A DNA stretch of 64,000 nt from Daejeonella sp. H1SJ63. Its GTDB lineage: Bacteria; Bacteroidota; Bacteroidia; Sphingobacteriales; Sphingobacteriaceae. Under the pieces are notes generated by a model. The model worked only from the letters and a program-made list of their open reading frames with translations. It was not told the DNA's origin and ran no database searches. The stretch's first letter is position 1. Every line of letters begins with the position of its first letter. Both the position numbers and the translations under genes were made by a program. The stretch is from the NCBI RefSeq assembly GCF_029360775.1, contig NZ_JARKMZ010000001.1, positions 1-64,000 of the forward strand, written 5' to 3'. Positions 1 to 64,000 of the stretch are shown here, one piece after another.

Positions 1-1
1 T

Positions 2-772
2 GGCACAGGCGGTACTTTAGGCTCAAATGCCTACACCAGCACCGCATTTGCTCCATTGGCGTCTCCAACATTCACTGGTACAGTTACTCTACCAACCGGA
101 ACAGTAGCGGTTACTCAGGCAGCAAATAATAATTCAACAGCCCTGGCAACTACAGCTTATGCTGATGCTGCAGCTTTAACAGCTAAATTTGCTGATGGTA
201 CTGCAATAGGAAATACTCCATACTGGAATGGTACTGCATGGGTTGTTTCAAGCAGTAATATTTATAATGCGGGAACCAATGTAGGTATCGGAATGACACC
301 TTCAGGTACGTATAAGTTTGAAGTAAATGGTAAAGTTAAATCAACCGGTATTAATGAAACTTCAGACATCAGGTGGAAAAAGGATATTACTACTGTTGAG
401 GGTGCATTAGCTAAAGTTATGGCGATGAGAGGTGTGAATTACAACTGGAGAAAAGATGAATTCCCGGATAAGAACTTTGAATCAGATCGTCAGCTTGGTT
501 TAATTGCACAGGAAGTGGAAACTATCGTTCCGGAAGTGGTTCGTACCGATGATAAAGGCTTTAAAACTGTTGAATATTCTAAACTGGTTTCTTTACTGCT
601 GGAAGCTATTAAAGATCAGCAAAAATTGATCAGTAAGCAGGAAAGTGACATTTCTGCACTGAAATCTGAGGTAGGGAAAGCTGAAATAATGCAGGCTGAA
701 ATTAATGAGATCAAAGCTATACTGAAAAGTATGGATACTCAGGCTAAACCAGTAATTGCCAATAACCGATAA
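2..772 (+). CDS. Tail-fibre-like surface protein with C-terminal peptidase S74 chaperone domain (5' partial)
   Basis: The reading frame is open from base 2, so the gene begins before the window. The visible N-terminal part is Gly/Thr/Ala-rich fibre-like sequence (SPTFTGTVTLPTGT). The last ~130 residues match the peptidase S74 / endosialidase intramolecular chaperone domain: a TSDIRWKKDI motif with the Ser-Asp self-cleavage site, then LGLIAQEVE, VVEY-like and SKLVSLLLEAIKDQQ helices, and a terminal coiled coil. In known S74 proteins this domain trimerises a beta-helical fibre and then cuts itself off. The gene ends 2 bp before the next ORF, so the two are probably co-transcribed. Function as an exported bacterial fibre is inferred; a prophage origin is possible, but no other phage genes are seen. 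Confidence 0.85.
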   Translation, partial: GTGGTLGSNAYTSTAFAPLASPTFTGTVTLPTGTVAVTQAANNNSTALATTAYADAAALTAKFADGTAIGNTPYWNGTAWVVSSSNIYNAGTNVGIGMTPSGTYKFEVNGKVKSTGINETSDIRWKKDITTVEGALAKVMAMRGVNYNWRKDEFPDKNFESDRQLGLIAQEVETIVPEVVRTDDKGFKTVEYSKLVSLLLEAIKDQQKLISKQESDISALKSEVGKAEIMQAEINEIKAILKSMDTQAKPVIANNR

Positions 773-774
773 TT

Positions 775-3447
775 ATGATTTGCTTGTTTAACATATTTTT
801 TGGGAAGTGCAGACATTCAATAATAAGAATGTTTGTGCTGATAGTTTTACTGGCAATCAGCTATACCGGTTATGGAGCAACTTATTATTCGAGGGTTGCA
901 ACGGGTAATTTTGCAACTGCAGGTTCATGGTCGACCAGTCCAACCGGAACACCAACAAATTTAATCCCAATTCTTGCTACCGATATCTTCATTATACAGA
1001 ATGGACATAATATAACACTGGCGGCTGCTCAAACCGTTGCAGGAATTACCGTGGATGCTGGTGGAACTCTCACTGCTACAACTTTTACATTGACTGTTAA
1101 TGGCAATTGGGCACATAATGGTTCTTTTATACGAGGTACCGGAACAGTTTTATTTAGTGCTGTAGCATCAGCAATCTCCGGGGGAGCTACTTTAGCATTA
1201 AATAATCTTACCATATCTGCTGCAACCACACTTACACTAAATAACAATGTAACAGTTGCGGGAAATGTGACAATGAATGTTCCTACAGGTACTACTGCCG
1301 GAATAACGATAAGTGGAACCAATTCTTTGGATGTGAGCGGTACCATGAATTTACCAGTTCCAACCACAAACGGCAGAGATATAACAGTTGATGTGGGTGC
1401 AGGAACTTTAACTGTCGGTGGCTTGTTTACAATGAGTGCAACAACCAGTGGAACAAGGTTGAATTTTTTTAATATTTCTACAGGTACAGCTAATTTAAAT
1501 GGAGGGATAACCACCGGAACTTCAGCATGCCGTATTGTATTTTCAGGTTCTGGAACATTAAATATAGCAGGAACTGTTTCAACCGGCCCGCCAGCAATTA
1601 CCGAATCTACCGGAACTATCAATTTTACAGGGGCATCCCAGAATATATGGCTTGAAACTTATTATAATCTTGGAATTTCCGGTACCGGAACAAAGGCTTT
1701 GAATGGAAATATTACGGTCAATAACGTGTTAAATGTGGCCAGTAGTATACTTGATCTTGGAACCCGTACCCTTACTCTATCCGGCACAGGCACTCCATTG
1801 CTTGTTGGAGGAACTTTAACACCCGGTACAAGTACAGTTATTTTTTCAGGAGCAGGAGCGCAAACTGTTGCCGGAACTACCTACAATAATTTAACCTTCT
1901 CAGGTGCCGGAACCAAAACCATCGCCGATGCCAGTACCCCAACAATTGCAGGTGCCTGGGTAGTTGGTAGTCCTCTGGACATGGCCGGAACAGGAAGCGC
2001 AACAGTGACAGGTGCCTTGAGCGGTGCAGGAGCCATAACCATGGGCTCAGGCACATTAACGTTAGGCACAACCTTTACTCATACGGGAACTTTTTCTGCC
2101 GGAACAGGAAAAGTGCTTTATAATGGAGCAGCTGGACAATCTGTGCGAAACGTGACCTATTATGATCTTGAATTTTCTGGTTCAGGAACAAAAACTATTG
2201 CCGCCTTTACAACACAAGTCGGCAGAGATTTGATAGCAGGAAGTACAATATCCATGACAACTACAGGAGGTGCCAATATTGCAGGTAATATCAGCGGTTC
2301 AGGCAACATTACAATGAGTTCGGGTACAATTACGCTTGGAGGATCATGGACAAATAATGGAACACTGACGGCTGGTACCGGAACTATTCATTATGATGGT
2401 TCCGGAGATCAGACCATTGCTGTACTTCCTTATTATAAGTTGCAAACATCTGTTGGTGGTATTAAAACTCTGAATGGAAATATTACCGTCACTAATGTGC
2501 TCACCGTAACCTCACCAAGTACACTTAATCTTGGTGTAAATACTGTTTTTTTAAGTTTTACAGGTGCACCACTAGTGAATACCGGAACTATCTCAGGAAC
2601 AGGTGTTGTGAATTATTCAGGCGGAGGAGCGCAAACTGTTGCCGGAACTACCTATCCTAATCTTGAATTTTCAGGTGCAGGTACAAAAACTATTGCCGCC
2701 GGAACTACAGTAACCGTGACTAATAACTGGGTGGCTGGAAGTCCCACAGCCATGACTACAACCGCTGCTGCGATTGTAGGTGCAGATCTCAGCGGTACCG
2801 GCGCCATTACAATGGGCTCAGGTACGATAAACATTGCAGGTAGCTGGACCCATAGCGGTACCTTTACGAGAGGAACCGGTACCGTTATCTATGACGGTAT
2901 AAACCAGACCATTGCAGGATTAATTTATTATAATCTGCAAACCTCCAATAGTGGGGTAAAAACACTGGCAGTCAATACAACAGTTGCCAATATCCTTACA
3001 ATTAGTGCTTCAACTACACTTGATCTCTCAACAGTCACTTTGACCTTATCCGGCGCAGGAACACCACTGGTTAATAATGGCACCTTTACAAGCTCAACAT
3101 CAACTGTAAGTTTCTCGAACGTAGCATCTGCCAATATACCGGCACTTAATTATTATAATCTGACTCTTACCGGAGGACCAAGAGTTCTCGCAAACACTGG
3201 TACAATTGGTATTGCCAATACTTTTACTCCTGGTGCCGGCGGCTTTACTGTAACAGGTAGTATAGTTAATTTTAATGGCAGCGGTGTTCAAATAATTCCT
3301 GCATTTACATTTAACGATGTAGTTCTGAGTGGTAGCGGAGCCAAAACTATTGCCTCTGCAACTGTAGTATCTGTCAGAATCATAGAGATTCAGGATGGCC
3401 CTACTTTGGATATTGCAGGTACCGGTGTATTAAATGTTACTAATTAA
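775..3447 (+). CDS. Repetitive Gly/Thr-rich exported surface protein, 890 aa
   Basis: The protein has a hydrophobic N-terminal segment (FVLIVLLAISYTGYG) that looks like a signal peptide. An alternative ATG at 829 sits just before this segment. The remainder is low-complexity beta-strand-rich sequence (TLTLSGTGTP, GAQTVAGTTY, SGAGTKTIA) of the kind that folds as beta-helix or filament. Two long segments repeat with a 257-residue period: a 29-bp stretch at 1855-1883 recurs exactly at 2626-2654. I see no CHU_C or type A sorting domain at the C-terminus, so the export route is unclear. It follows the S74 gene by 2 bp and probably shares its transcript. No enzymatic motif is visible; an adhesin or sheath role is only a guess. 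Confidence 0.8.
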   Translation: MICLFNIFFGKCRHSIIRMFVLIVLLAISYTGYGATYYSRVATGNFATAGSWSTSPTGTPTNLIPILATDIFIIQNGHNITLAAAQTVAGITVDAGGTLTATTFTLTVNGNWAHNGSFIRGTGTVLFSAVASAISGGATLALNNLTISAATTLTLNNNVTVAGNVTMNVPTGTTAGITISGTNSLDVSGTMNLPVPTTNGRDITVDVGAGTLTVGGLFTMSATTSGTRLNFFNISTGTANLNGGITTGTSACRIVFSGSGTLNIAGTVSTGPPAITESTGTINFTGASQNIWLETYYNLGISGTGTKALNGNITVNNVLNVASSILDLGTRTLTLSGTGTPLLVGGTLTPGTSTVIFSGAGAQTVAGTTYNNLTFSGAGTKTIADASTPTIAGAWVVGSPLDMAGTGSATVTGALSGAGAITMGSGTLTLGTTFTHTGTFSAGTGKVLYNGAAGQSVRNVTYYDLEFSGSGTKTIAAFTTQVGRDLIAGSTISMTTTGGANIAGNISGSGNITMSSGTITLGGSWTNNGTLTAGTGTIHYDGSGDQTIAVLPYYKLQTSVGGIKTLNGNITVTNVLTVTSPSTLNLGVNTVFLSFTGAPLVNTGTISGTGVVNYSGGGAQTVAGTTYPNLEFSGAGTKTIAAGTTVTVTNNWVAGSPTAMTTTAAAIVGADLSGTGAITMGSGTINIAGSWTHSGTFTRGTGTVIYDGINQTIAGLIYYNLQTSNSGVKTLAVNTTVANILTISASTTLDLSTVTLTLSGAGTPLVNNGTFTSSTSTVSFSNVASANIPALNYYNLTLTGGPRVLANTGTIGIANTFTPGAGGFTVTGSIVNFNGSGVQIIPAFTFNDVVLSGSGAKTIASATVVSVRIIEIQDGPTLDIAGTGVLNVTN

Positions 3448-3476
3448 AATTAACCTGAAAGAAATAAATTAACGTC

Positions 3477-4184
3477 ATGTATTTGTCGAGTCAAAAATAT
3501 TTTCTGCTAATAATAGCATCAATTCTGGTTTCAATATCAGTAAATGCTCAAACCAGATCTAAGCTATTTACCGAAAAGCCTGTAAAACTCAATTCAGAGA
3601 ATGATTCTCTTCAATATACTTTGGGAGCATACCTCGGTCAGTGGATTACTAATAATGGTTTCATCTTGTCCGATCCCGAGGCTTTCCGTAAGGGTATGGA
3701 CGATGTATTGCTAAATAAAACCCTGATGGTTGATGCAGGCACTGTAGCTGCCAGACTCGACTCTTACCAGAAACGTTTAATCTCTGAGCGCAGCAGTCAG
3801 CAGGAGAAATTGCTTTTTGAAAACATTAAAGGAAAAGAAGGGGTAGGAATGCTTCCAAGTGGGGTAGGTTATTTGATTATGCGACCCGGAAATGGAATCA
3901 GACCTCAGCTGAATGATTCTGTATTGATTCATGTTAAAGGCTTTTTGCCTGATGGTAAATCATTTGAAAATACATACGCTAAAAATACGCCAATCAGGGC
4001 AACACCTGCGGGGTTGATTTCAGGAATGAGTGAAGCTTTGCAAATTATGCCGGTGGGTTCAATCTGGCGAATGTTTATTCCTTCTGCAATGGCTTATGCT
4101 GAAAAGGGTGTTCCGGGACTGATTCCTGCTTATTCTGCCCTTGTTTTTGAAGTCGAGCTGGTTAATGCAGTCAGAAATCAATAG
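3477..4184 (+). CDS. Exported FKBP-type peptidyl-prolyl cis-trans isomerase
   Basis: A signal peptide (LLIIASILVSISVNAQ) ends at about residue 25. Residues ~40-120 resemble the helical FKBP_N dimerisation region (SLQYTLGAYLGQW). Residues ~130-232 form an FKBP domain: NDSVLIHVKGFLPDGKSFENTY, LISGMSEALQIMPVGSIWRMFIPSAMAY and AYSALVFEVELV match the family's core strands and the GW..L..M..G helix. Such enzymes speed proline isomerisation of proteins folding in the periplasm. It lies 29 bp after the repetitive surface protein and may help fold it. A strong terminator follows. Confidence 0.88.
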   Translation: MYLSSQKYFLLIIASILVSISVNAQTRSKLFTEKPVKLNSENDSLQYTLGAYLGQWITNNGFILSDPEAFRKGMDDVLLNKTLMVDAGTVAARLDSYQKRLISERSSQQEKLLFENIKGKEGVGMLPSGVGYLIMRPGNGIRPQLNDSVLIHVKGFLPDGKSFENTYAKNTPIRATPAGLISGMSEALQIMPVGSIWRMFIPSAMAYAEKGVPGLIPAYSALVFEVELVNAVRNQ

Positions 4185-4210
4185 AACATATCCTGCTACA
4201 GCAATTGAAA

Positions 4211-4236
4211 GAGTGCTCAAAGGGTACTCTTTTTTT
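4211..4236 (+). terminator. Rho-independent terminator after the FKBP gene
   Basis: GAGTGCTC and GGGTACTC pair around an AAA loop (8 bp, two G-T wobbles) and are followed by seven T residues. It closes the transcript of the three surface genes. Confidence 0.85.
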
Positions 4237-4413
4237 ATTCTTATAAATCTGCATTCAAAATCAATCGTTATGAGTTGAATCTAATCTGCATGCAAAATCA
4301 TCTGGTTAAATTTTAAAATCTTTGTTATTCAATCCTGATAAGTATTTAACCTTAACAAAAAAACATTTGCAAATTGTCTTAACTTTTTTCTGCTCAGCCC
4401 GTATAATCGTTGC

Positions 4414-5748
4414 GTGAAACAAAAAAATAAAATAGGTATCATACAGCCTGGACTGAGGGCTATGCTTTTCCTGTTTTTGTTTTTACCACAGATGATCTTT
4501 GCTCAGACGGTAAATCAGGTTTACATTTTCCCCTCGGCAAATATGTATGCCCATCCCAATTCAAATCTGAACATCTATTCTGATATCTCTCATTCCGGAA
4601 CTTTGGTATCATATAATTCTGCAATTATCAATTTTTATGCAGGTGTATGGCAGAATAATAGCGGAAGCCGTTTGCCGGATGAAAGTGCACGTGGTATCGA
4701 TGGAATCGGGGGTGTATTTGTGTTTTCTGATCTGCGTCAAAATGCGCAGCGAATCAACAGTGTTAACTCAGTACCCTTCAACGGGTTCCCTAATGTGAGA
4801 CTGGATAATGCACTTAACGTTACAGCTGATATGGGCGACCTCCATGTAAATAATAACCTTGATTTTTTGAACGGGCACCTCATTCTCAACAATGTAAATC
4901 TTACAGTGGGGCGTGCAGGTACCGGAACCATTACCGGATACAGTCAAACGAATTTTGTGGTTACCGGTCCGGGTATGAGCGGAGGAAACCTGGTACGTCA
5001 CTTAACAGGTAACACAACTGCGATGGAATTCCCCGTCGGAACTGCCATCGGAAGTTATACTCCCATAAGTATTAACTATACAGGTTCAATTCCGCAAACA
5101 TTGAAATTCAGAGTGGCTGATAATGTATATAATAAATTGAATTTCCCTGAATATGTGTATAAAACATGGATTATGACTACTACCTCGCCGGATGCAAGTG
5201 CAAAAGTGGACATTACCCTTCAGCATAATTCAGCAGAAGAAGGGAACACCTATTTCAGAAACCGCAGTGAGTCATATATTAGTCGTTACGACCCCAATCT
5301 CACAGGATTATGGGATATCATGCCGCCGATGACAACAAATACTCCCGGAAGCATAACCAAAAGAGCTGCCATTTTTGGAGCCTATATGAATACCCGGCTG
5401 AATGTGGGTAGCATCAAACCTGTTGAGTATTTCAGCAAATCAGTGATCAAGAAGGATATTGATGAAAATACTCCGGTCAATATCCCCGATGCAATATCTC
5501 CCAATGGAGATGGTCTGAACGATACTTATATCATTACCAAACGGCTCCCAACAGATATAGTGCGTTTTGAAGTTTACAGCCGTAATCAGGTTTTGGTTTA
5601 CCAGGATTTTAATTATCTGAATAACTTCGATGGTACCGGAAATAAGGGAGGGTTTCTGGGAAATACACTTCCGGATGGAATTTATTATTATTTAATCAGT
5701 GTGAATGGTGCCAAAGGAATCCCCGGATACCTTGTCATAAACAGGTAG
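4414..5748 (+). CDS. T9SS type B (CHU_C) sorting-domain surface protein, 444 aa
   Basis: The start is GTG at 4414; an ATG at 4462 directly before the hydrophobic stretch (MLFLFLFLPQMIFAQ) is an alternative. The signal peptide is clear. The middle shows no recognised domain beyond beta-rich sequence. The last ~85 residues are the gliding-motility-associated C-terminal domain: IPDAISPNGDGLNDTYII, FEVYSRNQVLVYQ, FDGTG and LPDGIYYYLISVNG. Known CHU_C proteins pass the outer membrane through the type IX secretion system and stay on the surface or are released. The next gene, 1 bp downstream, is a PorP/SprF protein, the usual partner of such cargo. Confidence 0.9.
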   Translation: MKQKNKIGIIQPGLRAMLFLFLFLPQMIFAQTVNQVYIFPSANMYAHPNSNLNIYSDISHSGTLVSYNSAIINFYAGVWQNNSGSRLPDESARGIDGIGGVFVFSDLRQNAQRINSVNSVPFNGFPNVRLDNALNVTADMGDLHVNNNLDFLNGHLILNNVNLTVGRAGTGTITGYSQTNFVVTGPGMSGGNLVRHLTGNTTAMEFPVGTAIGSYTPISINYTGSIPQTLKFRVADNVYNKLNFPEYVYKTWIMTTTSPDASAKVDITLQHNSAEEGNTYFRNRSESYISRYDPNLTGLWDIMPPMTTNTPGSITKRAAIFGAYMNTRLNVGSIKPVEYFSKSVIKKDIDENTPVNIPDAISPNGDGLNDTYIITKRLPTDIVRFEVYSRNQVLVYQDFNYLNNFDGTGNKGGFLGNTLPDGIYYYLISVNGAKGIPGYLVINR

Positions 5749-5749
5749 A

Positions 5750-6679
5750 ATGATGAAAAAGGGATACCTACTTGCAATAATCGTATTTCTGAACCTGGTA
5801 CCTTTCTGGCTTCAGGCACAGCAGCTGCCCCTTTATTCGCAGTATATGTTCAATACGCTGGAGATCAATCCGGCCTATGCAGGCTTCAAGCAGGCGATGC
5901 AGTTTACCAGTATCTACAGGAAGCAATTTAACGGAATTAAGGGCGCTCCTCAAACTGCCATGATTTCTGGCGATATGCCAATAGGAGATACCAGGCTGGG
6001 TATCGGATTGAAATTGGTCGATGATCGTTTTTCAATTATTCATAGCCTTGGAGCACAGGGATCGATGTCTTACCGCATAGAAGGCGACAATTCGAATATC
6101 GCATTCGGTCTGCAGATGGGAGCCCTTAATAATAAAACAGATTTCAGTGAGTTGAATATCACCAGTCCCGGCGATCCGGTATTTGCCCAGAACCTGAATA
6201 CGCTTACTGCGAATTTCGGAACCGGAATTTTCTTTAATACAGATAAGTTTTATGCCGGACTTTCGGTTCCTAATCTCGTAAGAACGCACCTGCGAAAGAC
6301 AGATGTGGCACTTTCTGAATATGCTGTGAAACAGGATGCACATATGTATCTGAATGCAGGATATCTGATTACGCTGAATGATAATTTTATTCTGAAGCCT
6401 TCATTCCTTTTACGTGGGGTAAAGGGTATTCCATTAAATTACGATATCAACGCCAATGTTTTCTATCGCGAAGCCATGTCGGCAGGGGTATCCTATCGCC
6501 AGGGAAGTGCCCTGGTTGGTTTGCTTGATTTCAGGCTGATTCCAACATTACGGTTAGGATATGCTTATGATTATAACCTCGGGCGACTGAATAATTTTGC
6601 AAAGGCAACACATGAAATTATTTTAAGGTATCATATCCCATTTGACAGGGATGAATTGATGCCGAGTTATTTGTTTTAA
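5750..6679 (+). CDS. PorP/SprF family type IX secretion membrane protein
   Basis: A signal peptide (LLAIIVFLNLVPFWLQAQ) is followed by the family's opening QLPLYSQYMFNTLEINPAYAGFKQAMQFTSIYRKQF. The remainder alternates polar and hydrophobic residues as in an outer-membrane beta-barrel (FGLQMGALNN, FYAGLSVPNL, LRLGYAYDYNL). Length (309 aa) is normal. PorP/SprF proteins hold T9SS type B cargo at the cell surface. The gene is translationally close to the CHU_C gene before it, so this is probably a dedicated cargo-anchor pair. No terminator is evident immediately after it. Confidence 0.92.
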   Translation: MMKKGYLLAIIVFLNLVPFWLQAQQLPLYSQYMFNTLEINPAYAGFKQAMQFTSIYRKQFNGIKGAPQTAMISGDMPIGDTRLGIGLKLVDDRFSIIHSLGAQGSMSYRIEGDNSNIAFGLQMGALNNKTDFSELNITSPGDPVFAQNLNTLTANFGTGIFFNTDKFYAGLSVPNLVRTHLRKTDVALSEYAVKQDAHMYLNAGYLITLNDNFILKPSFLLRGVKGIPLNYDINANVFYREAMSAGVSYRQGSALVGLLDFRLIPTLRLGYAYDYNLGRLNNFAKATHEIILRYHIPFDRDELMPSYLF

Positions 6680-7123
6680 GGGAGTATTTAGTATTGAGAT
6701 TTGATCCTGGTTCATTTAAAATTTGTTGTTTTGGATGAATAACAGACAACTGAACCAGTATCGTTCATGTCCTCCTTTGGCGGGGGTGCGAAAGGCCTGA
6801 GCGAATGAAGGGGGATAAGCATAGCGCTTAGGGATGGTGCTGGATTGGTGACAGGGAATGGGAACCGATTTTAATGGCAATTAGATCCCTCCTGCGTCGG
6901 GACAGTGGGTATGAGGGATGACTGTTGTTCGGATGGGCTGCCGGCAGGCTGGAATGACGATCGGCAAGGAATTTAGATATTACTATAAATAAACAAAACA
7001 CTAATAAATTGGCAAACAGCTTTCAGCTTTCTGCTTTTAGCTTTCTGCTTTCAGCCAATCATTTGACAATTAACGATAACATATTACTTACAACGTACAA
7101 CGTAACACGTAAAACTTACAAAT
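6680..7123. other. Gene-free gap with degenerate repeat-like DNA
   Basis: No credible ORF is present. The stretch 6768-6960 is richer in GC than its surroundings and contains pieces such as ATCCCTCCTGCGTCGGGAC and GGATGAC that resemble dispersed intergenic repeats seen in many Bacteroidota genomes. A short palindrome CTGCCGGCAG lies near 6935-6946. Heptamer-like tracts fill 7018-7120. I see no tRNA or structured RNA that I could name. Confidence 0.5.
7018..7120. repeat. Heptamer-like tracts (AGCTTTC/TGCTTTT and ACGTAAA types)
   Basis: At 7018-7056 the units AGCTTTC, AGCTTTC-like and TGCTTTT alternate with a period of seven. At 7090-7120 ACGT-containing units repeat (ACGTACA, ACGTAAC, ACGTAAA). 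The tract ends 3 bp before the next start codon. Similar tracts occur elsewhere in the window. Confidence 0.7.
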
Positions 7124-8329
7124 ATGCGTCTAATTAAACTATATTCTTTTGCTCTGATAATTGCATTCATCTTTTCGGCAGGCAAAGCAACGGCCCAGAT
7201 CAAGATTGGAACGAACGGAACAGTGATAGCCCCCTCATCACTGCTCGAACTGGAAAGTGCTAATCAGGGATTATTACTTCCGCGTATGGCCGATACTGTA
7301 GCAATTAACGCGCTCAATCCCCCAAACGGAATGCTGATCTATCTCACTAAGCAACCTGCAGTAGGGTTGTATGTGCGTAAAGTAACCGGATGGGAATACC
7401 TGACCGGCTCATTGGGTGGTAATGGCAATTTTACCTCCCTTACTGTATCAGGCGCTGTAACGGCAGGCAGTTTCAGCGGCCCCCTGACAGGTAATGCCAG
7501 TTCAGCAACAACTGCAGTTACTGCAACCAATGCTATTAATTCAGCGGTTACTGATGATGTAAATAATACTGCTGTCGTTTTCCCAACATTTGTTACAACT
7601 TCACCTGGAAATACCGGATTGAGAACAAGCAGTACCAATCTCAGATTCGTACCTAATACCGGGATTCTGACAGCTTTAGGGTTTAGTGGTCCGCTTACCG
7701 GAAATGTTACCGGAACAGCTACCCAGTCTATTGATGCAACCAATGCTGCAAATGTTGCAATTACAAATGACCTCACCAGTAATGCTACCTTTTATCCCAC
7801 TTTTGTTTCAGGTACAAATGGGAATTTTCCACAAAGAACAAGCAGTGCCAGATTTACCTTTAATCCATCCTCCGGACTTTTGAGTGCAGGCAGTTTCAAC
7901 GGAACCTGGAATGGTGCCGTTATTGGCAGCCAGTTTGGAGGCACAGGAGTCAATAATCAGGGCAGAACATTAACGCTGCAGGGGAATTTATCTTTAGTAG
8001 GGACAAATTCTGTGATATTGCGGTCGAGCGGCCCAACCGATGTAACCTTGCCAACAAGCGGAGAAATTTTGGCCGGGATAAGAGCTTCTCCAACTCTTGA
8101 TTTTCCTTCGGTTGCTGCCGGTTCATTTTACGAACAAATAACTACTGTTGCCGGTGCTGCTGACGGAGATGCTGTAGTTGTCGGGGTTCCTTCAGCAATA
8201 ATAAATCTTGGCACATCATTTACTGCATGGGTAAGCGCCCCTAATGTAGTGACTGTAAAAATTACAAATAATTCAGGAGGAATAATAGATCCATTGCCGA
8301 ATACCTTTAATATCAGAATTATAAAATAG
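7124..8329 (+). CDS. Exported fibre-like repeat protein, 401 aa
   Basis: A signal peptide ends at ATAQ (residue ~25). The following IKIGTNGTVIAPSSLLELESANQGLLLPRM is a common start in Bacteroidota exported fibre proteins. The middle repeats segments such as GSFSGPLTGNASSATTAVTATNAINSAVTDD and GFSGPLTGNVTGTATQSIDATNAANVAITND, typical of phage-tail-like or S74-linked fibres. There is no S74 domain and no T9SS sorting domain at the C-terminus, which instead ends in a small beta domain (VVVGVPSAIINLGTSFTAWVSAPNVVTVKITNNSGG). The job is unknown; structural surface fibre is the best guess. It converges with the minus-strand gene that follows. Confidence 0.8.
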   Translation: MRLIKLYSFALIIAFIFSAGKATAQIKIGTNGTVIAPSSLLELESANQGLLLPRMADTVAINALNPPNGMLIYLTKQPAVGLYVRKVTGWEYLTGSLGGNGNFTSLTVSGAVTAGSFSGPLTGNASSATTAVTATNAINSAVTDDVNNTAVVFPTFVTTSPGNTGLRTSSTNLRFVPNTGILTALGFSGPLTGNVTGTATQSIDATNAANVAITNDLTSNATFYPTFVSGTNGNFPQRTSSARFTFNPSSGLLSAGSFNGTWNGAVIGSQFGGTGVNNQGRTLTLQGNLSLVGTNSVILRSSGPTDVTLPTSGEILAGIRASPTLDFPSVAAGSFYEQITTVAGAADGDAVVVGVPSAIINLGTSFTAWVSAPNVVTVKITNNSGGIIDPLPNTFNIRIIK

Positions 8330-8352
8330 ATATCTGCAGGTCAAGCATAAAT

Positions 8353-8931
8353 TTAGCTTTTATTAGCTTTTAATTCTTCAATCTTATTCCGCTCATCCTG
8401 CAGTTCCCGGGCAAGTTTTCTTTCCTTTTCATTAGCCTTGCTTTTGAAATCACGGTACTCTGCATTGAGTTCATCATAGCGTTCATTGTATTGTTTCGCT
8501 TCATTCAGGGCATTCCTGCTTCTGAGAAAGACAAAAACCAGTGCGGCACCAAATAATATAGACAGTCCCCAGGGTATACTGGTATCAGCAGAATTCTTTA
8601 TCGAAGTCCCCAAACCATCCAGTTTACCCTTTGCAGATCCCGACTCCTTTATTACCGTTTCCATTTCGGCAATACGCTGTTTAGTTTTTTCCAGTTCAGT
8701 TTTGCTCTGTATCAATTGCTGCTTTTGTTGCTGAAGGGTATCATTTATATTTTTCCAGAAAGCTTCAATCTTTGTTTTCTTAATGTTTTTATAAACCTTG
8801 TACGAACCTGACTTTACAACCACTTCATTGTATTGCTGGGCAAGTGTGGTATCAGTCTGCCAGGCATAGGTATTAATGCTGAATGTGGTAAATAGTAATA
8901 CCATCACTTTTTTAAAAAATGTTTTGTTCAT
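8353..8931 (-). CDS. Membrane-anchored coiled-coil protein of a family often mis-named tRNA (guanine-N1)-methyltransferase
   Basis: The 192-residue protein has a signal peptide (VMVLLFTTFSINTYA), a long coiled coil (residues ~55-105, NDTLQQQKQQLIQSKTELEKTKQRIAEMETV), one membrane helix (IPWGLSILFGAALVFVFL, ~120-137) and a second charged coiled coil to the end. I recall Flavobacteriia relatives of the same architecture carrying a tRNA methyltransferase name, but nothing here resembles the TrmD SPOUT knot. Function unknown. A weak -7-like box lies upstream near 8951-8958. Confidence 0.75.
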   Translation of the reverse strand: MNKTFFKKVMVLLFTTFSINTYAWQTDTTLAQQYNEVVVKSGSYKVYKNIKKTKIEAFWKNINDTLQQQKQQLIQSKTELEKTKQRIAEMETVIKESGSAKGKLDGLGTSIKNSADTSIPWGLSILFGAALVFVFLRSRNALNEAKQYNERYDELNAEYRDFKSKANEKERKLARELQDERNKIEELKANKS

Positions 8932-8966
8932 AAAGCAAGGATTTGGATACCTAAATATATGTAATT

Positions 8967-9031
8967 AACTGTTAACAGTTATCAGTTAACGGCTATCAGC
9001 AATAGCCAACAGATAACAGCCAACAGATAGC
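8967..9031. repeat. Degenerate heptamer tract of NNCAGNN units
   Basis: The sequence can be read as successive 7-mers: AACTGTT, AACAGTT, ATCAGTT, then AACAGAT, AACAGCC, AACAGAT. It lies between the minus-strand coiled-coil gene and the ribosomal promoter. Confidence 0.65.
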
Positions 9032-9086
9032 ATCCTCTCAAAATTTCCTGTCATCTGAAAATTATTGAAAAATAAACTCGCAACTA

Positions 9087-9117
9087 TTTGATAATTAATA
9101 AGACTTTCCTATCTTTG
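9087..9117 (+). promoter_or_regulatory. Bacteroidota-type promoter of the ribosomal protein cluster
   Basis: TTTG at 9087-9090 and TATCTTTG at 9110-9117 are separated by 19 bp, a full match to the known Bacteroidota -33/-7 pattern (TTTG and TAnnTTTG). Transcription should start near 9123, leaving a leader of about 70 nt before rplC. Confidence 0.85.
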
Positions 9118-9150
9118 CCCTCCCTTTAAAGGGGTTTACTATGTCTTGAA

Positions 9151-9168
9151 CGAAGCCCTACTGCTTCG
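9151..9168 (+). promoter_or_regulatory. Hairpin in the rplC leader
   Basis: CGAAGC and GCTTCG pair perfectly around a 6-nt loop, 25 nt before the rplC start. Ribosomal operons are often autoregulated through leader hairpins, so a regulatory role is possible but not shown. Confidence 0.4.
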
Positions 9169-9192
9169 ATGGACACAAATTGATTAAAGAAA

Positions 9193-9810
9193 ATGTCAGG
9201 AATTATTGGAAAAAAAGTAGGAATGACCAGCATTTTCGATGCTGAAGGGAAAAACATCCCTTGTACAGTGATCGAAGCTGGCCCATGCGTAGTTACCCAG
9301 CTACGTACCGTCGACAATGACGGCTACAGCGCAGTTCAGTTAGCTTTCGACGACAAGAAAGAGAAAAACACAACCGGTTCATTAAAAGGACATTTCGCAA
9401 AAGCAAAGACAACTCCAAAGCGCAAGCTTGTTGAGTTTAAGACTTTTGAGGATGAGAAGTCTTTAGGGGATATTGTGAGTGTTGAAATTTTTGCCGAAGG
9501 AGATTTTGTTGATGTAGTTGGTACTTCAAAAGGTAAGGGTTTTCAGGGTGTTGTAAAACGCCATGGATTTGGTGGTGTGGGTGGTCAAACCCACGGTCAG
9601 CATAACCGTTTAAGAGCTCCGGGTTCACTGGGTGCTTCTTCATGGCCTTCACGTGTATTCAAAGGAATGCGCATGGCAGGACGTACGGGTGGCGACCGCG
9701 TTAAGATTCAAAACCTTCAGGTATTGAAAGTTTACGCAGATCAGAATTTATTAGTAGTTAGCGGTTCAATTCCGGGAGCTAAGGGTTCATACGTAATCGT
9801 TGATAAATAA
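9193..9810 (+). CDS. rplC: 50S ribosomal protein L3
   Basis: The 205-residue protein starts [34 protein letters not shown] and carries the L3 core [19 protein letters not shown] and GHNR-like loop [35 protein letters not shown], which reaches the peptidyl transferase centre. Size is normal for the shorter bacterial form. It is the first gene after the promoter. rpsJ (S10), which usually precedes it, is not in this position or anywhere else in the window. Confidence 0.97.
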
Positions 9811-9814
9811 GAAG

Positions 9815-10444
9815 ATGGAAGTTAAGGTTATAAATATATCAGGTAAAGAAACAGGGGCCAAGGTGCAACTTCCTGATGCGATCTTCGCAGTAGAACCCAA
9901 CGATCATGCGATCTATTTGGACGTAAAGCAGTACTTAGCCAATCAGCGCCAGGGAACTCACAAGTCTAAGCAACGTAATGAAATCGCAGGATCTACCAAA
10001 AAATTATACAAGCAAAAAGGTACAGGTGGTGCCCGTGCAGGATCTATCAAATCTCCATTGTTCAATGGTGGTGGTCGTGTATTCGGTCCGCAGCCACGCG
10101 ACTATAGTTTCAAGCTGAACAAAAAGCTTAAATCTTTAGCCCGTAAATCTGCACTTACATATAAAGCAAAAGACAACAACATTCTTGTATTGGAGCCTTT
10201 CACTTTTGATTCAATCAAAACAAAAAGCTATGCAAAGATTGTAGCTGATTTGAAACTAACTGACTCTAAGTCATTATTGGTTTTACCTGCAGCAAATAAT
10301 AATGTTTATTTATCAAGCAGAAACTTAAAGAAAGCAAAGGTGGTTACCGCAGCTGAATTAAACACTTATGATGTGTTAAATGCAGGTACATTATTGCTTA
10401 CTACTGAGACTGTTAAAACATTGGAGGAAGCTTTCGCTAAGTAA
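9815..10444 (+). CDS. rplD: 50S ribosomal protein L4
   Basis: I chose ATG 9815 ([11 protein letters not shown]), 4 bp after rplC, over an upstream in-frame GTG inside rplC. The L4 loop [60 protein letters not shown], which lines the exit tunnel, is intact. In E. coli L4 also represses its own operon; whether that holds in Bacteroidota is not known to me. Confidence 0.97.
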
Positions 10445-10445
10445 G

Positions 10446-10736
10446 ATGGAAATTTTAAAGAAACCTATTTTAACTGAAAAAGCATCAGCGTTAACTGAGA
10501 AGTTAAACCGCTTTTCTTTCAAAGTTGATCACAAAGCCAACAAATTAGAGATCAAACAAGCGATCGAAAAAATGTATGGTGTGAACATCCAGGCTATCAA
10601 CACGATAGTTGTTTATGGAAAATTAAAATCACGTAACACTAAAGCAGGTGTTGTAACCGGAAGAACTCCGAAATACAAAAAAGCGATAGTTACGCTGAAT
10701 GATGGTGAAACTATTGACTTTTACAGCAATATTTAA
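10446..10736 (+). CDS. rplW: 50S ribosomal protein L23
   Basis: The start is ATG 10446 (MEILKKPILTEKASAL), 1 bp after the rplD stop. The 96-residue protein has the family pattern KPILTEKA, NRFSFKVDHKANKLEIKQAIEKMYGVNI and TPKYKKAIVTL. L23 sits at the tunnel exit and docks trigger factor and SRP. Confidence 0.97.
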   Translation: MEILKKPILTEKASALTEKLNRFSFKVDHKANKLEIKQAIEKMYGVNIQAINTIVVYGKLKSRNTKAGVVTGRTPKYKKAIVTLNDGETIDFYSNI

Positions 10737-10743
10737 TTAAGAC

Positions 10744-11568
10744 ATGGCAGTAAGAAGATTTAAACCGGTTACCCCGGGTACTCGTTTCAGAGTAGGAGGA
10801 GTTTTCTCTGATGTAACTACTAACGTTCCTGAAAAATCGTTGGTTACCAGCATCAAGAAGTCCGGCGGTAGAAATAATTCCGGTAAAATGACTATGCGTT
10901 ATCTCGGTGGGGGACATAAAAAGTCATACCGATTGATTGATTTTAAACGCGATAAAAACGATATCCCCGCAACTGTTGCCACAATAGAGTACGATCCGAA
11001 TCGTAGTGCACGTATCGCCCTGGTAAATTATGCCGATGGTGAAAAACGTTACATTATCGCTCCGGAAGGCTTAAAAGTTGGAATGAAGATCGTTTCGGGT
11101 GAAGCTTCGGCTCCTGAGATTGGAAATGCGCTTCCTTTGAAGAACATTCCTCTTGGATCTATTATTCATAACATTGAGTTAAACCCTGGTCAGGGTGCTA
11201 TCATTGCTCGTAGTGCAGGTGCTTATGCACAGCTTTCAGCACGTGATGGTAAATATGCGATCATTAAAATGCCATCAGGCGAAACACGTATGATCCTGGC
11301 TACCTGTATAGCAACTATCGGAACCGTTTCAAACTCCGAGAAAGCAAATGAAGTATTAGGTAAAGCCGGTAGAAAACGTTGGTTAGGACGTCGTCCAAGA
11401 GTTCGTGGTGTGGCTATGAACCCTGTCGATCACCCTATGGGTGGTGGTGAAGGAAGATCATCAGGTGGTCATCCGCGCTCAAGAAAAGGTTTATTGTCTA
11501 AAGGCTTTAAAACCCGCGACAAAAAGAAATCGTCTGATCGTTACATCATAGAGAGAAGGAAGAAATAA
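10744..11568 (+). CDS. rplB: 50S ribosomal protein L2
   Basis: The 274-residue protein has the L2 hallmarks: [43 protein letters not shown], the C-terminal [29 protein letters not shown] loop with the conserved histidine used at the peptidyl transferase centre, and a basic tail. Its stop overlaps the rpsS start by one base. Confidence 0.98.
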
Positions 11569-11834
11569 TGGCTCGTTCAATAAAAAAAGGACCCTATATA
11601 GATCATAACGTAGCGAAGAAAGTAGCTACGCAGAATGAGGGTAACAAGAAAACTGTGATCAAAACTTGGTCACGCAGGTCAATGATCTCTCCGGATTTCG
11701 TGGGCCACACATTTGCGGTACACAACGGAAACAAGTTTATTCCGGTGTATGTAACTGAAAACATGGTTGGACATAAACTTGGTGAATTCGCTCCGACCAG
11801 AACATTTAGAGGTCACTCTGATAAGAAAAAATAA
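11568..11834 (+). CDS. rpsS: 30S ribosomal protein S19
   Basis: An 88-residue protein, [15 protein letters not shown], with [52 protein letters not shown]. It overlaps rplB by one base (TAATG), which suggests translational coupling. S19 contacts the A-site finger and S13 at the subunit interface. Confidence 0.98.
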
Positions 11835-11837
11835 ACA

Positions 11838-12200
11838 ATGGAAGCAATAGCAAAATTAAATAATTGCCCTACCTCACCACGTAAGATGAGATTGGTTGTT
11901 GATCTGATCAGAGGTGAGAGGGTTGAGAAAGCCTTGTATATTTTGAAATATACCAATAAGGAAGCAGCAATACGTGTTGAAAAACTATTATTATCTGCCA
12001 TCAAAAATTGGGAGTCAAAAAATGAAGGTCAGCGCCCTGAAGACAATGAATTGTTTGTGAAAACAATTATGGTTGATGGCGGACGTCAGTTAAAGAGATT
12101 AAGACCAGCTCCTCAGGGTCGCGGACATAGAATTCGTAAGCGTTCTAACCACGTAACTCTGATAGTTGACAGTAAAAACAGTGAACCAAAAACTAAGTAA
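11838..12200 (+). CDS. rplV: 50S ribosomal protein L22
   Basis: A 120-residue protein with [24 protein letters not shown] and the long beta hairpin that reaches into the exit tunnel ([32 protein letters not shown]). It lies 3 bp after rpsS. Confidence 0.97.
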
Positions 12201-12206
12201 GGAGAA

Positions 12207-13079
12207 ATGGGACAAAAAGCACATCCAATAGGTAACAGATTAGGAATCATCAAAGGTTGGGATTCTAATTGGTTCGGTGGTAACGATTACTCTGATAAAT
12301 TAGTTGAGGACGAAAAGATCAGAAAATATCTGGCAGCACGTATTTCAAAAGGCGGTATCTCTAAAGTAGTTATCGAGCGTACTTTGAAGCGTATTACCAT
12401 TACTATTCACACTGCCCGTCCGGGTATCGTGATTGGTAAAGGTGGTCAGGAAGTTGATAAGATCAAAGAAGAATTAAAGAAACTGACAAAGAAAGACGTA
12501 CAGATCAATATATTTGAGATCAAACGTCCTGAGTTAGACGCACAATTAGTAGGAGAGGGAGTAGCTAAGCAATTAGAAGCCCGTATTTCTTTCCGTCGTG
12601 CCATGAAAACTTCTATCGCATCTACAATGCGTATGGGAGCTGAAGGTATCAAGATTATGTGTTCAGGTCGTTTAGGTGGTGCCGAGATGGCGCGTACCGA
12701 GCAATATAAAGACGGACGTGTTCCATTGCATACTTTCCGTGCTGATATTGATTATGCTTTATCTGAAGCGCTTACTACTTATGGTAAGATCGGAGTTAAA
12801 GTATGGATCATGAAAGGTGAAGTTTACGGTAAGCGTGATCTTTCTCCAAACATTGGACAGACTACAGGTGTAAAAGGAAGAGGTGCTGAAGGTGGTGCTG
12901 CTCCATTTAGCGGTGGTGCTGACAGACGTGGTGGTGAAAGACGTGCAGACGGACGTGGCGGCGACAGACGCGGTGGAGATAATCGTGGTGGTCAGAACCG
13001 TGGCGGACAGAACCGTGGTGGACAAGGTGGCCAGAACCGTGGCGGAAACGCAGGTGGTGGTTTCAGAGGAAAGAAATAA
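12207..13079 (+). CDS. rpsC: 30S ribosomal protein S3 with Arg/Gly-rich C-terminal tail
   Basis: The first ~215 residues are a standard S3: [24 protein letters not shown], the KH motif [16 protein letters not shown] and the C-terminal domain [24 protein letters not shown]3 helps form the mRNA entry channel. About 70 extra residues follow, rich in RGG, RRGG and NRGGQ repeats. E. coli S3 has 233 residues, so the tail accounts for the 290-residue length. RGG tails in other proteins bind RNA; the role here is unknown. DNA in the tail is repetitive but in frame and without stops. Confidence 0.97.
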
Positions 13080-13117
13080 TTTAGAAAGACATCGTATAAC
13101 GATAAAAAAATAAGAAG

Positions 13118-13540
13118 ATGTTACAGCCAAAGAGAACGAAGTTCAGAAAGATGCAGAAGGGCAAAATGAAAGGTCTGGCCGGTCGCGGTTCAGAATTAGC
13201 CTTCGGTTCTTTCGGGATCAAATCATTAGAGCCGGCCTGGATTACCAGTCGTCAGATAGAGTCTGCTCGTATTGCCGTTACCCGTTTCATGAAAAGGGAA
13301 GGTCAGGTTTGGATCCGTATATTCCCTGACAAGCCGGTTACAAAGAAACCAGCTGAGGTACGTATGGGTAAAGGTAAAGGTGCTCCTGAGTATTGGGTAG
13401 CAGTAGTTAGACCAGGCAGAATGATTTTTGAAGCTGAAGGCGTGCCTTTGGAAGTTGCAAAAGAAGCCATGCGTTTAGCTGCTCAGAAACTACCTGTTCA
13501 GACAAAATTTGTGATCAGAAGAGATTTTGTAGAAGCATAA
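13118..13540 (+). CDS. rplP: 50S ribosomal protein L16
   Basis: A 140-residue protein, [53 protein letters not shown], with the conserved [15 protein letters not shown] loop near the A-site tRNA elbow. The 38-bp gap after rpsC and the following repeat-filled gap are larger than usual in this cluster. Confidence 0.97.
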
Positions 13541-13555
13541 AGGAGTTAGAAGTAT

Positions 13556-13621
13556 TACGTTATACGTTATACGTGCAAAACGTACATTTAACGTAAAACG
13601 TAAAACGTAAAACGTACAACT
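13556..13621. repeat. ACGTAAA heptamer tract inside the ribosomal operon
   Basis: Units TTATACG, then ACGTAAA repeated three times in a row (13591-13611), with diverged units around them, fill the rplP-rpmC gap. The tract is probably transcribed as an operon spacer. Confidence 0.75.
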
Positions 13622-13630
13622 TAAAGAAAA

Positions 13631-13858
13631 ATGAAAAACTCAGAAATACATGAGCTTACAACTGAAGAAGTTGTGGCCAGAATTAATGAAGAGAAAGCCA
13701 ATCTCAGCAAAATGAAATTTGCACATACTGTTTCTGCAATCGAAAATCCAACAAGGATTACCAAGATCAGAAAAGATATTGCACGTTTAAACACAGAATT
13801 GACTAAGCGCAAGGCGGAAGCAAAAGCATCTGCTACGACAGAGTCCGCTTCTGAATAA
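13631..13858 (+). CDS. rpmC: 50S ribosomal protein L29
   Basis: A 75-residue protein, [61 protein letters not shown], the two-helix L29 fold, with about ten extra Ala/Ser/Glu residues at the end compared with E. coli (63 aa). Confidence 0.95.
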
Positions 13859-13871
13859 ATTAAAGTCCAAA

Positions 13872-14126
13872 ATGGAAAGACAATTAAGAAAAACAAGAAC
13901 CGGGTTGGTAGTAAGCAACAAAATGGAGAAATCTATTGTAGTTGCGGTAGAACGTAAGGTGAAGCACCCGATCTATGGTAAGTTTGTTAAGAAAACTACC
14001 AAATTTATGGCTCATGACGAGACTAACACTTGCGGTATCGGTGATACAGTGTTAATTATGGAAACTCGTCCGCTGAGTAAGACCAAGAATTGGAGATTAG
14101 TGGAAATTTTAGAAAGAGCTAAGTAA
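13872..14126 (+). CDS. rpsQ: 30S ribosomal protein S17
   Basis: An 84-residue protein with the OB-fold motifs [45 protein letters not shown] and [25 protein letters not shown]. It is placed between rpmC and rplN as in the canonical spc order. Confidence 0.97.
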
Positions 14127-14127
14127 C

Positions 14128-14496
14128 ATGGTACAACAGGAATCAAGACTGAATGTTGCTGACAACAGCGGAGCTAAAGAAGTTTTAGTTATCCGCGTTT
14201 TAGGTGGTACCGGAAAGCGTTACGCATCCATAGGTGACAAGATCGTTGTCACAGTAAAAAGTGCGCTTCCATCAGGAAACATCAAAAAAGGATCTGTCTC
14301 TAAGGCAGTTGTTGTGAGAACAAAAAAAGAGATCAGACGTAAAGACGGATCATATATCCGCTTTGACGATAATGCAGCTGTATTGCTGAACGCTCAGGAT
14401 GAGCCGCGTGGAACGCGTATTTTCGGTCCTGTAGCAAGAGAGCTACGTGAAAAACAATTCATGAAGATTGTATCATTAGCACCGGAGGTTTTGTAA
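14128..14496 (+). CDS. rplN: 50S ribosomal protein L14
   Basis: A 122-residue protein, [46 protein letters not shown], with the family's [28 protein letters not shown] ending. One base separates it from rpsQ and one from rplX. Confidence 0.98.
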
Positions 14497-14497
14497 A

Positions 14498-14839
14498 ATG
14501 GAAAAGAAGATAAAATCACAACCTAAATTGAAAATCCGTAAAGGAGACCTGGTACAAGTTACTGCAGGTGATTCTAAAGGTAAACAAGGACAGGTTTTAG
14601 AAGTTCAGTTAGCTACTAACCGAGTTATAGTTGAAGGTGCCAATATGGTGTCTAAACATACAAAACCAAGCGCTGCCACTCCAAACGGTGGTATCGTTAA
14701 AAAAGAAGCCAGTCTTCATATTTCTAATGTAATGCTGGTTGATGCCAAATCAGGCAAACCAACCCGTATTGGCAAAAAGAAAAATGCTGATGGTAAATCA
14801 GTTCGCATCGCTAAAAAATCTGGGGAGGAAATTAAGTAA
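14498..14839 (+). CDS. rplX: 50S ribosomal protein L24
   Basis: A 113-residue protein with the KOW motif [24 protein letters not shown] at residues ~13-36 and the [38 protein letters not shown] segment. Its stop overlaps the rplE start by one base. Confidence 0.97.
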
Positions 14840-15405
14840 TGGCTTACGTACCAAGATTAAAATCAAAATATAATGAGGAAATCGTTACTGCTTTAAAGGA
14901 TAAATTCCAGTATAAAAGCGTAATGCAGGTTCCACGTTTACAGAAGATCGCTATCAACCAGGGTGTTGGTGGTGCTTCTACCGATAAAAAGTTAATTGAT
15001 ACTGCAGTAAACGAAATGACCACAATTACAGGTCAGAAAGCGGTTCCTGCAAAATCTAAGAAAGATATTTCTAACTTTAAGTTACGTAAAGGAATGCCGA
15101 TTGGTGTTCGTGTTACTTTGCGCGACAATCATATGTATGAGTTCCTTGATCGTTTGATCGCTGTAGCTTTACCACGTATCCGTGATTTCAAAGGAATCAA
15201 TGATAAAGGATTTGACGGACGCGGTAACTATACATTAGGAATTACCGAGCAGATCATCTTCCCCGAGATCAATATTGATCAGATCAATAAGATCATGGGT
15301 ATGGATATCACTTTCGTAACTACTGCTAAAAATGATGTTGAAGCATTAGAATTACTTAAGCAATTTGGTTTACCATTTAAGAATCAAAACACAAATCAAC
15401 AATAA
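14839..15405 (+). CDS. rplE: 50S ribosomal protein L5
   Basis: A 188-residue protein with [48 protein letters not shown] and [30 protein letters not shown]5 binds 5S rRNA and the P-site tRNA. It overlaps both neighbours by one base. Confidence 0.98.
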
Positions 15406-15674
15406 TGGCTAAAGAAGGTGTAAAAGCACGTGAAGTAAAACGTGCCAGATTAGTTGCCAAGTACGCAGATAAAAGAGCAGCACTTAAGGCTGCGGGAGAT
15501 TTCGAAGGTCTGGATAAATTACCAAAGAACTCTTCTCCGGTACGTTTGCACAACCGTTGTAAATTAACCGGTCGTCCTCGTGGTTATATGCGTCAGTTTG
15601 GTATATCAAGGGTAACATTCCGCGATATGGCATTGGCAGGTAAGATCCCGGGAGTACGTAAGGCATCCTGGTAG
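15405..15674 (+). CDS. rpsN: 30S ribosomal protein S14, zinc-free form
   Basis: An 89-residue protein of the long S14 type. The ending [42 protein letters not shown] has a single Cys where zinc-type S14 carries two CxxC pairs, so it should not bind zinc. It overlaps the rplE stop by one base. Confidence 0.97.
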
Positions 15675-15757
15675 AGTTGACAGTTGACAGTTGAGAGTTG
15701 ACAGTTGCAATCGTCTGGTATGATTGTGCTGATACCTGACAGCTGATACCTGACAGC
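15675..15757. repeat. TTGACAG heptamer tract in the rpsN-rpsH gap
   Basis: TTGACAG-type units run from 15677 to about 15707, and a 14-bp unit CTGATACCTGACAG occurs twice at 15729-15757. The same TTGACAG word makes the 19-copy tract at 55928. Confidence 0.75.
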
Positions 15758-15820
15758 CCCAAAAAAATGAGTATTAACCGATGGCAGGTCCAAGGAAACC
15801 ACCATCATAAACAATAAATA

Positions 15821-16219
15821 ATGAATACAGATCCAATAGCAGATTATCTTACAAGAGTAAGGAATGCCATTAAGGCTAACCACCGCGTTGTAGAGATTCC
15901 TGCATCCAACCTGAAAAAAGAAATGACAAAAGTTCTTTTTGACAAAGGTTACATCACTAATTACAAGTTTGAGGATAACAACGTTCAGGGTACGATTAAG
16001 ATCGCTCTGAAGTACAATCCGATCACTAAAATTTCGGCTATTCGTAACATTTCACGTGTAAGTACTCCGGGATTAAGAAGATATGCTGGTGTTGAAAACA
16101 TGCCACGCGTATTAAATGGTTTAGGTATCGCTATTCTTTCTACTTCTAAAGGTGTTATGACTGATAAAGAAGCAAGAAGTTTGAATATCGGCGGTGAGGT
16201 TTTATGTTACGTTTATTAA
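15821..16219 (+). CDS. rpsH: 30S ribosomal protein S8
   Basis: A 132-residue protein, MNTDPIADYLTRVRNAIKANHRVVEIPASNLKKEM, with the C-terminal VSTPGLRRYAGVENMPRVLNGLGIAILSTSKGVMTDKEARSLNIGGEVLCYVY. S8 binds the central domain of 16S rRNA and, in E. coli, represses the spc operon. Confidence 0.98.
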   Translation: MNTDPIADYLTRVRNAIKANHRVVEIPASNLKKEMTKVLFDKGYITNYKFEDNNVQGTIKIALKYNPITKISAIRNISRVSTPGLRRYAGVENMPRVLNGLGIAILSTSKGVMTDKEARSLNIGGEVLCYVY

Positions 16220-16233
16220 TAGGAGGATAAGAG

Positions 16234-16791
16234 ATGTCAAGAATAGGAAAAGCCCCGATTAATATTCCGGCCGGAGTTACAGTTACAGTTTCTGAAACTA
16301 ATGTTGTAACCGTTAAAGGTCCAAAAGGTCAGTTAACTCAGGATGTAGATACAGATATTAAGATCAGCCAGGAAGATGGTATCTTAACTGTTCAGCGTCC
16401 GTCTGAGCAAAAACGTCATAAAGCTCTTCACGGTTTATACCGTTCATTGATCAATAACATGGTTGTTGGTGTAACTGAAGGTTATAAAACTCAGCAGGAA
16501 CTTGTAGGTGTTGGTTACCGTGCTACTAACGTAGGTAATACACTGGATCTGGTATTAGGATTTTCTCACCACTTCGTGTTTGAATTACCGAAGGAGATCA
16601 ATGTAACTACTACATCAGAAAAAGGTAAGAATCCTGTCATTATATTAGAGAGTATCGACAAACAATTACTGGGACAGGTAGCAGCGAAAATCCGCTCATT
16701 ACGTACTCCTGAACCTTATAAAGGAAAAGGTATTAAATTTGTTGGTGAAGTATTAAGAAGAAAAGCTGGTAAATCAGCCGCTAAAAAATAA
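16234..16791 (+). CDS. rplF: 50S ribosomal protein L6
   Basis: A 185-residue protein with [52 protein letters not shown] and the ending [29 protein letters not shown]. An AGGAGG-like sequence (AATAGGAGGATAAG) precedes the start, a better ribosome binding site than most here. Confidence 0.98.
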
Positions 16792-16796
16792 TCGAT

Positions 16797-17150
16797 ATGG
16801 CAGGAATTAAATTATCTCGCAGAGAGCGAATCAAAAGAGGAATCAGAAAGAGATTAACAGGTTCTGCAGAGCGCCCGCGTCTGTCAGTTTACAGAAGCAA
16901 TAAAGGGATCTATGCTCAGATTATCGATGATAATAGCGGAAAAACCATTGTATCAGCATCATCTTTATCAAAAGATTTTACTGCAAACGGTAACAAATCT
17001 GAACAGTCTAAAGCAGTTGGTAAATCAGTAGCAGAGAAGGCATTAGCAGCAGGCATCAGCCAGGTTGTTTTTGACAGAAATGGTTACCTGTACCATGGCC
17101 GTGTTAAATCATTGGCAGAAGGTGCACGTGAAGCTGGTTTAGTATTTTAA
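16797..17150 (+). CDS. rplR: 50S ribosomal protein L18
   Basis: A 117-residue protein with [33 protein letters not shown] and [27 protein letters not shown], the 5S rRNA-binding L18 fold. Spacing to rplF is 5 bp. Confidence 0.97.
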
Positions 17151-17209
17151 TTTAGCATCGGTTACAGCGATCATTATCAAATAATCGGTGTTATCATAAA
17201 ATAAAGAGA

Positions 17210-17728
17210 ATGTCAACTATCAATATAAAAAGAGTAAAGTCAAGCGAAATTGAATTAAAAGATCGCTTAGTTAGCATCCAGCGTGTTGCTAAAGTTACCA
17301 AAGGTGGACGTACCTTCAGTTTTTCAGCTATCGTTGTGGTAGGAGATGAAAACGGAATCGTAGGATTCGGTCTTGGTAAAGCAAAAGAGGTTACTGAGGC
17401 TATTGCTAAAGGAATTGATGATGCTAAGAAAAACCTGGTGAAGGTTCCTATTATCAATGGTACTGTTCCTCATGAGCAGATCGGTAAATATTCAGGAGGT
17501 TTCGTATTCATTAAACCAGCTGCTCCGGGTACCGGTGTTATTGCTGGTGGTGCAATGCGTGCGGTTCTTGAAAGTGCCGGTGTACATAACGTACTTGCTA
17601 AGTCTAAAGGTTCTTCTAACCCGCATAACGTGGTTAAAGCAACAGTTGTGGCATTATCACAATTACGTGATGCTTACACTGTAGCTCAGCAACGTGGTGT
17701 TAATTTAAATAAAGTATTTAACGGATAA
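17210..17728 (+). CDS. rpsE: 30S ribosomal protein S5
   Basis: A 172-residue protein with [98 protein letters not shown]5 lines the mRNA entry pore and affects decoding accuracy. Confidence 0.98.
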
Positions 17729-17733
17729 TCATC

Positions 17734-17913
17734 ATGGCTAAGATTAAAATAACCCAGATTAAAAGCGTTATCGACAGAAGCGAGCGTCAGAAAAGAACTA
17801 TGCAGGCTTTAGGTTTGAAAAAACTGAACCAGTCTGTAGAGGTTGAAGCTAATCCGGCAATTATCGGAATGGTGAGAAAAGTTAATCATTTAGTAGCAGT
17901 AGAAAGTATCTGA
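17734..17913 (+). CDS. rpmD: 50S ribosomal protein L30
   Basis: A 59-codon [62 protein letters not shown], found by direct translation. It has the L30 pattern (IKS.I.R...Q..T...LGL.....SV.......I.GM...V.HLV.VE) and the normal length. It fills the gap between rpsE and rplO with 5-bp and 2-bp spacings, exactly where rpmD lies in the canonical order. Confidence 0.97.
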
Positions 17914-17915
17914 TC

Positions 17916-18362
17916 ATGAACTTAAGTAACTTACAACCTGCAGAAGGTTCAACAAAAAATAGAAAACGTATCGGTCGTGGTACCGGTTCAGGTCGCGGTG
18001 GAACTTCCACCCGTGGTCATAAAGGTGCCGGATCCCGTTCAGGATACAAGAGCAAGATCGGTTTTGAAGGTGGTCAAATGCCTTTACAGCGCCGTTTGCC
18101 TAAGGTAGGATTCAATCCGATTAATCGTACAGAATATGTAAGTATTAATCTGGATGCATTACAGGGCCTTGCTGATAAATATAATTTAACTGCAATTGAT
18201 TTTGATACATTCAGAGAGCATGGTTTAGCTTCTAAGAATGATCTTGTTAAAATCTTAGGCAGAGGTGAAGTAAAATCCAAACTGGATGTTAAAGCCCATG
18301 CTTTCTCAGCATCTGCTCAAAAAGCAATTGAAGCTGCTGGTGGTGCAATAGCTAAATTATAA
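17916..18362 (+). CDS. rplO: 50S ribosomal protein L15
   Basis: A 148-residue protein, MNLSNLQPAEGSTKNRKRIGRGTGSGRGGTSTRGHKGAGSRSGYKSKIGFEGGQMPLQRRLPKVGF, the glycine-rich N-terminus of L15, with a normal globular C-terminal half. It precedes secY by 6 bp. Confidence 0.98.
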   Translation: MNLSNLQPAEGSTKNRKRIGRGTGSGRGGTSTRGHKGAGSRSGYKSKIGFEGGQMPLQRRLPKVGFNPINRTEYVSINLDALQGLADKYNLTAIDFDTFREHGLASKNDLVKILGRGEVKSKLDVKAHAFSASAQKAIEAAGGAIAKL

Positions 18363-18368
18363 TTATTC

Positions 18369-19697
18369 ATGAAGAAGCTTTTTACAACGCTATCCAACAT
18401 CTGGAAGATTGAAGACTTAAGAGCGCGGATTTTATTCACGCTCTTATGCCTTTTAATTTATAGAATAGGTTCATTTATTGTAATTCCCGGAGTTGATTCT
18501 GCTTCACTTGACAGTGGACAGGCTAAAGAAGGATTACTTGGATTGCTGAATATGTTTGCCGGTGGATCTTTTTCCCGTGCATCTATTTTTGCATTGGGTG
18601 TAATGCCATATATTTCTGCATCTATCGTAGTGCAGTTATTGGGTATTGCAGTTCCGTATTTCCAGAAGCTGCAGAAAGAAGGTGAAAGCGGCCGTAAAAA
18701 GATTAATCAGGTTACACGCTATCTGACCATTATTATTACTGCATTGCAGGCAATTGGTTATGTACGTTCCCAGATCAGTCCTGATGCCCGTCTTTTATCA
18801 GAACCATTATTTACTGTATCTTCAATGTTCATCCTTACTGCCGGAACCATGTTTGTTATGTGGTTAGGTGAGAAGATTACAGACAAGGGTATAGGTAATG
18901 GTATTTCTTTGATCATCATGACTGGTATCATTGCACAATTACCGTTCGGTATTATTTCTGAGTTTACGTCACGTATGGGTGCTCAGGGCGGTTTGATCTC
19001 ATTTATTGTTGAGATTGCAGCTCTGTTCCTTATCGTAATGTTTACCATCCTGATTGTTCAGGGTGTCAGAAAAATTCCTGTACAGTATGCAAAGAAGATC
19101 GTTGGTGCTAAACAATATGGTGGTGTACGTCAGTATATTCCTTTAAAGGTTAATGCTGCAGGGGTTATGCCGATTATTTTTGCTCAGGCAATTATGTTCA
19201 TTCCAACTACTATCGGATCATTCTTCCCATCTGCGCAATCATCATTCCTGACTGCATTCAGCGATTATACTTCTTTAACGTATAACCTGACTTTTGCTTT
19301 CATGATCATTGCCTTTACTTTCTTCTATACCGCTATCACTGTTAACCCGGTTCAGATGTCGGATGATATGAAGAAAAATGGAGGTTTCGTACCTGGAGTA
19401 AAACCTGGTGCAACTACCGGTGCATATATTGATGAAGTTATTTCTAAAATTACTCTTCCCGGATCTGTATTTCTGGCAATAATCGCAATTATGCCTTCTA
19501 TTGCAATTATCCTGGGTGTTAACAGTCAGTTCGCAAATTTCTATGGCGGTACTTCATTGTTAATTCTTGTAGGGGTAGTTCTTGATACTTTACAGCAGAT
19601 CGAAAGTCATTTATTAATGCGTCACTATGACGGTTTAATGAAGACCGGAAGAATTAAAGGACGTACTCCTGTTCAGGCAGGTGGTCCGGCAATTTAA
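18369..19697 (+). CDS. secY: Protein translocase subunit SecY
   Basis: A 442-residue integral membrane protein with about ten hydrophobic helices. Family motifs include RIGSFIVIPGVD, the plug region GLLGLLNMFAGGSFSRASIFALGVMPYISASIVVQLL, GNGISLIIMTGI, and the cytoplasmic loops KIPVQYAKK and LMKTGRIKGR that contact SecA and ribosomes. SecY is the channel for Sec export, and its place after rplO is conserved. Confidence 0.98.
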   Translation: MKKLFTTLSNIWKIEDLRARILFTLLCLLIYRIGSFIVIPGVDSASLDSGQAKEGLLGLLNMFAGGSFSRASIFALGVMPYISASIVVQLLGIAVPYFQKLQKEGESGRKKINQVTRYLTIIITALQAIGYVRSQISPDARLLSEPLFTVSSMFILTAGTMFVMWLGEKITDKGIGNGISLIIMTGIIAQLPFGIISEFTSRMGAQGGLISFIVEIAALFLIVMFTILIVQGVRKIPVQYAKKIVGAKQYGGVRQYIPLKVNAAGVMPIIFAQAIMFIPTTIGSFFPSAQSSFLTAFSDYTSLTYNLTFAFMIIAFTFFYTAITVNPVQMSDDMKKNGGFVPGVKPGATTGAYIDEVISKITLPGSVFLAIIAIMPSIAIILGVNSQFANFYGGTSLLILVGVVLDTLQQIESHLLMRHYDGLMKTGRIKGRTPVQAGGPAI

Positions 19698-19702
19698 GAT
19701 TC

Positions 19703-20488
19703 ATGTCTAAGATCTATTACAAATCTTCTGAAGATATTGAGAAAATCAGGGAAAGCTCCCTGCTTGTATCAAAGAGCCTTGCCGAAGTGGCAAAGCTTAT
19801 CGGTGAGGGAGTAAAGACTATTCAACTTAATAATTTAGCTGAGGAATTCATCCGTGATCACGGAGGAATTCCGGCTTTTTTAAACTATAACGGATTTCCA
19901 TATTCACTTTGTATTTCACTGAATGACCAGGTTGTTCATGGTTTCCCGGGAGAGTATGTAATCAAAGACGGAGATATTGTTTCTGTTGACTGCGGAGTTA
20001 TTCTGAATGATTTTTACGGAGACTCCGCTTATACTTTCCCAATCGGGAATGTGGCTGCAGAAACCTTGCGTTTGCTTCAGGTAACTAAAGAATGCCTGAA
20101 TCTGGCAATTGATAAGGCGGTTGTAGGGATGAGGATCGGTGATGTGGGCTATGCCGTTCAGGAGCATGCAGAAAAGAACGGTTTCGGTGTAGTTAAGGAA
20201 CTGGTTGGTCATGGTGTAGGAGTTAAGTTGCATGAAAAACCGGAGGTTCCAAACTATGGAAAGCGCGGCTCAGGTATTAAACTGGAAGAAGGAATGGTTA
20301 TCGCAATTGAGCCGATGATCAATGCCGGACGTGCCGGAGTTAAATTCTGGGATGATGGATGGACAGTAAGTACCGTAGATAAGAAACCTTCTGCTCATTA
20401 TGAGCATACGGTTGCGATAAAAAAGGGCAAAGCAGACGTACTTTCGACATTTGATTACATTGAGGAAGTTTTAAAACAAAAAGATTAA
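19703..20488 (+). CDS. map: Type I methionine aminopeptidase
   Basis: A 261-residue M24A enzyme that removes the initiator methionine. The metal ligands are visible: D in VDCGVILND, D in YGDSAYTF, H in LVGHGVGVKLHEKP, E in IEPMINAG and E in HYEHTVAI. It lies 5 bp after secY. The adk gene often found between secY and map in other bacteria is absent. Confidence 0.97.
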   Translation: MSKIYYKSSEDIEKIRESSLLVSKSLAEVAKLIGEGVKTIQLNNLAEEFIRDHGGIPAFLNYNGFPYSLCISLNDQVVHGFPGEYVIKDGDIVSVDCGVILNDFYGDSAYTFPIGNVAAETLRLLQVTKECLNLAIDKAVVGMRIGDVGYAVQEHAEKNGFGVVKELVGHGVGVKLHEKPEVPNYGKRGSGIKLEEGMVIAIEPMINAGRAGVKFWDDGWTVSTVDKKPSAHYEHTVAIKKGKADVLSTFDYIEEVLKQKD

Positions 20489-20506
20489 ATATTAAAATTT
20501 TTTATT

Positions 20507-20514
20507 TAATTTTG
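20507..20514 (+). promoter_or_regulatory. Promoter -7 box ahead of infA
   Basis: TAATTTTG is a perfect TAnnTTTG box in the 156-bp map-infA gap; no clear -33 TTTG is seen. It predicts a start near 20520 and a leader of about 125 nt, so infA-rpmJ-rpsM may have its own promoter besides read-through. Confidence 0.6.
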
Positions 20515-20601
20515 CATCCCTGATACGAAGGGCTGATTGGTTCATAATCTGTTATAAATACTCTTGTTTTATAGGGTTTTAATGATAGAACAAAATAAAT
20601 G

Positions 20602-20618
20602 AAGCTTCGGAGCTTTTT
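20602..20618 (+). promoter_or_regulatory. Short hairpin with U tract in the infA leader
   Basis: AAGCT and AGCTT pair around TCGG and run into five T residues, 27 bp before infA. It is too weak to be a sure terminator, but could act as an attenuator. Confidence 0.35.
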
Positions 20619-20644
20619 AAATTCAGGAGAAATTAAAGAAATAT

Positions 20645-20863
20645 ATGGCCAAACAGGCTTCAATTGAACAAGACGGTATAATCAGAGAAGCATTGTCAAA
20701 TGCAATGTTTCGTGTTGAGCTGGAAAACGGGCATGAGATCATTGCTCACATCTCAGGAAAGATGAGAATGCACTACATTAAGATCTTACCAGGTGATAAA
20801 GTGAAACTTGAAATGTCTCCATATGATTTAAGTAAAGGCAGAATAACATACAGATATAAATAA
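20645..20863 (+). CDS. infA: Translation initiation factor IF-1
   Basis: A 72-residue OB-fold protein, [72 protein letters not shown], a full-length match to IF-1, which blocks the A site during initiation. rpmJ follows after 4 bp. Confidence 0.98.
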
Positions 20864-20867
20864 GAAG

Positions 20868-20984
20868 ATGAAAGTTAGAGCATCAATCAAAAAACGTAGC
20901 GCTGATTGTAAGGTGATTCGTCGTAAAGGAGTACTTTACGTGATTAATAAGAAGAACCCTAAATTTAAGCAACGTCAGGGATAA
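20868..20984 (+). CDS. rpmJ: 50S ribosomal protein L36, zinc-free form
   Basis: A 38-codon [41 protein letters not shown], found by direct translation and exactly the usual length. Zinc-type L36 has three Cys and one His; here only Cys14 remains, so this is the form that does not bind zinc. It lies between infA and rpsM as expected. Confidence 0.97.
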
Positions 20985-21058
20985 AATATTGACAGGAATA
21001 GATGATGATCCGTTAAAGTGGTAATCATTGTTTATTCATTCAATCATTAACTATAAAT

Positions 21059-21436
21059 ATGGCAAGGATAGCAGGTATTGATTTACCAAGAAACAAAAGA
21101 GGAGAGATCGGACTTACTTACATTTTCGGTATCGGAAGGGCAACCGCACAAAGGATCCTGAATGATGCAGGAATTGATGTAAACATTAAAGTACAGGACT
21201 GGACCGATGATCAATTAGCAGCAATTCGTGGTTTCATTAACGATGAGATCAAAGTTGAAGGAGCGTTACGTTCCGAAGTTCAGTTAAACATTAAACGTTT
21301 AATGGACATCGGTTGTTACCGTGGTTTACGTCACCGTAAAGGGTTACCTGTTCGTGGTCAGCGTACCAAGAACAACTCACGTACCCGTAAAGGAAAGCGT
21401 AAGACAGTTGCAAACAAGAAAAAAGCTACTAAATAG
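21059..21436 (+). CDS. rpsM: 30S ribosomal protein S13
   Basis: A 125-residue protein, [34 protein letters not shown], with the conserved C-terminal [27 protein letters not shown] tail that touches the P-site tRNA. The alpha-operon order rpsM-rpsK-rpsD-rpoA-rplQ follows. Confidence 0.98.
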
Positions 21437-21443
21437 TAATTAG

Positions 21444-21562
21444 ATATGAGTATTGAGTATTGAGATATGGGAATATCAGCAATACCCTGCTCATGATTAT
21501 AAAAAGAAATAGATATGAGTGCCGGGATCAGGTCTCAAGTCTCATATCTCAAATCTAAAAAA
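21444..21562. repeat. TTGAGTA heptamer tract in the rpsM-rpsK gap
   Basis: TGAGTAT, TGAGTAT, TGAGATA run at 21447-21467, and CTCAAGT/CTCATAT/CTCAAAT-like units lie at 21533-21556. The unit is the reverse complement, in rotation, of the ACTCAAT tract at 58684. Confidence 0.7.
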
Positions 21563-21952
21563 ATGGCAAAAACTAAAAAAGTTACCAAAAAACGTATTGT
21601 TGTTGTTGAACCGATTGGTGAAGCACATGTGAATGCTACATTCAACAATATCATTATTACCCTAACTAATCTTCAGGGACAGACTATTTCATGGTCTTCG
21701 GCCGGTAAGATGGGTTTCAAAGGTTCTAAGAAAAATACTCCTTATGCTGCCGGACAAGCTGCAAGTGATTGCGGTAAAGTTGCATATGATCTTGGACTGC
21801 GTAAAGTTCAGGTTTATGTAAAAGGTCCTGGTTCTGGTCGTGAGTCAGCTATCCGTACTCTACAGACTGCAGGTATCGAAGTAACTACTATCCAGGACAT
21901 CACTCCGCTTCCACACAATGGTTGCCGTCCTCCAAAAAGAAGAAGAGTTTAA
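21563..21952 (+). CDS. rpsK: 30S ribosomal protein S11
   Basis: I chose ATG 21563 ([39 protein letters not shown]); an upstream in-frame ATG at 21515 would add sequence that is just the heptamer tract. The 129-residue protein has [45 protein letters not shown] and the ending [14 protein letters not shown]11 forms part of the platform near the E site. Confidence 0.97.
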
Positions 21953-22023
21953 TATAAATAATCAATTTTTAAAGCTAAGATTCAGCAGCTACAGGCTGCA
22001 TGATACTTTAAAAACACACAAAC

Positions 22024-22632
22024 ATGGCTAGATACACCGGACCGAAGTCCAAAATCGCCCGTAGATTCAGAGAACCAATTTTTGGTCCTGATAAGGCATT
22101 AGAAAGAAAAAATTATCCTCCGGGAATGCCTGGTACCTCAAGAAAAAGAGGTAAGCAATCAGAATTTGCTGTGCAGTTAATGGAGAAGCAAAAAGTTAAA
22201 TACACTTATGGTGTATTGGAACGTTATTTCGAGAACCTTTTCCACAAAGCTTCTGCTAAGGAAGGAATTACCGGAGAAAACTTACTTAAGTTTTTGGAAG
22301 CTCGTTTAGATAATACTGTTTATCGTTTAGGTATTGCTCCAAGCCGCTCTGCTGCCCGTCAGTTAGTTGGTCATAAGCATATCACCGTTAATGGTGAAGT
22401 TGTGAACATTGCTTCTTACTCAGTGCGTCCGGGTGATGTGATTGCAGTACGTGAGCGTTCTAAATCTCTGGAAGCTATTGCTAATTCAGTAGCTGGCAGA
22501 ACTATCAATAAATTCAGCTGGTTAGAGTGGGATGCAAATTCCTTAACAGGTAAATTCCTGAACTATCCGAGCCGTGATGAGATTCCTGAGAATATCAAGG
22601 AAAATCTGATCGTCGAGTTGTACTCTAAGTAA
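22024..22632 (+). CDS. rpsD: 30S ribosomal protein S4
   Basis: A 202-residue protein, [34 protein letters not shown], with the S4 RNA-binding domain [47 protein letters not shown] at residues ~90-140. The N-terminus lacks the zinc Cys cluster found in some S4 proteins. S4 nucleates 30S assembly. Confidence 0.98.
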
Positions 22633-22639
22633 TATAAGC

Positions 22640-22663
22640 GGCCCTGTTCTTCGGAACAAGGCC
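22640..22663 (+). promoter_or_regulatory. Hairpin between rpsD and rpoA
   Basis: GGCCCTGTTC and GAACAAGGCC pair with one C-A mismatch around a TTCG loop. No T tract follows, so it is unlikely to be a full terminator; it may be an RNA-processing or stability element between rpsD and rpoA. Confidence 0.55.
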
Positions 22664-22703
22664 ATTATTACATAACATTAACTATTCATTAGCAAAATAT
22701 TAA

Positions 22704-23696
22704 ATGGCAATTTTAGCATTTCAGAAACCTGATAAAGTTATCATGCAGAAATCTACGGATTTCGACGGAACATTTGAGTTCAGACCTTTAGAGCCTGGTT
22801 TCGGTGTTACCATTGGTAATGCTTTACGAAGAATACTTTTATCTTCCCTGGAAGGTTTTGCAATCACTTCAGTACGTTTCTCAGGCGTTTCTCACGAATT
22901 CTCTACTATTAAAGGGGTTGTGGAAGATGTAACCGAGATCATCCTTAATCTGAAGCAGGTTCGTTTCAAGAAAACAGGCGATTCAGGTGATTCTGAGAAA
23001 ATCTTCGTGATTGTAAATGGTCAGGATCAATTCAAAGCCGGCGATATTACCAAGTTCTCAAATAACTTTGAGGTTCTTAATTCTGATCTTGTTATCTGTA
23101 ACATGGAGTCTTCAGTAACTCTGGAGATTGAATTGACAGTAAACAAAGGAAGAGGTTATATTTCTGCTGAGGAAAATAAAAATGCAGATGCCGCATTAGG
23201 TGTTATTGCTATTGATTCGATCTATACTCCAATCAAAAACGTAAAGTATTCAATTGAAAACTTCCGTGTTGAGCAGAAGACAGATTATGAGAAATTAGTT
23301 CTTGATATTGCTACTGATGGTTCAATCCATCCTGAAGAAGCATTAAAGGAAGCTGCTAAGATTCTTATCCACCACTTCATGTTATTCTCTGACGAGAACA
23401 TCATGCTTGAGTCTCAGGCTAAAGAAGAAACTAAAGAAGTTGATGAGGAAATCCTGCATATGCGCAAGATCCTTAAGATGGAATTAGTTGACCTTGACCT
23501 TTCAGTTCGTGCATTAAACTGCTTAAAGGCAGCGGATATCCGTTCACTGGCTGATCTTGTTTCTTATGATGTGGCTGATATGCTTAAGTTCAGAAACTTT
23601 GGTAAGAAATCATTAACTGAGATCCAGGACTTAGTAAAATCTAAAGGTTTATCTTTCGGAATGAACCTTTCAAAATTTAAATTAGACGAAGAATAA
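22704..23696 (+). CDS. rpoA: DNA-directed RNA polymerase alpha subunit
   Basis: A 330-residue protein. The N-terminal domain (residues ~1-235) has [61 protein letters not shown], which dimerises and binds beta/beta'. The C-terminal domain (~255-325) has [60 protein letters not shown], the DNA- and activator-binding fold. It is flanked by rpsD and rplQ as in the alpha operon. Confidence 0.98.
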
Positions 23697-23766
23697 TAAG
23701 CGAAATGCATAATTCCCGATCCCGAAAGGTTGATCGACGGTATGCACGTGCAAAACCTAACAAACA

Positions 23767-24315
23767 ATGAGACACGGTAAAAAAGTAAACCATTTAAGTC
23801 GTACTGACAGTCACCGCAAAGCGATGCTGGCAAATATGGCTTCTTCGCTTATCTTACACAAGCGTATCACTACTACATTAGCTAAAGCAAAAGCTTTGCG
23901 TGTATATGTTGAACCAATCATTACAAAATCAAAAGACGATACTACTCACTCACGTCGTACGGTATTTAGTTACCTGCAGAACAAAGATGTAGTTTCTATC
24001 CTTTTCCGTGATGTTGCAGCTAAAGTTGCTAACCGTCCGGGTGGTTATACCCGTATTCTGAAAATGGGTAACCGTTTAGGTGATAATGCTTCTATGGCTT
24101 TAATTGAGCTTGTTGATTACAACGAGATCTACAAATCTGGTGAAGCAGCGGCTGAGAAGAAAACTACTCGTCGTCGTGGTTCAAAAGCTAAGAAAGCTGA
24201 TGCTCCTGCTGCGAAAACTGCTCCAAAAGCAGAAGTTGCTGAAGAAGTTGTTGAGGCTCCGGTTGAGGAAACTCAGGCTCCTGCAGTTGAAACTGAAGAG
24301 AAAAAAGAAGAATAG
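23767..24315 (+). CDS. rplQ: 50S ribosomal protein L17 with Ala/Glu-rich extension
   Basis: Residues 1-~122 are L17: [56 protein letters not shown] and [28 protein letters not shown]. About 55 further residues form a Lys/Ala then Glu/Val-rich tail ([30 protein letters not shown]), compared with 127 residues in the whole E. coli protein. Such tails are common in Bacteroidota L17 as far as I recall. It is the last gene of the cluster. Confidence 0.97.
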
Positions 24316-24338
24316 TATTTCTTCACTTATATTTATGA

Positions 24339-24366
24339 AGCCTGCTCAGATGAGCAGGCTTTTTTT
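24339..24366 (+). terminator. Terminator of the ribosomal cluster
   Basis: AGCCTGCTC and GAGCAGGCT form a perfect 9-bp stem around AGAT, followed by seven T residues. Confidence 0.93.
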
Positions 24367-24618
24367 GTACTTTCCCATCCTGAAAAACCTGAATTTGAAT
24401 GTTCAGGTGATGAAAAATTATCTCTGATATCTAATTTCAGGGAACTTATAAGTTCTGATGTTCCTTACTGAATTAAGGACTACAGCACTGGCAATAGATA
24501 AGTATTGATAAGCAACCATAATTAATTATTGAATTAATCTGCCATCCTGTCATTTTGAAAATGACTGATTTGGATAGGTTCAGCTTAAAAATACTGTCAT
24601 TATTGGTTATGTTTTATT
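24367..24618. other. Gene-free region upstream of dnaK
   Basis: AT-rich DNA with no credible ORF. I see no CIRCE element (TTAGCACTC-N9-GAGTGCTAA). The dnaK promoter candidate lies just downstream. Confidence 0.6.
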
Positions 24619-24634
24619 TGGCACAAGGCTTGTT
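24619..24634 (+). promoter_or_regulatory. Sigma-54-like promoter of dnaK
   Basis: TGGCACA-N4-TTGTT fits the sigma-54 consensus TGGCACR-N4-TTGCW with one mismatch (C to T at the -12 element) and exact spacing. Transcription would start near 24645, about 32 nt before the dnaK ATG. TATGTTTT (24608-24615), a 7 of 8 match to the usual -7 box, is a competing candidate. Confidence 0.5.
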
Positions 24635-24676
24635 AATTAACCCATGTTAAACTAAAACAAATTAAAGAGGGTTAAT

Positions 24677-26581
24677 ATGGCAAAGATAATTGGTATAGAC
24701 TTAGGAACTACAAATTCATGCGTATCAGTAATGGAGGGTAATGAGCCTGTAGTTATTCCAAACAGTGAAGGTAAGCGTACTACGCCTTCAATTGTGGCAT
24801 TTGTTGATAATGGAGAGCGTAAGGTAGGAGATCCGGCAAAACGTCAGGCGATCACCAACCCAACTAAGACCATATCTTCAATCAAGCGATTTATGGGTAA
24901 TAGCTTCGCAGAAGTAAGTAATGAAATTTCGCGTGTACCTTACACCGTTGTTAAAGGTGATAATAATACTCCGCGTGTAAAGATCGATGATCGTTTATAT
25001 ACTCCGCAGGAGATCTCTGCAATGGTATTGCAGAAAATGAAAAAGACTGCTGAAGACTTCCTGGGCCAGGAAGTGAATGAAGCTGTTATTACTGTTCCTG
25101 CATATTTCAATGATGCTCAGCGTCAGGCTACTAAAGAAGCAGGTGAGATCGCAGGATTAAAAGTTTCACGTATCATCAATGAGCCAACCGCTGCAGCATT
25201 AGCTTACGGTCTGGATAAAGCTCATAAGGATATGAAGATTGTTGTGTTTGATTGTGGTGGTGGTACACATGACGTATCAGTTCTTGAGCTTGGTGATGGC
25301 GTATTTGAAGTAAAATCTACTGATGGTGATACCCATCTTGGTGGTGATGACTTTGATGCTGTGATTATCGACTGGATGGCAGATGAATTTAAGAGCGATG
25401 AGGGCATTGATCTGCGTAAAGATCCAATGGCACTTCAGCGTTTGAAAGAAGCTGCTGAGAAAGCTAAAATTGAGTTATCAAGTACTTCTCAGACTGAGAT
25501 CAATCTTCCATACATTTCTGCCGGTGATGGTATGCCAAAGCACCTTGTTAAAACATTGACACGTGCTAAATTTGAGCAGCTTGCCGATAGTCTGATCAAA
25601 CGTACTATTGAACCTTGTAAAAAAGCGTTGAAAAATGCAGGTTTAAGTACTTCAGATATTGATGAGATCATTTTAGTAGGTGGTTCTACCCGTATCCCTG
25701 CTATCCAGGATGCAGTAAAAGCATTTTTTGGCAAAGAGCCTTCTAAAGGAGTGAATCCGGATGAGGTTGTTGCTATCGGTGCAGCTATCCAGGGTGGTGT
25801 ATTAACCGGGGAGGTTAAAGACGTATTATTACTTGATGTAACCCCGCTTTCTCTTGGTATTGAAACTATGGGTGGTGTAATGACCAAACTGATCGAAGCC
25901 AATACCACTATTCCATCAAAGAAATCGGAAGTGTTCTCAACAGCATCTGATAACCAGCCTTCTGTAGAGATTCATATCCTGCAGGGTGAGCGCCCAATGG
26001 CCAATCAGAACAGAACTATCGGAAGATTTCACCTTGATGGTATTCCACCTTCACCGCGTGGCATTCCTCAGATTGAAGTAACTTTTGATATCGATGCGAA
26101 TGGTATCCTTCATGTTGCTGCAAAAGATAAGGCAACCAATAAAGAACAAAAAATTCGTATTGAAGCTTCTTCAGGTTTAACTGATGAAGAGATCAAGAAG
26201 ATGAAAGATGAAGCAGAGGCAAATGCAGAAGCAGATAAGAAAGCACGTGAAGAAGTTGAAAAGCTGAATGCTGCCGATGCGCTGATCTTCTCAACTGAAA
26301 AGCAACTGAAAGAGTATGGTGATAAATTATCTGATGATAAGAAAGCGCCTATCGAAGAAGGCTTGAAGAAATTGAAAGATGCTCATGCAGCTAAAGATTT
26401 CGCAAGTATTGATACTGCTCAGGCTGAGCTTCAGGCTGCATGGAATGTAGCTTCTGAAGAGATGTACAAAGCTTCTCAGGGAGCTGAAGGTGCACCTCAG
26501 GGTGAAGCTTCAGCACAGGATGCAAGTGATCATGTAACTGACGTCGATTTCGAAGAAGTAAAAGAAGACGATAAGAAGTAA
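24677..26581 (+). CDS. dnaK: Molecular chaperone DnaK (Hsp70)
   Basis: A 634-residue protein of normal length. The nucleotide-binding domain has [65 protein letters not shown] and [13 protein letters not shown]. The substrate-binding domain starts after [25 protein letters not shown], and the C-terminus ends in the acidic [13 protein letters not shown]. It folds and protects proteins with DnaJ and GrpE, which are not adjacent. AAAGAGGGTTAAT precedes the start. It stands alone between two terminators. Confidence 0.98.
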
Positions 26582-26600
26582 TTCTGATCATATATTTTTA

Positions 26601-26633
26601 AACAGGCCGCTCCGATAAGGGCGGCCTGTTTTG
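26601..26633 (+). terminator. Terminator after dnaK
   Basis: AACAGGCCGC and GCGGCCTGTT form a perfect 10-bp stem around a 10-nt loop, with a short T-rich tail. Confidence 0.88.
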
Positions 26634-26679
26634 TTATTTATTATTTTTAAGATAATTATAGATAATAACAGGGAATGCA

Positions 26680-27765
26680 GTGTATTCAGGAGTGATTAAG
26701 CCTTTAATTTTTGTGTTTATATCCGGCTTTGGCTCGTTGGTCTGCTTTGCCCAATCAGTCCCGGATCCGATCCTGCTTAAGCAGGAAAAAATCAGCTCCC
26801 CGGGCTGGGATTATTTTATCGATAAAGTAATTGATGATCGTGCTCAGGGACAGTCATTTGCCAATATCTGGTATGCAGGAGAGGGGCTGAAAGCAAGAAG
26901 CTATCCCATAGATATTGCCGGAGGAAGTGGTAATGCGCTTCGTGAATTTCTGCAGGGCGGATTGCCGAGAAATACTGCAGGAACCGCTATTAATATCCGA
27001 ATTCTGGAATGTAAAATCAGGGAAACAAATCAGGATAACACTGTTTCGGGGCAGATTCTTTTAAAACTTCAATTTGAGCTTCAGAAAAACTGGGGAGTTC
27101 AGCCCTTAACCACCTACAGCACGTCACTGAAGTATGCCCGTTCAATTCAAAGGCCCGACCGTATCGAACCTGCATTGAGAACAATGTTGGGGAATAGTCT
27201 GAAATTTATTCAGGAATGGGTAAAGAAAGAGTCGGCGACAAATATTGTACTTGCCAGAAGTGTAAAGCTATCGTTCACTGATTATCAGAAACAAGATCCG
27301 GATACAGTATACTATCAGAAATCGAGACCTTTAAATTTTAATGATTTTAGGGCGAAAGTACCGCAAAATTCAAGATACCATGCGGCTATTTTTCCCTCTT
27401 TTGGTTATGATATGATACAGAATTTTAACAATGGTATCATACAGGTGCAGATCGATCTGAAAGTGTATATGGTTAAAAGTGCTTCCTGGGCATTACAGTT
27501 CATAAAGAACCCCTATAGCCTCAATCATGAACAACGCCATTTTGATCTGGTTAAAGTAATCGCAGAGCGGTTTAAGAAAAAACTGGCTTCAGAGCAATTA
27601 AGCCCTGATAACTATGAAGGAATCATCAATTTTGAGTATCTGGAGTTTTACAGACAGATGAATCAGATACAGGAAAAATATGATGAGGAGACCGGGCACG
27701 GTACGAACAGGATTATGCAGGATGTTTGGAACCGGCGTATAGATCGTGATCTGAAAGAATTGTAG
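26680..27765 (+). CDS. Exported DUF922-like zinc metalloprotease-like protein
   Basis: The best start is GTG 26680; the nearby ATG at 26675 is out of frame. A signal peptide (FVFISGFGSLVCFAQ) leads a 361-residue protein. Residues ~1-200 show no recognised domain. The second part has YYQKSRPLNFNDFRAKVP, the DUF922 opening, and later YSLNHEQRHFDLVKVIAERF, where HEQRH fits the zinc HExxH motif, with a further conserved ETGHGTNRIMQDVWNRRID. Secreted or periplasmic proteolysis is plausible; activity is not proven. It has no obvious operon partner. Confidence 0.72.
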   Translation: MYSGVIKPLIFVFISGFGSLVCFAQSVPDPILLKQEKISSPGWDYFIDKVIDDRAQGQSFANIWYAGEGLKARSYPIDIAGGSGNALREFLQGGLPRNTAGTAINIRILECKIRETNQDNTVSGQILLKLQFELQKNWGVQPLTTYSTSLKYARSIQRPDRIEPALRTMLGNSLKFIQEWVKKESATNIVLARSVKLSFTDYQKQDPDTVYYQKSRPLNFNDFRAKVPQNSRYHAAIFPSFGYDMIQNFNNGIIQVQIDLKVYMVKSASWALQFIKNPYSLNHEQRHFDLVKVIAERFKKKLASEQLSPDNYEGIINFEYLEFYRQMNQIQEKYDEETGHGTNRIMQDVWNRRIDRDLKEL

Positions 27766-27804
27766 GGCAGCTCAGGGATTTGAGGGGATATAGGTACTTA
27801 AATG

Positions 27805-27839
27805 ATAATCCCTGATGTTTAAATCACATCAGGGATTAT
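27805..27839. terminator. Bidirectional terminator between convergent genes
   Basis: ATAATCCCTGATGT and ACATCAGGGATTAT form a perfect 14-bp stem (27805-27818 with 27826-27839) around a 7-nt loop. It separates the plus-strand DUF922 gene from the minus-strand nucleotidyltransferase gene. Confidence 0.88.
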
Positions 27840-27844
27840 TTAAG

Positions 27845-28759
27845 TTATTCCCAGAGATTATCAGGATACTCTCCCGAATCAACCAGCCTGTCTATATTTT
27901 CCTGAACAAATGGCTTATCTTCTACATAGGTTACACCAAACCATTGGGTTTGTGTAGGAATAACCCTGAAACTTGCCTGTTTATTTCTGATCAGCTTCTC
28001 AGCAACTATCGCAATGAAAAACTCTGCTTTGGGATTATCTGTATGTGATAATGCAAACTCTTTGAACATGCTTGCAGACAATTCAAATATTTTAGGTGTA
28101 AAACCCCAGAAATTCATAGATACTCTGGTTTCTGCCTGTAATGGATACTGGCGGCCGTCTTCTTCAAAAACGATTCCCTTATTTCCAGATTCATCATTCT
28201 TGAAATATACTTTTGTACGTTCGTGGATCTCAGTAAGATTGCCATCTGCATCCACGTCACATACTCCTCTTGATACTGAGCCATGTTCAGATAAGGTCTT
28301 GTCAATCTGGAACCCGATCATTGAGAACTGAGAGTCGGTAACTTCATTATTCAGAAAATCGGCTATCTTCTGATAAGATTCCCTTCCATAAAAATCATCT
28401 GCATTGATTACACAGAAAGGTTCCTTAACTGCATCTCTGGCAGCCAGAACCGCATGTGCAGTTCCCCATGGTTTAGCTCTTTCTATTTCAATGTCGATTC
28501 CGAATGGTTTGAGATCAAAGGATTGAAATACGTAATCAGTTTCAATCTTTCCTTTTAGTTTTGGTTCAAAAATATTTCTGAAATTTTCGGCAAATTCTTC
28601 ACGGATAATGAAGACAACTTTTCCGAAGCCGGCTTTGATGGCATCATAAATTGAATATTCAATAATTGTTTCTCCGTTTGGCCCGAATCCGTCTGTTTGC
28701 TTCATACTGCCATAACGACTTGCCATTCCTGCTGCCAGGATCACTAAAGTGGGTTTCAT
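27845..28759 (-). CDS. Nucleotidyltransferase (NDP-sugar pyrophosphorylase-like)
   Basis: A 304-residue protein starting MKPTLVILAAGMASRYGSMKQTDGFGPNGETIIEYSIYDAIKAGFGKVVFII, the GT-A-type nucleotide-binding fold with LAAGxxSRxGxxKQ. Other motifs are AKPWGTAHAVLAA and the metal-binding CVINADDFYG. The family links sugar phosphates to nucleotides; the substrate cannot be told. It follows the HerA-like gene by 57 bp and may close the minus-strand operon. Confidence 0.85.
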   Translation of the reverse strand: MKPTLVILAAGMASRYGSMKQTDGFGPNGETIIEYSIYDAIKAGFGKVVFIIREEFAENFRNIFEPKLKGKIETDYVFQSFDLKPFGIDIEIERAKPWGTAHAVLAARDAVKEPFCVINADDFYGRESYQKIADFLNNEVTDSQFSMIGFQIDKTLSEHGSVSRGVCDVDADGNLTEIHERTKVYFKNDESGNKGIVFEEDGRQYPLQAETRVSMNFWGFTPKIFELSASMFKEFALSHTDNPKAEFFIAIVAEKLIRNKQASFRVIPTQTQWFGVTYVEDKPFVQENIDRLVDSGEYPDNLWE

Positions 28760-28816
28760 GCTTGTACTTATTCTATGTTTATTTAAAATCTTGTTTATCT
28801 GCTGTTCAACGCTGTT

Positions 28817-30343
28817 TTAATAGCGGCCTCTGCTTCTTTTCCCTGTCAGCATCCCGAACAGCCCTCTGACGATTGCTGTACCTATTTGTCGTGTAATCGG
28901 TGCATTGATTACTTTTTCAAAGGTACTTTTTTCTACTCTTCCCGCATTGGCCGGTTTACTTTGGTTTATTTCTTCTTCGGCTTCAAGTTTTTCATTTATT
29001 CTTTGGGTCAGAATATCATAAGCACTGATTGGATCAATAACTTCCTGATATTTTTGATATAGCGAACTCGACTGCATCAGGGTGTCAAGATCTGCTTCTG
29101 ACAGGGGACCCATTATTGCTCTTGGCGGACTAAGATGAGTTGCCACCACCTCAGTAGGGATCCCTTTTTCATTCAGAACAGTGACCAGTGCCTGCCCTGT
29201 TCCTAATGATGTAAGTATACGGTCTATTTCATAGAAGTCTGACCTTGGGTAAGTATTTACTGTTTTTTTGAGTGCTTCAACATCGTTCGGGGTAAATGCT
29301 CTCAGGGCATGCTGAACTCTGTTGCCTAATTGACCTAAAATACTTTCCGGAACATCCATTGGGGTTTGGGTACAGAAAAATACTCCGATACCTTTTGAGC
29401 GGATCAGTCTGATGATGGTTTCAATCTGTTCAAGAAATGCTTTCGGGGAATCCTTAAACAGTAAATGTGCTTCATCAAAGAAGAATACCAGCTTTGGTTT
29501 GTCAAGGTCTCCGGCTTCGGGCATTGTATAAAATATCTCTGCCAGTAAGCTTAATAAAAAGGTTGAAAATAATACGGGCTGATTCTGTACGTCAGAAATA
29601 TTAAGCAAACTGATTACACCCTTTCCATCAATTCTGTTAATCAAATCCTGGATATCGAACGATTTTTCACCAAATATCCGGGACAAGCCCTGTTGTTCAA
29701 TCGCAACAATCTTCCGGAGGATGGTTCCGGCCGTGGCTCCTGAAATACTTCCGTAGCTTTCTTTGATTTCGGCAGCTCCTGGACCGTCAGATAAATAGGA
29801 AACGACTTTTTTCAGATCATTCAGATCAACCAGTTGCAGTTTATGATCATCAGCGTATTTGAAAATCACAGCCATTACACCTGCCTGAGTATCATTCAGC
29901 TCAAGGATTTTGGAGAGTAAAACCGGGCCGAATTCAAAAACCGTGGCACGCATCTGTGCACCGTGCTTTCCACTGAGGGAATATACTTCCACAGGAAATC
30001 CGCTGGAAATGAATGGTTTATTTAATGCTGTAGCCCTTTCTTCAATTCCTGAATTATTGATCCCGGGATGGTTAAGTCCTGAAAGATCACCTTTAACATC
30101 CAGCATAAATACAGGAACTCCAGCATCAGAAAGCTGTTCGGCAAGCAGCTGCAGGGTTCGTGTTTTTCCTGTTCCTGTTGCTCCGGCTATTAAACCGTGA
30201 CGGTTCATCATTTTCAGAGGAAGATTAACCTCTGCATCAGCAATAACCTCTCCGTCAAGTATACCGGCACCCAGATAAATACCTGATCCCTGGCTTGTAT
30301 AGGATTTTTTTATCTTATCAATAAAGGCAGAAGTTCTTTCCAT
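28817..30343 (-). CDS. HerA-like DUF853 family ATPase
   Basis: A 508-residue P-loop ATPase. Walker A is GATGTGKT at residues 54-61, after HGLI; the Walker B strand is KLVFFFDEAHLLF at about residue 290. IGVFFCTQTPMDVPESILGQLGNRVQHALRAFTPND is the sensor/arginine region typical of the VirB4/HerA superfamily. The C-terminus is basic (GKRSRGRY). Relatives are called 'helicase HerA-like' but lack HerA's usual NurA partner; none is seen here. It lies 43 bp after the S9 peptidase gene. Confidence 0.88.
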   Translation of the reverse strand: MERTSAFIDKIKKSYTSQGSGIYLGAGILDGEVIADAEVNLPLKMMNRHGLIAGATGTGKTRTLQLLAEQLSDAGVPVFMLDVKGDLSGLNHPGINNSGIEERATALNKPFISSGFPVEVYSLSGKHGAQMRATVFEFGPVLLSKILELNDTQAGVMAVIFKYADDHKLQLVDLNDLKKVVSYLSDGPGAAEIKESYGSISGATAGTILRKIVAIEQQGLSRIFGEKSFDIQDLINRIDGKGVISLLNISDVQNQPVLFSTFLLSLLAEIFYTMPEAGDLDKPKLVFFFDEAHLLFKDSPKAFLEQIETIIRLIRSKGIGVFFCTQTPMDVPESILGQLGNRVQHALRAFTPNDVEALKKTVNTYPRSDFYEIDRILTSLGTGQALVTVLNEKGIPTEVVATHLSPPRAIMGPLSEADLDTLMQSSSLYQKYQEVIDPISAYDILTQRINEKLEAEEEINQSKPANAGRVEKSTFEKVINAPITRQIGTAIVRGLFGMLTGKRSRGRY

Positions 30344-30386
30344 GGTAATGAATAATTAGTAAAGAAAATATTTTAATATTAACGGC

Positions 30387-32816
30387 CTATTTATTTTTTA
30401 CGTATTTATCGAGCCATTGATTCATTTCCCACATCATATGCATGACAGATTCTTTTGCACGGTATCCATGAGATTCTGAAGGCAGTAATACCAGACGTGC
30501 TGTAGCTCCATGTCCTTTGAGTGCACTGTACATTCTTTCACTTTGCATAGGGAATGTGCCGGTATTATTATCAGCTTGTCCGTGTATCAGTAGAATAGGT
30601 GTTTTAATCTTATCTGCATAAGAAAAAGGAGACATTTTAGCGTACACTGCAGGTGCCTGCCAGTAGGTTCGTTCTTCAGCCTGAAACCCAAATGGAGTAA
30701 GGCTTCGGTTATAGGCACCGCTTCTTGCTATACCTGCAGCAAACAGATCAGTATGTGCCAGCAGATTCGCAGTCATGAATGCACCATAGGAATGACCACC
30801 AACCGCAATGCGTTTTTTGTCGCTGACACCCATTTTTGTCAGTTGGGTAATTGCTGCTTCTGCATTGTATCTGATCTGTTCAACAAATGTGTCGTTTGGC
30901 TCCTGATTGCTTTCACCAACAATTGGCATATCAGCATTGTCGAGGATGGCATATCCCTGTGTAACAAGGTAAACAGGAGAACCCGCACTGAGGGTGCTGA
31001 ATTTGTAAGGCGAGCCTTTTACCTGCCCTGCAGCTGCTGCGGTTTTAAATTCTCTGGGATATGCCCAGATCAATGTGGGTAAAGGAGCATCTCCGCTTTT
31101 AAAACCTGCAGGTAAATACAGAGTGCCACTCAGGTTGATTCCGTCAAGACGGGTATAATTTAACTGTTGTTTCTGCACACCTTTTAAATCCGGATATGGA
31201 TCAGAAAAGTTAGTAATCCTGCCTGAACTTTTATCCTCAGTATTATAGGTAAAGTAATTCAGTACTGTGTCTTTTGCCTCTCTGCTTATAATGATGTTTT
31301 TCTCATTATTGAAGAATACGGGACGCTCATAATATGGGGCAGAAGAACGGAAGAGGGTATCCTGTAATTTTGTTTTGATGTTAAATTTTAAAACGAAGGG
31401 GCGGTCACCTTCTGGTGATGCACCATCACTGATACTGAATATTGCGACATTGTCAGGATCGCTGATCCGCTTCAGGGCATTAAATTCGGTGAGCAGAACT
31501 TGCCGGTTATATTCATTCTTACGGGTTACAAAAGTACCCGGATCGCTGTATCCGTCTTCATAATAACGATCATAAAGATTTACCCTGAATGTCTCATTGG
31601 AAGGTTTAATGAATGATCTCCTTTCAAAACGGGTCTTCCACCATCTTTCGGTCATTATGGCTACCTTGTCGTCGCCCCAGTGTATTGAATTGAACCTGAA
31701 ATAACAATCAGCAAGTTTAAGTGCATTCTGATTGAACGGAGCTTCCAGTGTATATAACATATCCCTGATAATAGCCTGCTGTGATGGATTTCCCTTATCC
31801 TGAGCTTCTACCCAATACAGAACCGCTCCTTTATCAGTACGCCAGCCAAACTCTCTCGGCCCTTCGGGTACGCCATCAAAGCCTGCCGGGATATTTTCAG
31901 CAAGTGGGGCATCATATAGTTTTTTAACGAGCTTGCCTTTTTGATCATACAAAGAGGTACTGTATGGAAAGCGGGCGATTGGAACCTGATAAGAGTAGGG
32001 CCTGCTGATGTTAGATAAAAGAAGATATCGTCCGTCAGGAGAATATTCCATATTCCGTATGATATGCGGCTGCAGATACTCTTCACTGCTTCCATCCAGT
32101 TCTACAATTCTTAGCTGCGAATGGAAATAATGATCGAACAGACTTTCGTCATACGGATTCTTCAGCAGATCCTGATAGGTTGGAACCGGAGCTGCTTTGC
32201 CGGTGTTTTCCTGAATAAGCGGCCCTGAGGGAATATTGTCAGGTTCCTGTGGTAATTTCTGATTGTCAGGAATAAACTTTGCCATTAAGCTCTTCCCGTC
32301 AGGATGCCAGATAAAGCTCTGGCCATAGCTGTCGTTCAGCTTATAAGTGCTCAGTCGTTTTGCTTCCAGAGTCTTCAGATCAGCAATCCATAATTCTATC
32401 CCATTGCCACCGGTATGTGTGAAAGCAATTTTCTCTTCATCGGGCGACCAGGTGATATCTGCCAGTGCCGGCTGAGCAGGTAAACCGGTAAATGTTGACT
32501 CTGTTCCGCGATTGACTGATATTAATTTTATCCCTGAATAGGATAATGAACGGCTTTTACCATTTGTTGCAGGGTTGATCCTGAGCCCGGCCAGGCGCAG
32601 TTCAGGTTGGGAAAGCTCAGCGATAGAAGGTAATCCGGACATATCAAGCAGGAGCATATTTTCTCCGTTTGAGCTGATCATTACTACAGGATTGGGTTTT
32701 GCATCCAGCAGATTTATAATTGCCTTCGGTGGCTTTTGATAAACAGTGTTATCCTGAGCAGAAATAGCACCGCTCAGGATAACAAGCCCTGTAAATAGAA
32801 GGCTTGATTTCTTCAT
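30387..32816 (-). CDS. Exported S9 family prolyl-oligopeptidase-like peptidase
   Basis: I chose ATG 32816 (MKKSSLLFTGLVILSGAISAQ) because the longer frame starts at a TTG and would weaken the signal peptide. Residues ~80-530 form a beta-propeller (LADITWSPDEEKIAFTHTGGNGIELWIADL). The C-terminal alpha/beta hydrolase domain has the catalytic triad Ser676 in GGHSYGAF, Asp749 in HGQADNN and His783 in SESHGYR. Such enzymes cut short peptides in the periplasm, and this one is close to the 'glutamyl endopeptidase' S9 group. It follows the M42 peptidase gene by 83 bp, so both may serve peptide use. Confidence 0.9.
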   Translation of the reverse strand: MKKSSLLFTGLVILSGAISAQDNTVYQKPPKAIINLLDAKPNPVVMISSNGENMLLLDMSGLPSIAELSQPELRLAGLRINPATNGKSRSLSYSGIKLISVNRGTESTFTGLPAQPALADITWSPDEEKIAFTHTGGNGIELWIADLKTLEAKRLSTYKLNDSYGQSFIWHPDGKSLMAKFIPDNQKLPQEPDNIPSGPLIQENTGKAAPVPTYQDLLKNPYDESLFDHYFHSQLRIVELDGSSEEYLQPHIIRNMEYSPDGRYLLLSNISRPYSYQVPIARFPYSTSLYDQKGKLVKKLYDAPLAENIPAGFDGVPEGPREFGWRTDKGAVLYWVEAQDKGNPSQQAIIRDMLYTLEAPFNQNALKLADCYFRFNSIHWGDDKVAIMTERWWKTRFERRSFIKPSNETFRVNLYDRYYEDGYSDPGTFVTRKNEYNRQVLLTEFNALKRISDPDNVAIFSISDGASPEGDRPFVLKFNIKTKLQDTLFRSSAPYYERPVFFNNEKNIIISREAKDTVLNYFTYNTEDKSSGRITNFSDPYPDLKGVQKQQLNYTRLDGINLSGTLYLPAGFKSGDAPLPTLIWAYPREFKTAAAAGQVKGSPYKFSTLSAGSPVYLVTQGYAILDNADMPIVGESNQEPNDTFVEQIRYNAEAAITQLTKMGVSDKKRIAVGGHSYGAFMTANLLAHTDLFAAGIARSGAYNRSLTPFGFQAEERTYWQAPAVYAKMSPFSYADKIKTPILLIHGQADNNTGTFPMQSERMYSALKGHGATARLVLLPSESHGYRAKESVMHMMWEMNQWLDKYVKNK

Positions 32817-32899
32817 ATTAGTCTGCAAATTGCTGCCAGGTTCATATTGTATATTGTAGGCTATCTGTTTTAGTAAACTTTAAGACTTCCGGCCTGATT

Positions 32900-34006
32900 T
32901 TATTTAATTGTTCTGAAGTCATGATTTACTTTGATATTCAGCAATGATTCATAGATCAGTCGGATTACATTGTCGACATCTTCTTTGTGGATCATTTCAA
33001 CAGTGGTATGCATATATCTTAATGGAAGAGAAATCAGCGCCGATACTACACCATCATTGGAATAAGCAAAGGCATCCGTATCTGTGCCTGTTGAACGTGA
33101 CGAAGCCTGTCGCTGGAATGGGATATCATTCGTCTCAGCAGTTTTGATCAATAGTTTATTCAGGTTGGTCTGCACTGCAGGGGCGTAAGAAACAACAGGC
33201 CCCTTACCGCAGGCCAGATCGCCCTGAGTAATTTTGTTGATCATCGGAGTTTGTGTATCATGGGTAACATCAGTGATGATAGCAACATTTGGTTTGATGC
33301 GGTGTGCAATCATTTCAGCTCCGCGCAGACCTATTTCTTCCTGAACAGAATTAACGATATATAGCCCAAAAGGGAGTTTCTTTTTGTTTTCTGAAAGCAG
33401 ACGGGCAACTTCAGCAATCATGAATCCTCCGGCACGGTTATCCAATGCCCGGCCAACATAATAACGCTCGTTCAATATAGTGAACTCATCTTCATAAGTG
33501 ATCACACATCCTACATGGATGCCCAGTTTCTCAACTTCTTCTTTGCTGGTACATCCGCAGTCGAGGAAAATATTTTTAAGGGTAGGAGCTTCTTCTTTTT
33601 CACCACTGCGGGTATGAATAGCCGGCCAGCCGAAAACGGCTTTTACAATTCCTTTATCGGTATGGATATTCACTCGCTTGGAAGGAGCAATCTGATGGTC
33701 AGAACCTCCATTTCTGATCACGTAGATCAGCCCGTCTTTGGTAATATAATTTACGAACCAGGAGATCTCATCTGCATGGGCCTCAATAACAACTTTGAAC
33801 TCAGCCTTAGGGTTAATTATTGCAACAGCGGTACCATAGTTGTCAACAAAATGTTCGTCAGTATATGGTTTGATATAATCAAGCCATAAACGCTGTCCTT
33901 CCCATTCAAAACCTGTGGGAGAGGGGTTGTTGATATATTTTTCAAAAAACGCCAGTGATTTTTTTGTAACCACCGGAATGTGTTTCTGTTCTTTCTTTTT
34001 TGCCAT
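32900..34006 (-). CDS. M42 family metallo-aminopeptidase
   Basis: A 368-residue cytoplasmic enzyme without a signal peptide. The two-zinc site is visible: VIEAHADEISWFV (His, Asp), VGRALDNRAGGFMIAE (Asp), SVQEEIGLRGAEM (catalytic and ligand Glu), TDVTHDTQTP (Asp) and RYMHTTVEMIHKED (His). Relatives are tetrahedral TET aminopeptidases and endoglucanase-named proteins. It starts 8 bp after the GNAT gene stop. Confidence 0.93.
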   Translation of the reverse strand: MAKKKEQKHIPVVTKKSLAFFEKYINNPSPTGFEWEGQRLWLDYIKPYTDEHFVDNYGTAVAIINPKAEFKVVIEAHADEISWFVNYITKDGLIYVIRNGGSDHQIAPSKRVNIHTDKGIVKAVFGWPAIHTRSGEKEEAPTLKNIFLDCGCTSKEEVEKLGIHVGCVITYEDEFTILNERYYVGRALDNRAGGFMIAEVARLLSENKKKLPFGLYIVNSVQEEIGLRGAEMIAHRIKPNVAIITDVTHDTQTPMINKITQGDLACGKGPVVSYAPAVQTNLNKLLIKTAETNDIPFQRQASSRSTGTDTDAFAYSNDGVVSALISLPLRYMHTTVEMIHKEDVDNVIRLIYESLLNIKVNHDFRTIK

Positions 34007-34014
34007 TTTCTTTT

Positions 34015-34425
34015 TTATTTTAATATTTTTTCCATAATCACAAAATCGTTTCCGTCTTTATGATAGGTTTTATCTGTTTCTGAAAAGCCAAATTTAGTAT
34101 AAAATCCCAATGCATTTTTGCGTGCATTACACCAGATCATCCTGCAGTTTTGTTCTTCTGCAATACGAATCAGATAGTGTAATAGCTGGCTTCCATAACC
34201 CATGTTTTGAAAATCACGGATAGTGGCAAATTTTCTGAATTGCATGCAGCCTTCCCTGATAAATAGTGAAACTACACTGATCAGCTGATCCTTGTCGAAA
34301 AGCCCTAAATGCATACCCTCATCATCGTCTTCAAGAATTGCTTTGCTAAAGTCCTGATCAGGATATAAAACCTGTCTGCGAATACGCCAGGTTAATTCCG
34401 GAGGTATTTGTTCGATGTGAGACAT
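34015..34425 (-). CDS. GNAT family N-acetyltransferase
   Basis: A 136-residue protein with the acetyl-CoA-binding stretch KFATIRDFQNMGYGSQLLHYLIRIAEEQNCRMIWCNARKNALGFYTKFGF, the A and B motifs of GNAT enzymes. The substrate is unknown. It lies between the acyl-CoA carboxylase and M42 genes with gaps of 11 and 8 bp. Confidence 0.87.
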   Translation of the reverse strand: MSHIEQIPPELTWRIRRQVLYPDQDFSKAILEDDDEGMHLGLFDKDQLISVVSLFIREGCMQFRKFATIRDFQNMGYGSQLLHYLIRIAEEQNCRMIWCNARKNALGFYTKFGFSETDKTYHKDGNDFVIMEKILK

Positions 34426-34436
34426 TCAATTAAGAA

Positions 34437-35978
34437 TTACAGAGGAATATTCCCATGCTTCTTTCTGGGGTTATTTACGACCTTGTTTTCCAGCATTTTG
34501 AAGGCCCTGATCAGTTTGTTTCTGGTTTCGGAAGGAATAATGACCTCGTCAATGAAACCTCTTTCTGCTGCCCGGTATGGATTGGCAAAAATATCAGAGT
34601 ACTCTTTTTCTTTTTCAAGCCAGCGTGCATTCGGGTCTGCGGCAGTACTGATCTCTTTTTTGAAAATGATCTCAGCCGCACCTTTAGCACCCATAACTGC
34701 AATCTCAGCACTTGGCCAGGCATAGTTCATATCAGCGCCAATATGTTTTGAGTTCATCACATCGTAGGCACCTCCGTAGGCTTTTCTGGTAATCACAGTT
34801 ATTCTGGGAACTGTAGCTTCGCAGAATGCATAAAGCAGTTTTGCGCCGTTCGTAATAATTCCATGCCATTCCTGATCCGTGCCGGGCAGGAATCCGGGAA
34901 CATCTTCAAGTACCAGCAATGGGATATTGAAGCTATCGCAAAAACGAACGAAGCGGGCACCTTTCACTGAGGAGTTGATGTCCAGTACTCCTGCCAGAAA
35001 TGCCGGCTGATTGGCAACAATTCCGATGCTCCTTCCGGCAAGACGGGCAAAACCAACTACTATATTTTCAGCAAAGTCTTTATGTACTTCAAGGAAAGAA
35101 CCTTCATCTGCAATTTCAGAAATCACTTCCCGGATATCATAAGGCTGAGAATTATTTTCAGGGATTATTTCATTCAGCTTAAGTCTGGTCTCATCCGATG
35201 CTTCATACGCAAGTGCCGGGGCTGTTTCTTCACAGTTTTGAGGCATGTATGATAGAAGCTTTTTGATATGGTTAATCGCATCAAGTTCATTACTGCAGGC
35301 AAAATGTGTTACTCCCGATTTTGTGGAATGTGTAGATGCCCCACCCAGCTCTTCAGAACTTACGATTTCATGGGTGACCGTTTTAACCACATTCGGTCCG
35401 GTGACAAACATATAGGATGTATTTTCAACCATCAGCACAAAATCGGTAATGGCAGGAGAGTAAACAGCACCTCCGGCACATGGCCCCATAATTGCAGAAA
35501 GCTGTGGCACTACTCCTGAAGCCATTGTATTGCGGTAAAAGATATCAGCATAACCGCCTAATGATACCACTCCTTCCTGAATTCTTGCTCCTCCCGAATC
35601 ATTCAGACCAATTACCGGTGCTCCGTTCCTGATTGCCAGATCCATAATCTTACAGATTTTTTCTGCATGAGTTTCTGAAAGAGAACCTCCGAAAACTGTA
35701 AAATCCTGCGAAAATACATAGACCAGTCTGCCATTAATAGTACCATAGCCAGTCACCACCCCATCACCGGGATATCGTTCCTTCTCCATTCCAAAATCTG
35801 TGGAACGATGCATGACAAGCATTCCAATCTCTTCGAATGAGCCCTCATCCAACAGGAAATGAAGCCTTTCCCTTGCAGTGAGCTTTCTCTTTTTATGCTG
35901 GCTTTCTACTCTTTCCTTTCCACCACCCAGCAGTGCTTCTTCTTGTTTCTGCCTTAAAATTTCTGTTTTATTATTCAA
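34437..35978 (-). CDS. Acyl-CoA (propionyl-CoA) carboxylase carboxyltransferase subunit
   Basis: A 513-residue protein with both carboxyltransferase halves: [76 protein letters not shown], and in the second half [80 protein letters not shown]. It moves carboxyl groups from biotin to propionyl- or methylcrotonyl-type CoA. The biotin carboxylase and carrier are not in the window. The start is a TTG ([10 protein letters not shown]); no upstream ATG in frame was found. Confidence 0.93.
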
Positions 35979-36165
35979 AATATGCAGGTTTAAACTGTAC
36001 TGTGAAATTAATAAAAAAAGCTAAAAGCCTTTCAGTTATAAACTCCTTACAGGAAATTATGTTGTTGATGTGCGTATAATTGAAGCTGACACCTCCGATA
36101 TACCAGGAGCCGTATTAAATCATGTTAATTTTGAGTTTATATAAGTCTGGGTAACCTTGATTATG

Positions 36166-36173
36166 TAAATTTG
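36166..36173 (+). promoter_or_regulatory. Promoter -7 box ahead of the porin gene
   Basis: TAAATTTG matches TAnnTTTG and lies 13 bp before the porin ATG. No clear -33 TTTG at the right distance. Confidence 0.6.
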
Positions 36174-36186
36174 CCGAAAAACAGTC

Positions 36187-37383
36187 ATGTCCGGGTTAAA
36201 GCTATTTGCAATTTTAATATTCTTATTTATCTCTACTCAGGTCTTTGCACAAAGCGAACGTGATGAAAGTGCGATGATTCATGATTTTAAGGGATTACAA
36301 TATAAATCTGCAGATTCATCTTTTTATATCAATTTCCGTTTCCGTATGCAGAATAGAATCGGAGCATATACAAACTCAGGCACAAACCTTAATTTTAATG
36401 AATATGATGTCCGGGTTCGCAGGTTAAGGATGCGGGTAGATGGTTTTATAATGAATCCAAAGCTGACTTACAGTATACAGCTGGCATTTACACGAGGCGA
36501 TCAGGATGTTGATAATACCGGTATTGCAAACATTGTAAGAGACGCAATTATCTTCTACCATTTTACACCCAATTTTTATGTTGGATTTGGACAGAATAAA
36601 TTACCGGGTAACAGACAGCGTGTAAACTCATCCGGTCAGCTTCAGTTTGCCGACCGTTCTATTGTAAATGGGGCAATGACAATTGACCGGGACTTTGGTT
36701 TGAAAGCATATTATAGAAATAAAATCGGGGAAATGGACTATCACCTTAAGGGTGCAATCTCTGCGGGAGAGGGTAGAAGTGTTAACTCTACAGATGATGG
36801 TCTGGCTTATACCGGACGTGTAGAATTACTTCCATTGGGTGCATTTACCGGTGAAGGGGATTATTCAGAAGGTGACCTGGAACGTGAGCCCAAACCAAAA
36901 ATTTCTCTGGCTGCAGGGTACAGTATGAATAAGAAAACAAACAGAACCGGCGGACAGCTTGGTAAAGAGTTGTATAAACCTCTTGACATGGCTACCTGGA
37001 TGATCGATGCAATCGGAAAATACAGAGGTTGGGCATATTCTATTGAATATATAAAGAGGCATGTAGATAATCCTATGACTTATAATTCATCAGGTAGTTT
37101 AAGTTATGCATTTACCGGAGATGGAATTAATCATCAATTTTCATATGTTTTCCCAACCAATTTTGAATTAGCATTTCGCTATTCCCGCTTAACTCCATCC
37201 GCTAAAATATCAGCGTTAGAAGACAAGAAAAACATTCTGGAGTTCGGGACAACTAAATATTTGAATAAGCATAGAGTTAAAATGCAGTTAAACCTCAACT
37301 ATATGGCAGCCGATGGAGATTATTCATTAAGACATACAGGGAACCGGTGGGGAGTACTTGCACAATTTGAATTGGGAATCTGA
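36187..37383 (+). CDS. Outer-membrane porin, OprO/P-like
   Basis: A signal peptide (LFAILIFLFISTQVFAQ) leads a 398-residue beta-barrel. The phosphate-selective porin pattern is clear: FYINFRFRMQNRIG, YDVRVRRLRMRVDGFIMNPKLTYSIQLAF, FTPNFYVGFGQNKLPGNRQRVNSSGQLQFADRSIVN, and the final strand RHTGNRWGVLAQFELGI, which ends just after aromatic and hydrophobic residues as usual. Ion selectivity cannot be told. Leader is short behind a TAnnTTTG box. Confidence 0.88.
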   Translation: MSGLKLFAILIFLFISTQVFAQSERDESAMIHDFKGLQYKSADSSFYINFRFRMQNRIGAYTNSGTNLNFNEYDVRVRRLRMRVDGFIMNPKLTYSIQLAFTRGDQDVDNTGIANIVRDAIIFYHFTPNFYVGFGQNKLPGNRQRVNSSGQLQFADRSIVNGAMTIDRDFGLKAYYRNKIGEMDYHLKGAISAGEGRSVNSTDDGLAYTGRVELLPLGAFTGEGDYSEGDLEREPKPKISLAAGYSMNKKTNRTGGQLGKELYKPLDMATWMIDAIGKYRGWAYSIEYIKRHVDNPMTYNSSGSLSYAFTGDGINHQFSYVFPTNFELAFRYSRLTPSAKISALEDKKNILEFGTTKYLNKHRVKMQLNLNYMAADGDYSLRHTGNRWGVLAQFELGI

Positions 37384-37478
37384 TTGATGAGTCGCCGGTT
37401 ATTTGTTATCAAAATGTAACTCTTTCGTTAATTTATGCAATTCTGGTTCAAAATTCTTAATTGAAAATAAAAATACCT

Positions 37479-37486
37479 TAGGTTTG
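37479..37486 (+). promoter_or_regulatory. Promoter -7 box of the small exported protein gene
   Basis: TAGGTTTG fits TAnnTTTG. A TTG at 37461 could be a -33 element, but the spacing of 15 is short. The leader would be about 33 nt. Confidence 0.6.
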
Positions 37487-37525
37487 TACCAGCATATCAA
37501 TAGTTGTATTGGCTTTACATAAAAA

Positions 37526-37861
37526 ATGACAAAAGAATTCTTCAGGATACTATGCAGTTTTGTCTTTTTATTCATCTTCTTCGCAAAGATGCTAATTTCG
37601 ATTGCACCTTTAATTGCCACCCATTTTGACAGTAATGTTGTTAATGCTGTAATTATGCAGTTGGAGATCGAAACCAACTCAACAACATCCACAGATCAGG
37701 CAAAAGATTCTCTGACAAAGGGTGAATGGCTTAGCGGGATATTTAAATTCAACTTCGAACAAGCTCAACCACTGATTGCTATTAATAAGTATCTGGCAAT
37801 GCAGGATTTTCATATCGAGGGCTTTTATCCCTCTGTACCCACTCCTCCTCCGAACTGCTAA
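37526..37861 (+). CDS. Small protein with N-terminal membrane/signal segment, function unknown
   Basis: A 111-residue ORF, ATG 37526, with a hydrophobic stretch at residues ~7-33 (ILCSFVFLFIFFAKMLISIAPLIATHF) and a soluble part ending PSVPTPPPNC. It has its own promoter box and no recognised domain. A terminal Cys and Pro-rich end may be notable. It lies between the porin and the SulP gene; a related role in transport is only a guess. Confidence 0.6.
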   Translation: MTKEFFRILCSFVFLFIFFAKMLISIAPLIATHFDSNVVNAVIMQLEIETNSTTSTDQAKDSLTKGEWLSGIFKFNFEQAQPLIAINKYLAMQDFHIEGFYPSVPTPPPNC

Positions 37862-38047
37862 GTTCAATCTCTTTTCCGGCTTATTTTAACCATTTAGCAT
37901 TTATAGACTTTAGTTTCATTGCTGAGCATTATGATGTTGCTTTGTATTACATAATTACTGTGCTTAATTCGGTCGGAATTCCTTAAAAAATTATCATTTG
38001 ACTAAAAATAGCAGTGCAGGATTTAATCCTGACATAAAATATTATAT

Positions 38048-39655
38048 ATGAATAATCAACAAAATAATGGTGCCTTTTTTGATATTGGCAAATACTTTTC
38101 AAAAGCAAGTTTAAAGAAGGATCTCCCTTCAAGTATTGTTGTATTTCTGGTTGCTTTACCCCTTTGTCTGGGGATAGCCCTGGCATCCGGAGCACCGTTG
38201 TTTGCAGGTGTTCTGACAGGAATTATTGGAGGTATTGTTGTTTCTGCAATCAGTGGTTCGCAGTTGAGTGTCAGCGGACCGGCAGCAGGTTTAACGGTTA
38301 TCGTTTTTGGAGCCATCGCATCATTAGGCTCTTATGAAACCTTTCTTCTTGCTGTAGTTCTTGCAGGGATACTTCAGATCATTCTGGGGATTTTGAAGGC
38401 AGGAATTATTGCAAACTACTTTCCTTCGTCTGTCATAGAAGGTATGCTTGCAGCTATTGGAGTTATATTGATTCTCAAGCAATTGCCTCATGCGCTGGGT
38501 ATAGATTCTGATTTTGAAGGTGATGAAAGCTTTTTTCAGGCTGATCACGAGAATACATTTTCCGCAATTTATGCTGCATTTAACATGCTCTCGTACGGAG
38601 CAATAATCATCAGCGTACTTTCTTTGCTGATTATGATATTCTGGCCAAAGATTAGACAATTGGCTGCTGTACCTGCTCCGGTTATTGTTGTAGCATCGGG
38701 AGTGATATTTGGTATTTTATTTCAGAATACCGGACTGGCTTTGAGGCCAGAGCAGTTAGTGACTATCCCTGTGGTAAACTCATTTGACCAGTTTTTGGAT
38801 TTATTTTCTTATCCTGATTTTACTCAGATCAGTAATCAGCAGGTATGGACTGTGGCATTTACACTGGCAATTGTGGCCAGTATTGAAACTCTGTTAAGTA
38901 TAGAGGCTGTTGATAAGATTGATCCCATGAAAAGAGTATCGCCAACTAATCGTGAACTTGTTGCCCAGGGTTTTGGGAATATGGCAAGTGGCATGCTTGG
39001 CGGATTGCCAATGACCTCTGTAATTGTAAGATCGTCGGTGAATGTAAACTCAGGAGGGAAAACAAAAATGAGTGCTATATACCATGGATTCTGGCTATTG
39101 CTTTCAGTGCTGTTTATACCAATAATCCTGAACAAAATTCCATTGGCATGCCTGGCGGCAATTCTTCTTATAACCGGGTATAAACTCGCCAGGTTTGACC
39201 TGTTCAGGAAAATGTGGCAAAGCGGTAAAGATCAGTTTATACCTTTTGTAGTTACTGTTCTTGCCATAGTATTTACAGATTTGTTAAAGGGAGTGGCTAT
39301 CGGAATGCTGGTCGGTGTTTTTTACATCCTTCGTACAAATCTTCGCAATCCTTATTTTTATAAGTTTGAACAAAGCGGAGGTAAGGAGATAATACGAATC
39401 AAACTGGCACAGGAAGTGTCATTTTTAAATAAGGCAGCTATTCAATACACCTTGTCAAATCTTCCTTCAGAATCACATGTGATTATTGACGGAACAGATT
39501 CAATGTTCATTGACAGGGATGTTTTGGAAATTATCCATAACTTCAGACACAATGCATTTTCTAAAGGAACAGTGGTGGAAATATTAAATGTGAAGGAACA
39601 ATATGATGTTCCGGGTCTCAAAGAATTAATTTATAAACCAACAAAAATCAGCTAA
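38048..39655 (+). CDS. SulP (SLC26) family anion permease with STAS domain
   Basis: A 535-residue protein with many transmembrane helices. DLPSSIVVFLVALPLCLGIALASGAPLFAGVLTGIIGGIVVSAISGSQLSVSGPAAGLTVIVFG is the SulP N-terminal signature. After about 420 residues a STAS-like domain follows (KEIIRIKLAQEVSFLNKAAIQYTLSNLPSESHVIIDGTDSMFIDRDVLEIIHNFRHNA). The family moves sulfate, bicarbonate or other anions. The carbonic anhydrase gene starts 1 bp later, so bicarbonate is the likely substrate, by inference from the pairing. Confidence 0.93.
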   Translation: MNNQQNNGAFFDIGKYFSKASLKKDLPSSIVVFLVALPLCLGIALASGAPLFAGVLTGIIGGIVVSAISGSQLSVSGPAAGLTVIVFGAIASLGSYETFLLAVVLAGILQIILGILKAGIIANYFPSSVIEGMLAAIGVILILKQLPHALGIDSDFEGDESFFQADHENTFSAIYAAFNMLSYGAIIISVLSLLIMIFWPKIRQLAAVPAPVIVVASGVIFGILFQNTGLALRPEQLVTIPVVNSFDQFLDLFSYPDFTQISNQQVWTVAFTLAIVASIETLLSIEAVDKIDPMKRVSPTNRELVAQGFGNMASGMLGGLPMTSVIVRSSVNVNSGGKTKMSAIYHGFWLLLSVLFIPIILNKIPLACLAAILLITGYKLARFDLFRKMWQSGKDQFIPFVVTVLAIVFTDLLKGVAIGMLVGVFYILRTNLRNPYFYKFEQSGGKEIIRIKLAQEVSFLNKAAIQYTLSNLPSESHVIIDGTDSMFIDRDVLEIIHNFRHNAFSKGTVVEILNVKEQYDVPGLKELIYKPTKIS

Positions 39656-39656
39656 A

Positions 39657-40364
39657 ATGTCCAAAGAAAATATAAAGAAAATGTCTTCTGAATTAAGTCA
39701 GGAAAAATCTGAAAAGCAAAAGCGGGGTTATCAGGAGTTATTGCAGGGAAACCGGGATTGGGTAAAGACTGAACTGGACAGAGATCCTGATTACTTCAAT
39801 AAGCTGGCAGCAGGACAGGAACCTGATGTACTATGGATAGGTTGCTCTGATAGTCGTGTACCCGCAAATGAAGTAACCAATACCCGCCCGGGGCAGGTTT
39901 TTGTTCACCGTAATATTGCCAATGTATGTGTGCATTCAGACATGAATATGCTGAGTGTGCTCGATTATGCAGTAAACGTTTTAAAAGTAAAACATGTGAT
40001 CGTTTCAGGTCATTACGGTTGCGGGGGTATTGCTGCTGCATTGAGTAATCAGCAGTTTGGATTGATAGATAACTGGCTCAGGCATATTAAAGACGTTTAT
40101 CGTCTTCACAGCAATGAACTTGACAGGATAACAGACGAGAGCATTAAGCTTGATCGTCTTGTTGAGCTGAATGTAATTGAGCAGGTATACAATTTATGTA
40201 AGACAACGATCGTACAGAACGCATGGCGGGAACGTGAAGATCTCGAAATTCATGGCTGGGTGATTGATCTGAAAACCGGACTTGTAAAAGATCTGCAGGT
40301 AACAGCAAAGTCGAGCGAGAATCTTGGTAAAATATTCAAACTGGATGAATCGAAAGTGAGATAA
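39657..40364 (+). CDS. Beta-class carbonic anhydrase
   Basis: A 235-residue enzyme that interconverts CO2 and bicarbonate. The zinc site is Cys63 and Asp65-Arg67 in IGCSDSRVPA, with His119 and Cys122 in SGHYGCGG. HRNIANVCVHSDMNMLSVLDYAVNVL matches the core. The first ~25 residues are charged and helical. The gene follows the SulP permease by one base, so both are probably translated from one mRNA and act together in inorganic carbon uptake or pH control. Confidence 0.95.
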   Translation: MSKENIKKMSSELSQEKSEKQKRGYQELLQGNRDWVKTELDRDPDYFNKLAAGQEPDVLWIGCSDSRVPANEVTNTRPGQVFVHRNIANVCVHSDMNMLSVLDYAVNVLKVKHVIVSGHYGCGGIAAALSNQQFGLIDNWLRHIKDVYRLHSNELDRITDESIKLDRLVELNVIEQVYNLCKTTIVQNAWREREDLEIHGWVIDLKTGLVKDLQVTAKSSENLGKIFKLDESKVR

Positions 40365-40380
40365 TTAATGTGTATCAAAT

Positions 40381-40423
40381 AAAAAGCGGGGTTTTTGAAT
40401 TATTTCAGGAACCCCGCTTTTTT
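40381..40423. terminator. Bidirectional terminator between the carbonic anhydrase gene and pruA
   Basis: AAAAAGCGGGGTT (40381-40393) pairs with AACCCCGCTTTTT (40410-40422), 13 bp, and each end has a T-rich tail on its strand. Confidence 0.9.
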
Positions 40424-40425
40424 GT

Positions 40426-42060
40426 CTATTCCTTTTCCATAAAAGGATAACGATAATCTTTAGGAGGGTCGAATGTTTCCTTAATGGCTCTTGGTGAGAC
40501 CCATCTCAATAAATTGATCATTGATCCTGCTTTATCATTGGTTCCAGAACCTCTGGCTCCTCCAAACGGCTGCTGCCCAACTACAGCTCCGGTACATTTA
40601 TCATTGATGTAAAAATTTCCGGCCGCATTTCTGAGGGCATGGCCTGCCTTTTCTATGGCGTAGCGATCCTGTGCCAGAATTGCACCGGTGAGTGCGTAAA
40701 TAGAAGTATTATCTATAAGATGAAGCGTGTTTTCAAAATCACTGTCTTCATAAACATAAACAGTAAGGACCGGTCCGAATAGCTCTTCACACATCGTAAC
40801 ATAGTAAGGATCTTTGGTCAGTAATACGGTTGGCTCAATGAAATAACCTTTTGACTTATCATAATTGCCACCTGAAATGATCTCTAAGTCTTTATCGCTT
40901 TTAGCTCTGTCAATATAACCACTAAGTTTATCAAACGATTTTTCGTCGATCACTGCATTAATGAAATTGCCAAAATCTTCAGTGCCACCTATTTTGAGGC
41001 CGGCCAGATCCCGTTGTAATAATTCTTTGATTGCAGGCCATACTGAAGCTGCAATATAAACTCTTGATGCGGCAGAGCATTTTTGTCCCTGATATTCAAA
41101 TGCCCCGCGAAGTATTGCTGTTGCAGAAGCCTCAACGTTTGCAGAACCGTGAACCAGAATAAAATCTTTTCCCCCGGTTTCACCTACAATGCGGGGGTAG
41201 GTTTTGTATTGATGAATGTTATTACCAATTGTTTTCCATATATTCTGGAAAACTGCAGTAGATCCCGTAAAGTGAATTCCGGCAAAATCCGGGTGACTGA
41301 AGATCACATCTCCCGCATCCGGTCCGGATACATAGATCAGGTTAATTACTCCGTCAGGTAATCCGGCCTCACGGAAAATCTCCATCAGTACATTGGCAGA
41401 GTAGATTTGGGTATTTGAAGGCTTCCATACAATCACATTTCCCATCATAGCTGCTGAAGTTGGGAGGTTACCCGAAATTGCTGTAAAATTAAACGGAGTT
41501 AATGCAAATACGAATCCCTCAAGTGGTCTTTGTTCCACACGATTCCAGCTTCCTCCGGGTGATACAGGCGGTTGCTGAGCATAGATATCGCTCATGTATT
41601 TGATATTAAATCGCAGAAAATCAATAAGCTCGCAGGCAGAGTCTATTTCAGCCTGATAAGCATTTTTAGATTGCCCCAGCATGGTGGCGGCATTCAGTTT
41701 GTAGCGGTATGGTCCGGCTATGAGGTCAGCGGCTTTTAAAAAAATAGCGGCACGATGTTCCCATGCTAAATTTTCCCATGCCGGTTTGGCTTTTAAGGCA
41801 GCTTTGATGGCAAGTGAAACATGTTCTTTGGTTCCTGAATGGTATTTACCCAGCAGGTGCTGATGATCATGAGGTGGAAAGATGCTGGTCTGATGATCTG
41901 TTCTGATTTCTTTACCCCCGATATACATCGGGATATCGATCACTTTTGAACGGGCTTCAGCAATCGCCTCTTTTAATAATTTGCGTTCCTTTGATCCGGG
42001 AGAATAAGTTAAAACAGGCTCATTGACCGGATGAGGGACATTGAAAAATCCTTTGAGCAT
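40426..42060 (-). CDS. pruA: L-glutamate gamma-semialdehyde dehydrogenase (1-pyrroline-5-carboxylate dehydrogenase)
   Basis: A 544-residue aldehyde dehydrogenase. Typical residues are visible: FVFALTPFNFTAISGNL, GNVIVWKPSNTQIYSANVLMEIFREAGLP, FTGSTAVFQNIW, the general base Glu in GETGGKDF and the catalytic Cys in YQGQKCSAASR. Length and the start MLKGFFNVPHPVNEPVLTYSPGSKER match the PruA family. It turns P5C into glutamate in proline breakdown. Only 61 bp separate its start from the CRISPR array. Confidence 0.95.
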   Translation of the reverse strand: MLKGFFNVPHPVNEPVLTYSPGSKERKLLKEAIAEARSKVIDIPMYIGGKEIRTDHQTSIFPPHDHQHLLGKYHSGTKEHVSLAIKAALKAKPAWENLAWEHRAAIFLKAADLIAGPYRYKLNAATMLGQSKNAYQAEIDSACELIDFLRFNIKYMSDIYAQQPPVSPGGSWNRVEQRPLEGFVFALTPFNFTAISGNLPTSAAMMGNVIVWKPSNTQIYSANVLMEIFREAGLPDGVINLIYVSGPDAGDVIFSHPDFAGIHFTGSTAVFQNIWKTIGNNIHQYKTYPRIVGETGGKDFILVHGSANVEASATAILRGAFEYQGQKCSAASRVYIAASVWPAIKELLQRDLAGLKIGGTEDFGNFINAVIDEKSFDKLSGYIDRAKSDKDLEIISGGNYDKSKGYFIEPTVLLTKDPYYVTMCEELFGPVLTVYVYEDSDFENTLHLIDNTSIYALTGAILAQDRYAIEKAGHALRNAAGNFYINDKCTGAVVGQQPFGGARGSGTNDKAGSMINLLRWVSPRAIKETFDPPKDYRYPFMEKE

Positions 42061-42080
42061 AATTGGTTGTTTAGTTCTGA

Positions 42081-42088
42081 CAAAGATA
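42081..42088 (-). promoter_or_regulatory. Promoter -7 box of pruA
   Basis: On the minus strand TATCTTTG fits TAnnTTTG, 20 bp before the pruA ATG. No clear -33 element is seen. Its location in the array-adjacent gap means pruA and any CRISPR leader share these 61 bp. Confidence 0.65.
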
Positions 42089-42121
42089 AGGCTTTGGGTG
42101 AAAAAGTGGGATTTTTCAGGG

Positions 42122-43983
42122 GTTGTGATTTGCTTTCATTCTTTGAACTACTGATATTTACCACAACAACTTAAAGAGTTGACGCTCCAGCTCATCGTTG
42201 TGATTTGCTTTCATTCTTTGAACTACTGATATTTACCACAACCCTGTAAGTGTAGGTACGTAAGAATTATAGTTGTGATTTGCTTTCATTCTTTGAACTA
42301 CTGATATTTACCACAACTAAAGCGGTCGCTAACATCGGTTATCGTACGTTGTGATTTGCTTTCATTCTTTGAACTACTGATATTTACCACAACGACACGG
42401 TACATGCATAGTACCATGCTTGATGTTGTGATTTGCTTTCATTCTTTGAACTACTGATATTTACCACAACCAATACTTTTTGGATCAGAACTATCTGCAG
42501 TTGTGATTTGCTTTCATTCTTTGAACTACTGATATTTACCACAACTGAGTAAAGTCGATCTGATCGCATTCAAGTGTTGTGATTTGCTTTCATTCTTTGA
42601 ACTACTGATATTTACCACAACGGTTCTCAAATTCTGCCTGACTTAATAAGTGTTGTGATTTGCTTTCATTCTTTGAACTACTGATATTTACCACAACTAT
42701 TACATTCCATACTTTGCCACAAGTACGTTGTGATTTGCTTTCATTCTTTGAACTACTGATATTTACCACAACCAGAATGGCCGTGAGGTAGGCAATAATT
42801 CCGTTGTGATTTGCTTTCATTCTTTGAACTACTGATATTTACCACAACTGATACCCTGATGAAGATGCTTGATTTCCGTTGTGATTTGCTTTCATTCTTT
42901 GAACTACTGATATTTACCACAACGGAGAAAAGAAATATCATAGTGAGAACTGAGTTGTGATTTGCTTTCATTCTTTGAACTACTGATATTTACCACAACG
43001 GTATGCTATTAGTCGTTGAACCTTCTATAGTTGTGATTTGCTTTCATTCTTTGAACTACTGATATTTACCACAACATCAATATTATTTATCCAAAAGTTA
43101 GATAGTTGTGATTTGCTTTCATTCTTTGAACTACTGATATTTACCACAACTTAGAAGTTGAGACAGGTAAGCTAATATTGTTGTGATTTGCTTTCATTCT
43201 TTGAACTACTGATATTTACCACAACTTATATCGGTTTAAGTAAACATCGCCGGTAGTTGTGATTTGCTTTCATTCTTTGAACTACTGATATTTACCACAA
43301 CAATAGTCCAGACCTTTGAGCAAGCTGGATAGTTGTGATTTGCTTTCATTCTTTGAACTACTGATATTTACCACAACTTGAATCGAAGTTTGATGCAATT
43401 GGCAATGGTTGTGATTTGCTTTCATTCTTTGAACTACTGATATTTACCACAACATTAGCATATCTGTTCAGATATATAATTCCGTTGTGATTTGCTTTCA
43501 TTCTTTGAACTACTGATATTTACCACAACTCATAGGCCGTGATTTTGAAATACTCATAGGTTGTGATTTGCTTTCATTCTTTGAACTACTGATATTTACC
43601 ACAACGTCTTGCCAGTTCTCATTACTATCATCCGGGTTGTGATTTGCTTTCATTCTTTGAACTACTGATATTTACCACAACAAAAGATCAAATCAATATA
43701 AAGGAACTAAGTTGTGATTTGCTTTCATTCTTTGAACTACTGATATTTACCACAACTTCCTGAGGGCTTTAACCCGACAGTAGGGGGTTGTGATTTGCTT
43801 TCATTCTTTGAACTACTGATATTTACCACAACACTTTTCAGGAAGGATTGGTACGGCAAATAGTTGTGATTTGCTTTCATTCTTTGAACTACTGATATTT
43901 ACCACAACTTTGCTTTTTTCTGACCATCTGATGCCCTGTTGTGATTTGCTTTCATTCTTTGAACTACTGATATTTACCACAAC
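42122..43983 (+). CRISPR. Type II-C CRISPR array, 25 repeats and 24 spacers
   Basis: The 46-bp repeat begins GTTGTGATTTGCTTTC and ends ATTTACCACAAC. I counted 25 copies that look identical throughout, including both ends. Spacers are 29 bp (nine), 30 bp (fourteen) and 31 bp (one, 42394-42424). The orientation is taken as plus because the tracrRNA anti-repeat at 51704 pairs with the plus-strand repeat. The repeat start is like the Bacteroides fragilis II-C repeat from memory. The minus-strand ORFs that run through the array are repeat artefacts. Confidence 0.98.
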
Positions 43984-44039
43984 ATACCATGGTTCAAAAT
44001 ATTCATTATCAGCAATTTAGTTCGAAAATTAGAATTAAA

Positions 44040-44068
44040 AAAATCCGGTTGCCAGGCTTCCGGATTTT
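44040..44068. terminator. Bidirectional terminator between the array and cas2
   Basis: AAAATCCGG and CCGGATTTT form a perfect 9-bp stem around an 11-nt loop, between the array end and the cas2 stop. It can stop crRNA precursor synthesis from the left and cas2 transcription from the right. Confidence 0.75.
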
Positions 44069-44073
44069 AAATT

Positions 44074-44406
<333 letters not shown>

Positions 44407-45441
44407 TCAAAAGGGTAATGCGTCATCATGGTTTGTACTGTTCTTATATTCCATCGGTTCATCGGCTGCTCTCGCTTCAAACTCGTCAGTCGAATCATCG
44501 TAAATAGCTTTAAGCCTGGGGTTAAATCGCTTTATGGCCGGATAGTTAATTCTTCGCAAGGTTCCTTCATAACATTTAGCAAGGGAAGAGGTAGTGCTCT
44601 GTAATCCAACCATTAAGGGGCTTGTCCCTTTTTCAAATTGTACATCAACTGTGGCAATACCTAAAAGCTGTGCTTTGATGGAAGTACCCAGCTCCAGAAA
44701 GTTTTCGCCCTTATCAATGATCTTTAAAACGATGCGGTCAACATAAGGGCGATAGGGCTCCATGATATCGTCGGCCAGACAGTAGGCATTGTATTTATTC
44801 CGGTGGTGAATTCCAAGTGTTGGTAATAAACCCGAACAGACCAGTCCGCGGGCAACAATCGCCCTCAGAATGGCATAACCGTAATTCAAGAGATTATTAG
44901 GCGGATCGCCTTCGTGCCCTCTGAAGAATTCTATTTTCTTAGGGAAAACATTTTTCCAGTAATAGGCTGCTGCACGTCCTTCATAATTGTCCGGATCGCC
45001 CGAGCGTACCGACCGCGCCCAGTACAGCATATTTTCATGTTCAATATCCCGCTCCGCAAGTACTGCAGCCTGATTCATGATCTTGGCCTGAACGGTTTGC
45101 TGCCAGAGTTGCTTTTTTAAAGGTTGTGAAGCATCAATCTGATAACGGAAACGCTCACTTTGTACATCATGCCCATCAATTGGTAACATCATGCCGGTAG
45201 GGTGGTGGGTATGGTTACAGGTAATAATCGCGGCATTATTTTCCAGAAGTGCCGCCATACAGCCATGGGTAATGGTAATCTGTTTATGGTCTAATAATAC
45301 AATTCCAATATCTTCGATCGGGACTGATTTTTTCGACTCTTTTTCTCCTAATTCCTTTAGATGAGGGAGATCAATGAGCAGCTGATCCTGCTGCAGACTG
45401 AGGTAGGCCGGATTGCCAAAATGGAGTGTGCGCTTAATCAT
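44407..45441 (-). CDS. cas1: CRISPR-associated endonuclease Cas1, type II
   Basis: A 344-residue integrase for spacer acquisition. The active-site residues are visible: Glu in YEGRAAAYYW, His in LPTLGIHHRNKYNAYCLADD and the Glu/Asp in DDIMEPYRPYVD. The N-terminal beta domain is normal (MIKRTLHFGNPAYLSLQQDQLLIDL). About 40 C-terminal residues after IKRFNPRLKAI form an acidic tail (DDSTDEFEARAADEPMEYKNSTNHDDALPF), longer than many type II Cas1 proteins. It is separated from cas9 by the ATPase insertion, so it may need its own promoter. Confidence 0.97.
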   Translation of the reverse strand: MIKRTLHFGNPAYLSLQQDQLLIDLPHLKELGEKESKKSVPIEDIGIVLLDHKQITITHGCMAALLENNAAIITCNHTHHPTGMMLPIDGHDVQSERFRYQIDASQPLKKQLWQQTVQAKIMNQAAVLAERDIEHENMLYWARSVRSGDPDNYEGRAAAYYWKNVFPKKIEFFRGHEGDPPNNLLNYGYAILRAIVARGLVCSGLLPTLGIHHRNKYNAYCLADDIMEPYRPYVDRIVLKIIDKGENFLELGTSIKAQLLGIATVDVQFEKGTSPLMVGLQSTTSSLAKCYEGTLRRINYPAIKRFNPRLKAIYDDSTDEFEARAADEPMEYKNSTNHDDALPF

Positions 45442-45823
45442 AAGACGTAGAGCAAAGTGATTTTGTGATCCAATATACGAATCGATGCTTATAAATTAAG
45501 CTGTAATTTAATATAATATATTGTTTTACAGATGATTATAGGTTGAAATTAATGTATTGTTTAATTCCTTGCAATTAATAGATGCCTGCCGGATGCTGAT
45601 TATGTTTACCGCTGCATTTTCAGGATTTAAATAAATTTCCGGGCACTCTTTTAAATTCCATCATAGTCTTATAATGTTGTATCCGATAGTATTTATCCGG
45701 GAATAGTTAGCTTTTAGTTTGCTAATCTTAATTAAGTTTGGATGATAGCGTTTTTAATCCTCCGCCGGTATGGGTAAATGGAATAGGTCAATGATCTCTT
45801 AATAGTATCAGGTTTGATAATAA
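45442..45823. other. Gene-free AT-rich gap upstream of cas1
   Basis: About 380 bp with no ORF of note and no repeat. A TATATTGG at about 45468-45475 on the minus strand is a weak -7-like box for cas1 (one mismatch). It ends at the left palindrome of the ATPase cassette. Confidence 0.45.
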
Positions 45824-45860
45824 CGAGTAAATTCAAAATATAATATTGAATTTACTCGGT
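45824..45860. repeat. Left palindrome of the ATPase cassette
   Basis: Arms CGAGTAAATTCAA (45824-45836) and TTGAATTTACTCG (45846-45858) are perfect over 13 bp around a 9-nt centre. The 37 bp differ from the right copy at only two bases. Its last base is the first base of the ATPase stop codon. Confidence 0.93.
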
Positions 45861-47029
45861 CAGATTTTTCCTAAAAGGTTTTCTAAAACGTTGAGAAGCG
45901 GGGTGTAAATAATACCCTCTCTTCCGGCATAAGGTTCTTCTCCTGAGTAAATAATCCAGTTTTGAGTAGTTTGAAGATCTTTAATGCACTGATAAAATCC
46001 TGCTTTAACTACCGGAGCTTTACTATATTTTATTTCTATACACACCACCGGTTTCATTCCTTTTACCAGAATAAGATCAGCCTCGGCACCATGTTGGGTG
46101 CGATAATAAAATGGCCTGATGGTAGCAGGTAAATGACGTATGATTTCTTCTATGACATAACCCTCCCAGCTGCCGCCAACTACAATGTTTCCGGGAAGTT
46201 CCTGTGCAGCAGGTATACCGCATAGCGAATGCACAATGCCGCTATCGCGAACATAAACTTTCGGCGATTTAATAATGCGCTTGTTTACATTCGCAAACCA
46301 GGGCTGAAGCCGGCGTATCAGAAACGCGCCTTCCATATAATCAAGGTAACGCTTTACACTGGGGCCGCTAATGCCTAATGCCCGTGCATAATTTTCAATA
46401 TTCAGTATGTTACCGGTGCCATTGGCCAGCATTTCCCAGAAATTTCGGATAATCACTGCAGACAGATTAACACCAAACATCATGGAAAGGTCGCGCTCTA
46501 CATAGCTTCGGATAAAACTATCAGCCCATCGGTGAAAAGCAGGATCATCTTTTGCCGTCAGTGCCGGAGGATATCCGCCCCTGAACCAATGGCGCTGCAT
46601 TCCGTAGCGGCTGCTTTTAGCTTCACTGAGATTGATCGGACTGAGTTCTACATAGGCAATACGACCCGCCAGACTTTCACTGACACCTTTTACCAGATCC
46701 GGGCTGGCAGAACCGGTTAGCAGGAAACGGCCTGGTTTACGTAATTCGTCAATTTCAGGACGAAGGGCAGCAAACAGTTGAGGCATTAGCTGCACTTCAT
46801 CCAGCAGTATGACTTTGTTGCGGTTGCTTTCAAAGAAAATTTCAGGATCGGCCAGTTTACGCTGATCAGAGATGCGCTCCAGATCAATGTAAACCACATC
46901 TTTCTTCAGTTTGCGGGCTATACTTTTAGCCAGGGTAGTTTTGCCCACTTGCCGCGGTCCGAGGATTGCCACAGCGGGAAACTCCCGAAGCAGTACATCA
47001 ATTTTTTGTAGGGCATCTCTACGTATCAT
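45860..47029 (-). CDS. DUF4143-type AAA ATPase inserted between cas9 and cas1
   Basis: I chose ATG 47029 (MIRRDALQKIDVLLREFPAVAILGPRQVGKTTLAK), giving 389 aa; a longer TTG frame starts inside the palindrome. Walker A is GPRQVGKT (residues 24-31), Walker B is VILLDEVQ (~75) and sensor LLTGSAS. The C-terminal DUF4143 part ends in GAEADLILVKGMKPVVCIEIKYSKAP, where the Asp and ExK pattern resembles a PD-(D/E)xK nuclease core. Relatives are common orphan ATPases in Bacteroidota and archaea, with unclear function. It is not a known cas gene. Confidence 0.88.
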   Translation of the reverse strand: MIRRDALQKIDVLLREFPAVAILGPRQVGKTTLAKSIARKLKKDVVYIDLERISDQRKLADPEIFFESNRNKVILLDEVQLMPQLFAALRPEIDELRKPGRFLLTGSASPDLVKGVSESLAGRIAYVELSPINLSEAKSSRYGMQRHWFRGGYPPALTAKDDPAFHRWADSFIRSYVERDLSMMFGVNLSAVIIRNFWEMLANGTGNILNIENYARALGISGPSVKRYLDYMEGAFLIRRLQPWFANVNKRIIKSPKVYVRDSGIVHSLCGIPAAQELPGNIVVGGSWEGYVIEEIIRHLPATIRPFYYRTQHGAEADLILVKGMKPVVCIEIKYSKAPVVKAGFYQCIKDLQTTQNWIIYSGEEPYAGREGIIYTPLLNVLENLLGKI

Positions 47030-47050
47030 GATGCAAATGTAGAAAATTAA

Positions 47051-47089
47051 ACCGAGTAAATTCAAAATTTAATTTTGAATTTACTCGGT
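47051..47089. repeat. Right palindrome of the ATPase cassette
   Basis: A perfect 39-bp palindrome with 19-bp arms, ACCGAGTAAATTCAAAATT and its complement around one T, 21 bp upstream of the ATPase ATG. It could be an operator or a mobility end. Confidence 0.95.
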
Positions 47090-47119
47090 AAATATAGAGC
47101 CTGATTCTAATGTTTCGGC

Positions 47120-47317
47120 TCATTGATTGACATTTGCCGGATGTGTAAAATCGACTTCCGGGATACTTTCCCTGATTTTCTTAAAATCATAATGTACCAA
47201 TCCCCGGATATAATTGTCGTATATTTTTACAGATTGCGTACTGATTAATGGATTTAGTGGTAAGATCAGATCGCTTGTGCCTAAACCTAAAGATCTGATA
47301 AAATCGGGACGGTTCAT
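47120..47317 (-). pseudogene. Truncated HIRAN-domain-like gene next to cas9
   Basis: A 65-residue ORF starts 18 bp after the cas9 stop. Residues ~28-55 (QSVKIYDNYIRGLVHYDFKKIRESIPE) resemble the start of HIRAN domains, which usually go on with a G-D-x-L-x-L-x-R-E-P-x-N pattern. Here the sequence instead turns to VDFTHPANVNQ and stops, 30 bp short of the right palindrome. I find no continuation in other frames. It is probably the remnant of a longer gene, though a small working ORF cannot be excluded. Confidence 0.55.
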
Positions 47318-47335
47318 GGTTTATGCTTTGGAGAA

Positions 47336-50300
47336 TTATAAAGTTTGTTTTAACCACTCTATTGTTCCGTCCATTTTTATTTCAAAATCGTAGCCCTCAA
47401 CTAAGAAATCGTACTTAGCATAGCCAAAGCGAAGAGTTGGTTTTGGATTTTCAAAGTTAATTTCAGATTCCACGTAACTTTCTTCTATTTTGCTCCTTGC
47501 CTCCAAATGGTAGTTGAAATTTAATCGTGCTGAAGGTCCATTCTTCTCAAACGAAGTATAAACATATAACCGTTTTAAAATTTCATTCTGAGACAGCACT
47601 TTAATTTCTTCATTTGATTCCTTTTTAAAGATAACTTTTAATCCAGGCTCTAGAACAAAAGAAAGTGGGTATTCTACCGATAATTTGCTCTTGGTAATAA
47701 CTTTTGACGGTTCAAAAAGTTCCAACGGCTTCTTTATTTTATTTGCAGAAAGTACTTTTGCAGTATCGTATAAATTCCTGAAAGCAAACGCCTTCTTTCC
47801 TTCTTTTGAATAGATAGCAAAAAAGCTATTGGTGGCATTCGCTGCCCAATAACTTTGCTTGTATTCTTTATCAGAAAGATTGCTTTGTTTTTTAATTGCC
47901 AACGGCTCTGAAACACTTGCCCAGACGCGAATATGGCGTATTTTATTCCCATGCGGTTTGCCATATTTGTCCAACAAATAAATTCCTTCTTCAAATGCTT
48001 TTTTGAAACTTCCTACTCTTTGAACGTATTCTTTTATCTGCTTTCTGAGCCCTTCATCAACAATCTTATCAACGTTGGCGAAATCAGCATTAAATGGAAC
48101 TCTAAGTACATATTTTATTTTTTCTTCCTGCACAAATTTTCCGTTTTCATCTTTCAATAAATTTCCGTTTTCACCTTTTTTTGCAGGTTTAATGGCTCCG
48201 TAAAAAGTTTCTTGATGTAATTGGCCTCTTATACTGTCGCCTGTTGCCCATTTCTGAGCTTTTGTTCCATCTGGGTTTTCAATAAATACTTCTTTACCAC
48301 GTTTGCGGACTTTTCGTTTAGCTGGCGTGAGTTCTTGGTTATTTGTAATGTTGTTAATTAAAATACTGTCGTCAATACTCCACACAAATTCACGTTTAAA
48401 TCCTGCAAAAGGAGGTTCAGCATTAAATGCAGTTTTGTTTTCTTTTGCCTCGTAATATTTTTCGAGAATGGAATCACGTTTTGCAGCTACAGGGATAAGT
48501 GTCAATACAGCTGCGTCTTTAGCGTGGTGCGAGTGTTTACTTCTGTCTTTCTTTTCATCGACAATCTGTAATTGATATATTTTTCTGAACTCAGCTGTAA
48601 TGCTTCCTTTCTGCACATCGACTTTGTCAAAATATGTTTTTAAATAATGAAACGCATATTTAGAAATCAATTGTGTATCTACTTTTTGGCTATTTTTAAA
48701 ACCGCTTGTGATTTCTGTAATGGTAAATCTGTCTAACTTGTTTTGCCAATAATCCAATTCCATTTGCCACAAGTGACGCTGACGGATAGCATCATCTTTC
48801 CACTGCTTATCAGATGCTTTTTTTGATTTTGTTTTCCAAAAATCAATTTGTTGTTTTATTCTCTCTACCTTATCTTCCCATGTTATTAATCTTTGTTTAA
48901 TAGGTCCACACTTCCCTAGACTTCCACCGAAATCGTATTCTTTATCATAATTAGGAAGCTTCGTTGGAATTTGGTTTTTTTTGATAGTGCGGTTGTAATC
49001 ATGATAACAGACAGTAAGGTTTGCCAATGAATTATCAAATGATTTACTTCTTGGAACGGTATGTTCAAAATCAATTACATTTTCATTAAACAAATCGTTT
49101 AGTTTAATAAGTTTACCCGTGTACAAGCATTGATACCCCTGTTCTCTCCACAAGCGATATTTGTCTATGAGTTTTTTACCGTGTCCGCCCCATCTTACAG
49201 CTTCATCTTTTTCGACTGAATTTTTCTTTTTACCTTTTACTTCTTCTTCAGCTTCTACAAATGACGGAAGTGTTTGTTCCATATTTTGTTCGTAGAACAG
49301 ACGTATCTTATCAATATCGTCGCCACTTTCGGCATTGGCTTTAACGTTCTTATCTGCATTTAATAGCTGTTTAATTGCTTCTTCAAATTCCTGATTTTCG
49401 GATTCTCGTTGCCTTTGCCATGCTTCAATCGCCCAACGTTTGTTTGAATCATTCAAGTCCCGTGCTACTTCAACAACAATCCTTGTTTCGTTATCTATCT
49501 GATCGGTTTCAATCATATAGTTCATCAGATTGCGTAGCTCGTGCATTGTACGCATGGCCATTGGATTTTTGAAAGAGCCTGTTTTTGGACTTCCCAACTT
49601 CAAGGTGCCGTCTTTATCCGGTTTTGCTGGTGGATAAATATTGATTTCTGACGGATGATATATTTTTTGAAGTTGCTTATCGTCCACCTCGAAATTTAGT
49701 AGTAAGAATTCAACTAAGGTGTTAATCAACTTTGGCGAACGGTAATAACCAGACTCCGTTTTGTAATAATTTTTACCGTTTGACTGTACGATCACTATTC
49801 TTTCCTGATTCCCATTGTCTCTAATTATACCGTTTCTAGAAAAATAGGCTTGATAACAGTCTTTTACAGTGTCAAAAACTTCCCTTTTGGTCTCATCAGA
49901 AAAATCATCCCATCTGTTTGTGCTGAATTGTTCTTCAATGGCAGTTTGAATAGCTTCTAAATCACTTTTAACTAATTTATAACTGTTGTCCTTGTATCCG
50001 AATTTTTCGTTGGCTTCCAGATTTTTATGTTTGGAAATAAGATTATTTACGATGTTCAATATTGATTTTTGTAGACGGTTTTCTGCAATCACATTGCCGA
50101 TGTTATCCAACAATAATTTTTCATTCTGTAGCCATAAATCCTTACCAATAACTTCAGGAATGTTTGCCAATAAGACCGCTTCGGTGTAAATTAATCCCTT
50201 TTGTAAAAACACATTGATTTTGGTTATGGCATTCAAACTCAACATCCCATAACCCACAGGCAAGGCATTCCACGCGATAATAAACTGCTTTACTTTTTCG

Positions 50301-51664
50301 GGTTCAAGTTTTAGCTTTTGTTCGGCAAACTCAGCAACACATTCCTGATCTTCGTAATTGAATAAAATATGCCATATATCTTCAATATCATAAAATGCTT
50401 TATCCGATTTTGGCGCTTTTGTTTTTATGATTTTAACATTCAAATAATGATCACCAAAAATATCTTTAAGTCTTGCAGAAACAGGGCAGCCGGTTACGGT
50501 CGTTTTGGGTTTGTAATTCAGTTCCCAGTTTTTACCCTTTTTCTTTAGGAAAGTAATTATTTCAGAAAATGGGAAGTATGATTTTGATTTTCTGAAAAAT
50601 AATTCTGAAAAAATCTCTTGTTTCAAATCAAGTGGGAATTGTTTCCAATCATTATTTTCTTTGTATTTGACGTTATTTAAAAATGACCATGCTCGAAATG
50701 TTTCAAACGCAGGATGATTTATAGGTACACGATATTTATTCGGCTCCAAAGTACATTTCCCTACTAATCCTTTTTGAGAACGTAAGGGACGTTTGTAAAA
50801 GATTGTTCCGCCAATACAGTTTTTATTTTTGTTATCCTTAAAGCTTATACAAGTAGAAACATAAACAGGATGTTTAAGTCCTAACCCTTGAAATTGAAAA
50901 ATGAATTTGATTTCGTCTTTGTAATTTTCACGAATTGCGTATTGTGTGATGCTCTCACGAATTCTGATATTATCATTTTCCAACAGTGCGAAAAGCCACC
51001 CAATAGTTTTAGCTTCTGTATATTTTTCAAATAATTCTGCAATGATTTTGTTTTTCTTTTTTTCAGAATATTGCAAATCCATTACTTCATTGTCGTTTGT
51101 TTCTTTGTCTTTGGTATCATCTGCTCCTTTACGACTACTTTTGAAACCTCTGCGTTGAGCAATGTGATAAAAGGCTCTGCCTAATTTGAAACGGTTGATT
51201 TCCTGAGAAAAGTCCAATTTGTCTTCGGCTAATTCTTTTCTCAATTGGTATGGGCTTGCATAATCTGGCTTTCCGTCATTATCGAAATCCAACTTTATCC
51301 ATGCATCAAATGCAATATTCCCAATAGGGTAAACCCGTCCTGCATTATTGTTTTTATGAGCTTCTTCTTTATTGTAGCGTCGCCATATGTTTAAATCTTT
51401 CATAGACAACGGGCAATAACCTTCGGCTATCAAATGTTCAAGTGTAGCCCATAGTCTGTATTTTCGGGCTTGATACAACCGTCTTGTAGAACGTTTTTTT
51501 GTACGTTCTGCAGCATAGGAGTATTCGCCGGTTTTTCCGATACCAATACCTTTATTAAAAGTCAATACACCAAATTTTTCAATTTGATTTCCTGTTAAAT
51601 CGGGATTACGTAATGCCCACCCAATAGAGTTAGTTCCCAAATCAATTCCAAAAATTTTGCTCAT
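47336..51664 (-). CDS. cas9: CRISPR-associated endonuclease Cas9, type II-C, 1442 aa
   Basis: I chose ATG 51664 (MSKIFGIDLGTNSIGWALRN); the longer frame to 51712 runs into the tracrRNA anti-repeat. RuvC-I holds Asp8; the arginine-rich bridge helix is AAERTKKRSTRRLYQARKYR at residues ~50-70. RuvC-II has Glu732 (IVVEVARDLN). The HNH domain has CLYTGKLI, FEHTVPRS with His868 and NLTVCYHDYNR. RuvC-III has His1046/1047 and Asp1050 in HHAKDAAV. All catalytic residues are present, so the enzyme should cut both strands. No csn2 or cas4 is present, which fits subtype II-C. Its PAM is unknown. Confidence 0.98.
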   Translation of the reverse strand: MSKIFGIDLGTNSIGWALRNPDLTGNQIEKFGVLTFNKGIGIGKTGEYSYAAERTKKRSTRRLYQARKYRLWATLEHLIAEGYCPLSMKDLNIWRRYNKEEAHKNNNAGRVYPIGNIAFDAWIKLDFDNDGKPDYASPYQLRKELAEDKLDFSQEINRFKLGRAFYHIAQRRGFKSSRKGADDTKDKETNDNEVMDLQYSEKKKNKIIAELFEKYTEAKTIGWLFALLENDNIRIRESITQYAIRENYKDEIKFIFQFQGLGLKHPVYVSTCISFKDNKNKNCIGGTIFYKRPLRSQKGLVGKCTLEPNKYRVPINHPAFETFRAWSFLNNVKYKENNDWKQFPLDLKQEIFSELFFRKSKSYFPFSEIITFLKKKGKNWELNYKPKTTVTGCPVSARLKDIFGDHYLNVKIIKTKAPKSDKAFYDIEDIWHILFNYEDQECVAEFAEQKLKLEPEKVKQFIIAWNALPVGYGMLSLNAITKINVFLQKGLIYTEAVLLANIPEVIGKDLWLQNEKLLLDNIGNVIAENRLQKSILNIVNNLISKHKNLEANEKFGYKDNSYKLVKSDLEAIQTAIEEQFSTNRWDDFSDETKREVFDTVKDCYQAYFSRNGIIRDNGNQERIVIVQSNGKNYYKTESGYYRSPKLINTLVEFLLLNFEVDDKQLQKIYHPSEINIYPPAKPDKDGTLKLGSPKTGSFKNPMAMRTMHELRNLMNYMIETDQIDNETRIVVEVARDLNDSNKRWAIEAWQRQRESENQEFEEAIKQLLNADKNVKANAESGDDIDKIRLFYEQNMEQTLPSFVEAEEEVKGKKKNSVEKDEAVRWGGHGKKLIDKYRLWREQGYQCLYTGKLIKLNDLFNENVIDFEHTVPRSKSFDNSLANLTVCYHDYNRTIKKNQIPTKLPNYDKEYDFGGSLGKCGPIKQRLITWEDKVERIKQQIDFWKTKSKKASDKQWKDDAIRQRHLWQMELDYWQNKLDRFTITEITSGFKNSQKVDTQLISKYAFHYLKTYFDKVDVQKGSITAEFRKIYQLQIVDEKKDRSKHSHHAKDAAVLTLIPVAAKRDSILEKYYEAKENKTAFNAEPPFAGFKREFVWSIDDSILINNITNNQELTPAKRKVRKRGKEVFIENPDGTKAQKWATGDSIRGQLHQETFYGAIKPAKKGENGNLLKDENGKFVQEEKIKYVLRVPFNADFANVDKIVDEGLRKQIKEYVQRVGSFKKAFEEGIYLLDKYGKPHGNKIRHIRVWASVSEPLAIKKQSNLSDKEYKQSYWAANATNSFFAIYSKEGKKAFAFRNLYDTAKVLSANKIKKPLELFEPSKVITKSKLSVEYPLSFVLEPGLKVIFKKESNEEIKVLSQNEILKRLYVYTSFEKNGPSARLNFNYHLEARSKIEESYVESEINFENPKPTLRFGYAKYDFLVEGYDFEIKMDGTIEWLKQTL

Positions 51665-51694
51665 AATATTAGGGTATTGGTTAATTATTCTTAG

Positions 51695-51764
51695 CTTAGT
51701 TTTGCAAATCACAATAAGGCTATAAGCCGAAGATTTTCTTAGCCCTGCTTCGGTGGGGCTTTTT
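51695..51764 (+). ncRNA. tracrRNA, divergent from cas9
   Basis: GCAAATCACAA at 51704-51714 is an exact 11-nt anti-repeat to the start of the CRISPR repeat. It is followed by TAAGG, a small GGCT-ATA-AGCC hairpin (51718-51728) like the II-C nexus, and a terminator hairpin (51741-51760) whose AGCCC/GGGCT stem is closed by a C(TTCG)G tetraloop before TTTTT. The 5' end is not known. The RNA must start in or near the cas9 5' end to include the anti-repeat. A TAGTTTTG box at 51697-51704 would start transcription too late. Confidence 0.88.
51741..51764 (+). terminator. tracrRNA terminator
   Basis: AGCCCTGC and GTGGGGCT form an 8-bp stem (with two wobbles) on a TTCG loop, followed by TTTT. It is the third stem of the tracrRNA. 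Confidence 0.85.
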
Positions 51765-52053
51765 GCTTAATTATTCCCAGAAACTTCCGAGTTTTATTTG
51801 TTTCAGACATTTTAAATCTTGACAACTCATTTGTTTATTCTTCATTAAGGTATAATTTATTTTTTATTCAGATAAGCATTTGTACCTATTTCATTAAGTT
51901 TTTACTGCTTCGAAGCAATTAGATATCCTTAATTAGCTTTGAAAGCTTTTTGGCTTAAAATAGTAAGCTGTAGTTAATCATTATTTTTATTCTATCAGCT
52001 GAAATTTCTGAATTATAGATTAAGCAGGCATGAGATGCTTCCAATCAATTATG
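51765..52053. other. Gene-free AT-rich gap between tracrRNA and lpxK
   Basis: No ORF is supported. A 12-bp palindrome TGCTTCGAAGCA lies near 51914-51925. The cas9 promoter should fall in this gap or within the tracrRNA gene, but I find no convincing TAnnTTTG box on the minus strand. Confidence 0.45.
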
Positions 52054-52061
52054 TATTTTTG
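52054..52061 (+). promoter_or_regulatory. Promoter -7 box of lpxK
   Basis: TATTTTTG matches TAnnTTTG and lies 14 bp before the lpxK ATG, so the leader would be only about ten bases. Confidence 0.6.
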
Positions 52062-52075
52062 CTGCAAGCTGAATA

Positions 52076-53137
52076 ATGAAATTACTTCGACTGCTCTTAT
52101 TCCCTTTTTCTGTACTCTATGCTATCGGGGTCATATTGCGCAATCTGGCCTATGATATGGGCATATTTAAGTCGCGGAAGTTTGATCTGCCTGTTATTTC
52201 AATAGGGAATTTGTCGGTTGGCGGCTCCGGTAAAAGTCCGATGGCCGAATATCTTATTCGTTTATTAAAGAATGAGTATAAAATCGCCACATTAAGCAGG
52301 GGGTATGGCCGTCAGACTTCCGGCTTTTTATACGTCAACACCGATTCTGTCAGCTCTGAATCGGGTGATGAACCTCTTCAGTTTAAGCGTAAATTCAATG
52401 ATATTACTGTTGCGGTATGCGAAGACAGGGTCGCAGGAATCAGAAAGCTTGAAAAAGATCATGAACTGATCATTCTGGATGATGCCTTTCAGCATCGTGC
52501 AGTGAAGCCGGGCTTCAGTATCCTGCTTTTTGAATACAGCACTTTCTCAACTCCGCAATTACTGCTTCCTGCCGGAAATTTAAGGGAACCGCTTTGGGAA
52601 TCAGCCAGAGCCGATCTGATTATTGTCAGCAAATGCCCGGTATACCCTGATTTGCATGAGCAGGAGAGAATAAAGAAAAAATTAAATCCTGGTAAGAGTC
52701 AGAAAGTATTCTTTTCTTATTTAAAATATGCTGATCTGAAGTCTTTCAATCATCAGGAAAAAAGGAAACTGAATACCATTAATTCTAAAACCGGGATCAT
52801 TTTACTGACCGGAATTGCCAATCCTGACCCTATTTCAGGGGAATTGAATCAATACAAACCCTGTTTAATTCATCATCGATATCCCGACCATCATCCCTTC
52901 ACTGAAAAAAATATCATTAAACTTGTACAGTCTTTTCACAATATGCCGGAAAAGGATAAGCTGATCATCACTACTGAAAAAGATGCTCAGCGTTTAAATA
53001 TTAGTGGTTTAAAGGAACAGCTTTTGGGTCTTCCGTTATATATTTTGCCGGTAGAGACAGAGTTTAATGAACCTGAAAAGACAATTTTTAATCAAATAAT
53101 TAAAGCATATGCTTCAGAATCTGCAGGAAACAACTGA
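52076..53137 (+). CDS. lpxK: Tetraacyldisaccharide 4'-kinase LpxK
   Basis: A 353-residue inner-membrane kinase that phosphorylates the lipid A precursor at the 4' position. A hydrophobic N-terminal helix (LLLFPFSVLYAIGVILRNLAYDMG) anchors it. The P-loop is SVGGSGKS at residues 47-54, preceded by VISIGNLS. LSRGYGR, DDAFQHRAVKPGFSILL and TTEKDAQRL are further LpxK motifs. It overlaps the next gene by 29 bp. Confidence 0.95.
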   Translation: MKLLRLLLFPFSVLYAIGVILRNLAYDMGIFKSRKFDLPVISIGNLSVGGSGKSPMAEYLIRLLKNEYKIATLSRGYGRQTSGFLYVNTDSVSSESGDEPLQFKRKFNDITVAVCEDRVAGIRKLEKDHELIILDDAFQHRAVKPGFSILLFEYSTFSTPQLLLPAGNLREPLWESARADLIIVSKCPVYPDLHEQERIKKKLNPGKSQKVFFSYLKYADLKSFNHQEKRKLNTINSKTGIILLTGIANPDPISGELNQYKPCLIHHRYPDHHPFTEKNIIKLVQSFHNMPEKDKLIITTEKDAQRLNISGLKEQLLGLPLYILPVETEFNEPEKTIFNQIIKAYASESAGNN

Positions 53138-53924
53138 TTTTATAAGTGAGAAAACAGAGAACTTTGAGCCGGAAATCGGAATTATTCTTGGTACCGGTTT
53201 AGGAGCCCTTGTGGATGATATTGAGATCAGATATAGTCTGATGTATTCTGAAATTCCGAATTTCCCGATCTCCACGCTGGAGTTTCATTCAGGGAAACTG
53301 ATTTTCGGAATACTAAGCGGTAAAAGGGTTGTGGCTATGCAGGGCCGTCTTCATTATTATGAAGGGTATGATATGAAGCAGATTACCTTTCCGGTAAGGG
53401 TTCTGAAGATGCTTGGGATTAAGAAGTTATTTGTTTCTAATGCCAGCGGAGCTTTAAATCCTGATTTCAGAAAGGGCGACCTGATGATTATTCATGATCA
53501 TATCAATATGCAGAGTGATAATCCTTTAAGAGGTAAAAATTATGTAGAATTAGGCTCCCGTTTCCCGGATATGTGTGAACCATATAGTCAGGAACTTATA
53601 GCCAAAGGGCTGGAAATTGCTGAAAAGTATAATATCCGATGCCATAAAGGAGTTTATGTTTCTGTGAACGGGCCAAATCTCGAGACCAGAGCTGAATATC
53701 GTTTTCTGCGTATAATCGGAGCAGATGCCGTTGGAATGAGCACGGTTCCTGAAGTGATCGTAGCTAATCATATGTCATTGCCTGTTTTCGCTATTTCTGT
53801 ACTTACTGATGAAGGTTTTCCGGATACGCTGCAGCCGGTATCGCTTGAAGAGATTCTCAAAGTTGCTGAAGAGGCAGAACCTAAGATGACCACAATTTTA
53901 AAAGATCTTATTCTGGAACTTTAA
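53109..53924 (+). CDS. Purine nucleoside phosphorylase
   Basis: A 271-residue trimeric-type PNP. Phosphate and base site motifs are IILGTGLGALVDDIE, STLEFHSGKLIFGIL, VAMQGRLHYYEGYDMKQITFPVRVLKMLGIKKLFVSNASGALNP, SVNGPNLETRAEYRFLRIIGADAVGMSTVPE. It cleaves purine nucleosides for salvage. The start lies inside lpxK; the stop overlaps the next start by one base. Confidence 0.95.
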   Translation: MLQNLQETTDFISEKTENFEPEIGIILGTGLGALVDDIEIRYSLMYSEIPNFPISTLEFHSGKLIFGILSGKRVVAMQGRLHYYEGYDMKQITFPVRVLKMLGIKKLFVSNASGALNPDFRKGDLMIIHDHINMQSDNPLRGKNYVELGSRFPDMCEPYSQELIAKGLEIAEKYNIRCHKGVYVSVNGPNLETRAEYRFLRIIGADAVGMSTVPEVIVANHMSLPVFAISVLTDEGFPDTLQPVSLEEILKVAEEAEPKMTTILKDLILEL

Positions 53925-55927
53925 TGATCAGGCTTTTTGGTATAGTATCTTTTATGCTCCTGCTTTTGTCGGGGTCAGAGCTATTTGCTCAAAGAACCAT
54001 GAGGGCTGAGGGTTCCTTTGGAGGATCGGGTATGCGTGGTGCAGGAGATAACTCACAACAGGGGCAGGAAATGGGAAAAGAGGACTCTGTTGTATACTCT
54101 GCAAAGCATATTCGATATACCAATCTGGCTATGTTAAAGGAGGGTACACAAACAAAGGGTATTGACACTACTCTTGCTAATTTTCAGAATTATAGCCCTT
54201 TATATAAACCTGATCGTCCGACTATCGGATTGGGAAGTGCAGGGCTGGCGTACAGGGAACTTCTGTTCAAACCTTCAAAAACAATAGGTTTTGATGCCGG
54301 ATTTCATTCTCTTGAGACTTATCGCCTGACTCAGGATTCTATGCGTTTTTATCGTACCAGAACCCCGTATACCGAACTGTATTATGTGAATGGACGCAAG
54401 GAGGAGCAGACCTTTAAAGTGATACATACTCAAAATGTAAAGCCAAACTTAAACATTGGGGCTATGTATAATCGCTTAAGTGCTGAAGGCTTTTATGTAA
54501 ATCAGAAGGCCGAACACCTGAATGCAGCGCTTTTTGCATGGTATGAGAGTCCGAAGAAACGTTATAATATCGTTGGCGACGCATTATTCAACACGATAAA
54601 AGCCGGTGAAAACGGATCTACAACCAATGATACCTTGTTTAATGGCGACCCGATTGACAGGGTGGCAGTTCCGGTTCGTTTGAGTGCAACAGGCTCAGAC
54701 CGGCCGATGCAAATCTGGCGTCAAACACAGTTTTTTATTAAACAGTCGTATTATATTGGTCGTAAAGACAGTTTGCCTGATGGAGAATTTGCTGAAAAGA
54801 TATTGCCCACACAAAGAATTTCACATGCATTAACCTATACCCGGGATCGTTATAAGTTTTACAGAAATGAGGACGATGCCAGGGGAGCCTTTCCTATTTT
54901 GCCATCGCAGGCATTTACTTTAACAAACGATTCGACAAAAGTATCGAATCTTAGAAATGAGTTCAATTACAGTTTTTACCTGAGAGGCAAGTCACTTAGT
55001 TTTATTAAAAATGAATTGAAACTGGATCTGGGTCTTCAGAATGATCTTTATCATTATGAGCAGCTGGAATATGAGTCTGATTTTTCAAATACCAGTCTGA
55101 AGGCAGCGCTGGCTTATCGTTTCAGTGATAAGGTGAGTATTGAAGCTGATTTGAACCAAATTGCTCAGGGCAGGCATGCCGGCGACTTTCTTTATGAGGC
55201 TAATACCAGTTTCTTATTGAGTAAGTCGATTGGAAGGATCGTTCTGGGAGCTTATGTACAGAACAAATCTCCTGAACAGATGTTTGAACGGGTTAATTAT
55301 CAGTACCATAGCTGGGACATGAATTTTAACCGTACCAAGTTGAGTAATCTCTCTTTTAAATATGAGAATGCAAAATATCAGCTATCAGCAAAGGCTGAAT
55401 ACTTTCTGATCTCTGATTATTTATATTACAAAGAAACATCCAGCGCAAAACAGATTTCGCCTGATCAGTTCGGTACTAATATTAATTTGCTGAAGCTGAG
55501 CCTTGCCAGGAATTTTAAAATGGGGAGGTTCAATCTGGATAATTATCTGGTTTATCAGAAAACAGATTTTCAGGATGTACTGAGGACTCCTGAAATTTAT
55601 ACCTACAACAGTTTTTACTATTCAAGCAGGTTTTTTAAAGTTCTTTCTACAAATTTCGGTTTTGATGTTCGTTTCAATACTCCCTTTAAAGCACCCGCTT
55701 ATGCAATCAATGCAGGTCAGTTTTATAATGATAATGCTTCTCTTGAATATTCTGCTTATCCGGTTATTGATGTTTGGGTAAGAGCAACACTTAAAAGGGC
55801 TAATCTCTTTTTAAAATATGATTATGTCAATCAGGGTGCTTTTTCGAAAGGCTATTATACAGTGAGAAGTTACCCGATGCAGGATAAATTGATGAAGTTT
55901 GGGATAAGCTGGAAATTCTATAATTAA
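53924..55927 (+). CDS. Putative outer-membrane porin, 667 aa (Bacteroidota family)
   Basis: A signal peptide (FMLLLLSGSELFAQ) is followed by a 650-residue beta-rich protein: YTELYYVNGRKEEQTFKVIHTQNVKPNLNIGAMYNRLSAEGFYVNQKAEHLNAALFAWYESPKKRYNIVGD is the start of the 'putative porin' family. The last strand is MQDKLMKFGISWKFYN, a usual aromatic barrel end. It is coupled to the PNP gene by a one-base overlap, so lpxK-PNP-porin form one operon. The substrate is unknown. The heptamer tract begins at the base after the stop. Confidence 0.85.
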   Translation: MIRLFGIVSFMLLLLSGSELFAQRTMRAEGSFGGSGMRGAGDNSQQGQEMGKEDSVVYSAKHIRYTNLAMLKEGTQTKGIDTTLANFQNYSPLYKPDRPTIGLGSAGLAYRELLFKPSKTIGFDAGFHSLETYRLTQDSMRFYRTRTPYTELYYVNGRKEEQTFKVIHTQNVKPNLNIGAMYNRLSAEGFYVNQKAEHLNAALFAWYESPKKRYNIVGDALFNTIKAGENGSTTNDTLFNGDPIDRVAVPVRLSATGSDRPMQIWRQTQFFIKQSYYIGRKDSLPDGEFAEKILPTQRISHALTYTRDRYKFYRNEDDARGAFPILPSQAFTLTNDSTKVSNLRNEFNYSFYLRGKSLSFIKNELKLDLGLQNDLYHYEQLEYESDFSNTSLKAALAYRFSDKVSIEADLNQIAQGRHAGDFLYEANTSFLLSKSIGRIVLGAYVQNKSPEQMFERVNYQYHSWDMNFNRTKLSNLSFKYENAKYQLSAKAEYFLISDYLYYKETSSAKQISPDQFGTNINLLKLSLARNFKMGRFNLDNYLVYQKTDFQDVLRTPEIYTYNSFYYSSRFFKVLSTNFGFDVRFNTPFKAPAYAINAGQFYNDNASLEYSAYPVIDVWVRATLKRANLFLKYDYVNQGAFSKGYYTVRSYPMQDKLMKFGISWKFYN

Positions 55928-56060
55928 TTGACAGTTGACAGTTGACAGTTGACAGTTGACAGTTGACAGTTGACAGTTGACAGTTGACAGTTGACAGTTG
56001 ACAGTTGACAGTTGACAGTTGACAGTTGACAGTTGACAGTTGACAGTTGACAGTTGACAG
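55928..56060. repeat. Nineteen perfect tandem copies of TTGACAG
   Basis: The 133 bp are exactly 19 units of the heptamer TTGACAG without a mismatch, starting one base after the porin stop. An 80-residue minus-strand ORF that spans it is an artefact. Such a perfect tract should vary in copy number between strains. Confidence 0.97.
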
Positions 56061-56086
56061 TTGAACCAATAAAATTACATAAATTT

Positions 56087-56452
56087 TCAGGGATTTTTAG
56101 GTTTGCTCAAATTGCTTTTTGTGGTTTTTACAATACTGATAAGTAGTTTGAGTACTTCTGAACAATCATGATTGATCGTGCTATATTCATCCTGATTTAT
56201 AAATCCAGTATCTTTTAAAAGACTTATCCAATATTCAGTTTCATTAGCTTCTTTCAGGGCTATATTCATTTTATGGAGAAAGTCTGCAGATGATTGGGCA
56301 TGTTCGGCCTCTTTAATTTGTGCACCTATTGATGTGCCGCTTCTTAATAGTTGTTTTGAAAGAACAAATTCTTTGCGTTCCTCCGACAGCAGTTTGTAAA
56401 ACCTGATTGTTTGGATTGCAAAGGCATAAGATTTTGTTGCGACGATACTCAT
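56087..56452 (-). CDS. Four-helix-bundle protein (23S rRNA intervening-sequence protein family)
   Basis: A 121-residue helical protein with FAIQTIRFYKLLSEERKEFVLSKQLLRSGTSIGAQIKEAEHAQSSADFLHKMNIALKEANETEYWISLLKDTGFI, the family's SGTSIGAxxxEA and KEAxETxYWLxLL motifs. These genes occur in 23S rRNA intervening sequences in some bacteria and as orphan chromosomal genes in Bacteroidota. No rRNA is next to it here. It is flanked by heptamer tracts on both sides. Function is unknown. Confidence 0.88.
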   Translation of the reverse strand: MSIVATKSYAFAIQTIRFYKLLSEERKEFVLSKQLLRSGTSIGAQIKEAEHAQSSADFLHKMNIALKEANETEYWISLLKDTGFINQDEYSTINHDCSEVLKLLISIVKTTKSNLSKPKNP

Positions 56453-56774
56453 TAGTTTAGTTGATAATTGATAGTTGACAATTGATAATTACAAAGGTTA
56501 ACTTCAATATCATCTACTGAAACTCTGATCAAAATCTTTTCTTAGGTAGCCACGATTTATTTAACGGTAAATAAAAAATGTCAGCGGGATTAATTGACAA
56601 TTGACAGTTGAAAATTGATAATTACAAAGATTAGTTTCAATATTAAATACTGAAACCCCAATCAAAATCTATGTTTAGGCAGCAAAGATCTATTTAACAC
56701 TAAATCAGAAATAGCAGTAGAGTTTTATAACTACCACCATTCAAATTGTCAACTGTCAATTGTCAACTGTAAAA
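56453..56774. repeat. Gene-free gap with two diverged ~95-bp direct repeats and heptamer tracts
   Basis: The stretch 56479-56572 is repeated, with differences, at 56612-56708, 133 bp apart: both contain ATTGATAATTACAAAG, TTCAATAT, ATCAAAATCT and ATTTAAC. Heptamer units (TTGATAA, TTGACAA, TTGTCAA, CTGTCAA) lie around them at 56461-56490, 56590-56620 and 56745-56770. No gene is seen. Confidence 0.75.
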
Positions 56775-58037
56775 TCAAGTTTTTTGTTTCTTCTTCTTTG
56801 CTGCCGGGAACAGCACATTATTAAGTATCAGCCGGTATCCCGGCGAGTTGGGATGGAGGTTGAGATCGGTAGGAGGGTCGCCAACCATATGCTGATAATC
56901 TTCAGGATCATGCCCTCCGTAGAAAGTCCATTGTCCTTTGCCCAGTTCTCCATGAATATATCGGGCTTCATCACTGGTTTTTGTTTCGCCCATCACCAGC
57001 ACATTAGCCTTGATCACATTTTTTCTGAATGCAGTAGTCTGCCCCATAAATCCTTTTACCACTTTATCATGATTCTGAGTCAGCATTGCCGGTACAATAT
57101 CCCATTTCGCTGAGAAATCAAAGAGTGTAAAAAAATCGTTGGTACGGTTCAGGCTTTGTGACCTGACAGAAGTTGCGTCAATATTTGAGAATTCGTTATT
57201 TGAAGGATTCTGATCCAGTTTAAAATTCTGAAAGGCAAAGGTCTGATTAAAGTCCAGCCTTGACTGTGCATTTGGGTCGGCGGAGTCTCCGTCAAATACC
57301 CTTTCAGCGATATCGGTTCCATTTGCAGCAAGGGCAATATCAATGGTTTCAGGGCCTGAGCACATGGCAAACAGAAAGCCTCCGCCACCGCAGAAATTCC
57401 TGATCGTTCTGGCAACCTCGAGCTTCATCTCCGTTACTTTTTTGAACCCATTCCTTTTGGCTGTTGCTTCCTGAAGTTTTACATCTTCAATATACCAGCC
57501 GGCATTTCTGAATGCACTCCAGAACCTGTTGTACTGTCCGGTGAAATCTTCGTGATGCAGATGCAGCCAGTCGTATTTAGGAAGTTCTCCCTTCAGTACC
57601 TCGTCATCGTACAAAATGTCGTAGGGTATTTCTGCATAGGTAAGAACCATGGTTACGGCATCATCCCAGGGCAATTTGTTTTTGGGAGAATAAACGGCAA
57701 TTTTAGGTGCTTTCTCAAGCTTAACCATCTCCATATTAACCGAGGGATCAGTAATTTCATTAAGAATCAAATTTACTTTGGCATCGGCAATCACCTCATA
57801 GGAAATACCTCTGATCTTACACTCAGATTCCATGCTCTGCGTATATTTCATCAGAAAACTTCCTCCTCTGTAATTGAGCAGCCAGTCAGTCTCCAAACCA
57901 TTCTTTAAGGCCCAGTAGGTGATACCATAAGCTTTTAAATGGTTTTTCTGCTCCTCATCCATGGGAATGAGGATGGATGCGGCCCTGCAAATTGCAGTTA
58001 AAAGTAAGAACAGAAGGGTGAATCTGGCTTTTAACAT
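56775..58037 (-). CDS. Exported GATase1-like protein, often mis-named asparagine synthetase B
   Basis: A 420-residue protein with a signal peptide (FTLLFLLLTAICRA). A central stretch, APKIAVYSPKNKLPWDDAVTMVLTYAEIPYDILYDDEVLKG, KYDWLHLHHEDFTGQYNRF and GGGFLFAMCSGPETIDIALAANG, looks like a class I glutamine amidotransferase-like fold with a candidate nucleophile Cys in MCSG. No asparagine synthase ATP-pyrophosphatase domain is present, so the usual database name cannot be right. The function is unknown; the extracytoplasmic site is inferred. Confidence 0.75.
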   Translation of the reverse strand: MLKARFTLLFLLLTAICRAASILIPMDEEQKNHLKAYGITYWALKNGLETDWLLNYRGGSFLMKYTQSMESECKIRGISYEVIADAKVNLILNEITDPSVNMEMVKLEKAPKIAVYSPKNKLPWDDAVTMVLTYAEIPYDILYDDEVLKGELPKYDWLHLHHEDFTGQYNRFWSAFRNAGWYIEDVKLQEATAKRNGFKKVTEMKLEVARTIRNFCGGGGFLFAMCSGPETIDIALAANGTDIAERVFDGDSADPNAQSRLDFNQTFAFQNFKLDQNPSNNEFSNIDATSVRSQSLNRTNDFFTLFDFSAKWDIVPAMLTQNHDKVVKGFMGQTTAFRKNVIKANVLVMGETKTSDEARYIHGELGKGQWTFYGGHDPEDYQHMVGDPPTDLNLHPNSPGYRLILNNVLFPAAKKKKQKT

Positions 58038-58119
58038 GTGTTTTAAAGGGGTTAAACAGTATTTAAAGGTATAAAAAGAAGAAGATATTCTAAGAATTTC
58101 AGCAATTGCCCGAAATAAT

Positions 58120-58127
58120 TAACTTTG
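58120..58127 (+). promoter_or_regulatory. Promoter -7 box that fixes the cyclophilin start
   Basis: TAACTTTG matches TAnnTTTG; TTTC at 58097-58100 may be the -33 element with 19-bp spacing. The box overlaps the TTG at 58125, so that codon cannot be the start and ATG 58152 is used. Confidence 0.75.
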
Positions 58128-58151
58128 TCTACCAATTATAAGGGAACAGAT

Positions 58152-58598
58152 ATGAGCAAAGCAATTATAAAAACAGAGAAAGGGGACATGACCGTTCAAT
58201 TTTATGATAAAGATGCACCAAATACAGTTGCAAATTTCCTGAAACTTGCTAAATCAGGTTATTATGATGGGGTAACATTTCATCGTGTGATCAATGATTT
58301 CGTAATCCAGGGCGGAGATCCAACAGGTACAGGTGCCGGTGGTCCGGGATACCGTATTAAGTGTGAGCTTGATGGTGATAATCAGTATCACGACAGGGGA
58401 GTGCTTTCAATGGCACATGCAGGAAGAGATACCGGTGGCTCTCAGTTCTTTATTTGCCATAGCCGTACTAATACTGCGCATCTTGATCGTAATCATACCT
58501 GCTTTGGTAAGGTGGTTGAGAATGTGGATGTTATTGATGATATCCGACAGGGCGATAAGATTTTGGGGATAGAAATCTTAGAAGAGAGTAATGCGTAA
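58152..58598 (+). CDS. Cyclophilin-type peptidyl-prolyl cis-trans isomerase
   Basis: A 148-residue cytoplasmic cyclophilin, MSKAIIKTEKGDMTVQFYDKDAPNTVANFLKLAKSGYYDGVTFHRVINDFVIQGGDPTGTGAGGPGYRIKCE. The active-site residues FHR, and MAHAGRDTGGSQFFI are present. It helps protein folding at proline bonds. Monocistronic; a heptamer tract separates it from the next gene. Confidence 0.95.
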   Translation: MSKAIIKTEKGDMTVQFYDKDAPNTVANFLKLAKSGYYDGVTFHRVINDFVIQGGDPTGTGAGGPGYRIKCELDGDNQYHDRGVLSMAHAGRDTGGSQFFICHSRTNTAHLDRNHTCFGKVVENVDVIDDIRQGDKILGIEILEESNA

Positions 58599-58683
58599 TG
58601 AGTATTGCGAAATACGTATTTAATCCATTACAAATAAAAATAATTAATAAAGATTGATGTGTCTGAGTAAAGTACAGCGTTGT

Positions 58684-58711
58684 ACTCAATACTCAATACT
58701 CAATACTCAAT
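58684..58711. repeat. Four perfect copies of ACTCAAT
   Basis: The heptamer is repeated four times without mismatch, 9 bp before the DUF5606 gene. In reverse complement it is the unit found at 21447. Confidence 0.9.
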
Positions 58712-58720
58712 ACTTAAAAT

Positions 58721-59248
58721 ATGAATTTAAGAGGACTTGTTTCTGTTTCCGGAAAGCCGGGATTGTTTAAATTAATAGGGCAAAATAAATCGGGCTTTAT
58801 TCTGGAGACACTGGATGAACTGAAGAATAAAATTGTAGTTAATATCAGTACTGCAAAAATGGCTTCGTTGGAAGACATTACAGTTTTTGGCAATTCTTCT
58901 GATATTAAGTTAAGCGATATTTTCCAGAAGATGAAGGATGCAAAAAGTATTCCTGATGCTAAAACAGCTGATGGAAAGGTATTGCGATCTTTCTTTATTG
59001 AGGTTGCCCCTGATCATGATCAGGAAAGGGTATATGCTTCTGACATGAAGAAGATCATTAGCTGGTTTAACCTTATTAAGGAGCTTCCATTGTTTACAGA
59101 AGCTGCTCCTGAGCCATTAACAGAGGGTGGAGCACCTGCAATCGCAGAGCCTGTAGCTAAGAAGCCTGAGCCGATTGCAAAAGAAAAGCCAAAAGCTACA
59201 AAGGCTCCTGCCAAGAGTGCAACCCGCGTTTCTCAGAAATCAAAATAA
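58721..59248 (+). CDS. DUF5606 domain protein
   Basis: A 175-residue protein. Residues 1-~135, MNLRGLVSVSGKPGLFKLIGQNKSGFILETLDELKNKIVVNISTAKMASLEDITVFGNSSDIKLSDIFQKM, match the Bacteroidota family with DUF5606 and a second helical domain. The last ~45 residues are a Pro/Ala/Lys-rich linker. The function is not known. A very strong terminator follows. Confidence 0.88.
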   Translation: MNLRGLVSVSGKPGLFKLIGQNKSGFILETLDELKNKIVVNISTAKMASLEDITVFGNSSDIKLSDIFQKMKDAKSIPDAKTADGKVLRSFFIEVAPDHDQERVYASDMKKIISWFNLIKELPLFTEAAPEPLTEGGAPAIAEPVAKKPEPIAKEKPKATKAPAKSATRVSQKSK

Positions 59249-59254
59249 TGTCTG

Positions 59255-59295
59255 ATGGTGTATGATAAATTTTCCGAAAATTTATCATACACCAT
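59255..59295. terminator. Bidirectional terminator with 19-bp stem
   Basis: The 19-bp arms (59255-59273 and 59277-59295) are perfect around a CCG loop. It separates the plus-strand DUF5606 gene from the minus-strand genes. Confidence 0.93.
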
Positions 59296-59305
59296 AATTT
59301 CTGTA

Positions 59306-59431
59306 TTATCTGAAGAAATACAGGATGGCTGCACCAATAGCCAACCCAATCAGGATGAACAGCCAGAACCTTCTGCTTTCTTTTCTCTGAATCCCTGATT
59401 TGAAGTGATAATCTCTTTTATAATCTGTCAT
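59306..59431 (-). CDS. Small single-pass membrane protein, 41 aa
   Basis: A 41-codon ORF, MTDYKRDYHFKSGIQRKESRRFWLFILIGLAIGAAILYFFR, found by direct translation. It has a basic N-terminus and one membrane helix at residues ~22-40. It starts 11 bp after the rlmH stop on the same strand and ends before the 19-bp terminator. No family name can be given. Confidence 0.65.
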   Translation of the reverse strand: MTDYKRDYHFKSGIQRKESRRFWLFILIGLAIGAAILYFFR

Positions 59432-59442
59432 AAGCTTGAAAT

Positions 59443-59916
59443 TTAATCATGATGATAGGGCTCCCCTTTCAGAATGGTAAAAGCCCTGTATAGCTGTTCG
59501 GTAAAAAGCAATCGGATCATTTGATGTGAGAAGGTCATCTGAGAGAGTGATATTTTATCGTTACTTCTTGAATATACTTCATCACTAAACCCATAAGGGC
59601 CACCTACAATGAAAACGAGATGCTGCAAACCTCCAACCATTTTCTTGTTTAAAAATACTGAAAAACCTCTGGAAGAAAATTCTTTTCCATTCTCGTCCAG
59701 GAGCACTACATGGTCTGTACTTTGGATATTTTTGAATATTAATTCAGATTCCCTGATTTTTTGTTGCTCCTGCGACAGACTTTTTGTGTTTTTTAATTCC
59801 GGAAGCTCAAGTATTTTGAATGTTACGTAATGTTTCAGACGTTTCAGGTAGATGTCAATTCCTTCATTCAGGTATTTATCTTCAGTTTTTCCTATGGTTA
59901 GCAGCGTAATCTTCAT
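59443..59916 (-). CDS. rlmH: 23S rRNA (pseudouridine1915-N3)-methyltransferase RlmH
   Basis: A 157-residue SPOUT enzyme. MKITLLTIGKTEDKYLNEGIDIYLKRLKHYVTFKILELPELKNTK, then VVLLDENGKEFSSRGFSVFLNKK, the SAM-knot VFIVGGPYGFSDEVYSRSNDKISLSQMTFSHQMIRLLFTEQLYRAFTILKGEPYHHD. It methylates position 1915 in helix 69. The start overlaps the stop of the CHU_C gene by one base. Confidence 0.97.
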   Translation of the reverse strand: MKITLLTIGKTEDKYLNEGIDIYLKRLKHYVTFKILELPELKNTKSLSQEQQKIRESELIFKNIQSTDHVVLLDENGKEFSSRGFSVFLNKKMVGGLQHLVFIVGGPYGFSDEVYSRSNDKISLSQMTFSHQMIRLLFTEQLYRAFTILKGEPYHHD

Positions 59917-62456
59917 TATTTTAATATAGTTACAGAACCTGATTTTTTAATCACCTGATCGTTAAAATCATAAGCATTAATTACATAATAATACGTTCCA
60001 ACCGGAAGAAGCTCATTTTTATAAGTTCCTTTCCAGTGATTGAACAAATCTTCCGAGACAAAAAGCTGTATCCCATACCGGTTGAATATCTGAATTCTGT
60101 AGGATTTAATATTAGTCATGCTTACTACAAATTCATCATTCATTCCATCATTATTGGGAGTAAAGGTATTGGGTACAAACAGTATATTATTCTTACTGAT
60201 CACATATTGCCCATGAACTACTGATGCACTGCATACCGAACTTTTAAAAACAGTCAGACTGACATCAAAATTACCTTCAATGGTATAGATATGTTCCGGA
60301 TTCAGATCCGTGGAGGTATCGCCATCGCCAAAGTCCCATAGCCACGCATCTGCATCTTTAGATTCATTGTAGAATCTTACCCTGATAGGTGCAGATAATT
60401 TTGAAGGCAGCTTCGGTTCTGCACGGAAAGCAGCGACCGGATTTTTATAAATTGGTGGGACAATAATGCTGACTGTCTCTGTCTGGCAATTGCCCCTGCT
60501 AATCATTAATGAATAGGTTCCGGCAACAACAGTACTGTTAACCGGAATCTTTGGCTCTCTTTCGTTGGAAGTAAAATTATTGGGGCCGGTCCAGTTGTAA
60601 ACAACATCGGTCTGAACCCGGGTACTTAAGCGGATGGTATCTGTGAGACAAAAATCGGGTTTATTAACAGTGATTACAGGCTTGTCAGGGCTAAGTGCAA
60701 CAATAATTTCCTGACTGAAGACACTGATACAGCCTGAGCTGCCTTCTGCTTCAAGGATGATGGTTTTCTTGCCGGAGCTTGAGTAGCTTACTGTATTTGC
60801 CAGATTACCTGAGCCTGCAGGTATACTTGCCCCATCTCCGAAATTCCACCGCAGTTTCTGAAAGTCGCTGGAGGTATTGGTAAATGTAAAACTCTGCAGG
60901 CTTGTACATGCATTGTTATTCAGAATAGAAAATGAAGCTGCAGGTGTTTGACCGATAGGGGCAATGGTAACTGAGGCAGGGTTGCTCGTACAACCATTCA
61001 GACTAACAGTGACGGAATAGATACCCGCCCTGCCTGCATCATCAACCGGAACTTTAATTTCTGCTGTGCTTGAGGTAAATCCTTTTGGTCCGGTCCATGA
61101 ATAGCTTGCACTGTCCACTAAATCTGCCTTCAGACTTATCATTTCACCAACACAATATCTTGATTGAAGGCCACTAATTTTTGGTGCATCAGGCTTAACG
61201 ACATGCATGAAAGTCTCGGTTTGAACAATCGAGCACCCATTATTGTTTTTAATCTGTAAAACCACTGTTTTCAATCCCGTTGTGTTATAGGTCACAGTGC
61301 CTGGGTTTTGGTTATTGCTTCCGGCGATACTTGCACCTTCTCCAAAATACCATTGTAAAGTGCTGAAATCAGATGCTTCACTGCTAAATGTGTATGAAGG
61401 GTTAGAGCTACATGGATTATTATCCACTTTCTTGATTTTTGCGTAGGGGCCTTTAAATAAACCAGTTCCGGTTTTGCCGGTTTTGTCGGTAAAGGCAATT
61501 TCAAATCCATTATTTCCGGCTGAGGCATTATTTACAAGGAGTGCGTAAACGTAGCCTTTTTTCATAGTGATAAACTGAACAACACCATCCTGGCCTGTCC
61601 CACAGCCGCTTGCCTCACTTAAATCAGTTACGTTAAAGTCTAATCCTGTTTGTACATATGTTGCTTCATTTGCGCAACGTTGATTGATGCCTTCCCCGGC
61701 AGCACATCTGATCGCATTAGAGGCTAAAGGATTCTGTGTATTACCTTCAGGTCCTAATTCATATAATACCCAGTCAATATCATCCCTTTTGCTTGGAGTA
61801 ATTGTAAAAACAAGTGTTCCATCATTGGCGGCTATCCATTTATACCATGCAGAATTTGTTTCTGAAAAAGCAATACCGGGTTGAACATCCAGGCAGGTTC
61901 CCTGTGCTTCGTTAGGACTTAAACCAGCCCCTGATATTTTAACCTCTCTTATTATGCTCTCTGTTGAACATATTAACGATGCTCCTGAGAAATCCTGTCC
62001 TGCTTTAATTTCAGACTGATAATTTTCTATGCAAAGTTTGAAAGTGCCTGTACTGTTATTTGCCCCGCTTATTCCAATAAAATAGGTGATGCCCGGAACT
62101 AATCCTGCACCGGTTATAATGGTTGTATTACCATCTTGTATTGTCTGTACAGTTCTTTGTGTGCCATCGCAGGCATTGTACAAACGAATTTCAGGTGATT
62201 GTAAAGTACCGCTACCCGGAGAACCGCTAACGGTCACTTTAACTTCAAAATTTCTTGCATTAAACTTAAACCATACATCATTTCCAGTTCCAATGAAAGT
62301 GGGAGTGGCGTTTATATTGCTATACTGTGCATTACCTGAACAATATTCACGGGCATCAGTAATTTCAATAGCATTAATGCAATCATCATTTGCAGGTTGT
62401 GCATAGACAATACAAACAGAAATTAACAGAAATAATATCAGAAAAAAATATTTCAA
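59916..62456 (-). CDS. PKD-repeat T9SS type B (CHU_C) surface protein, ~846 aa
   Basis: The start is not certain. The longer frame to 62549 runs through the upstream gene's terminator hairpin, so a TTG at 62456 (LKYFFLILFLLISVCIVYAQ, a signal peptide) is preferred. The chain has an N-terminal domain (PANDDCINAIEI, FNARNFEVKVTVSG, TYFIGISG), Ig/PKD-like repeats (WYFGEGASIAG, LRWNFGDGASIPAG, WLWDFGDGDTST) and the T9SS C-terminal domain ILFVPNTFTPNNDGMNDEFVVSMTNIKSYRIQIFNRYG. It should be exported by T9SS and bound at the surface. No PorP/SprF gene is next to it. Confidence 0.85.
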   Translation of the reverse strand: MKYFFLILFLLISVCIVYAQPANDDCINAIEITDAREYCSGNAQYSNINATPTFIGTGNDVWFKFNARNFEVKVTVSGSPGSGTLQSPEIRLYNACDGTQRTVQTIQDGNTTIITGAGLVPGITYFIGISGANNSTGTFKLCIENYQSEIKAGQDFSGASLICSTESIIREVKISGAGLSPNEAQGTCLDVQPGIAFSETNSAWYKWIAANDGTLVFTITPSKRDDIDWVLYELGPEGNTQNPLASNAIRCAAGEGINQRCANEATYVQTGLDFNVTDLSEASGCGTGQDGVVQFITMKKGYVYALLVNNASAGNNGFEIAFTDKTGKTGTGLFKGPYAKIKKVDNNPCSSNPSYTFSSEASDFSTLQWYFGEGASIAGSNNQNPGTVTYNTTGLKTVVLQIKNNNGCSIVQTETFMHVVKPDAPKISGLQSRYCVGEMISLKADLVDSASYSWTGPKGFTSSTAEIKVPVDDAGRAGIYSVTVSLNGCTSNPASVTIAPIGQTPAASFSILNNNACTSLQSFTFTNTSSDFQKLRWNFGDGASIPAGSGNLANTVSYSSSGKKTIILEAEGSSGCISVFSQEIIVALSPDKPVITVNKPDFCLTDTIRLSTRVQTDVVYNWTGPNNFTSNEREPKIPVNSTVVAGTYSLMISRGNCQTETVSIIVPPIYKNPVAAFRAEPKLPSKLSAPIRVRFYNESKDADAWLWDFGDGDTSTDLNPEHIYTIEGNFDVSLTVFKSSVCSASVVHGQYVISKNNILFVPNTFTPNNDGMNDEFVVSMTNIKSYRIQIFNRYGIQLFVSEDLFNHWKGTYKNELLPVGTYYYVINAYDFNDQVIKKSGSVTILK

Positions 62457-62489
62457 TTTTATAGTACTGGCTATTACGAAAATACGAAA

Positions 62490-62520
62490 AAGCCCTCCAC
62501 ATCTATTGATGGGAGGGCTT
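62490..62520 (-). terminator. Terminator after the short-chain dehydrogenase gene
   Basis: AAGCCCTCC (62490-62498) and GGAGGGCTT (62512-62520) form a 9-bp stem; on the minus strand TTTTT follows. It supports the short start of the CHU_C gene. Confidence 0.85.
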
Positions 62521-62554
62521 ATAAATTTTGCCATCAGGTAGGATAGCAATTAAA

Positions 62555-63421
62555 TTATTTATTCAGTATCCCCTTTCTTACCTGGGCTTTCAATAGTTCT
62601 CCATCAGGATCCAGACTTGTTTTTAATTTTGTAAATGCCAGGGTACCTTCAGAAGTGAGGTAGCGAACTTTAGGATGCGGATCGTTCATACACCCGATGA
62701 TTACCGCAGCGATATCTGAGGGCTTTTGAAATGCCTTTTCCTTAAATTCATCGGTAAAAGTGGCCCGGTATCCCATATAGGTTTCCATCAGGGGTTTATA
62801 ATCATCATTGAGAATTCCACCGGTCGATTCGAAATATTCGGTCAGGCTGTTTCCAAACTCTGTTATTGTGCCTCCCGGTTCAATCAGTGAAATATTGATT
62901 CCGAAATAAGGCTCCAGGTAGGTTGCAAGACTTTCGCTCAAACCTTCGAGCGCAAATTTTGCAGCACAATAGATCTCATTTACCGGTGATCCCACGATTC
63001 CTCCAACCGAAGATACATTGATGATATGCCCGCTTTTTTGATTGCGCATATATGGCATTACCGCTTTACAGCACCGGATCGGGCCATAGAAGTTCACGTC
63101 CATCACCTGCTGAATTTCTTCCATGCTGGCCTGCTCCATCGGTTTGATGAATCCTGCTCCGGCATTATTGATCAAAACATCGATTCTGCTTTCATTTGAG
63201 ATGATTTCGGAAATACAGGTATGAATGCTTTTTTCATCCTGAACATCCAGTTGCCTGATATTGAGCTTTACATTTCTCTTTTCAACCTCAGTGTCGAGCA
63301 ATGACCTCTTATTCAGATCACGCATGGTTGCATAAACCTGATGCCCCTGTTCTGCAAGCTGCACAGCAGTTTCAAGTCCGATACCTGTTGATGTTCCTGT
63401 TATTAATATAACTTTTGCCAT
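62555..63421 (-). CDS. Short-chain dehydrogenase/reductase (SDR)
   Basis: I chose ATG 63421 (MAKVILITGTSTGIGLETAVQLAEQGHQVYATMRD), giving 288 aa. The Rossmann TGTSTGIG motif, NNAGAGF, the catalytic Ser in NVSSVGG and the YCAAK (Tyr and Lys) motif are present, so the enzyme should be active with NAD(P)H. The substrate is unknown. It sits between two terminators. Confidence 0.92.
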   Translation of the reverse strand: MAKVILITGTSTGIGLETAVQLAEQGHQVYATMRDLNKRSLLDTEVEKRNVKLNIRQLDVQDEKSIHTCISEIISNESRIDVLINNAGAGFIKPMEQASMEEIQQVMDVNFYGPIRCCKAVMPYMRNQKSGHIINVSSVGGIVGSPVNEIYCAAKFALEGLSESLATYLEPYFGINISLIEPGGTITEFGNSLTEYFESTGGILNDDYKPLMETYMGYRATFTDEFKEKAFQKPSDIAAVIIGCMNDPHPKVRYLTSEGTLAFTKLKTSLDPDGELLKAQVRKGILNK

Positions 63422-63450
63422 GGTAAATGATTTTAGAAAAATTAACAGAA

Positions 63451-63487
63451 GCAAAAAGCCAAAAGTGTTGAACTTTTGGCTTTTTGC
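63451..63487 (-). terminator. Terminator after the aconitase gene
   Basis: GCAAAAAGCCAAAAGT (63451-63466) and its complement (63472-63487) form a perfect 16-bp stem around GTTGA. It lies between the aconitase stop and the SDR start. Confidence 0.93.
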
Positions 63488-63511
63488 TATATTATAAAAT
63501 CGCTTATTGAA

Positions 63512-64000
63512 TTAAGCTTTCTGATTCATTCTGATGATATTTAATGCACCACCTGCTTTGAACCACTCAATTTGCTGTTCATTGTAAGTATGGTTTACAT
63601 TAAATGACTCTGATTTGCCATCAGCGTGATTCAATACAATTGTTAGTTGCTTACCCGGTGCAAAATCATTTAAGCCGGTGATGTCGATTACATCATCCTC
63701 AAGGATGCGGTCATAATCATTTGCATCAGCAAATGTCAATGCAAGCATACCTTGTTTCTTAAGATTTGTTTCGTGGATACGGGCAAAAGATTTAACAAGA
63801 ATTGCACGAACACCAAGGTGTCTTGGCTCCATTGCTGCGTGTTCACGTGAAGAACCTTCACCGTAGTTTTCATCACCAACAACGATACTTCCAATGCCTG
63901 CGGCTTTGTAAGCACGGGCTGTAGCAGGTACTGCTCCATATTCTCCGTTAAGCTGGTTCTTAACGGTATCAGCTTTATCATTGAAGAAGTTGGTAGCACC
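63512..64000 (-). CDS. Aconitate hydratase, 3' end
   Basis: The frame is open to the end of the window. The 162 visible residues begin [99 protein letters not shown], the C-terminal swivel domain of aconitase with the substrate-binding [10 protein letters not shown] loop. It isomerises citrate to isocitrate in the TCA cycle. The iron-sulfur part is outside the window. Confidence 0.95.

What the first reader, a model, noticed from the sequence alone, without database searches (positions are those of the whole stretch)
45824..47089. ATPase cassette with near-identical 37-bp palindromes at both ends inside the cas operon
The DUF4143 ATPase gene between cas9 and cas1 is bounded by two palindromes that share 35 of 37 bp, one overlapping its stop codon and the other 21 bp before its start. 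The two repeats differ by two central bases. This looks like a discrete mobile or self-regulated unit placed in a CRISPR-Cas operon. The C-terminal Asp...ExK pattern hints at a nuclease fold, so a role with Cas1-Cas2 or in cassette movement is possible. I know of no described system of this shape.
Basis: partly seen in the sequence, partly recalled or inferred. Interest (0 to 1): 0.75.

Follow-up and report, generated by a model that had tools for sequence, protein, structure and literature searches.

The report
Nuclease-ATPase gene with private palindromes
A gene inside a CRISPR operon encodes a predicted ATP-driven DNA-cutting protein that carries its own 37-letter mirror-image DNA sign just before (and here also just after) it; many relatives carry their own versions of that sign, and in some species the gene has vanished while the sign stayed behind.

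Summary
A 389-aa ATPase (AAA_14+DUF4143) between cas9 and cas1 is flanked by two near-identical 37-bp palindromes found nowhere else in the genome. It belongs to a widespread family (PADLOC candidate PDC-S01). In 77 of 121 family loci an inverted repeat stands just upstream of the start codon (background windows 1.3-1.6%); it has a common 37-bp plan, its sequence diverges with the protein, and it often precedes a TAnnTTTG promoter box 3-5 nt from the ATG. Most likely it is a DNA operator read by the protein, a predicted STAND NTPase with a PD-(D/E)XK nuclease domain. A copy at the stop codon recurs in 9 of 121. At one Pedobacter site 17 loci carry the gene, 4 a divergent relative, 11 only the palindrome, 19 neither; in 7 loci the gene is missing from palindrome edge to stop codon. 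A CRISPR role is not supported: 4 of 112 relatives lie within 5 kb of cas1, and 0 of 80 in a wider set had Cas1 or Cas9 in the held flank. Best reading: an autoregulated accessory, probably defence, gene lodged in a cas9-cas1 hotspot. Binding, cutting and active excision are untested.

The parts
47051..47089 (.). upstream palindrome (perfect dyad), probable operator/binding site
   Evidence: family-wide position
47034..47041 (-). TACATTTG, fits the Bacteroidota -7 promoter box TAnnTTTG (consensus recalled), ends 4 nt before the ATG; transcript probably leaderless or nearly so (inferred)
   Evidence: sequence; enrichment 37 of 80 palindrome loci vs 29 of 882 other ORFs
45860..47029 (-). ATPase gene, 389 aa: AAA_14 (residues 18-136), DUF4143 (178-336), winged-helix-like region, PD-(D/E)XK-like C-terminus (E289, D318, E332-x-K334)
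45823..45859 (.). second copy of the palindrome at the stop codon, one mismatch
47120..47317 (-). 65-codon ORF, N-terminal fragment of a HIRAN-domain gene that is intact in the cas9-cas1 gap of some relatives
47336..51712 (-). cas9, 1458 aa
   Evidence: similar cas9-cas1-cas2 loci
44407..45441 (-). cas1
44074..44403 (-). cas2
42115..43987 (.). CRISPR array, 46-bp repeat

Best explanation
It is a member of the DUF4143 ATPase family (PADLOC candidate PDC-S01): a STAND-type NTPase joined to a PD-(D/E)XK nuclease domain, probably a single-gene defence or selfish effector. Each gene has its own 37-bp dyad over the -33 region of a near-leaderless promoter. The protein most likely binds this dyad as an oligomer, perhaps through its winged-helix region, and represses its own promoter. 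In the window a second copy at the stop codon could let the protein loop the gene. The palindrome-gene unit is inherited, replaced and lost at fixed hotspots; the cas9-cas1 junction is one. Shown by sequence: the dyad, its position, its divergence along with the protein, the recurring second copy, and gene loss with the dyad left behind. Inferred: binding, repression, looping, nuclease activity, the defence role, and the way the ORF is lost.
For: Inverted repeat of score >=10 within 150 bp upstream in 34 of 40 relatives vs 1.6% of 2989 background windows and 0.6% of 800 mononucleotide shuffles, and in 42 of 80 further relatives (the best 80 of at least 566) vs 1.3% of 6992 windows. Common half-site, and palindrome identity tracks protein identity for pairs under 70% (Mantel rho 0.50, largest of 300 permutations 0.24; 78 loci). 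TAnnTTTG within 22 nt of the ATG in 37 of 80 palindrome loci vs 29 of 882 other ORFs; 35 of the 42 boxes found lie 3-5 nt from the ATG; so the dyad lies upstream of the likely transcript and should act as DNA. STAND fold for residues 1-271 (2qen Z 17.0, rmsd 2.9, 248 aligned). C-terminus: McrC 6hz4 Z 8.9 (rmsd 4.0, 119 aligned), Can2 8q42 Z 8.1, with E316, D318, E332 and K334 invariant in 15 sequences. PDC-S01 E 2.7e-90. After gene loss dyads carry more mismatched pairs (1 of 10 perfect vs 10 of 15 with the gene, L203 and L177 left out; p 0.009 on all rows), as expected of an operator whose protein is gone.
Against: No binding, expression or phage data. 44 of 121 loci had no dyad at this threshold; a few subtypes have 22-23-bp direct repeats instead, most others showed neither. 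The loci are not independent (close relatives within the sets). At the Pedobacter site changes in dyad pairs do not favour symmetry: occupied 8 two-sided complementary against 10 broken, lone 3 against 27 (L203 mis-centred there). In STAND proteins the winged helix often does not bind DNA (recalled). A simple operator does not explain the copy at the stop codon (9 of 121) nor why the lost ORF ends so exactly at palindrome edge and stop codon. STAND and nuclease assignments rest on predicted models; for the C-terminus Z 8-9 is modest and Foldseek gave no match at E <= 0.001.
Confidence: 0.6

Rival explanations
1. The unit is a minimal mobile or excisable cassette: the protein cuts at, or uses, the palindromes at both ends to enter and leave; a lone palindrome is the scar or the attachment site.
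For: Copy at both ends, flush with the ORF, in 9 of 121 loci. In 7 of 9 dyad-bearing pairs with unrelated upstream flanks the homologous block starts within 4 bp of the dyad's outer edge and ends 5-18 nt before the end of the stop codon. At the Pedobacter site 7 loci, in up to five lineages, have the palindrome 8-10 nt from the downstream terminator stem with the ORF gone; the lone state needs at least 9 changes on the tree. A divergent relative occupies the same site in 4 loci.
Against: The block edge is weak evidence: in L106/L112 and L112/L113, whose upstream flanks are homologous, the block also starts 2-7 bp outside the dyad, so it may only reflect fast change of intergenic DNA. The palindrome is single-copy in each of the 20 Pedobacter genomes that have it and in the own genome lies only at the two ends. 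Among the 46 closest of the pairs compared no pair is from one genome. In Pedobacter the ATPase follows the flanking gene (rho 0.71, permutation maximum 0.61, 14 loci), i.e. mostly descent with losses. No target-site duplication seen by eye in window, L077, L081. Recombination between repeats by host enzymes, or step-wise erosion (L191 and L181 look like intermediates), could give the same junctions.
Confidence: 0.18
2. The ATPase is an accessory of CRISPR adaptation working with Cas1-Cas2 (or Cas4).
For: Found at the effector/adaptation junction of II-C loci in two families (window; G095) and next to a cas4-like gene and Cas1 in two congeneric genomes (G073, G062; the other cas genes there named by eye). 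4 pairs within 5 kb of Cas1 vs 0.165 expected; without the window P(>=3) 6e-4, or P(>=2) 0.012 if G073 and G062 count once. G061 has one about 9 kb from a Cas1. A Thermus gene of this domain make-up downstream of a CRISPR locus rose 6.6-fold with plasmid in an Ago-bearing strain (PMC4406477, section 7 read).
Against: 108 of 112 places are not within 5 kb of a Cas1. 0 of 80 wider relatives had Cas1, Cas2, Cas3, Cas7 or Cas9 hits in up to 10 kb of flank (many contigs shorter); one had a cas4-like hit. 20 of the 49 Cas1 places were fetched as further loci and none has this ATPase; other genes (HIRAN, PemK, Fic) stand in some gaps. G006 keeps gene and dyad without a Cas1 match.
Confidence: 0.07
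3. The palindromes are ordinary terminators or chance A+T-rich inverted repeats.
For: The downstream copy lies at a stop codon, and some downstream hairpins of relatives look like terminators (L078, L079).
Against: The usual copy is upstream of a promoter box, has no T-run, has a common 37-bp plan and is about 40-50 times commoner than in background windows.
Confidence: 0.04
4. Addiction: the dyad is a restraining site for a harmful nuclease, so genomes that lose the gene keep the site.
For: 11 lone palindromes at the Pedobacter site; in the 8 of these 11 genomes that were searched no ATPase above 43% identity to the L080 type.
Against: Lone dyads are more decayed than occupied ones; one site per genome seems too few to titrate a protein.
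Confidence: 0.07

Closest known systems
PDC-S01 (PADLOC single-gene phage defence candidate; Pfam AAA_14 + DUF4143)
   Same: Same protein family (7 PDC-S01 models match, best E 2.7e-90); ATPase joined to PD-(D/E)XK as stated in PMC12988326 (passages)
   Different: No palindrome or operator was mentioned in the passages seen; here most close relatives have a dyad of their own and a few subtypes direct repeats
STAND NTPases (archaeal ATPases 2qen and 2fna; Avs5; NLRs)
   Same: Fold over residues 1-271 (Z 17.0 and 16.5; Avs5 and NLR rows Z 12-15)
   Different: No C-terminal sensor repeats; a nuclease-like domain sits there
RAYT/REP systems (recalled)
   Same: Single gene bounded by palindromes
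   Different: No Y1 transposase domain; palindrome not spread through the genome
Self-regulating restriction control genes (recalled)
   Same: A dyad at a near-leaderless promoter
   Different: Here the presumed regulator is the ATPase-nuclease itself

Membership tests
PDC-S01 / DUF4143 ATPases | Match to family models over most of the protein | tested here: met
PDC-S01 / DUF4143 ATPases | Anti-phage activity | not testable with these tools
   validation pending for most PDCs according to PMC12988326
STAND NTPase | P-loop NTPase with helical and winged-helix domains | tested here: met
   predicted model, pLDDT 92.8; Z 17.0 to 2qen, 248 aligned
PD-(D/E)XK nuclease | Core fold | tested here: met
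   predicted domain; Z 8.9 McrC, 8.1 Can2, 6.8 Hjc among mostly nuclease rows, top row 2czr Z 9.3 is a TBP-interacting protein; Foldseek best E 3.9e-3; same assignment in PMC12988326
PD-(D/E)XK nuclease | Conserved acidic residues and lysine | tested here: met
   E316, D318, E332, K334 invariant in 15; E316 and E332 invariant, D318 and K334 at 90% or more in 52
PD-(D/E)XK nuclease | DNA cleavage | not testable with these tools
   needs an assay
Insertion sequence / transposon | Several copies in a genome | tested here: not met
   dyad at one place per genome; no same-genome pair among the 46 closest protein pairs
Insertion sequence / transposon | Target-site duplication | tested here: inconclusive
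   by eye in window, L077, L081 only
CRISPR-Cas accessory gene | Consistent linkage to cas genes | tested here: not met
   4 of 112; 0 of 80 with Cas1 or Cas9

The most novel reading that the evidence does not exclude
DUF4143/PDC-S01 genes are a new kind of minimal genetic unit: a nuclease-ATPase whose own 37-bp dyad is both its operator and its boundary for precise entry and exit, so that genomes pass between palindrome-gene-palindrome, palindrome-gene and lone-palindrome states. One of the commonest 'defence' families would then be a self-delimiting mobile element.
Probability: 0.18. Interest if true: 0.87.

Novelty: new variant of a known kind. Interest (0 to 1): 0.62.

Why it matters
[quoted passage not shown] A private binding site would give the family a testable handle: which DNA each protein reads, how it is kept silent, and whether it is defence or a selfish unit. 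The lone-palindrome sites in Pedobacter are natural before/after pairs for experiments.

Tried and rejected
Rejected: CRISPR-specific function. tracrRNA explanation of the gaps: no convincing anti-repeat by a short blastn. Insertion of the unit having cut the HIRAN gene: the alignable fragment ends 50 bp before the shared unit, and in G019, without the ATPase, the alignment ends at the same point, so the truncation is no evidence of insertion. A C-terminal half of HIRAN on the cas1 side: no significant hit. Direct repeats as a general substitute for the dyad: 5 of 47 dyad-less loci, 4 of the 5 added because repeats had been seen. Spread by viruses: 31 loci in the viral collection, a lower bound since only two peptide patterns were scanned. 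Whole-model PDB comparison left the C-terminus untested, hence the separate model. PHROGs and NCBIfam gave only generic ATPase or clamp-loader matches; sequence search of the PDB gave P-loop matches and one winged-helix regulator (2fbh, E 0.012).

Literature, full-text searches: DUF4143 (1 paper), COG1373 (7, listing only), AAA_14 (11, none relevant by title), STAND/COG1672/DUF234 and others, PDC-S01 (3), embedding/PDC terms, palindrome + ATPase + DUF4143 and others (0), HIRAN + Cas1, palindrome + operator + defence. No listed title or abstract start told of a palindrome for this family. Read: passages of PMC12988326 and PMC13356809, section 7 of PMC4406477; all others in listings only.

Rows dropped and numbers mended: my notes said 115 relatives; recounting one search gives 112 places including the window's own. 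In the Pedobacter table 19 of 70 loci were left out (L202, L252, L253, L256-L267, L272-L275: contig or locus ends, or uvrB not beside the gene); 19 of the 89 matching genomes were not fetched; 10 of 99 had no match. In the 17 loci with the L080-type gene uvrB was in view in 6; elsewhere the locus ended before it. A lone palindrome counts only if it still scores as one, so more decayed ones fall under 'neither'. In one search L177 (only a terminator in view) and L203 (other spacing) are left out of the perfect/imperfect counts; with them the means are 1.0 (16 occupied) and 2.09 (11 lone) mismatched pairs of 17. Downstream copies (9 of 121) were told from terminators by eye; L069 matches at 78%, L075 shares only the inner part, L083 has no dyad detected upstream. 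I lowered the cassette reading from 0.20 to 0.18 because two pairs with homologous upstream flanks show the same block edge.

Full report
OBSERVATION. The gene at 45860-47029 (minus strand, 389 aa) lies between cas9 and cas1 of a type II-C-like locus. A perfect dyad (47051-47089) ends 21 bp before the ATG; a second copy with one arm mismatch (45823-45859) abuts the stop codon. In the register 45824-45860 / 47053-47089 the copies share 35 of 37 bases. Shuffles of the window give no such match and the genome has no third copy.

PROTEIN. Pfam: AAA_14 and DUF4143. PADLOC: PDC-S01, E 2.7e-90. An AlphaFold2 model from 52 sequences has mean pLDDT 92.8. Residues 1-271 match archaeal ATPases of the STAND kind, 2qen (Z 17.0, rmsd 2.9, 248 aligned) and 2fna (Z 16.5), with NLR and Avs5 rows below. 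The C-terminal 124 residues modelled alone (pLDDT 87.2) give McrC (6hz4, Z 8.9, rmsd 4.0, 119 aligned), Can2 (8q42, Z 8.1) and Hjc (1gef, Z 6.8) among mostly nuclease rows; the top row is a TBP-interacting protein (2czr, Z 9.3), and Foldseek alone was weak (best E 3.9e-3). E316, D318, E332 and K334 are invariant in 15 relatives.

FAMILY-WIDE DYAD. The window protein hits 55 of 150 related genomes at E<=1e-20, 112 places, patchily even in its genus (3 of 20 genomes). In 40 of these places read with wide flanks the best inverted repeat within 150 bp upstream scores >=10 in 34, against 1.6% of 2989 background windows and 0.6% of 800 mononucleotide shuffles; downstream it does so in 6. A second set, the best 80 of at least 566 relatives in named genomes of many phyla, gives 42 of 80 upstream and 9 of 79 downstream, background 1.3% of 6992. 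With the window, 77 of 121. The 37-bp plan is shared, half-site roughly C C n T G n A A A T Y n A A A R T T, and palindrome identity falls with protein identity (Mantel rho 0.50 for pairs under 70%, largest of 300 permutations 0.24, 78 loci). The dyads were picked for symmetry, so symmetry itself is no evidence there; position, common plan and divergence along with the protein are. G000 and G006 upstream dyads differ by one matched change in both arms and one central change.

PROMOTER. TAnnTTTG (the Bacteroidota -7 box, recalled) lies within 22 nt of the ATG in 37 of 80 palindrome loci (the 78 plus L032 and L033) against 29 of 882 other ORFs in the same loci; 35 of the 42 boxes found in all lie 3-5 nt from the ATG. 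In the window it is TACATTTG, 4 nt from the ATG. The dyad therefore lies just upstream of the box, about over the -33 region, outside the likely transcript, and should act as DNA. The best reading is an operator read by the protein itself. No binding datum exists.

SECOND COPY AND UNIT BOUNDARY. A copy of the gene's own dyad at the stop codon was found in the window, L040, L069 (78%) and L070, decayed in L035, and in L075, L077, L081 and L083 (sorted by eye): 9 of 121. Extra upstream copies occur in L039, L045, L050, L059 and L063. Twenty locus pairs were compared for the extent of homology. Of nine pairs with unrelated upstream flanks and a detected dyad, seven have a block that starts within 4 bp of the dyad's outer edge (L106/L101, L106/L103, L105/L113, L101/L113, L105/L112, L064/L067, L064/L065; several share loci) and ends 5-18 nt before the end of the stop codon. 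L071/L072 fits one member's dyad only and L065/L067 does not fit. Window/L035 starts 7 bp outside and runs to 18 nt past the stop. Against this, L106/L112 and L112/L113 have homologous upstream flanks and show the same edge, so the edge may only reflect fast intergenic change.

THE CAS LOCUS. G006, same genus, has a 90%-identical protein and the same dyad at the same syntenic place (P5C dehydrogenase ... lpxK) but no Cas1 match. Its DNA next to the ATPase (antitoxin-PemK) is 89% identical over 832 bp to the cas9-cas1 gap of G019, which has cas genes and no ATPase there. So G006 is probably a remnant of the same CRISPR locus. The window has a HIRAN-gene fragment (47120-47317); the alignable part in G019 ends at the same point. 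Twenty of the 49 Cas1 places were fetched; 19 showed cas9 hits. In them cas9 and cas1 are often adjacent and otherwise separated by assorted genes: HIRAN in 4, PemK, Fic/RhuM, a nucleotidyltransferase (DUF2204, weakly AbiEii-like), and unassigned ORFs. The junction is a hotspot. The ATPase lies at it in the window and G095, and next to a cas4-like gene and Cas1 in G073 and G062. 4 pairs within 5 kb of Cas1 against 0.165 expected is an excess, yet 108 of 112 places, and all 80 of the wider set for Cas1 and Cas9, are elsewhere. A CRISPR function is unlikely.

NATURAL GAIN AND LOSS. In Pedobacter the gene lies between uvrB and a conserved gene. 89 of 99 genomes have that gene; 70 sites were read and 51 kept: 17 carry the L080-type ATPase, 4 a divergent relative (32-37% identical in the three measured; direct repeats upstream), 11 a lone palindrome, 19 neither (one of these, L188, keeps direct repeats). 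On a tree of the flanking gene the four states need 17 changes (shuffled mean 25.5) and the lone state at least 9, being no more clustered than chance (300 of 500 shuffles as low). Each of the 20 of 30 genomes with the L080-type dyad has one, at this site. Of the 11 lone-palindrome genomes 8 were searched, and none has an ATPase above 43% identity to the L080 type. In L185, L186, L196, L198, L200, L236 and L237 (five lineages at most) the dyad lies 8-10 nt from the terminator stem that in occupied relatives follows within a few nt of the stop codon: the ORF is missing from dyad edge to stop codon. L179 keeps 25 nt, L191 has an ORF remnant, L181 a truncated gene; L203, L244 and L247 have other downstream sequence. 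L237 carries the divergent relative beside the lone dyad; L236 keeps both direct repeats and dyad with neither gene.

WHAT THE LOSSES MEAN. ATPase and flanking-gene identities agree (rho 0.71, 14 loci, permutation maximum 0.61), so the lone sites are mostly losses, not pre-insertion sites. Lone dyads are more decayed: 1 of 10 perfect against 10 of 15 with the gene (L203 and L177 left out). In one search pair changes were two-sided and complementary in 8 and broken in 10 cases among 15 occupied dyads, 3 and 27 among 11 lone ones (L203 mis-centred). This fits an operator that lost its protein, and recent losses, which makes a clean junction by slow erosion less likely. Recombination between two dyads, as placed in the window, would give such a junction; whether host enzymes or the protein does this is open.

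VERDICT. The feature is real and general. Its most likely working is an autoregulated STAND-nuclease gene with a private dyad operator, probably a defence or selfish gene, turning over at hotspots. Known: the protein family as PDC-S01, called the fourth most common defence across prokaryotes, validation pending for most such candidates (PMC12988326, passages). Not found in the searches listed: any account of the dyads. One expression hint: TT_P0211 of Thermus (AAA_14, DUF4143) rose 6.6-fold with plasmid in an Ago-bearing strain (PMC4406477, section 7).

Noticed in passing
L002:803-865 (own genome contig C54); L197, L199, L204, L237: Other DUF4143 subtypes have 22-23-bp-period direct repeats (iteron-like) upstream of the start instead of a palindrome (CAAAGTCGGAAGTA in L002, TATGTAAATTCAAAAT in Pedobacter).
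   Followed up: partly
L155-L174, cas9-cas1 gaps: The cas9-cas1 junction of Bacteroidota II-C loci often holds an accessory gene: HIRAN, PemK with antitoxin, Fic/RhuM, a nucleotidyltransferase.
   Followed up: partly
L163, L164, L170, L173, cas9-cas1 gaps: ORFs with motifs that I recall from REP-type (Y1) transposases; no Pfam match for the three scanned, L173 not scanned. Long perfect palindromes lie in these gaps, four near-identical ones in L173.
   Followed up: no
L244 (G158), between uvrB and the conserved gene: A perfect 49-bp lone palindrome of a changed sequence type without ATPase, beside seven tandem copies of a 144-145-bp unit holding a terminator-like hairpin.
   Followed up: no
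L236: Both cis-elements (direct repeats and palindrome) survive with both ATPase genes gone.
   Followed up: partly
G006 contig C3, L035: Probable CRISPR-Cas remnant: antitoxin-PemK-ATPase from a cas9-cas1 gap, no Cas1 match in the genome.
   Followed up: partly
window 45442-45822: About 380 bp between the second palindrome and cas1 without an ORF of note or a convincing tracrRNA anti-repeat.
   Followed up: partly
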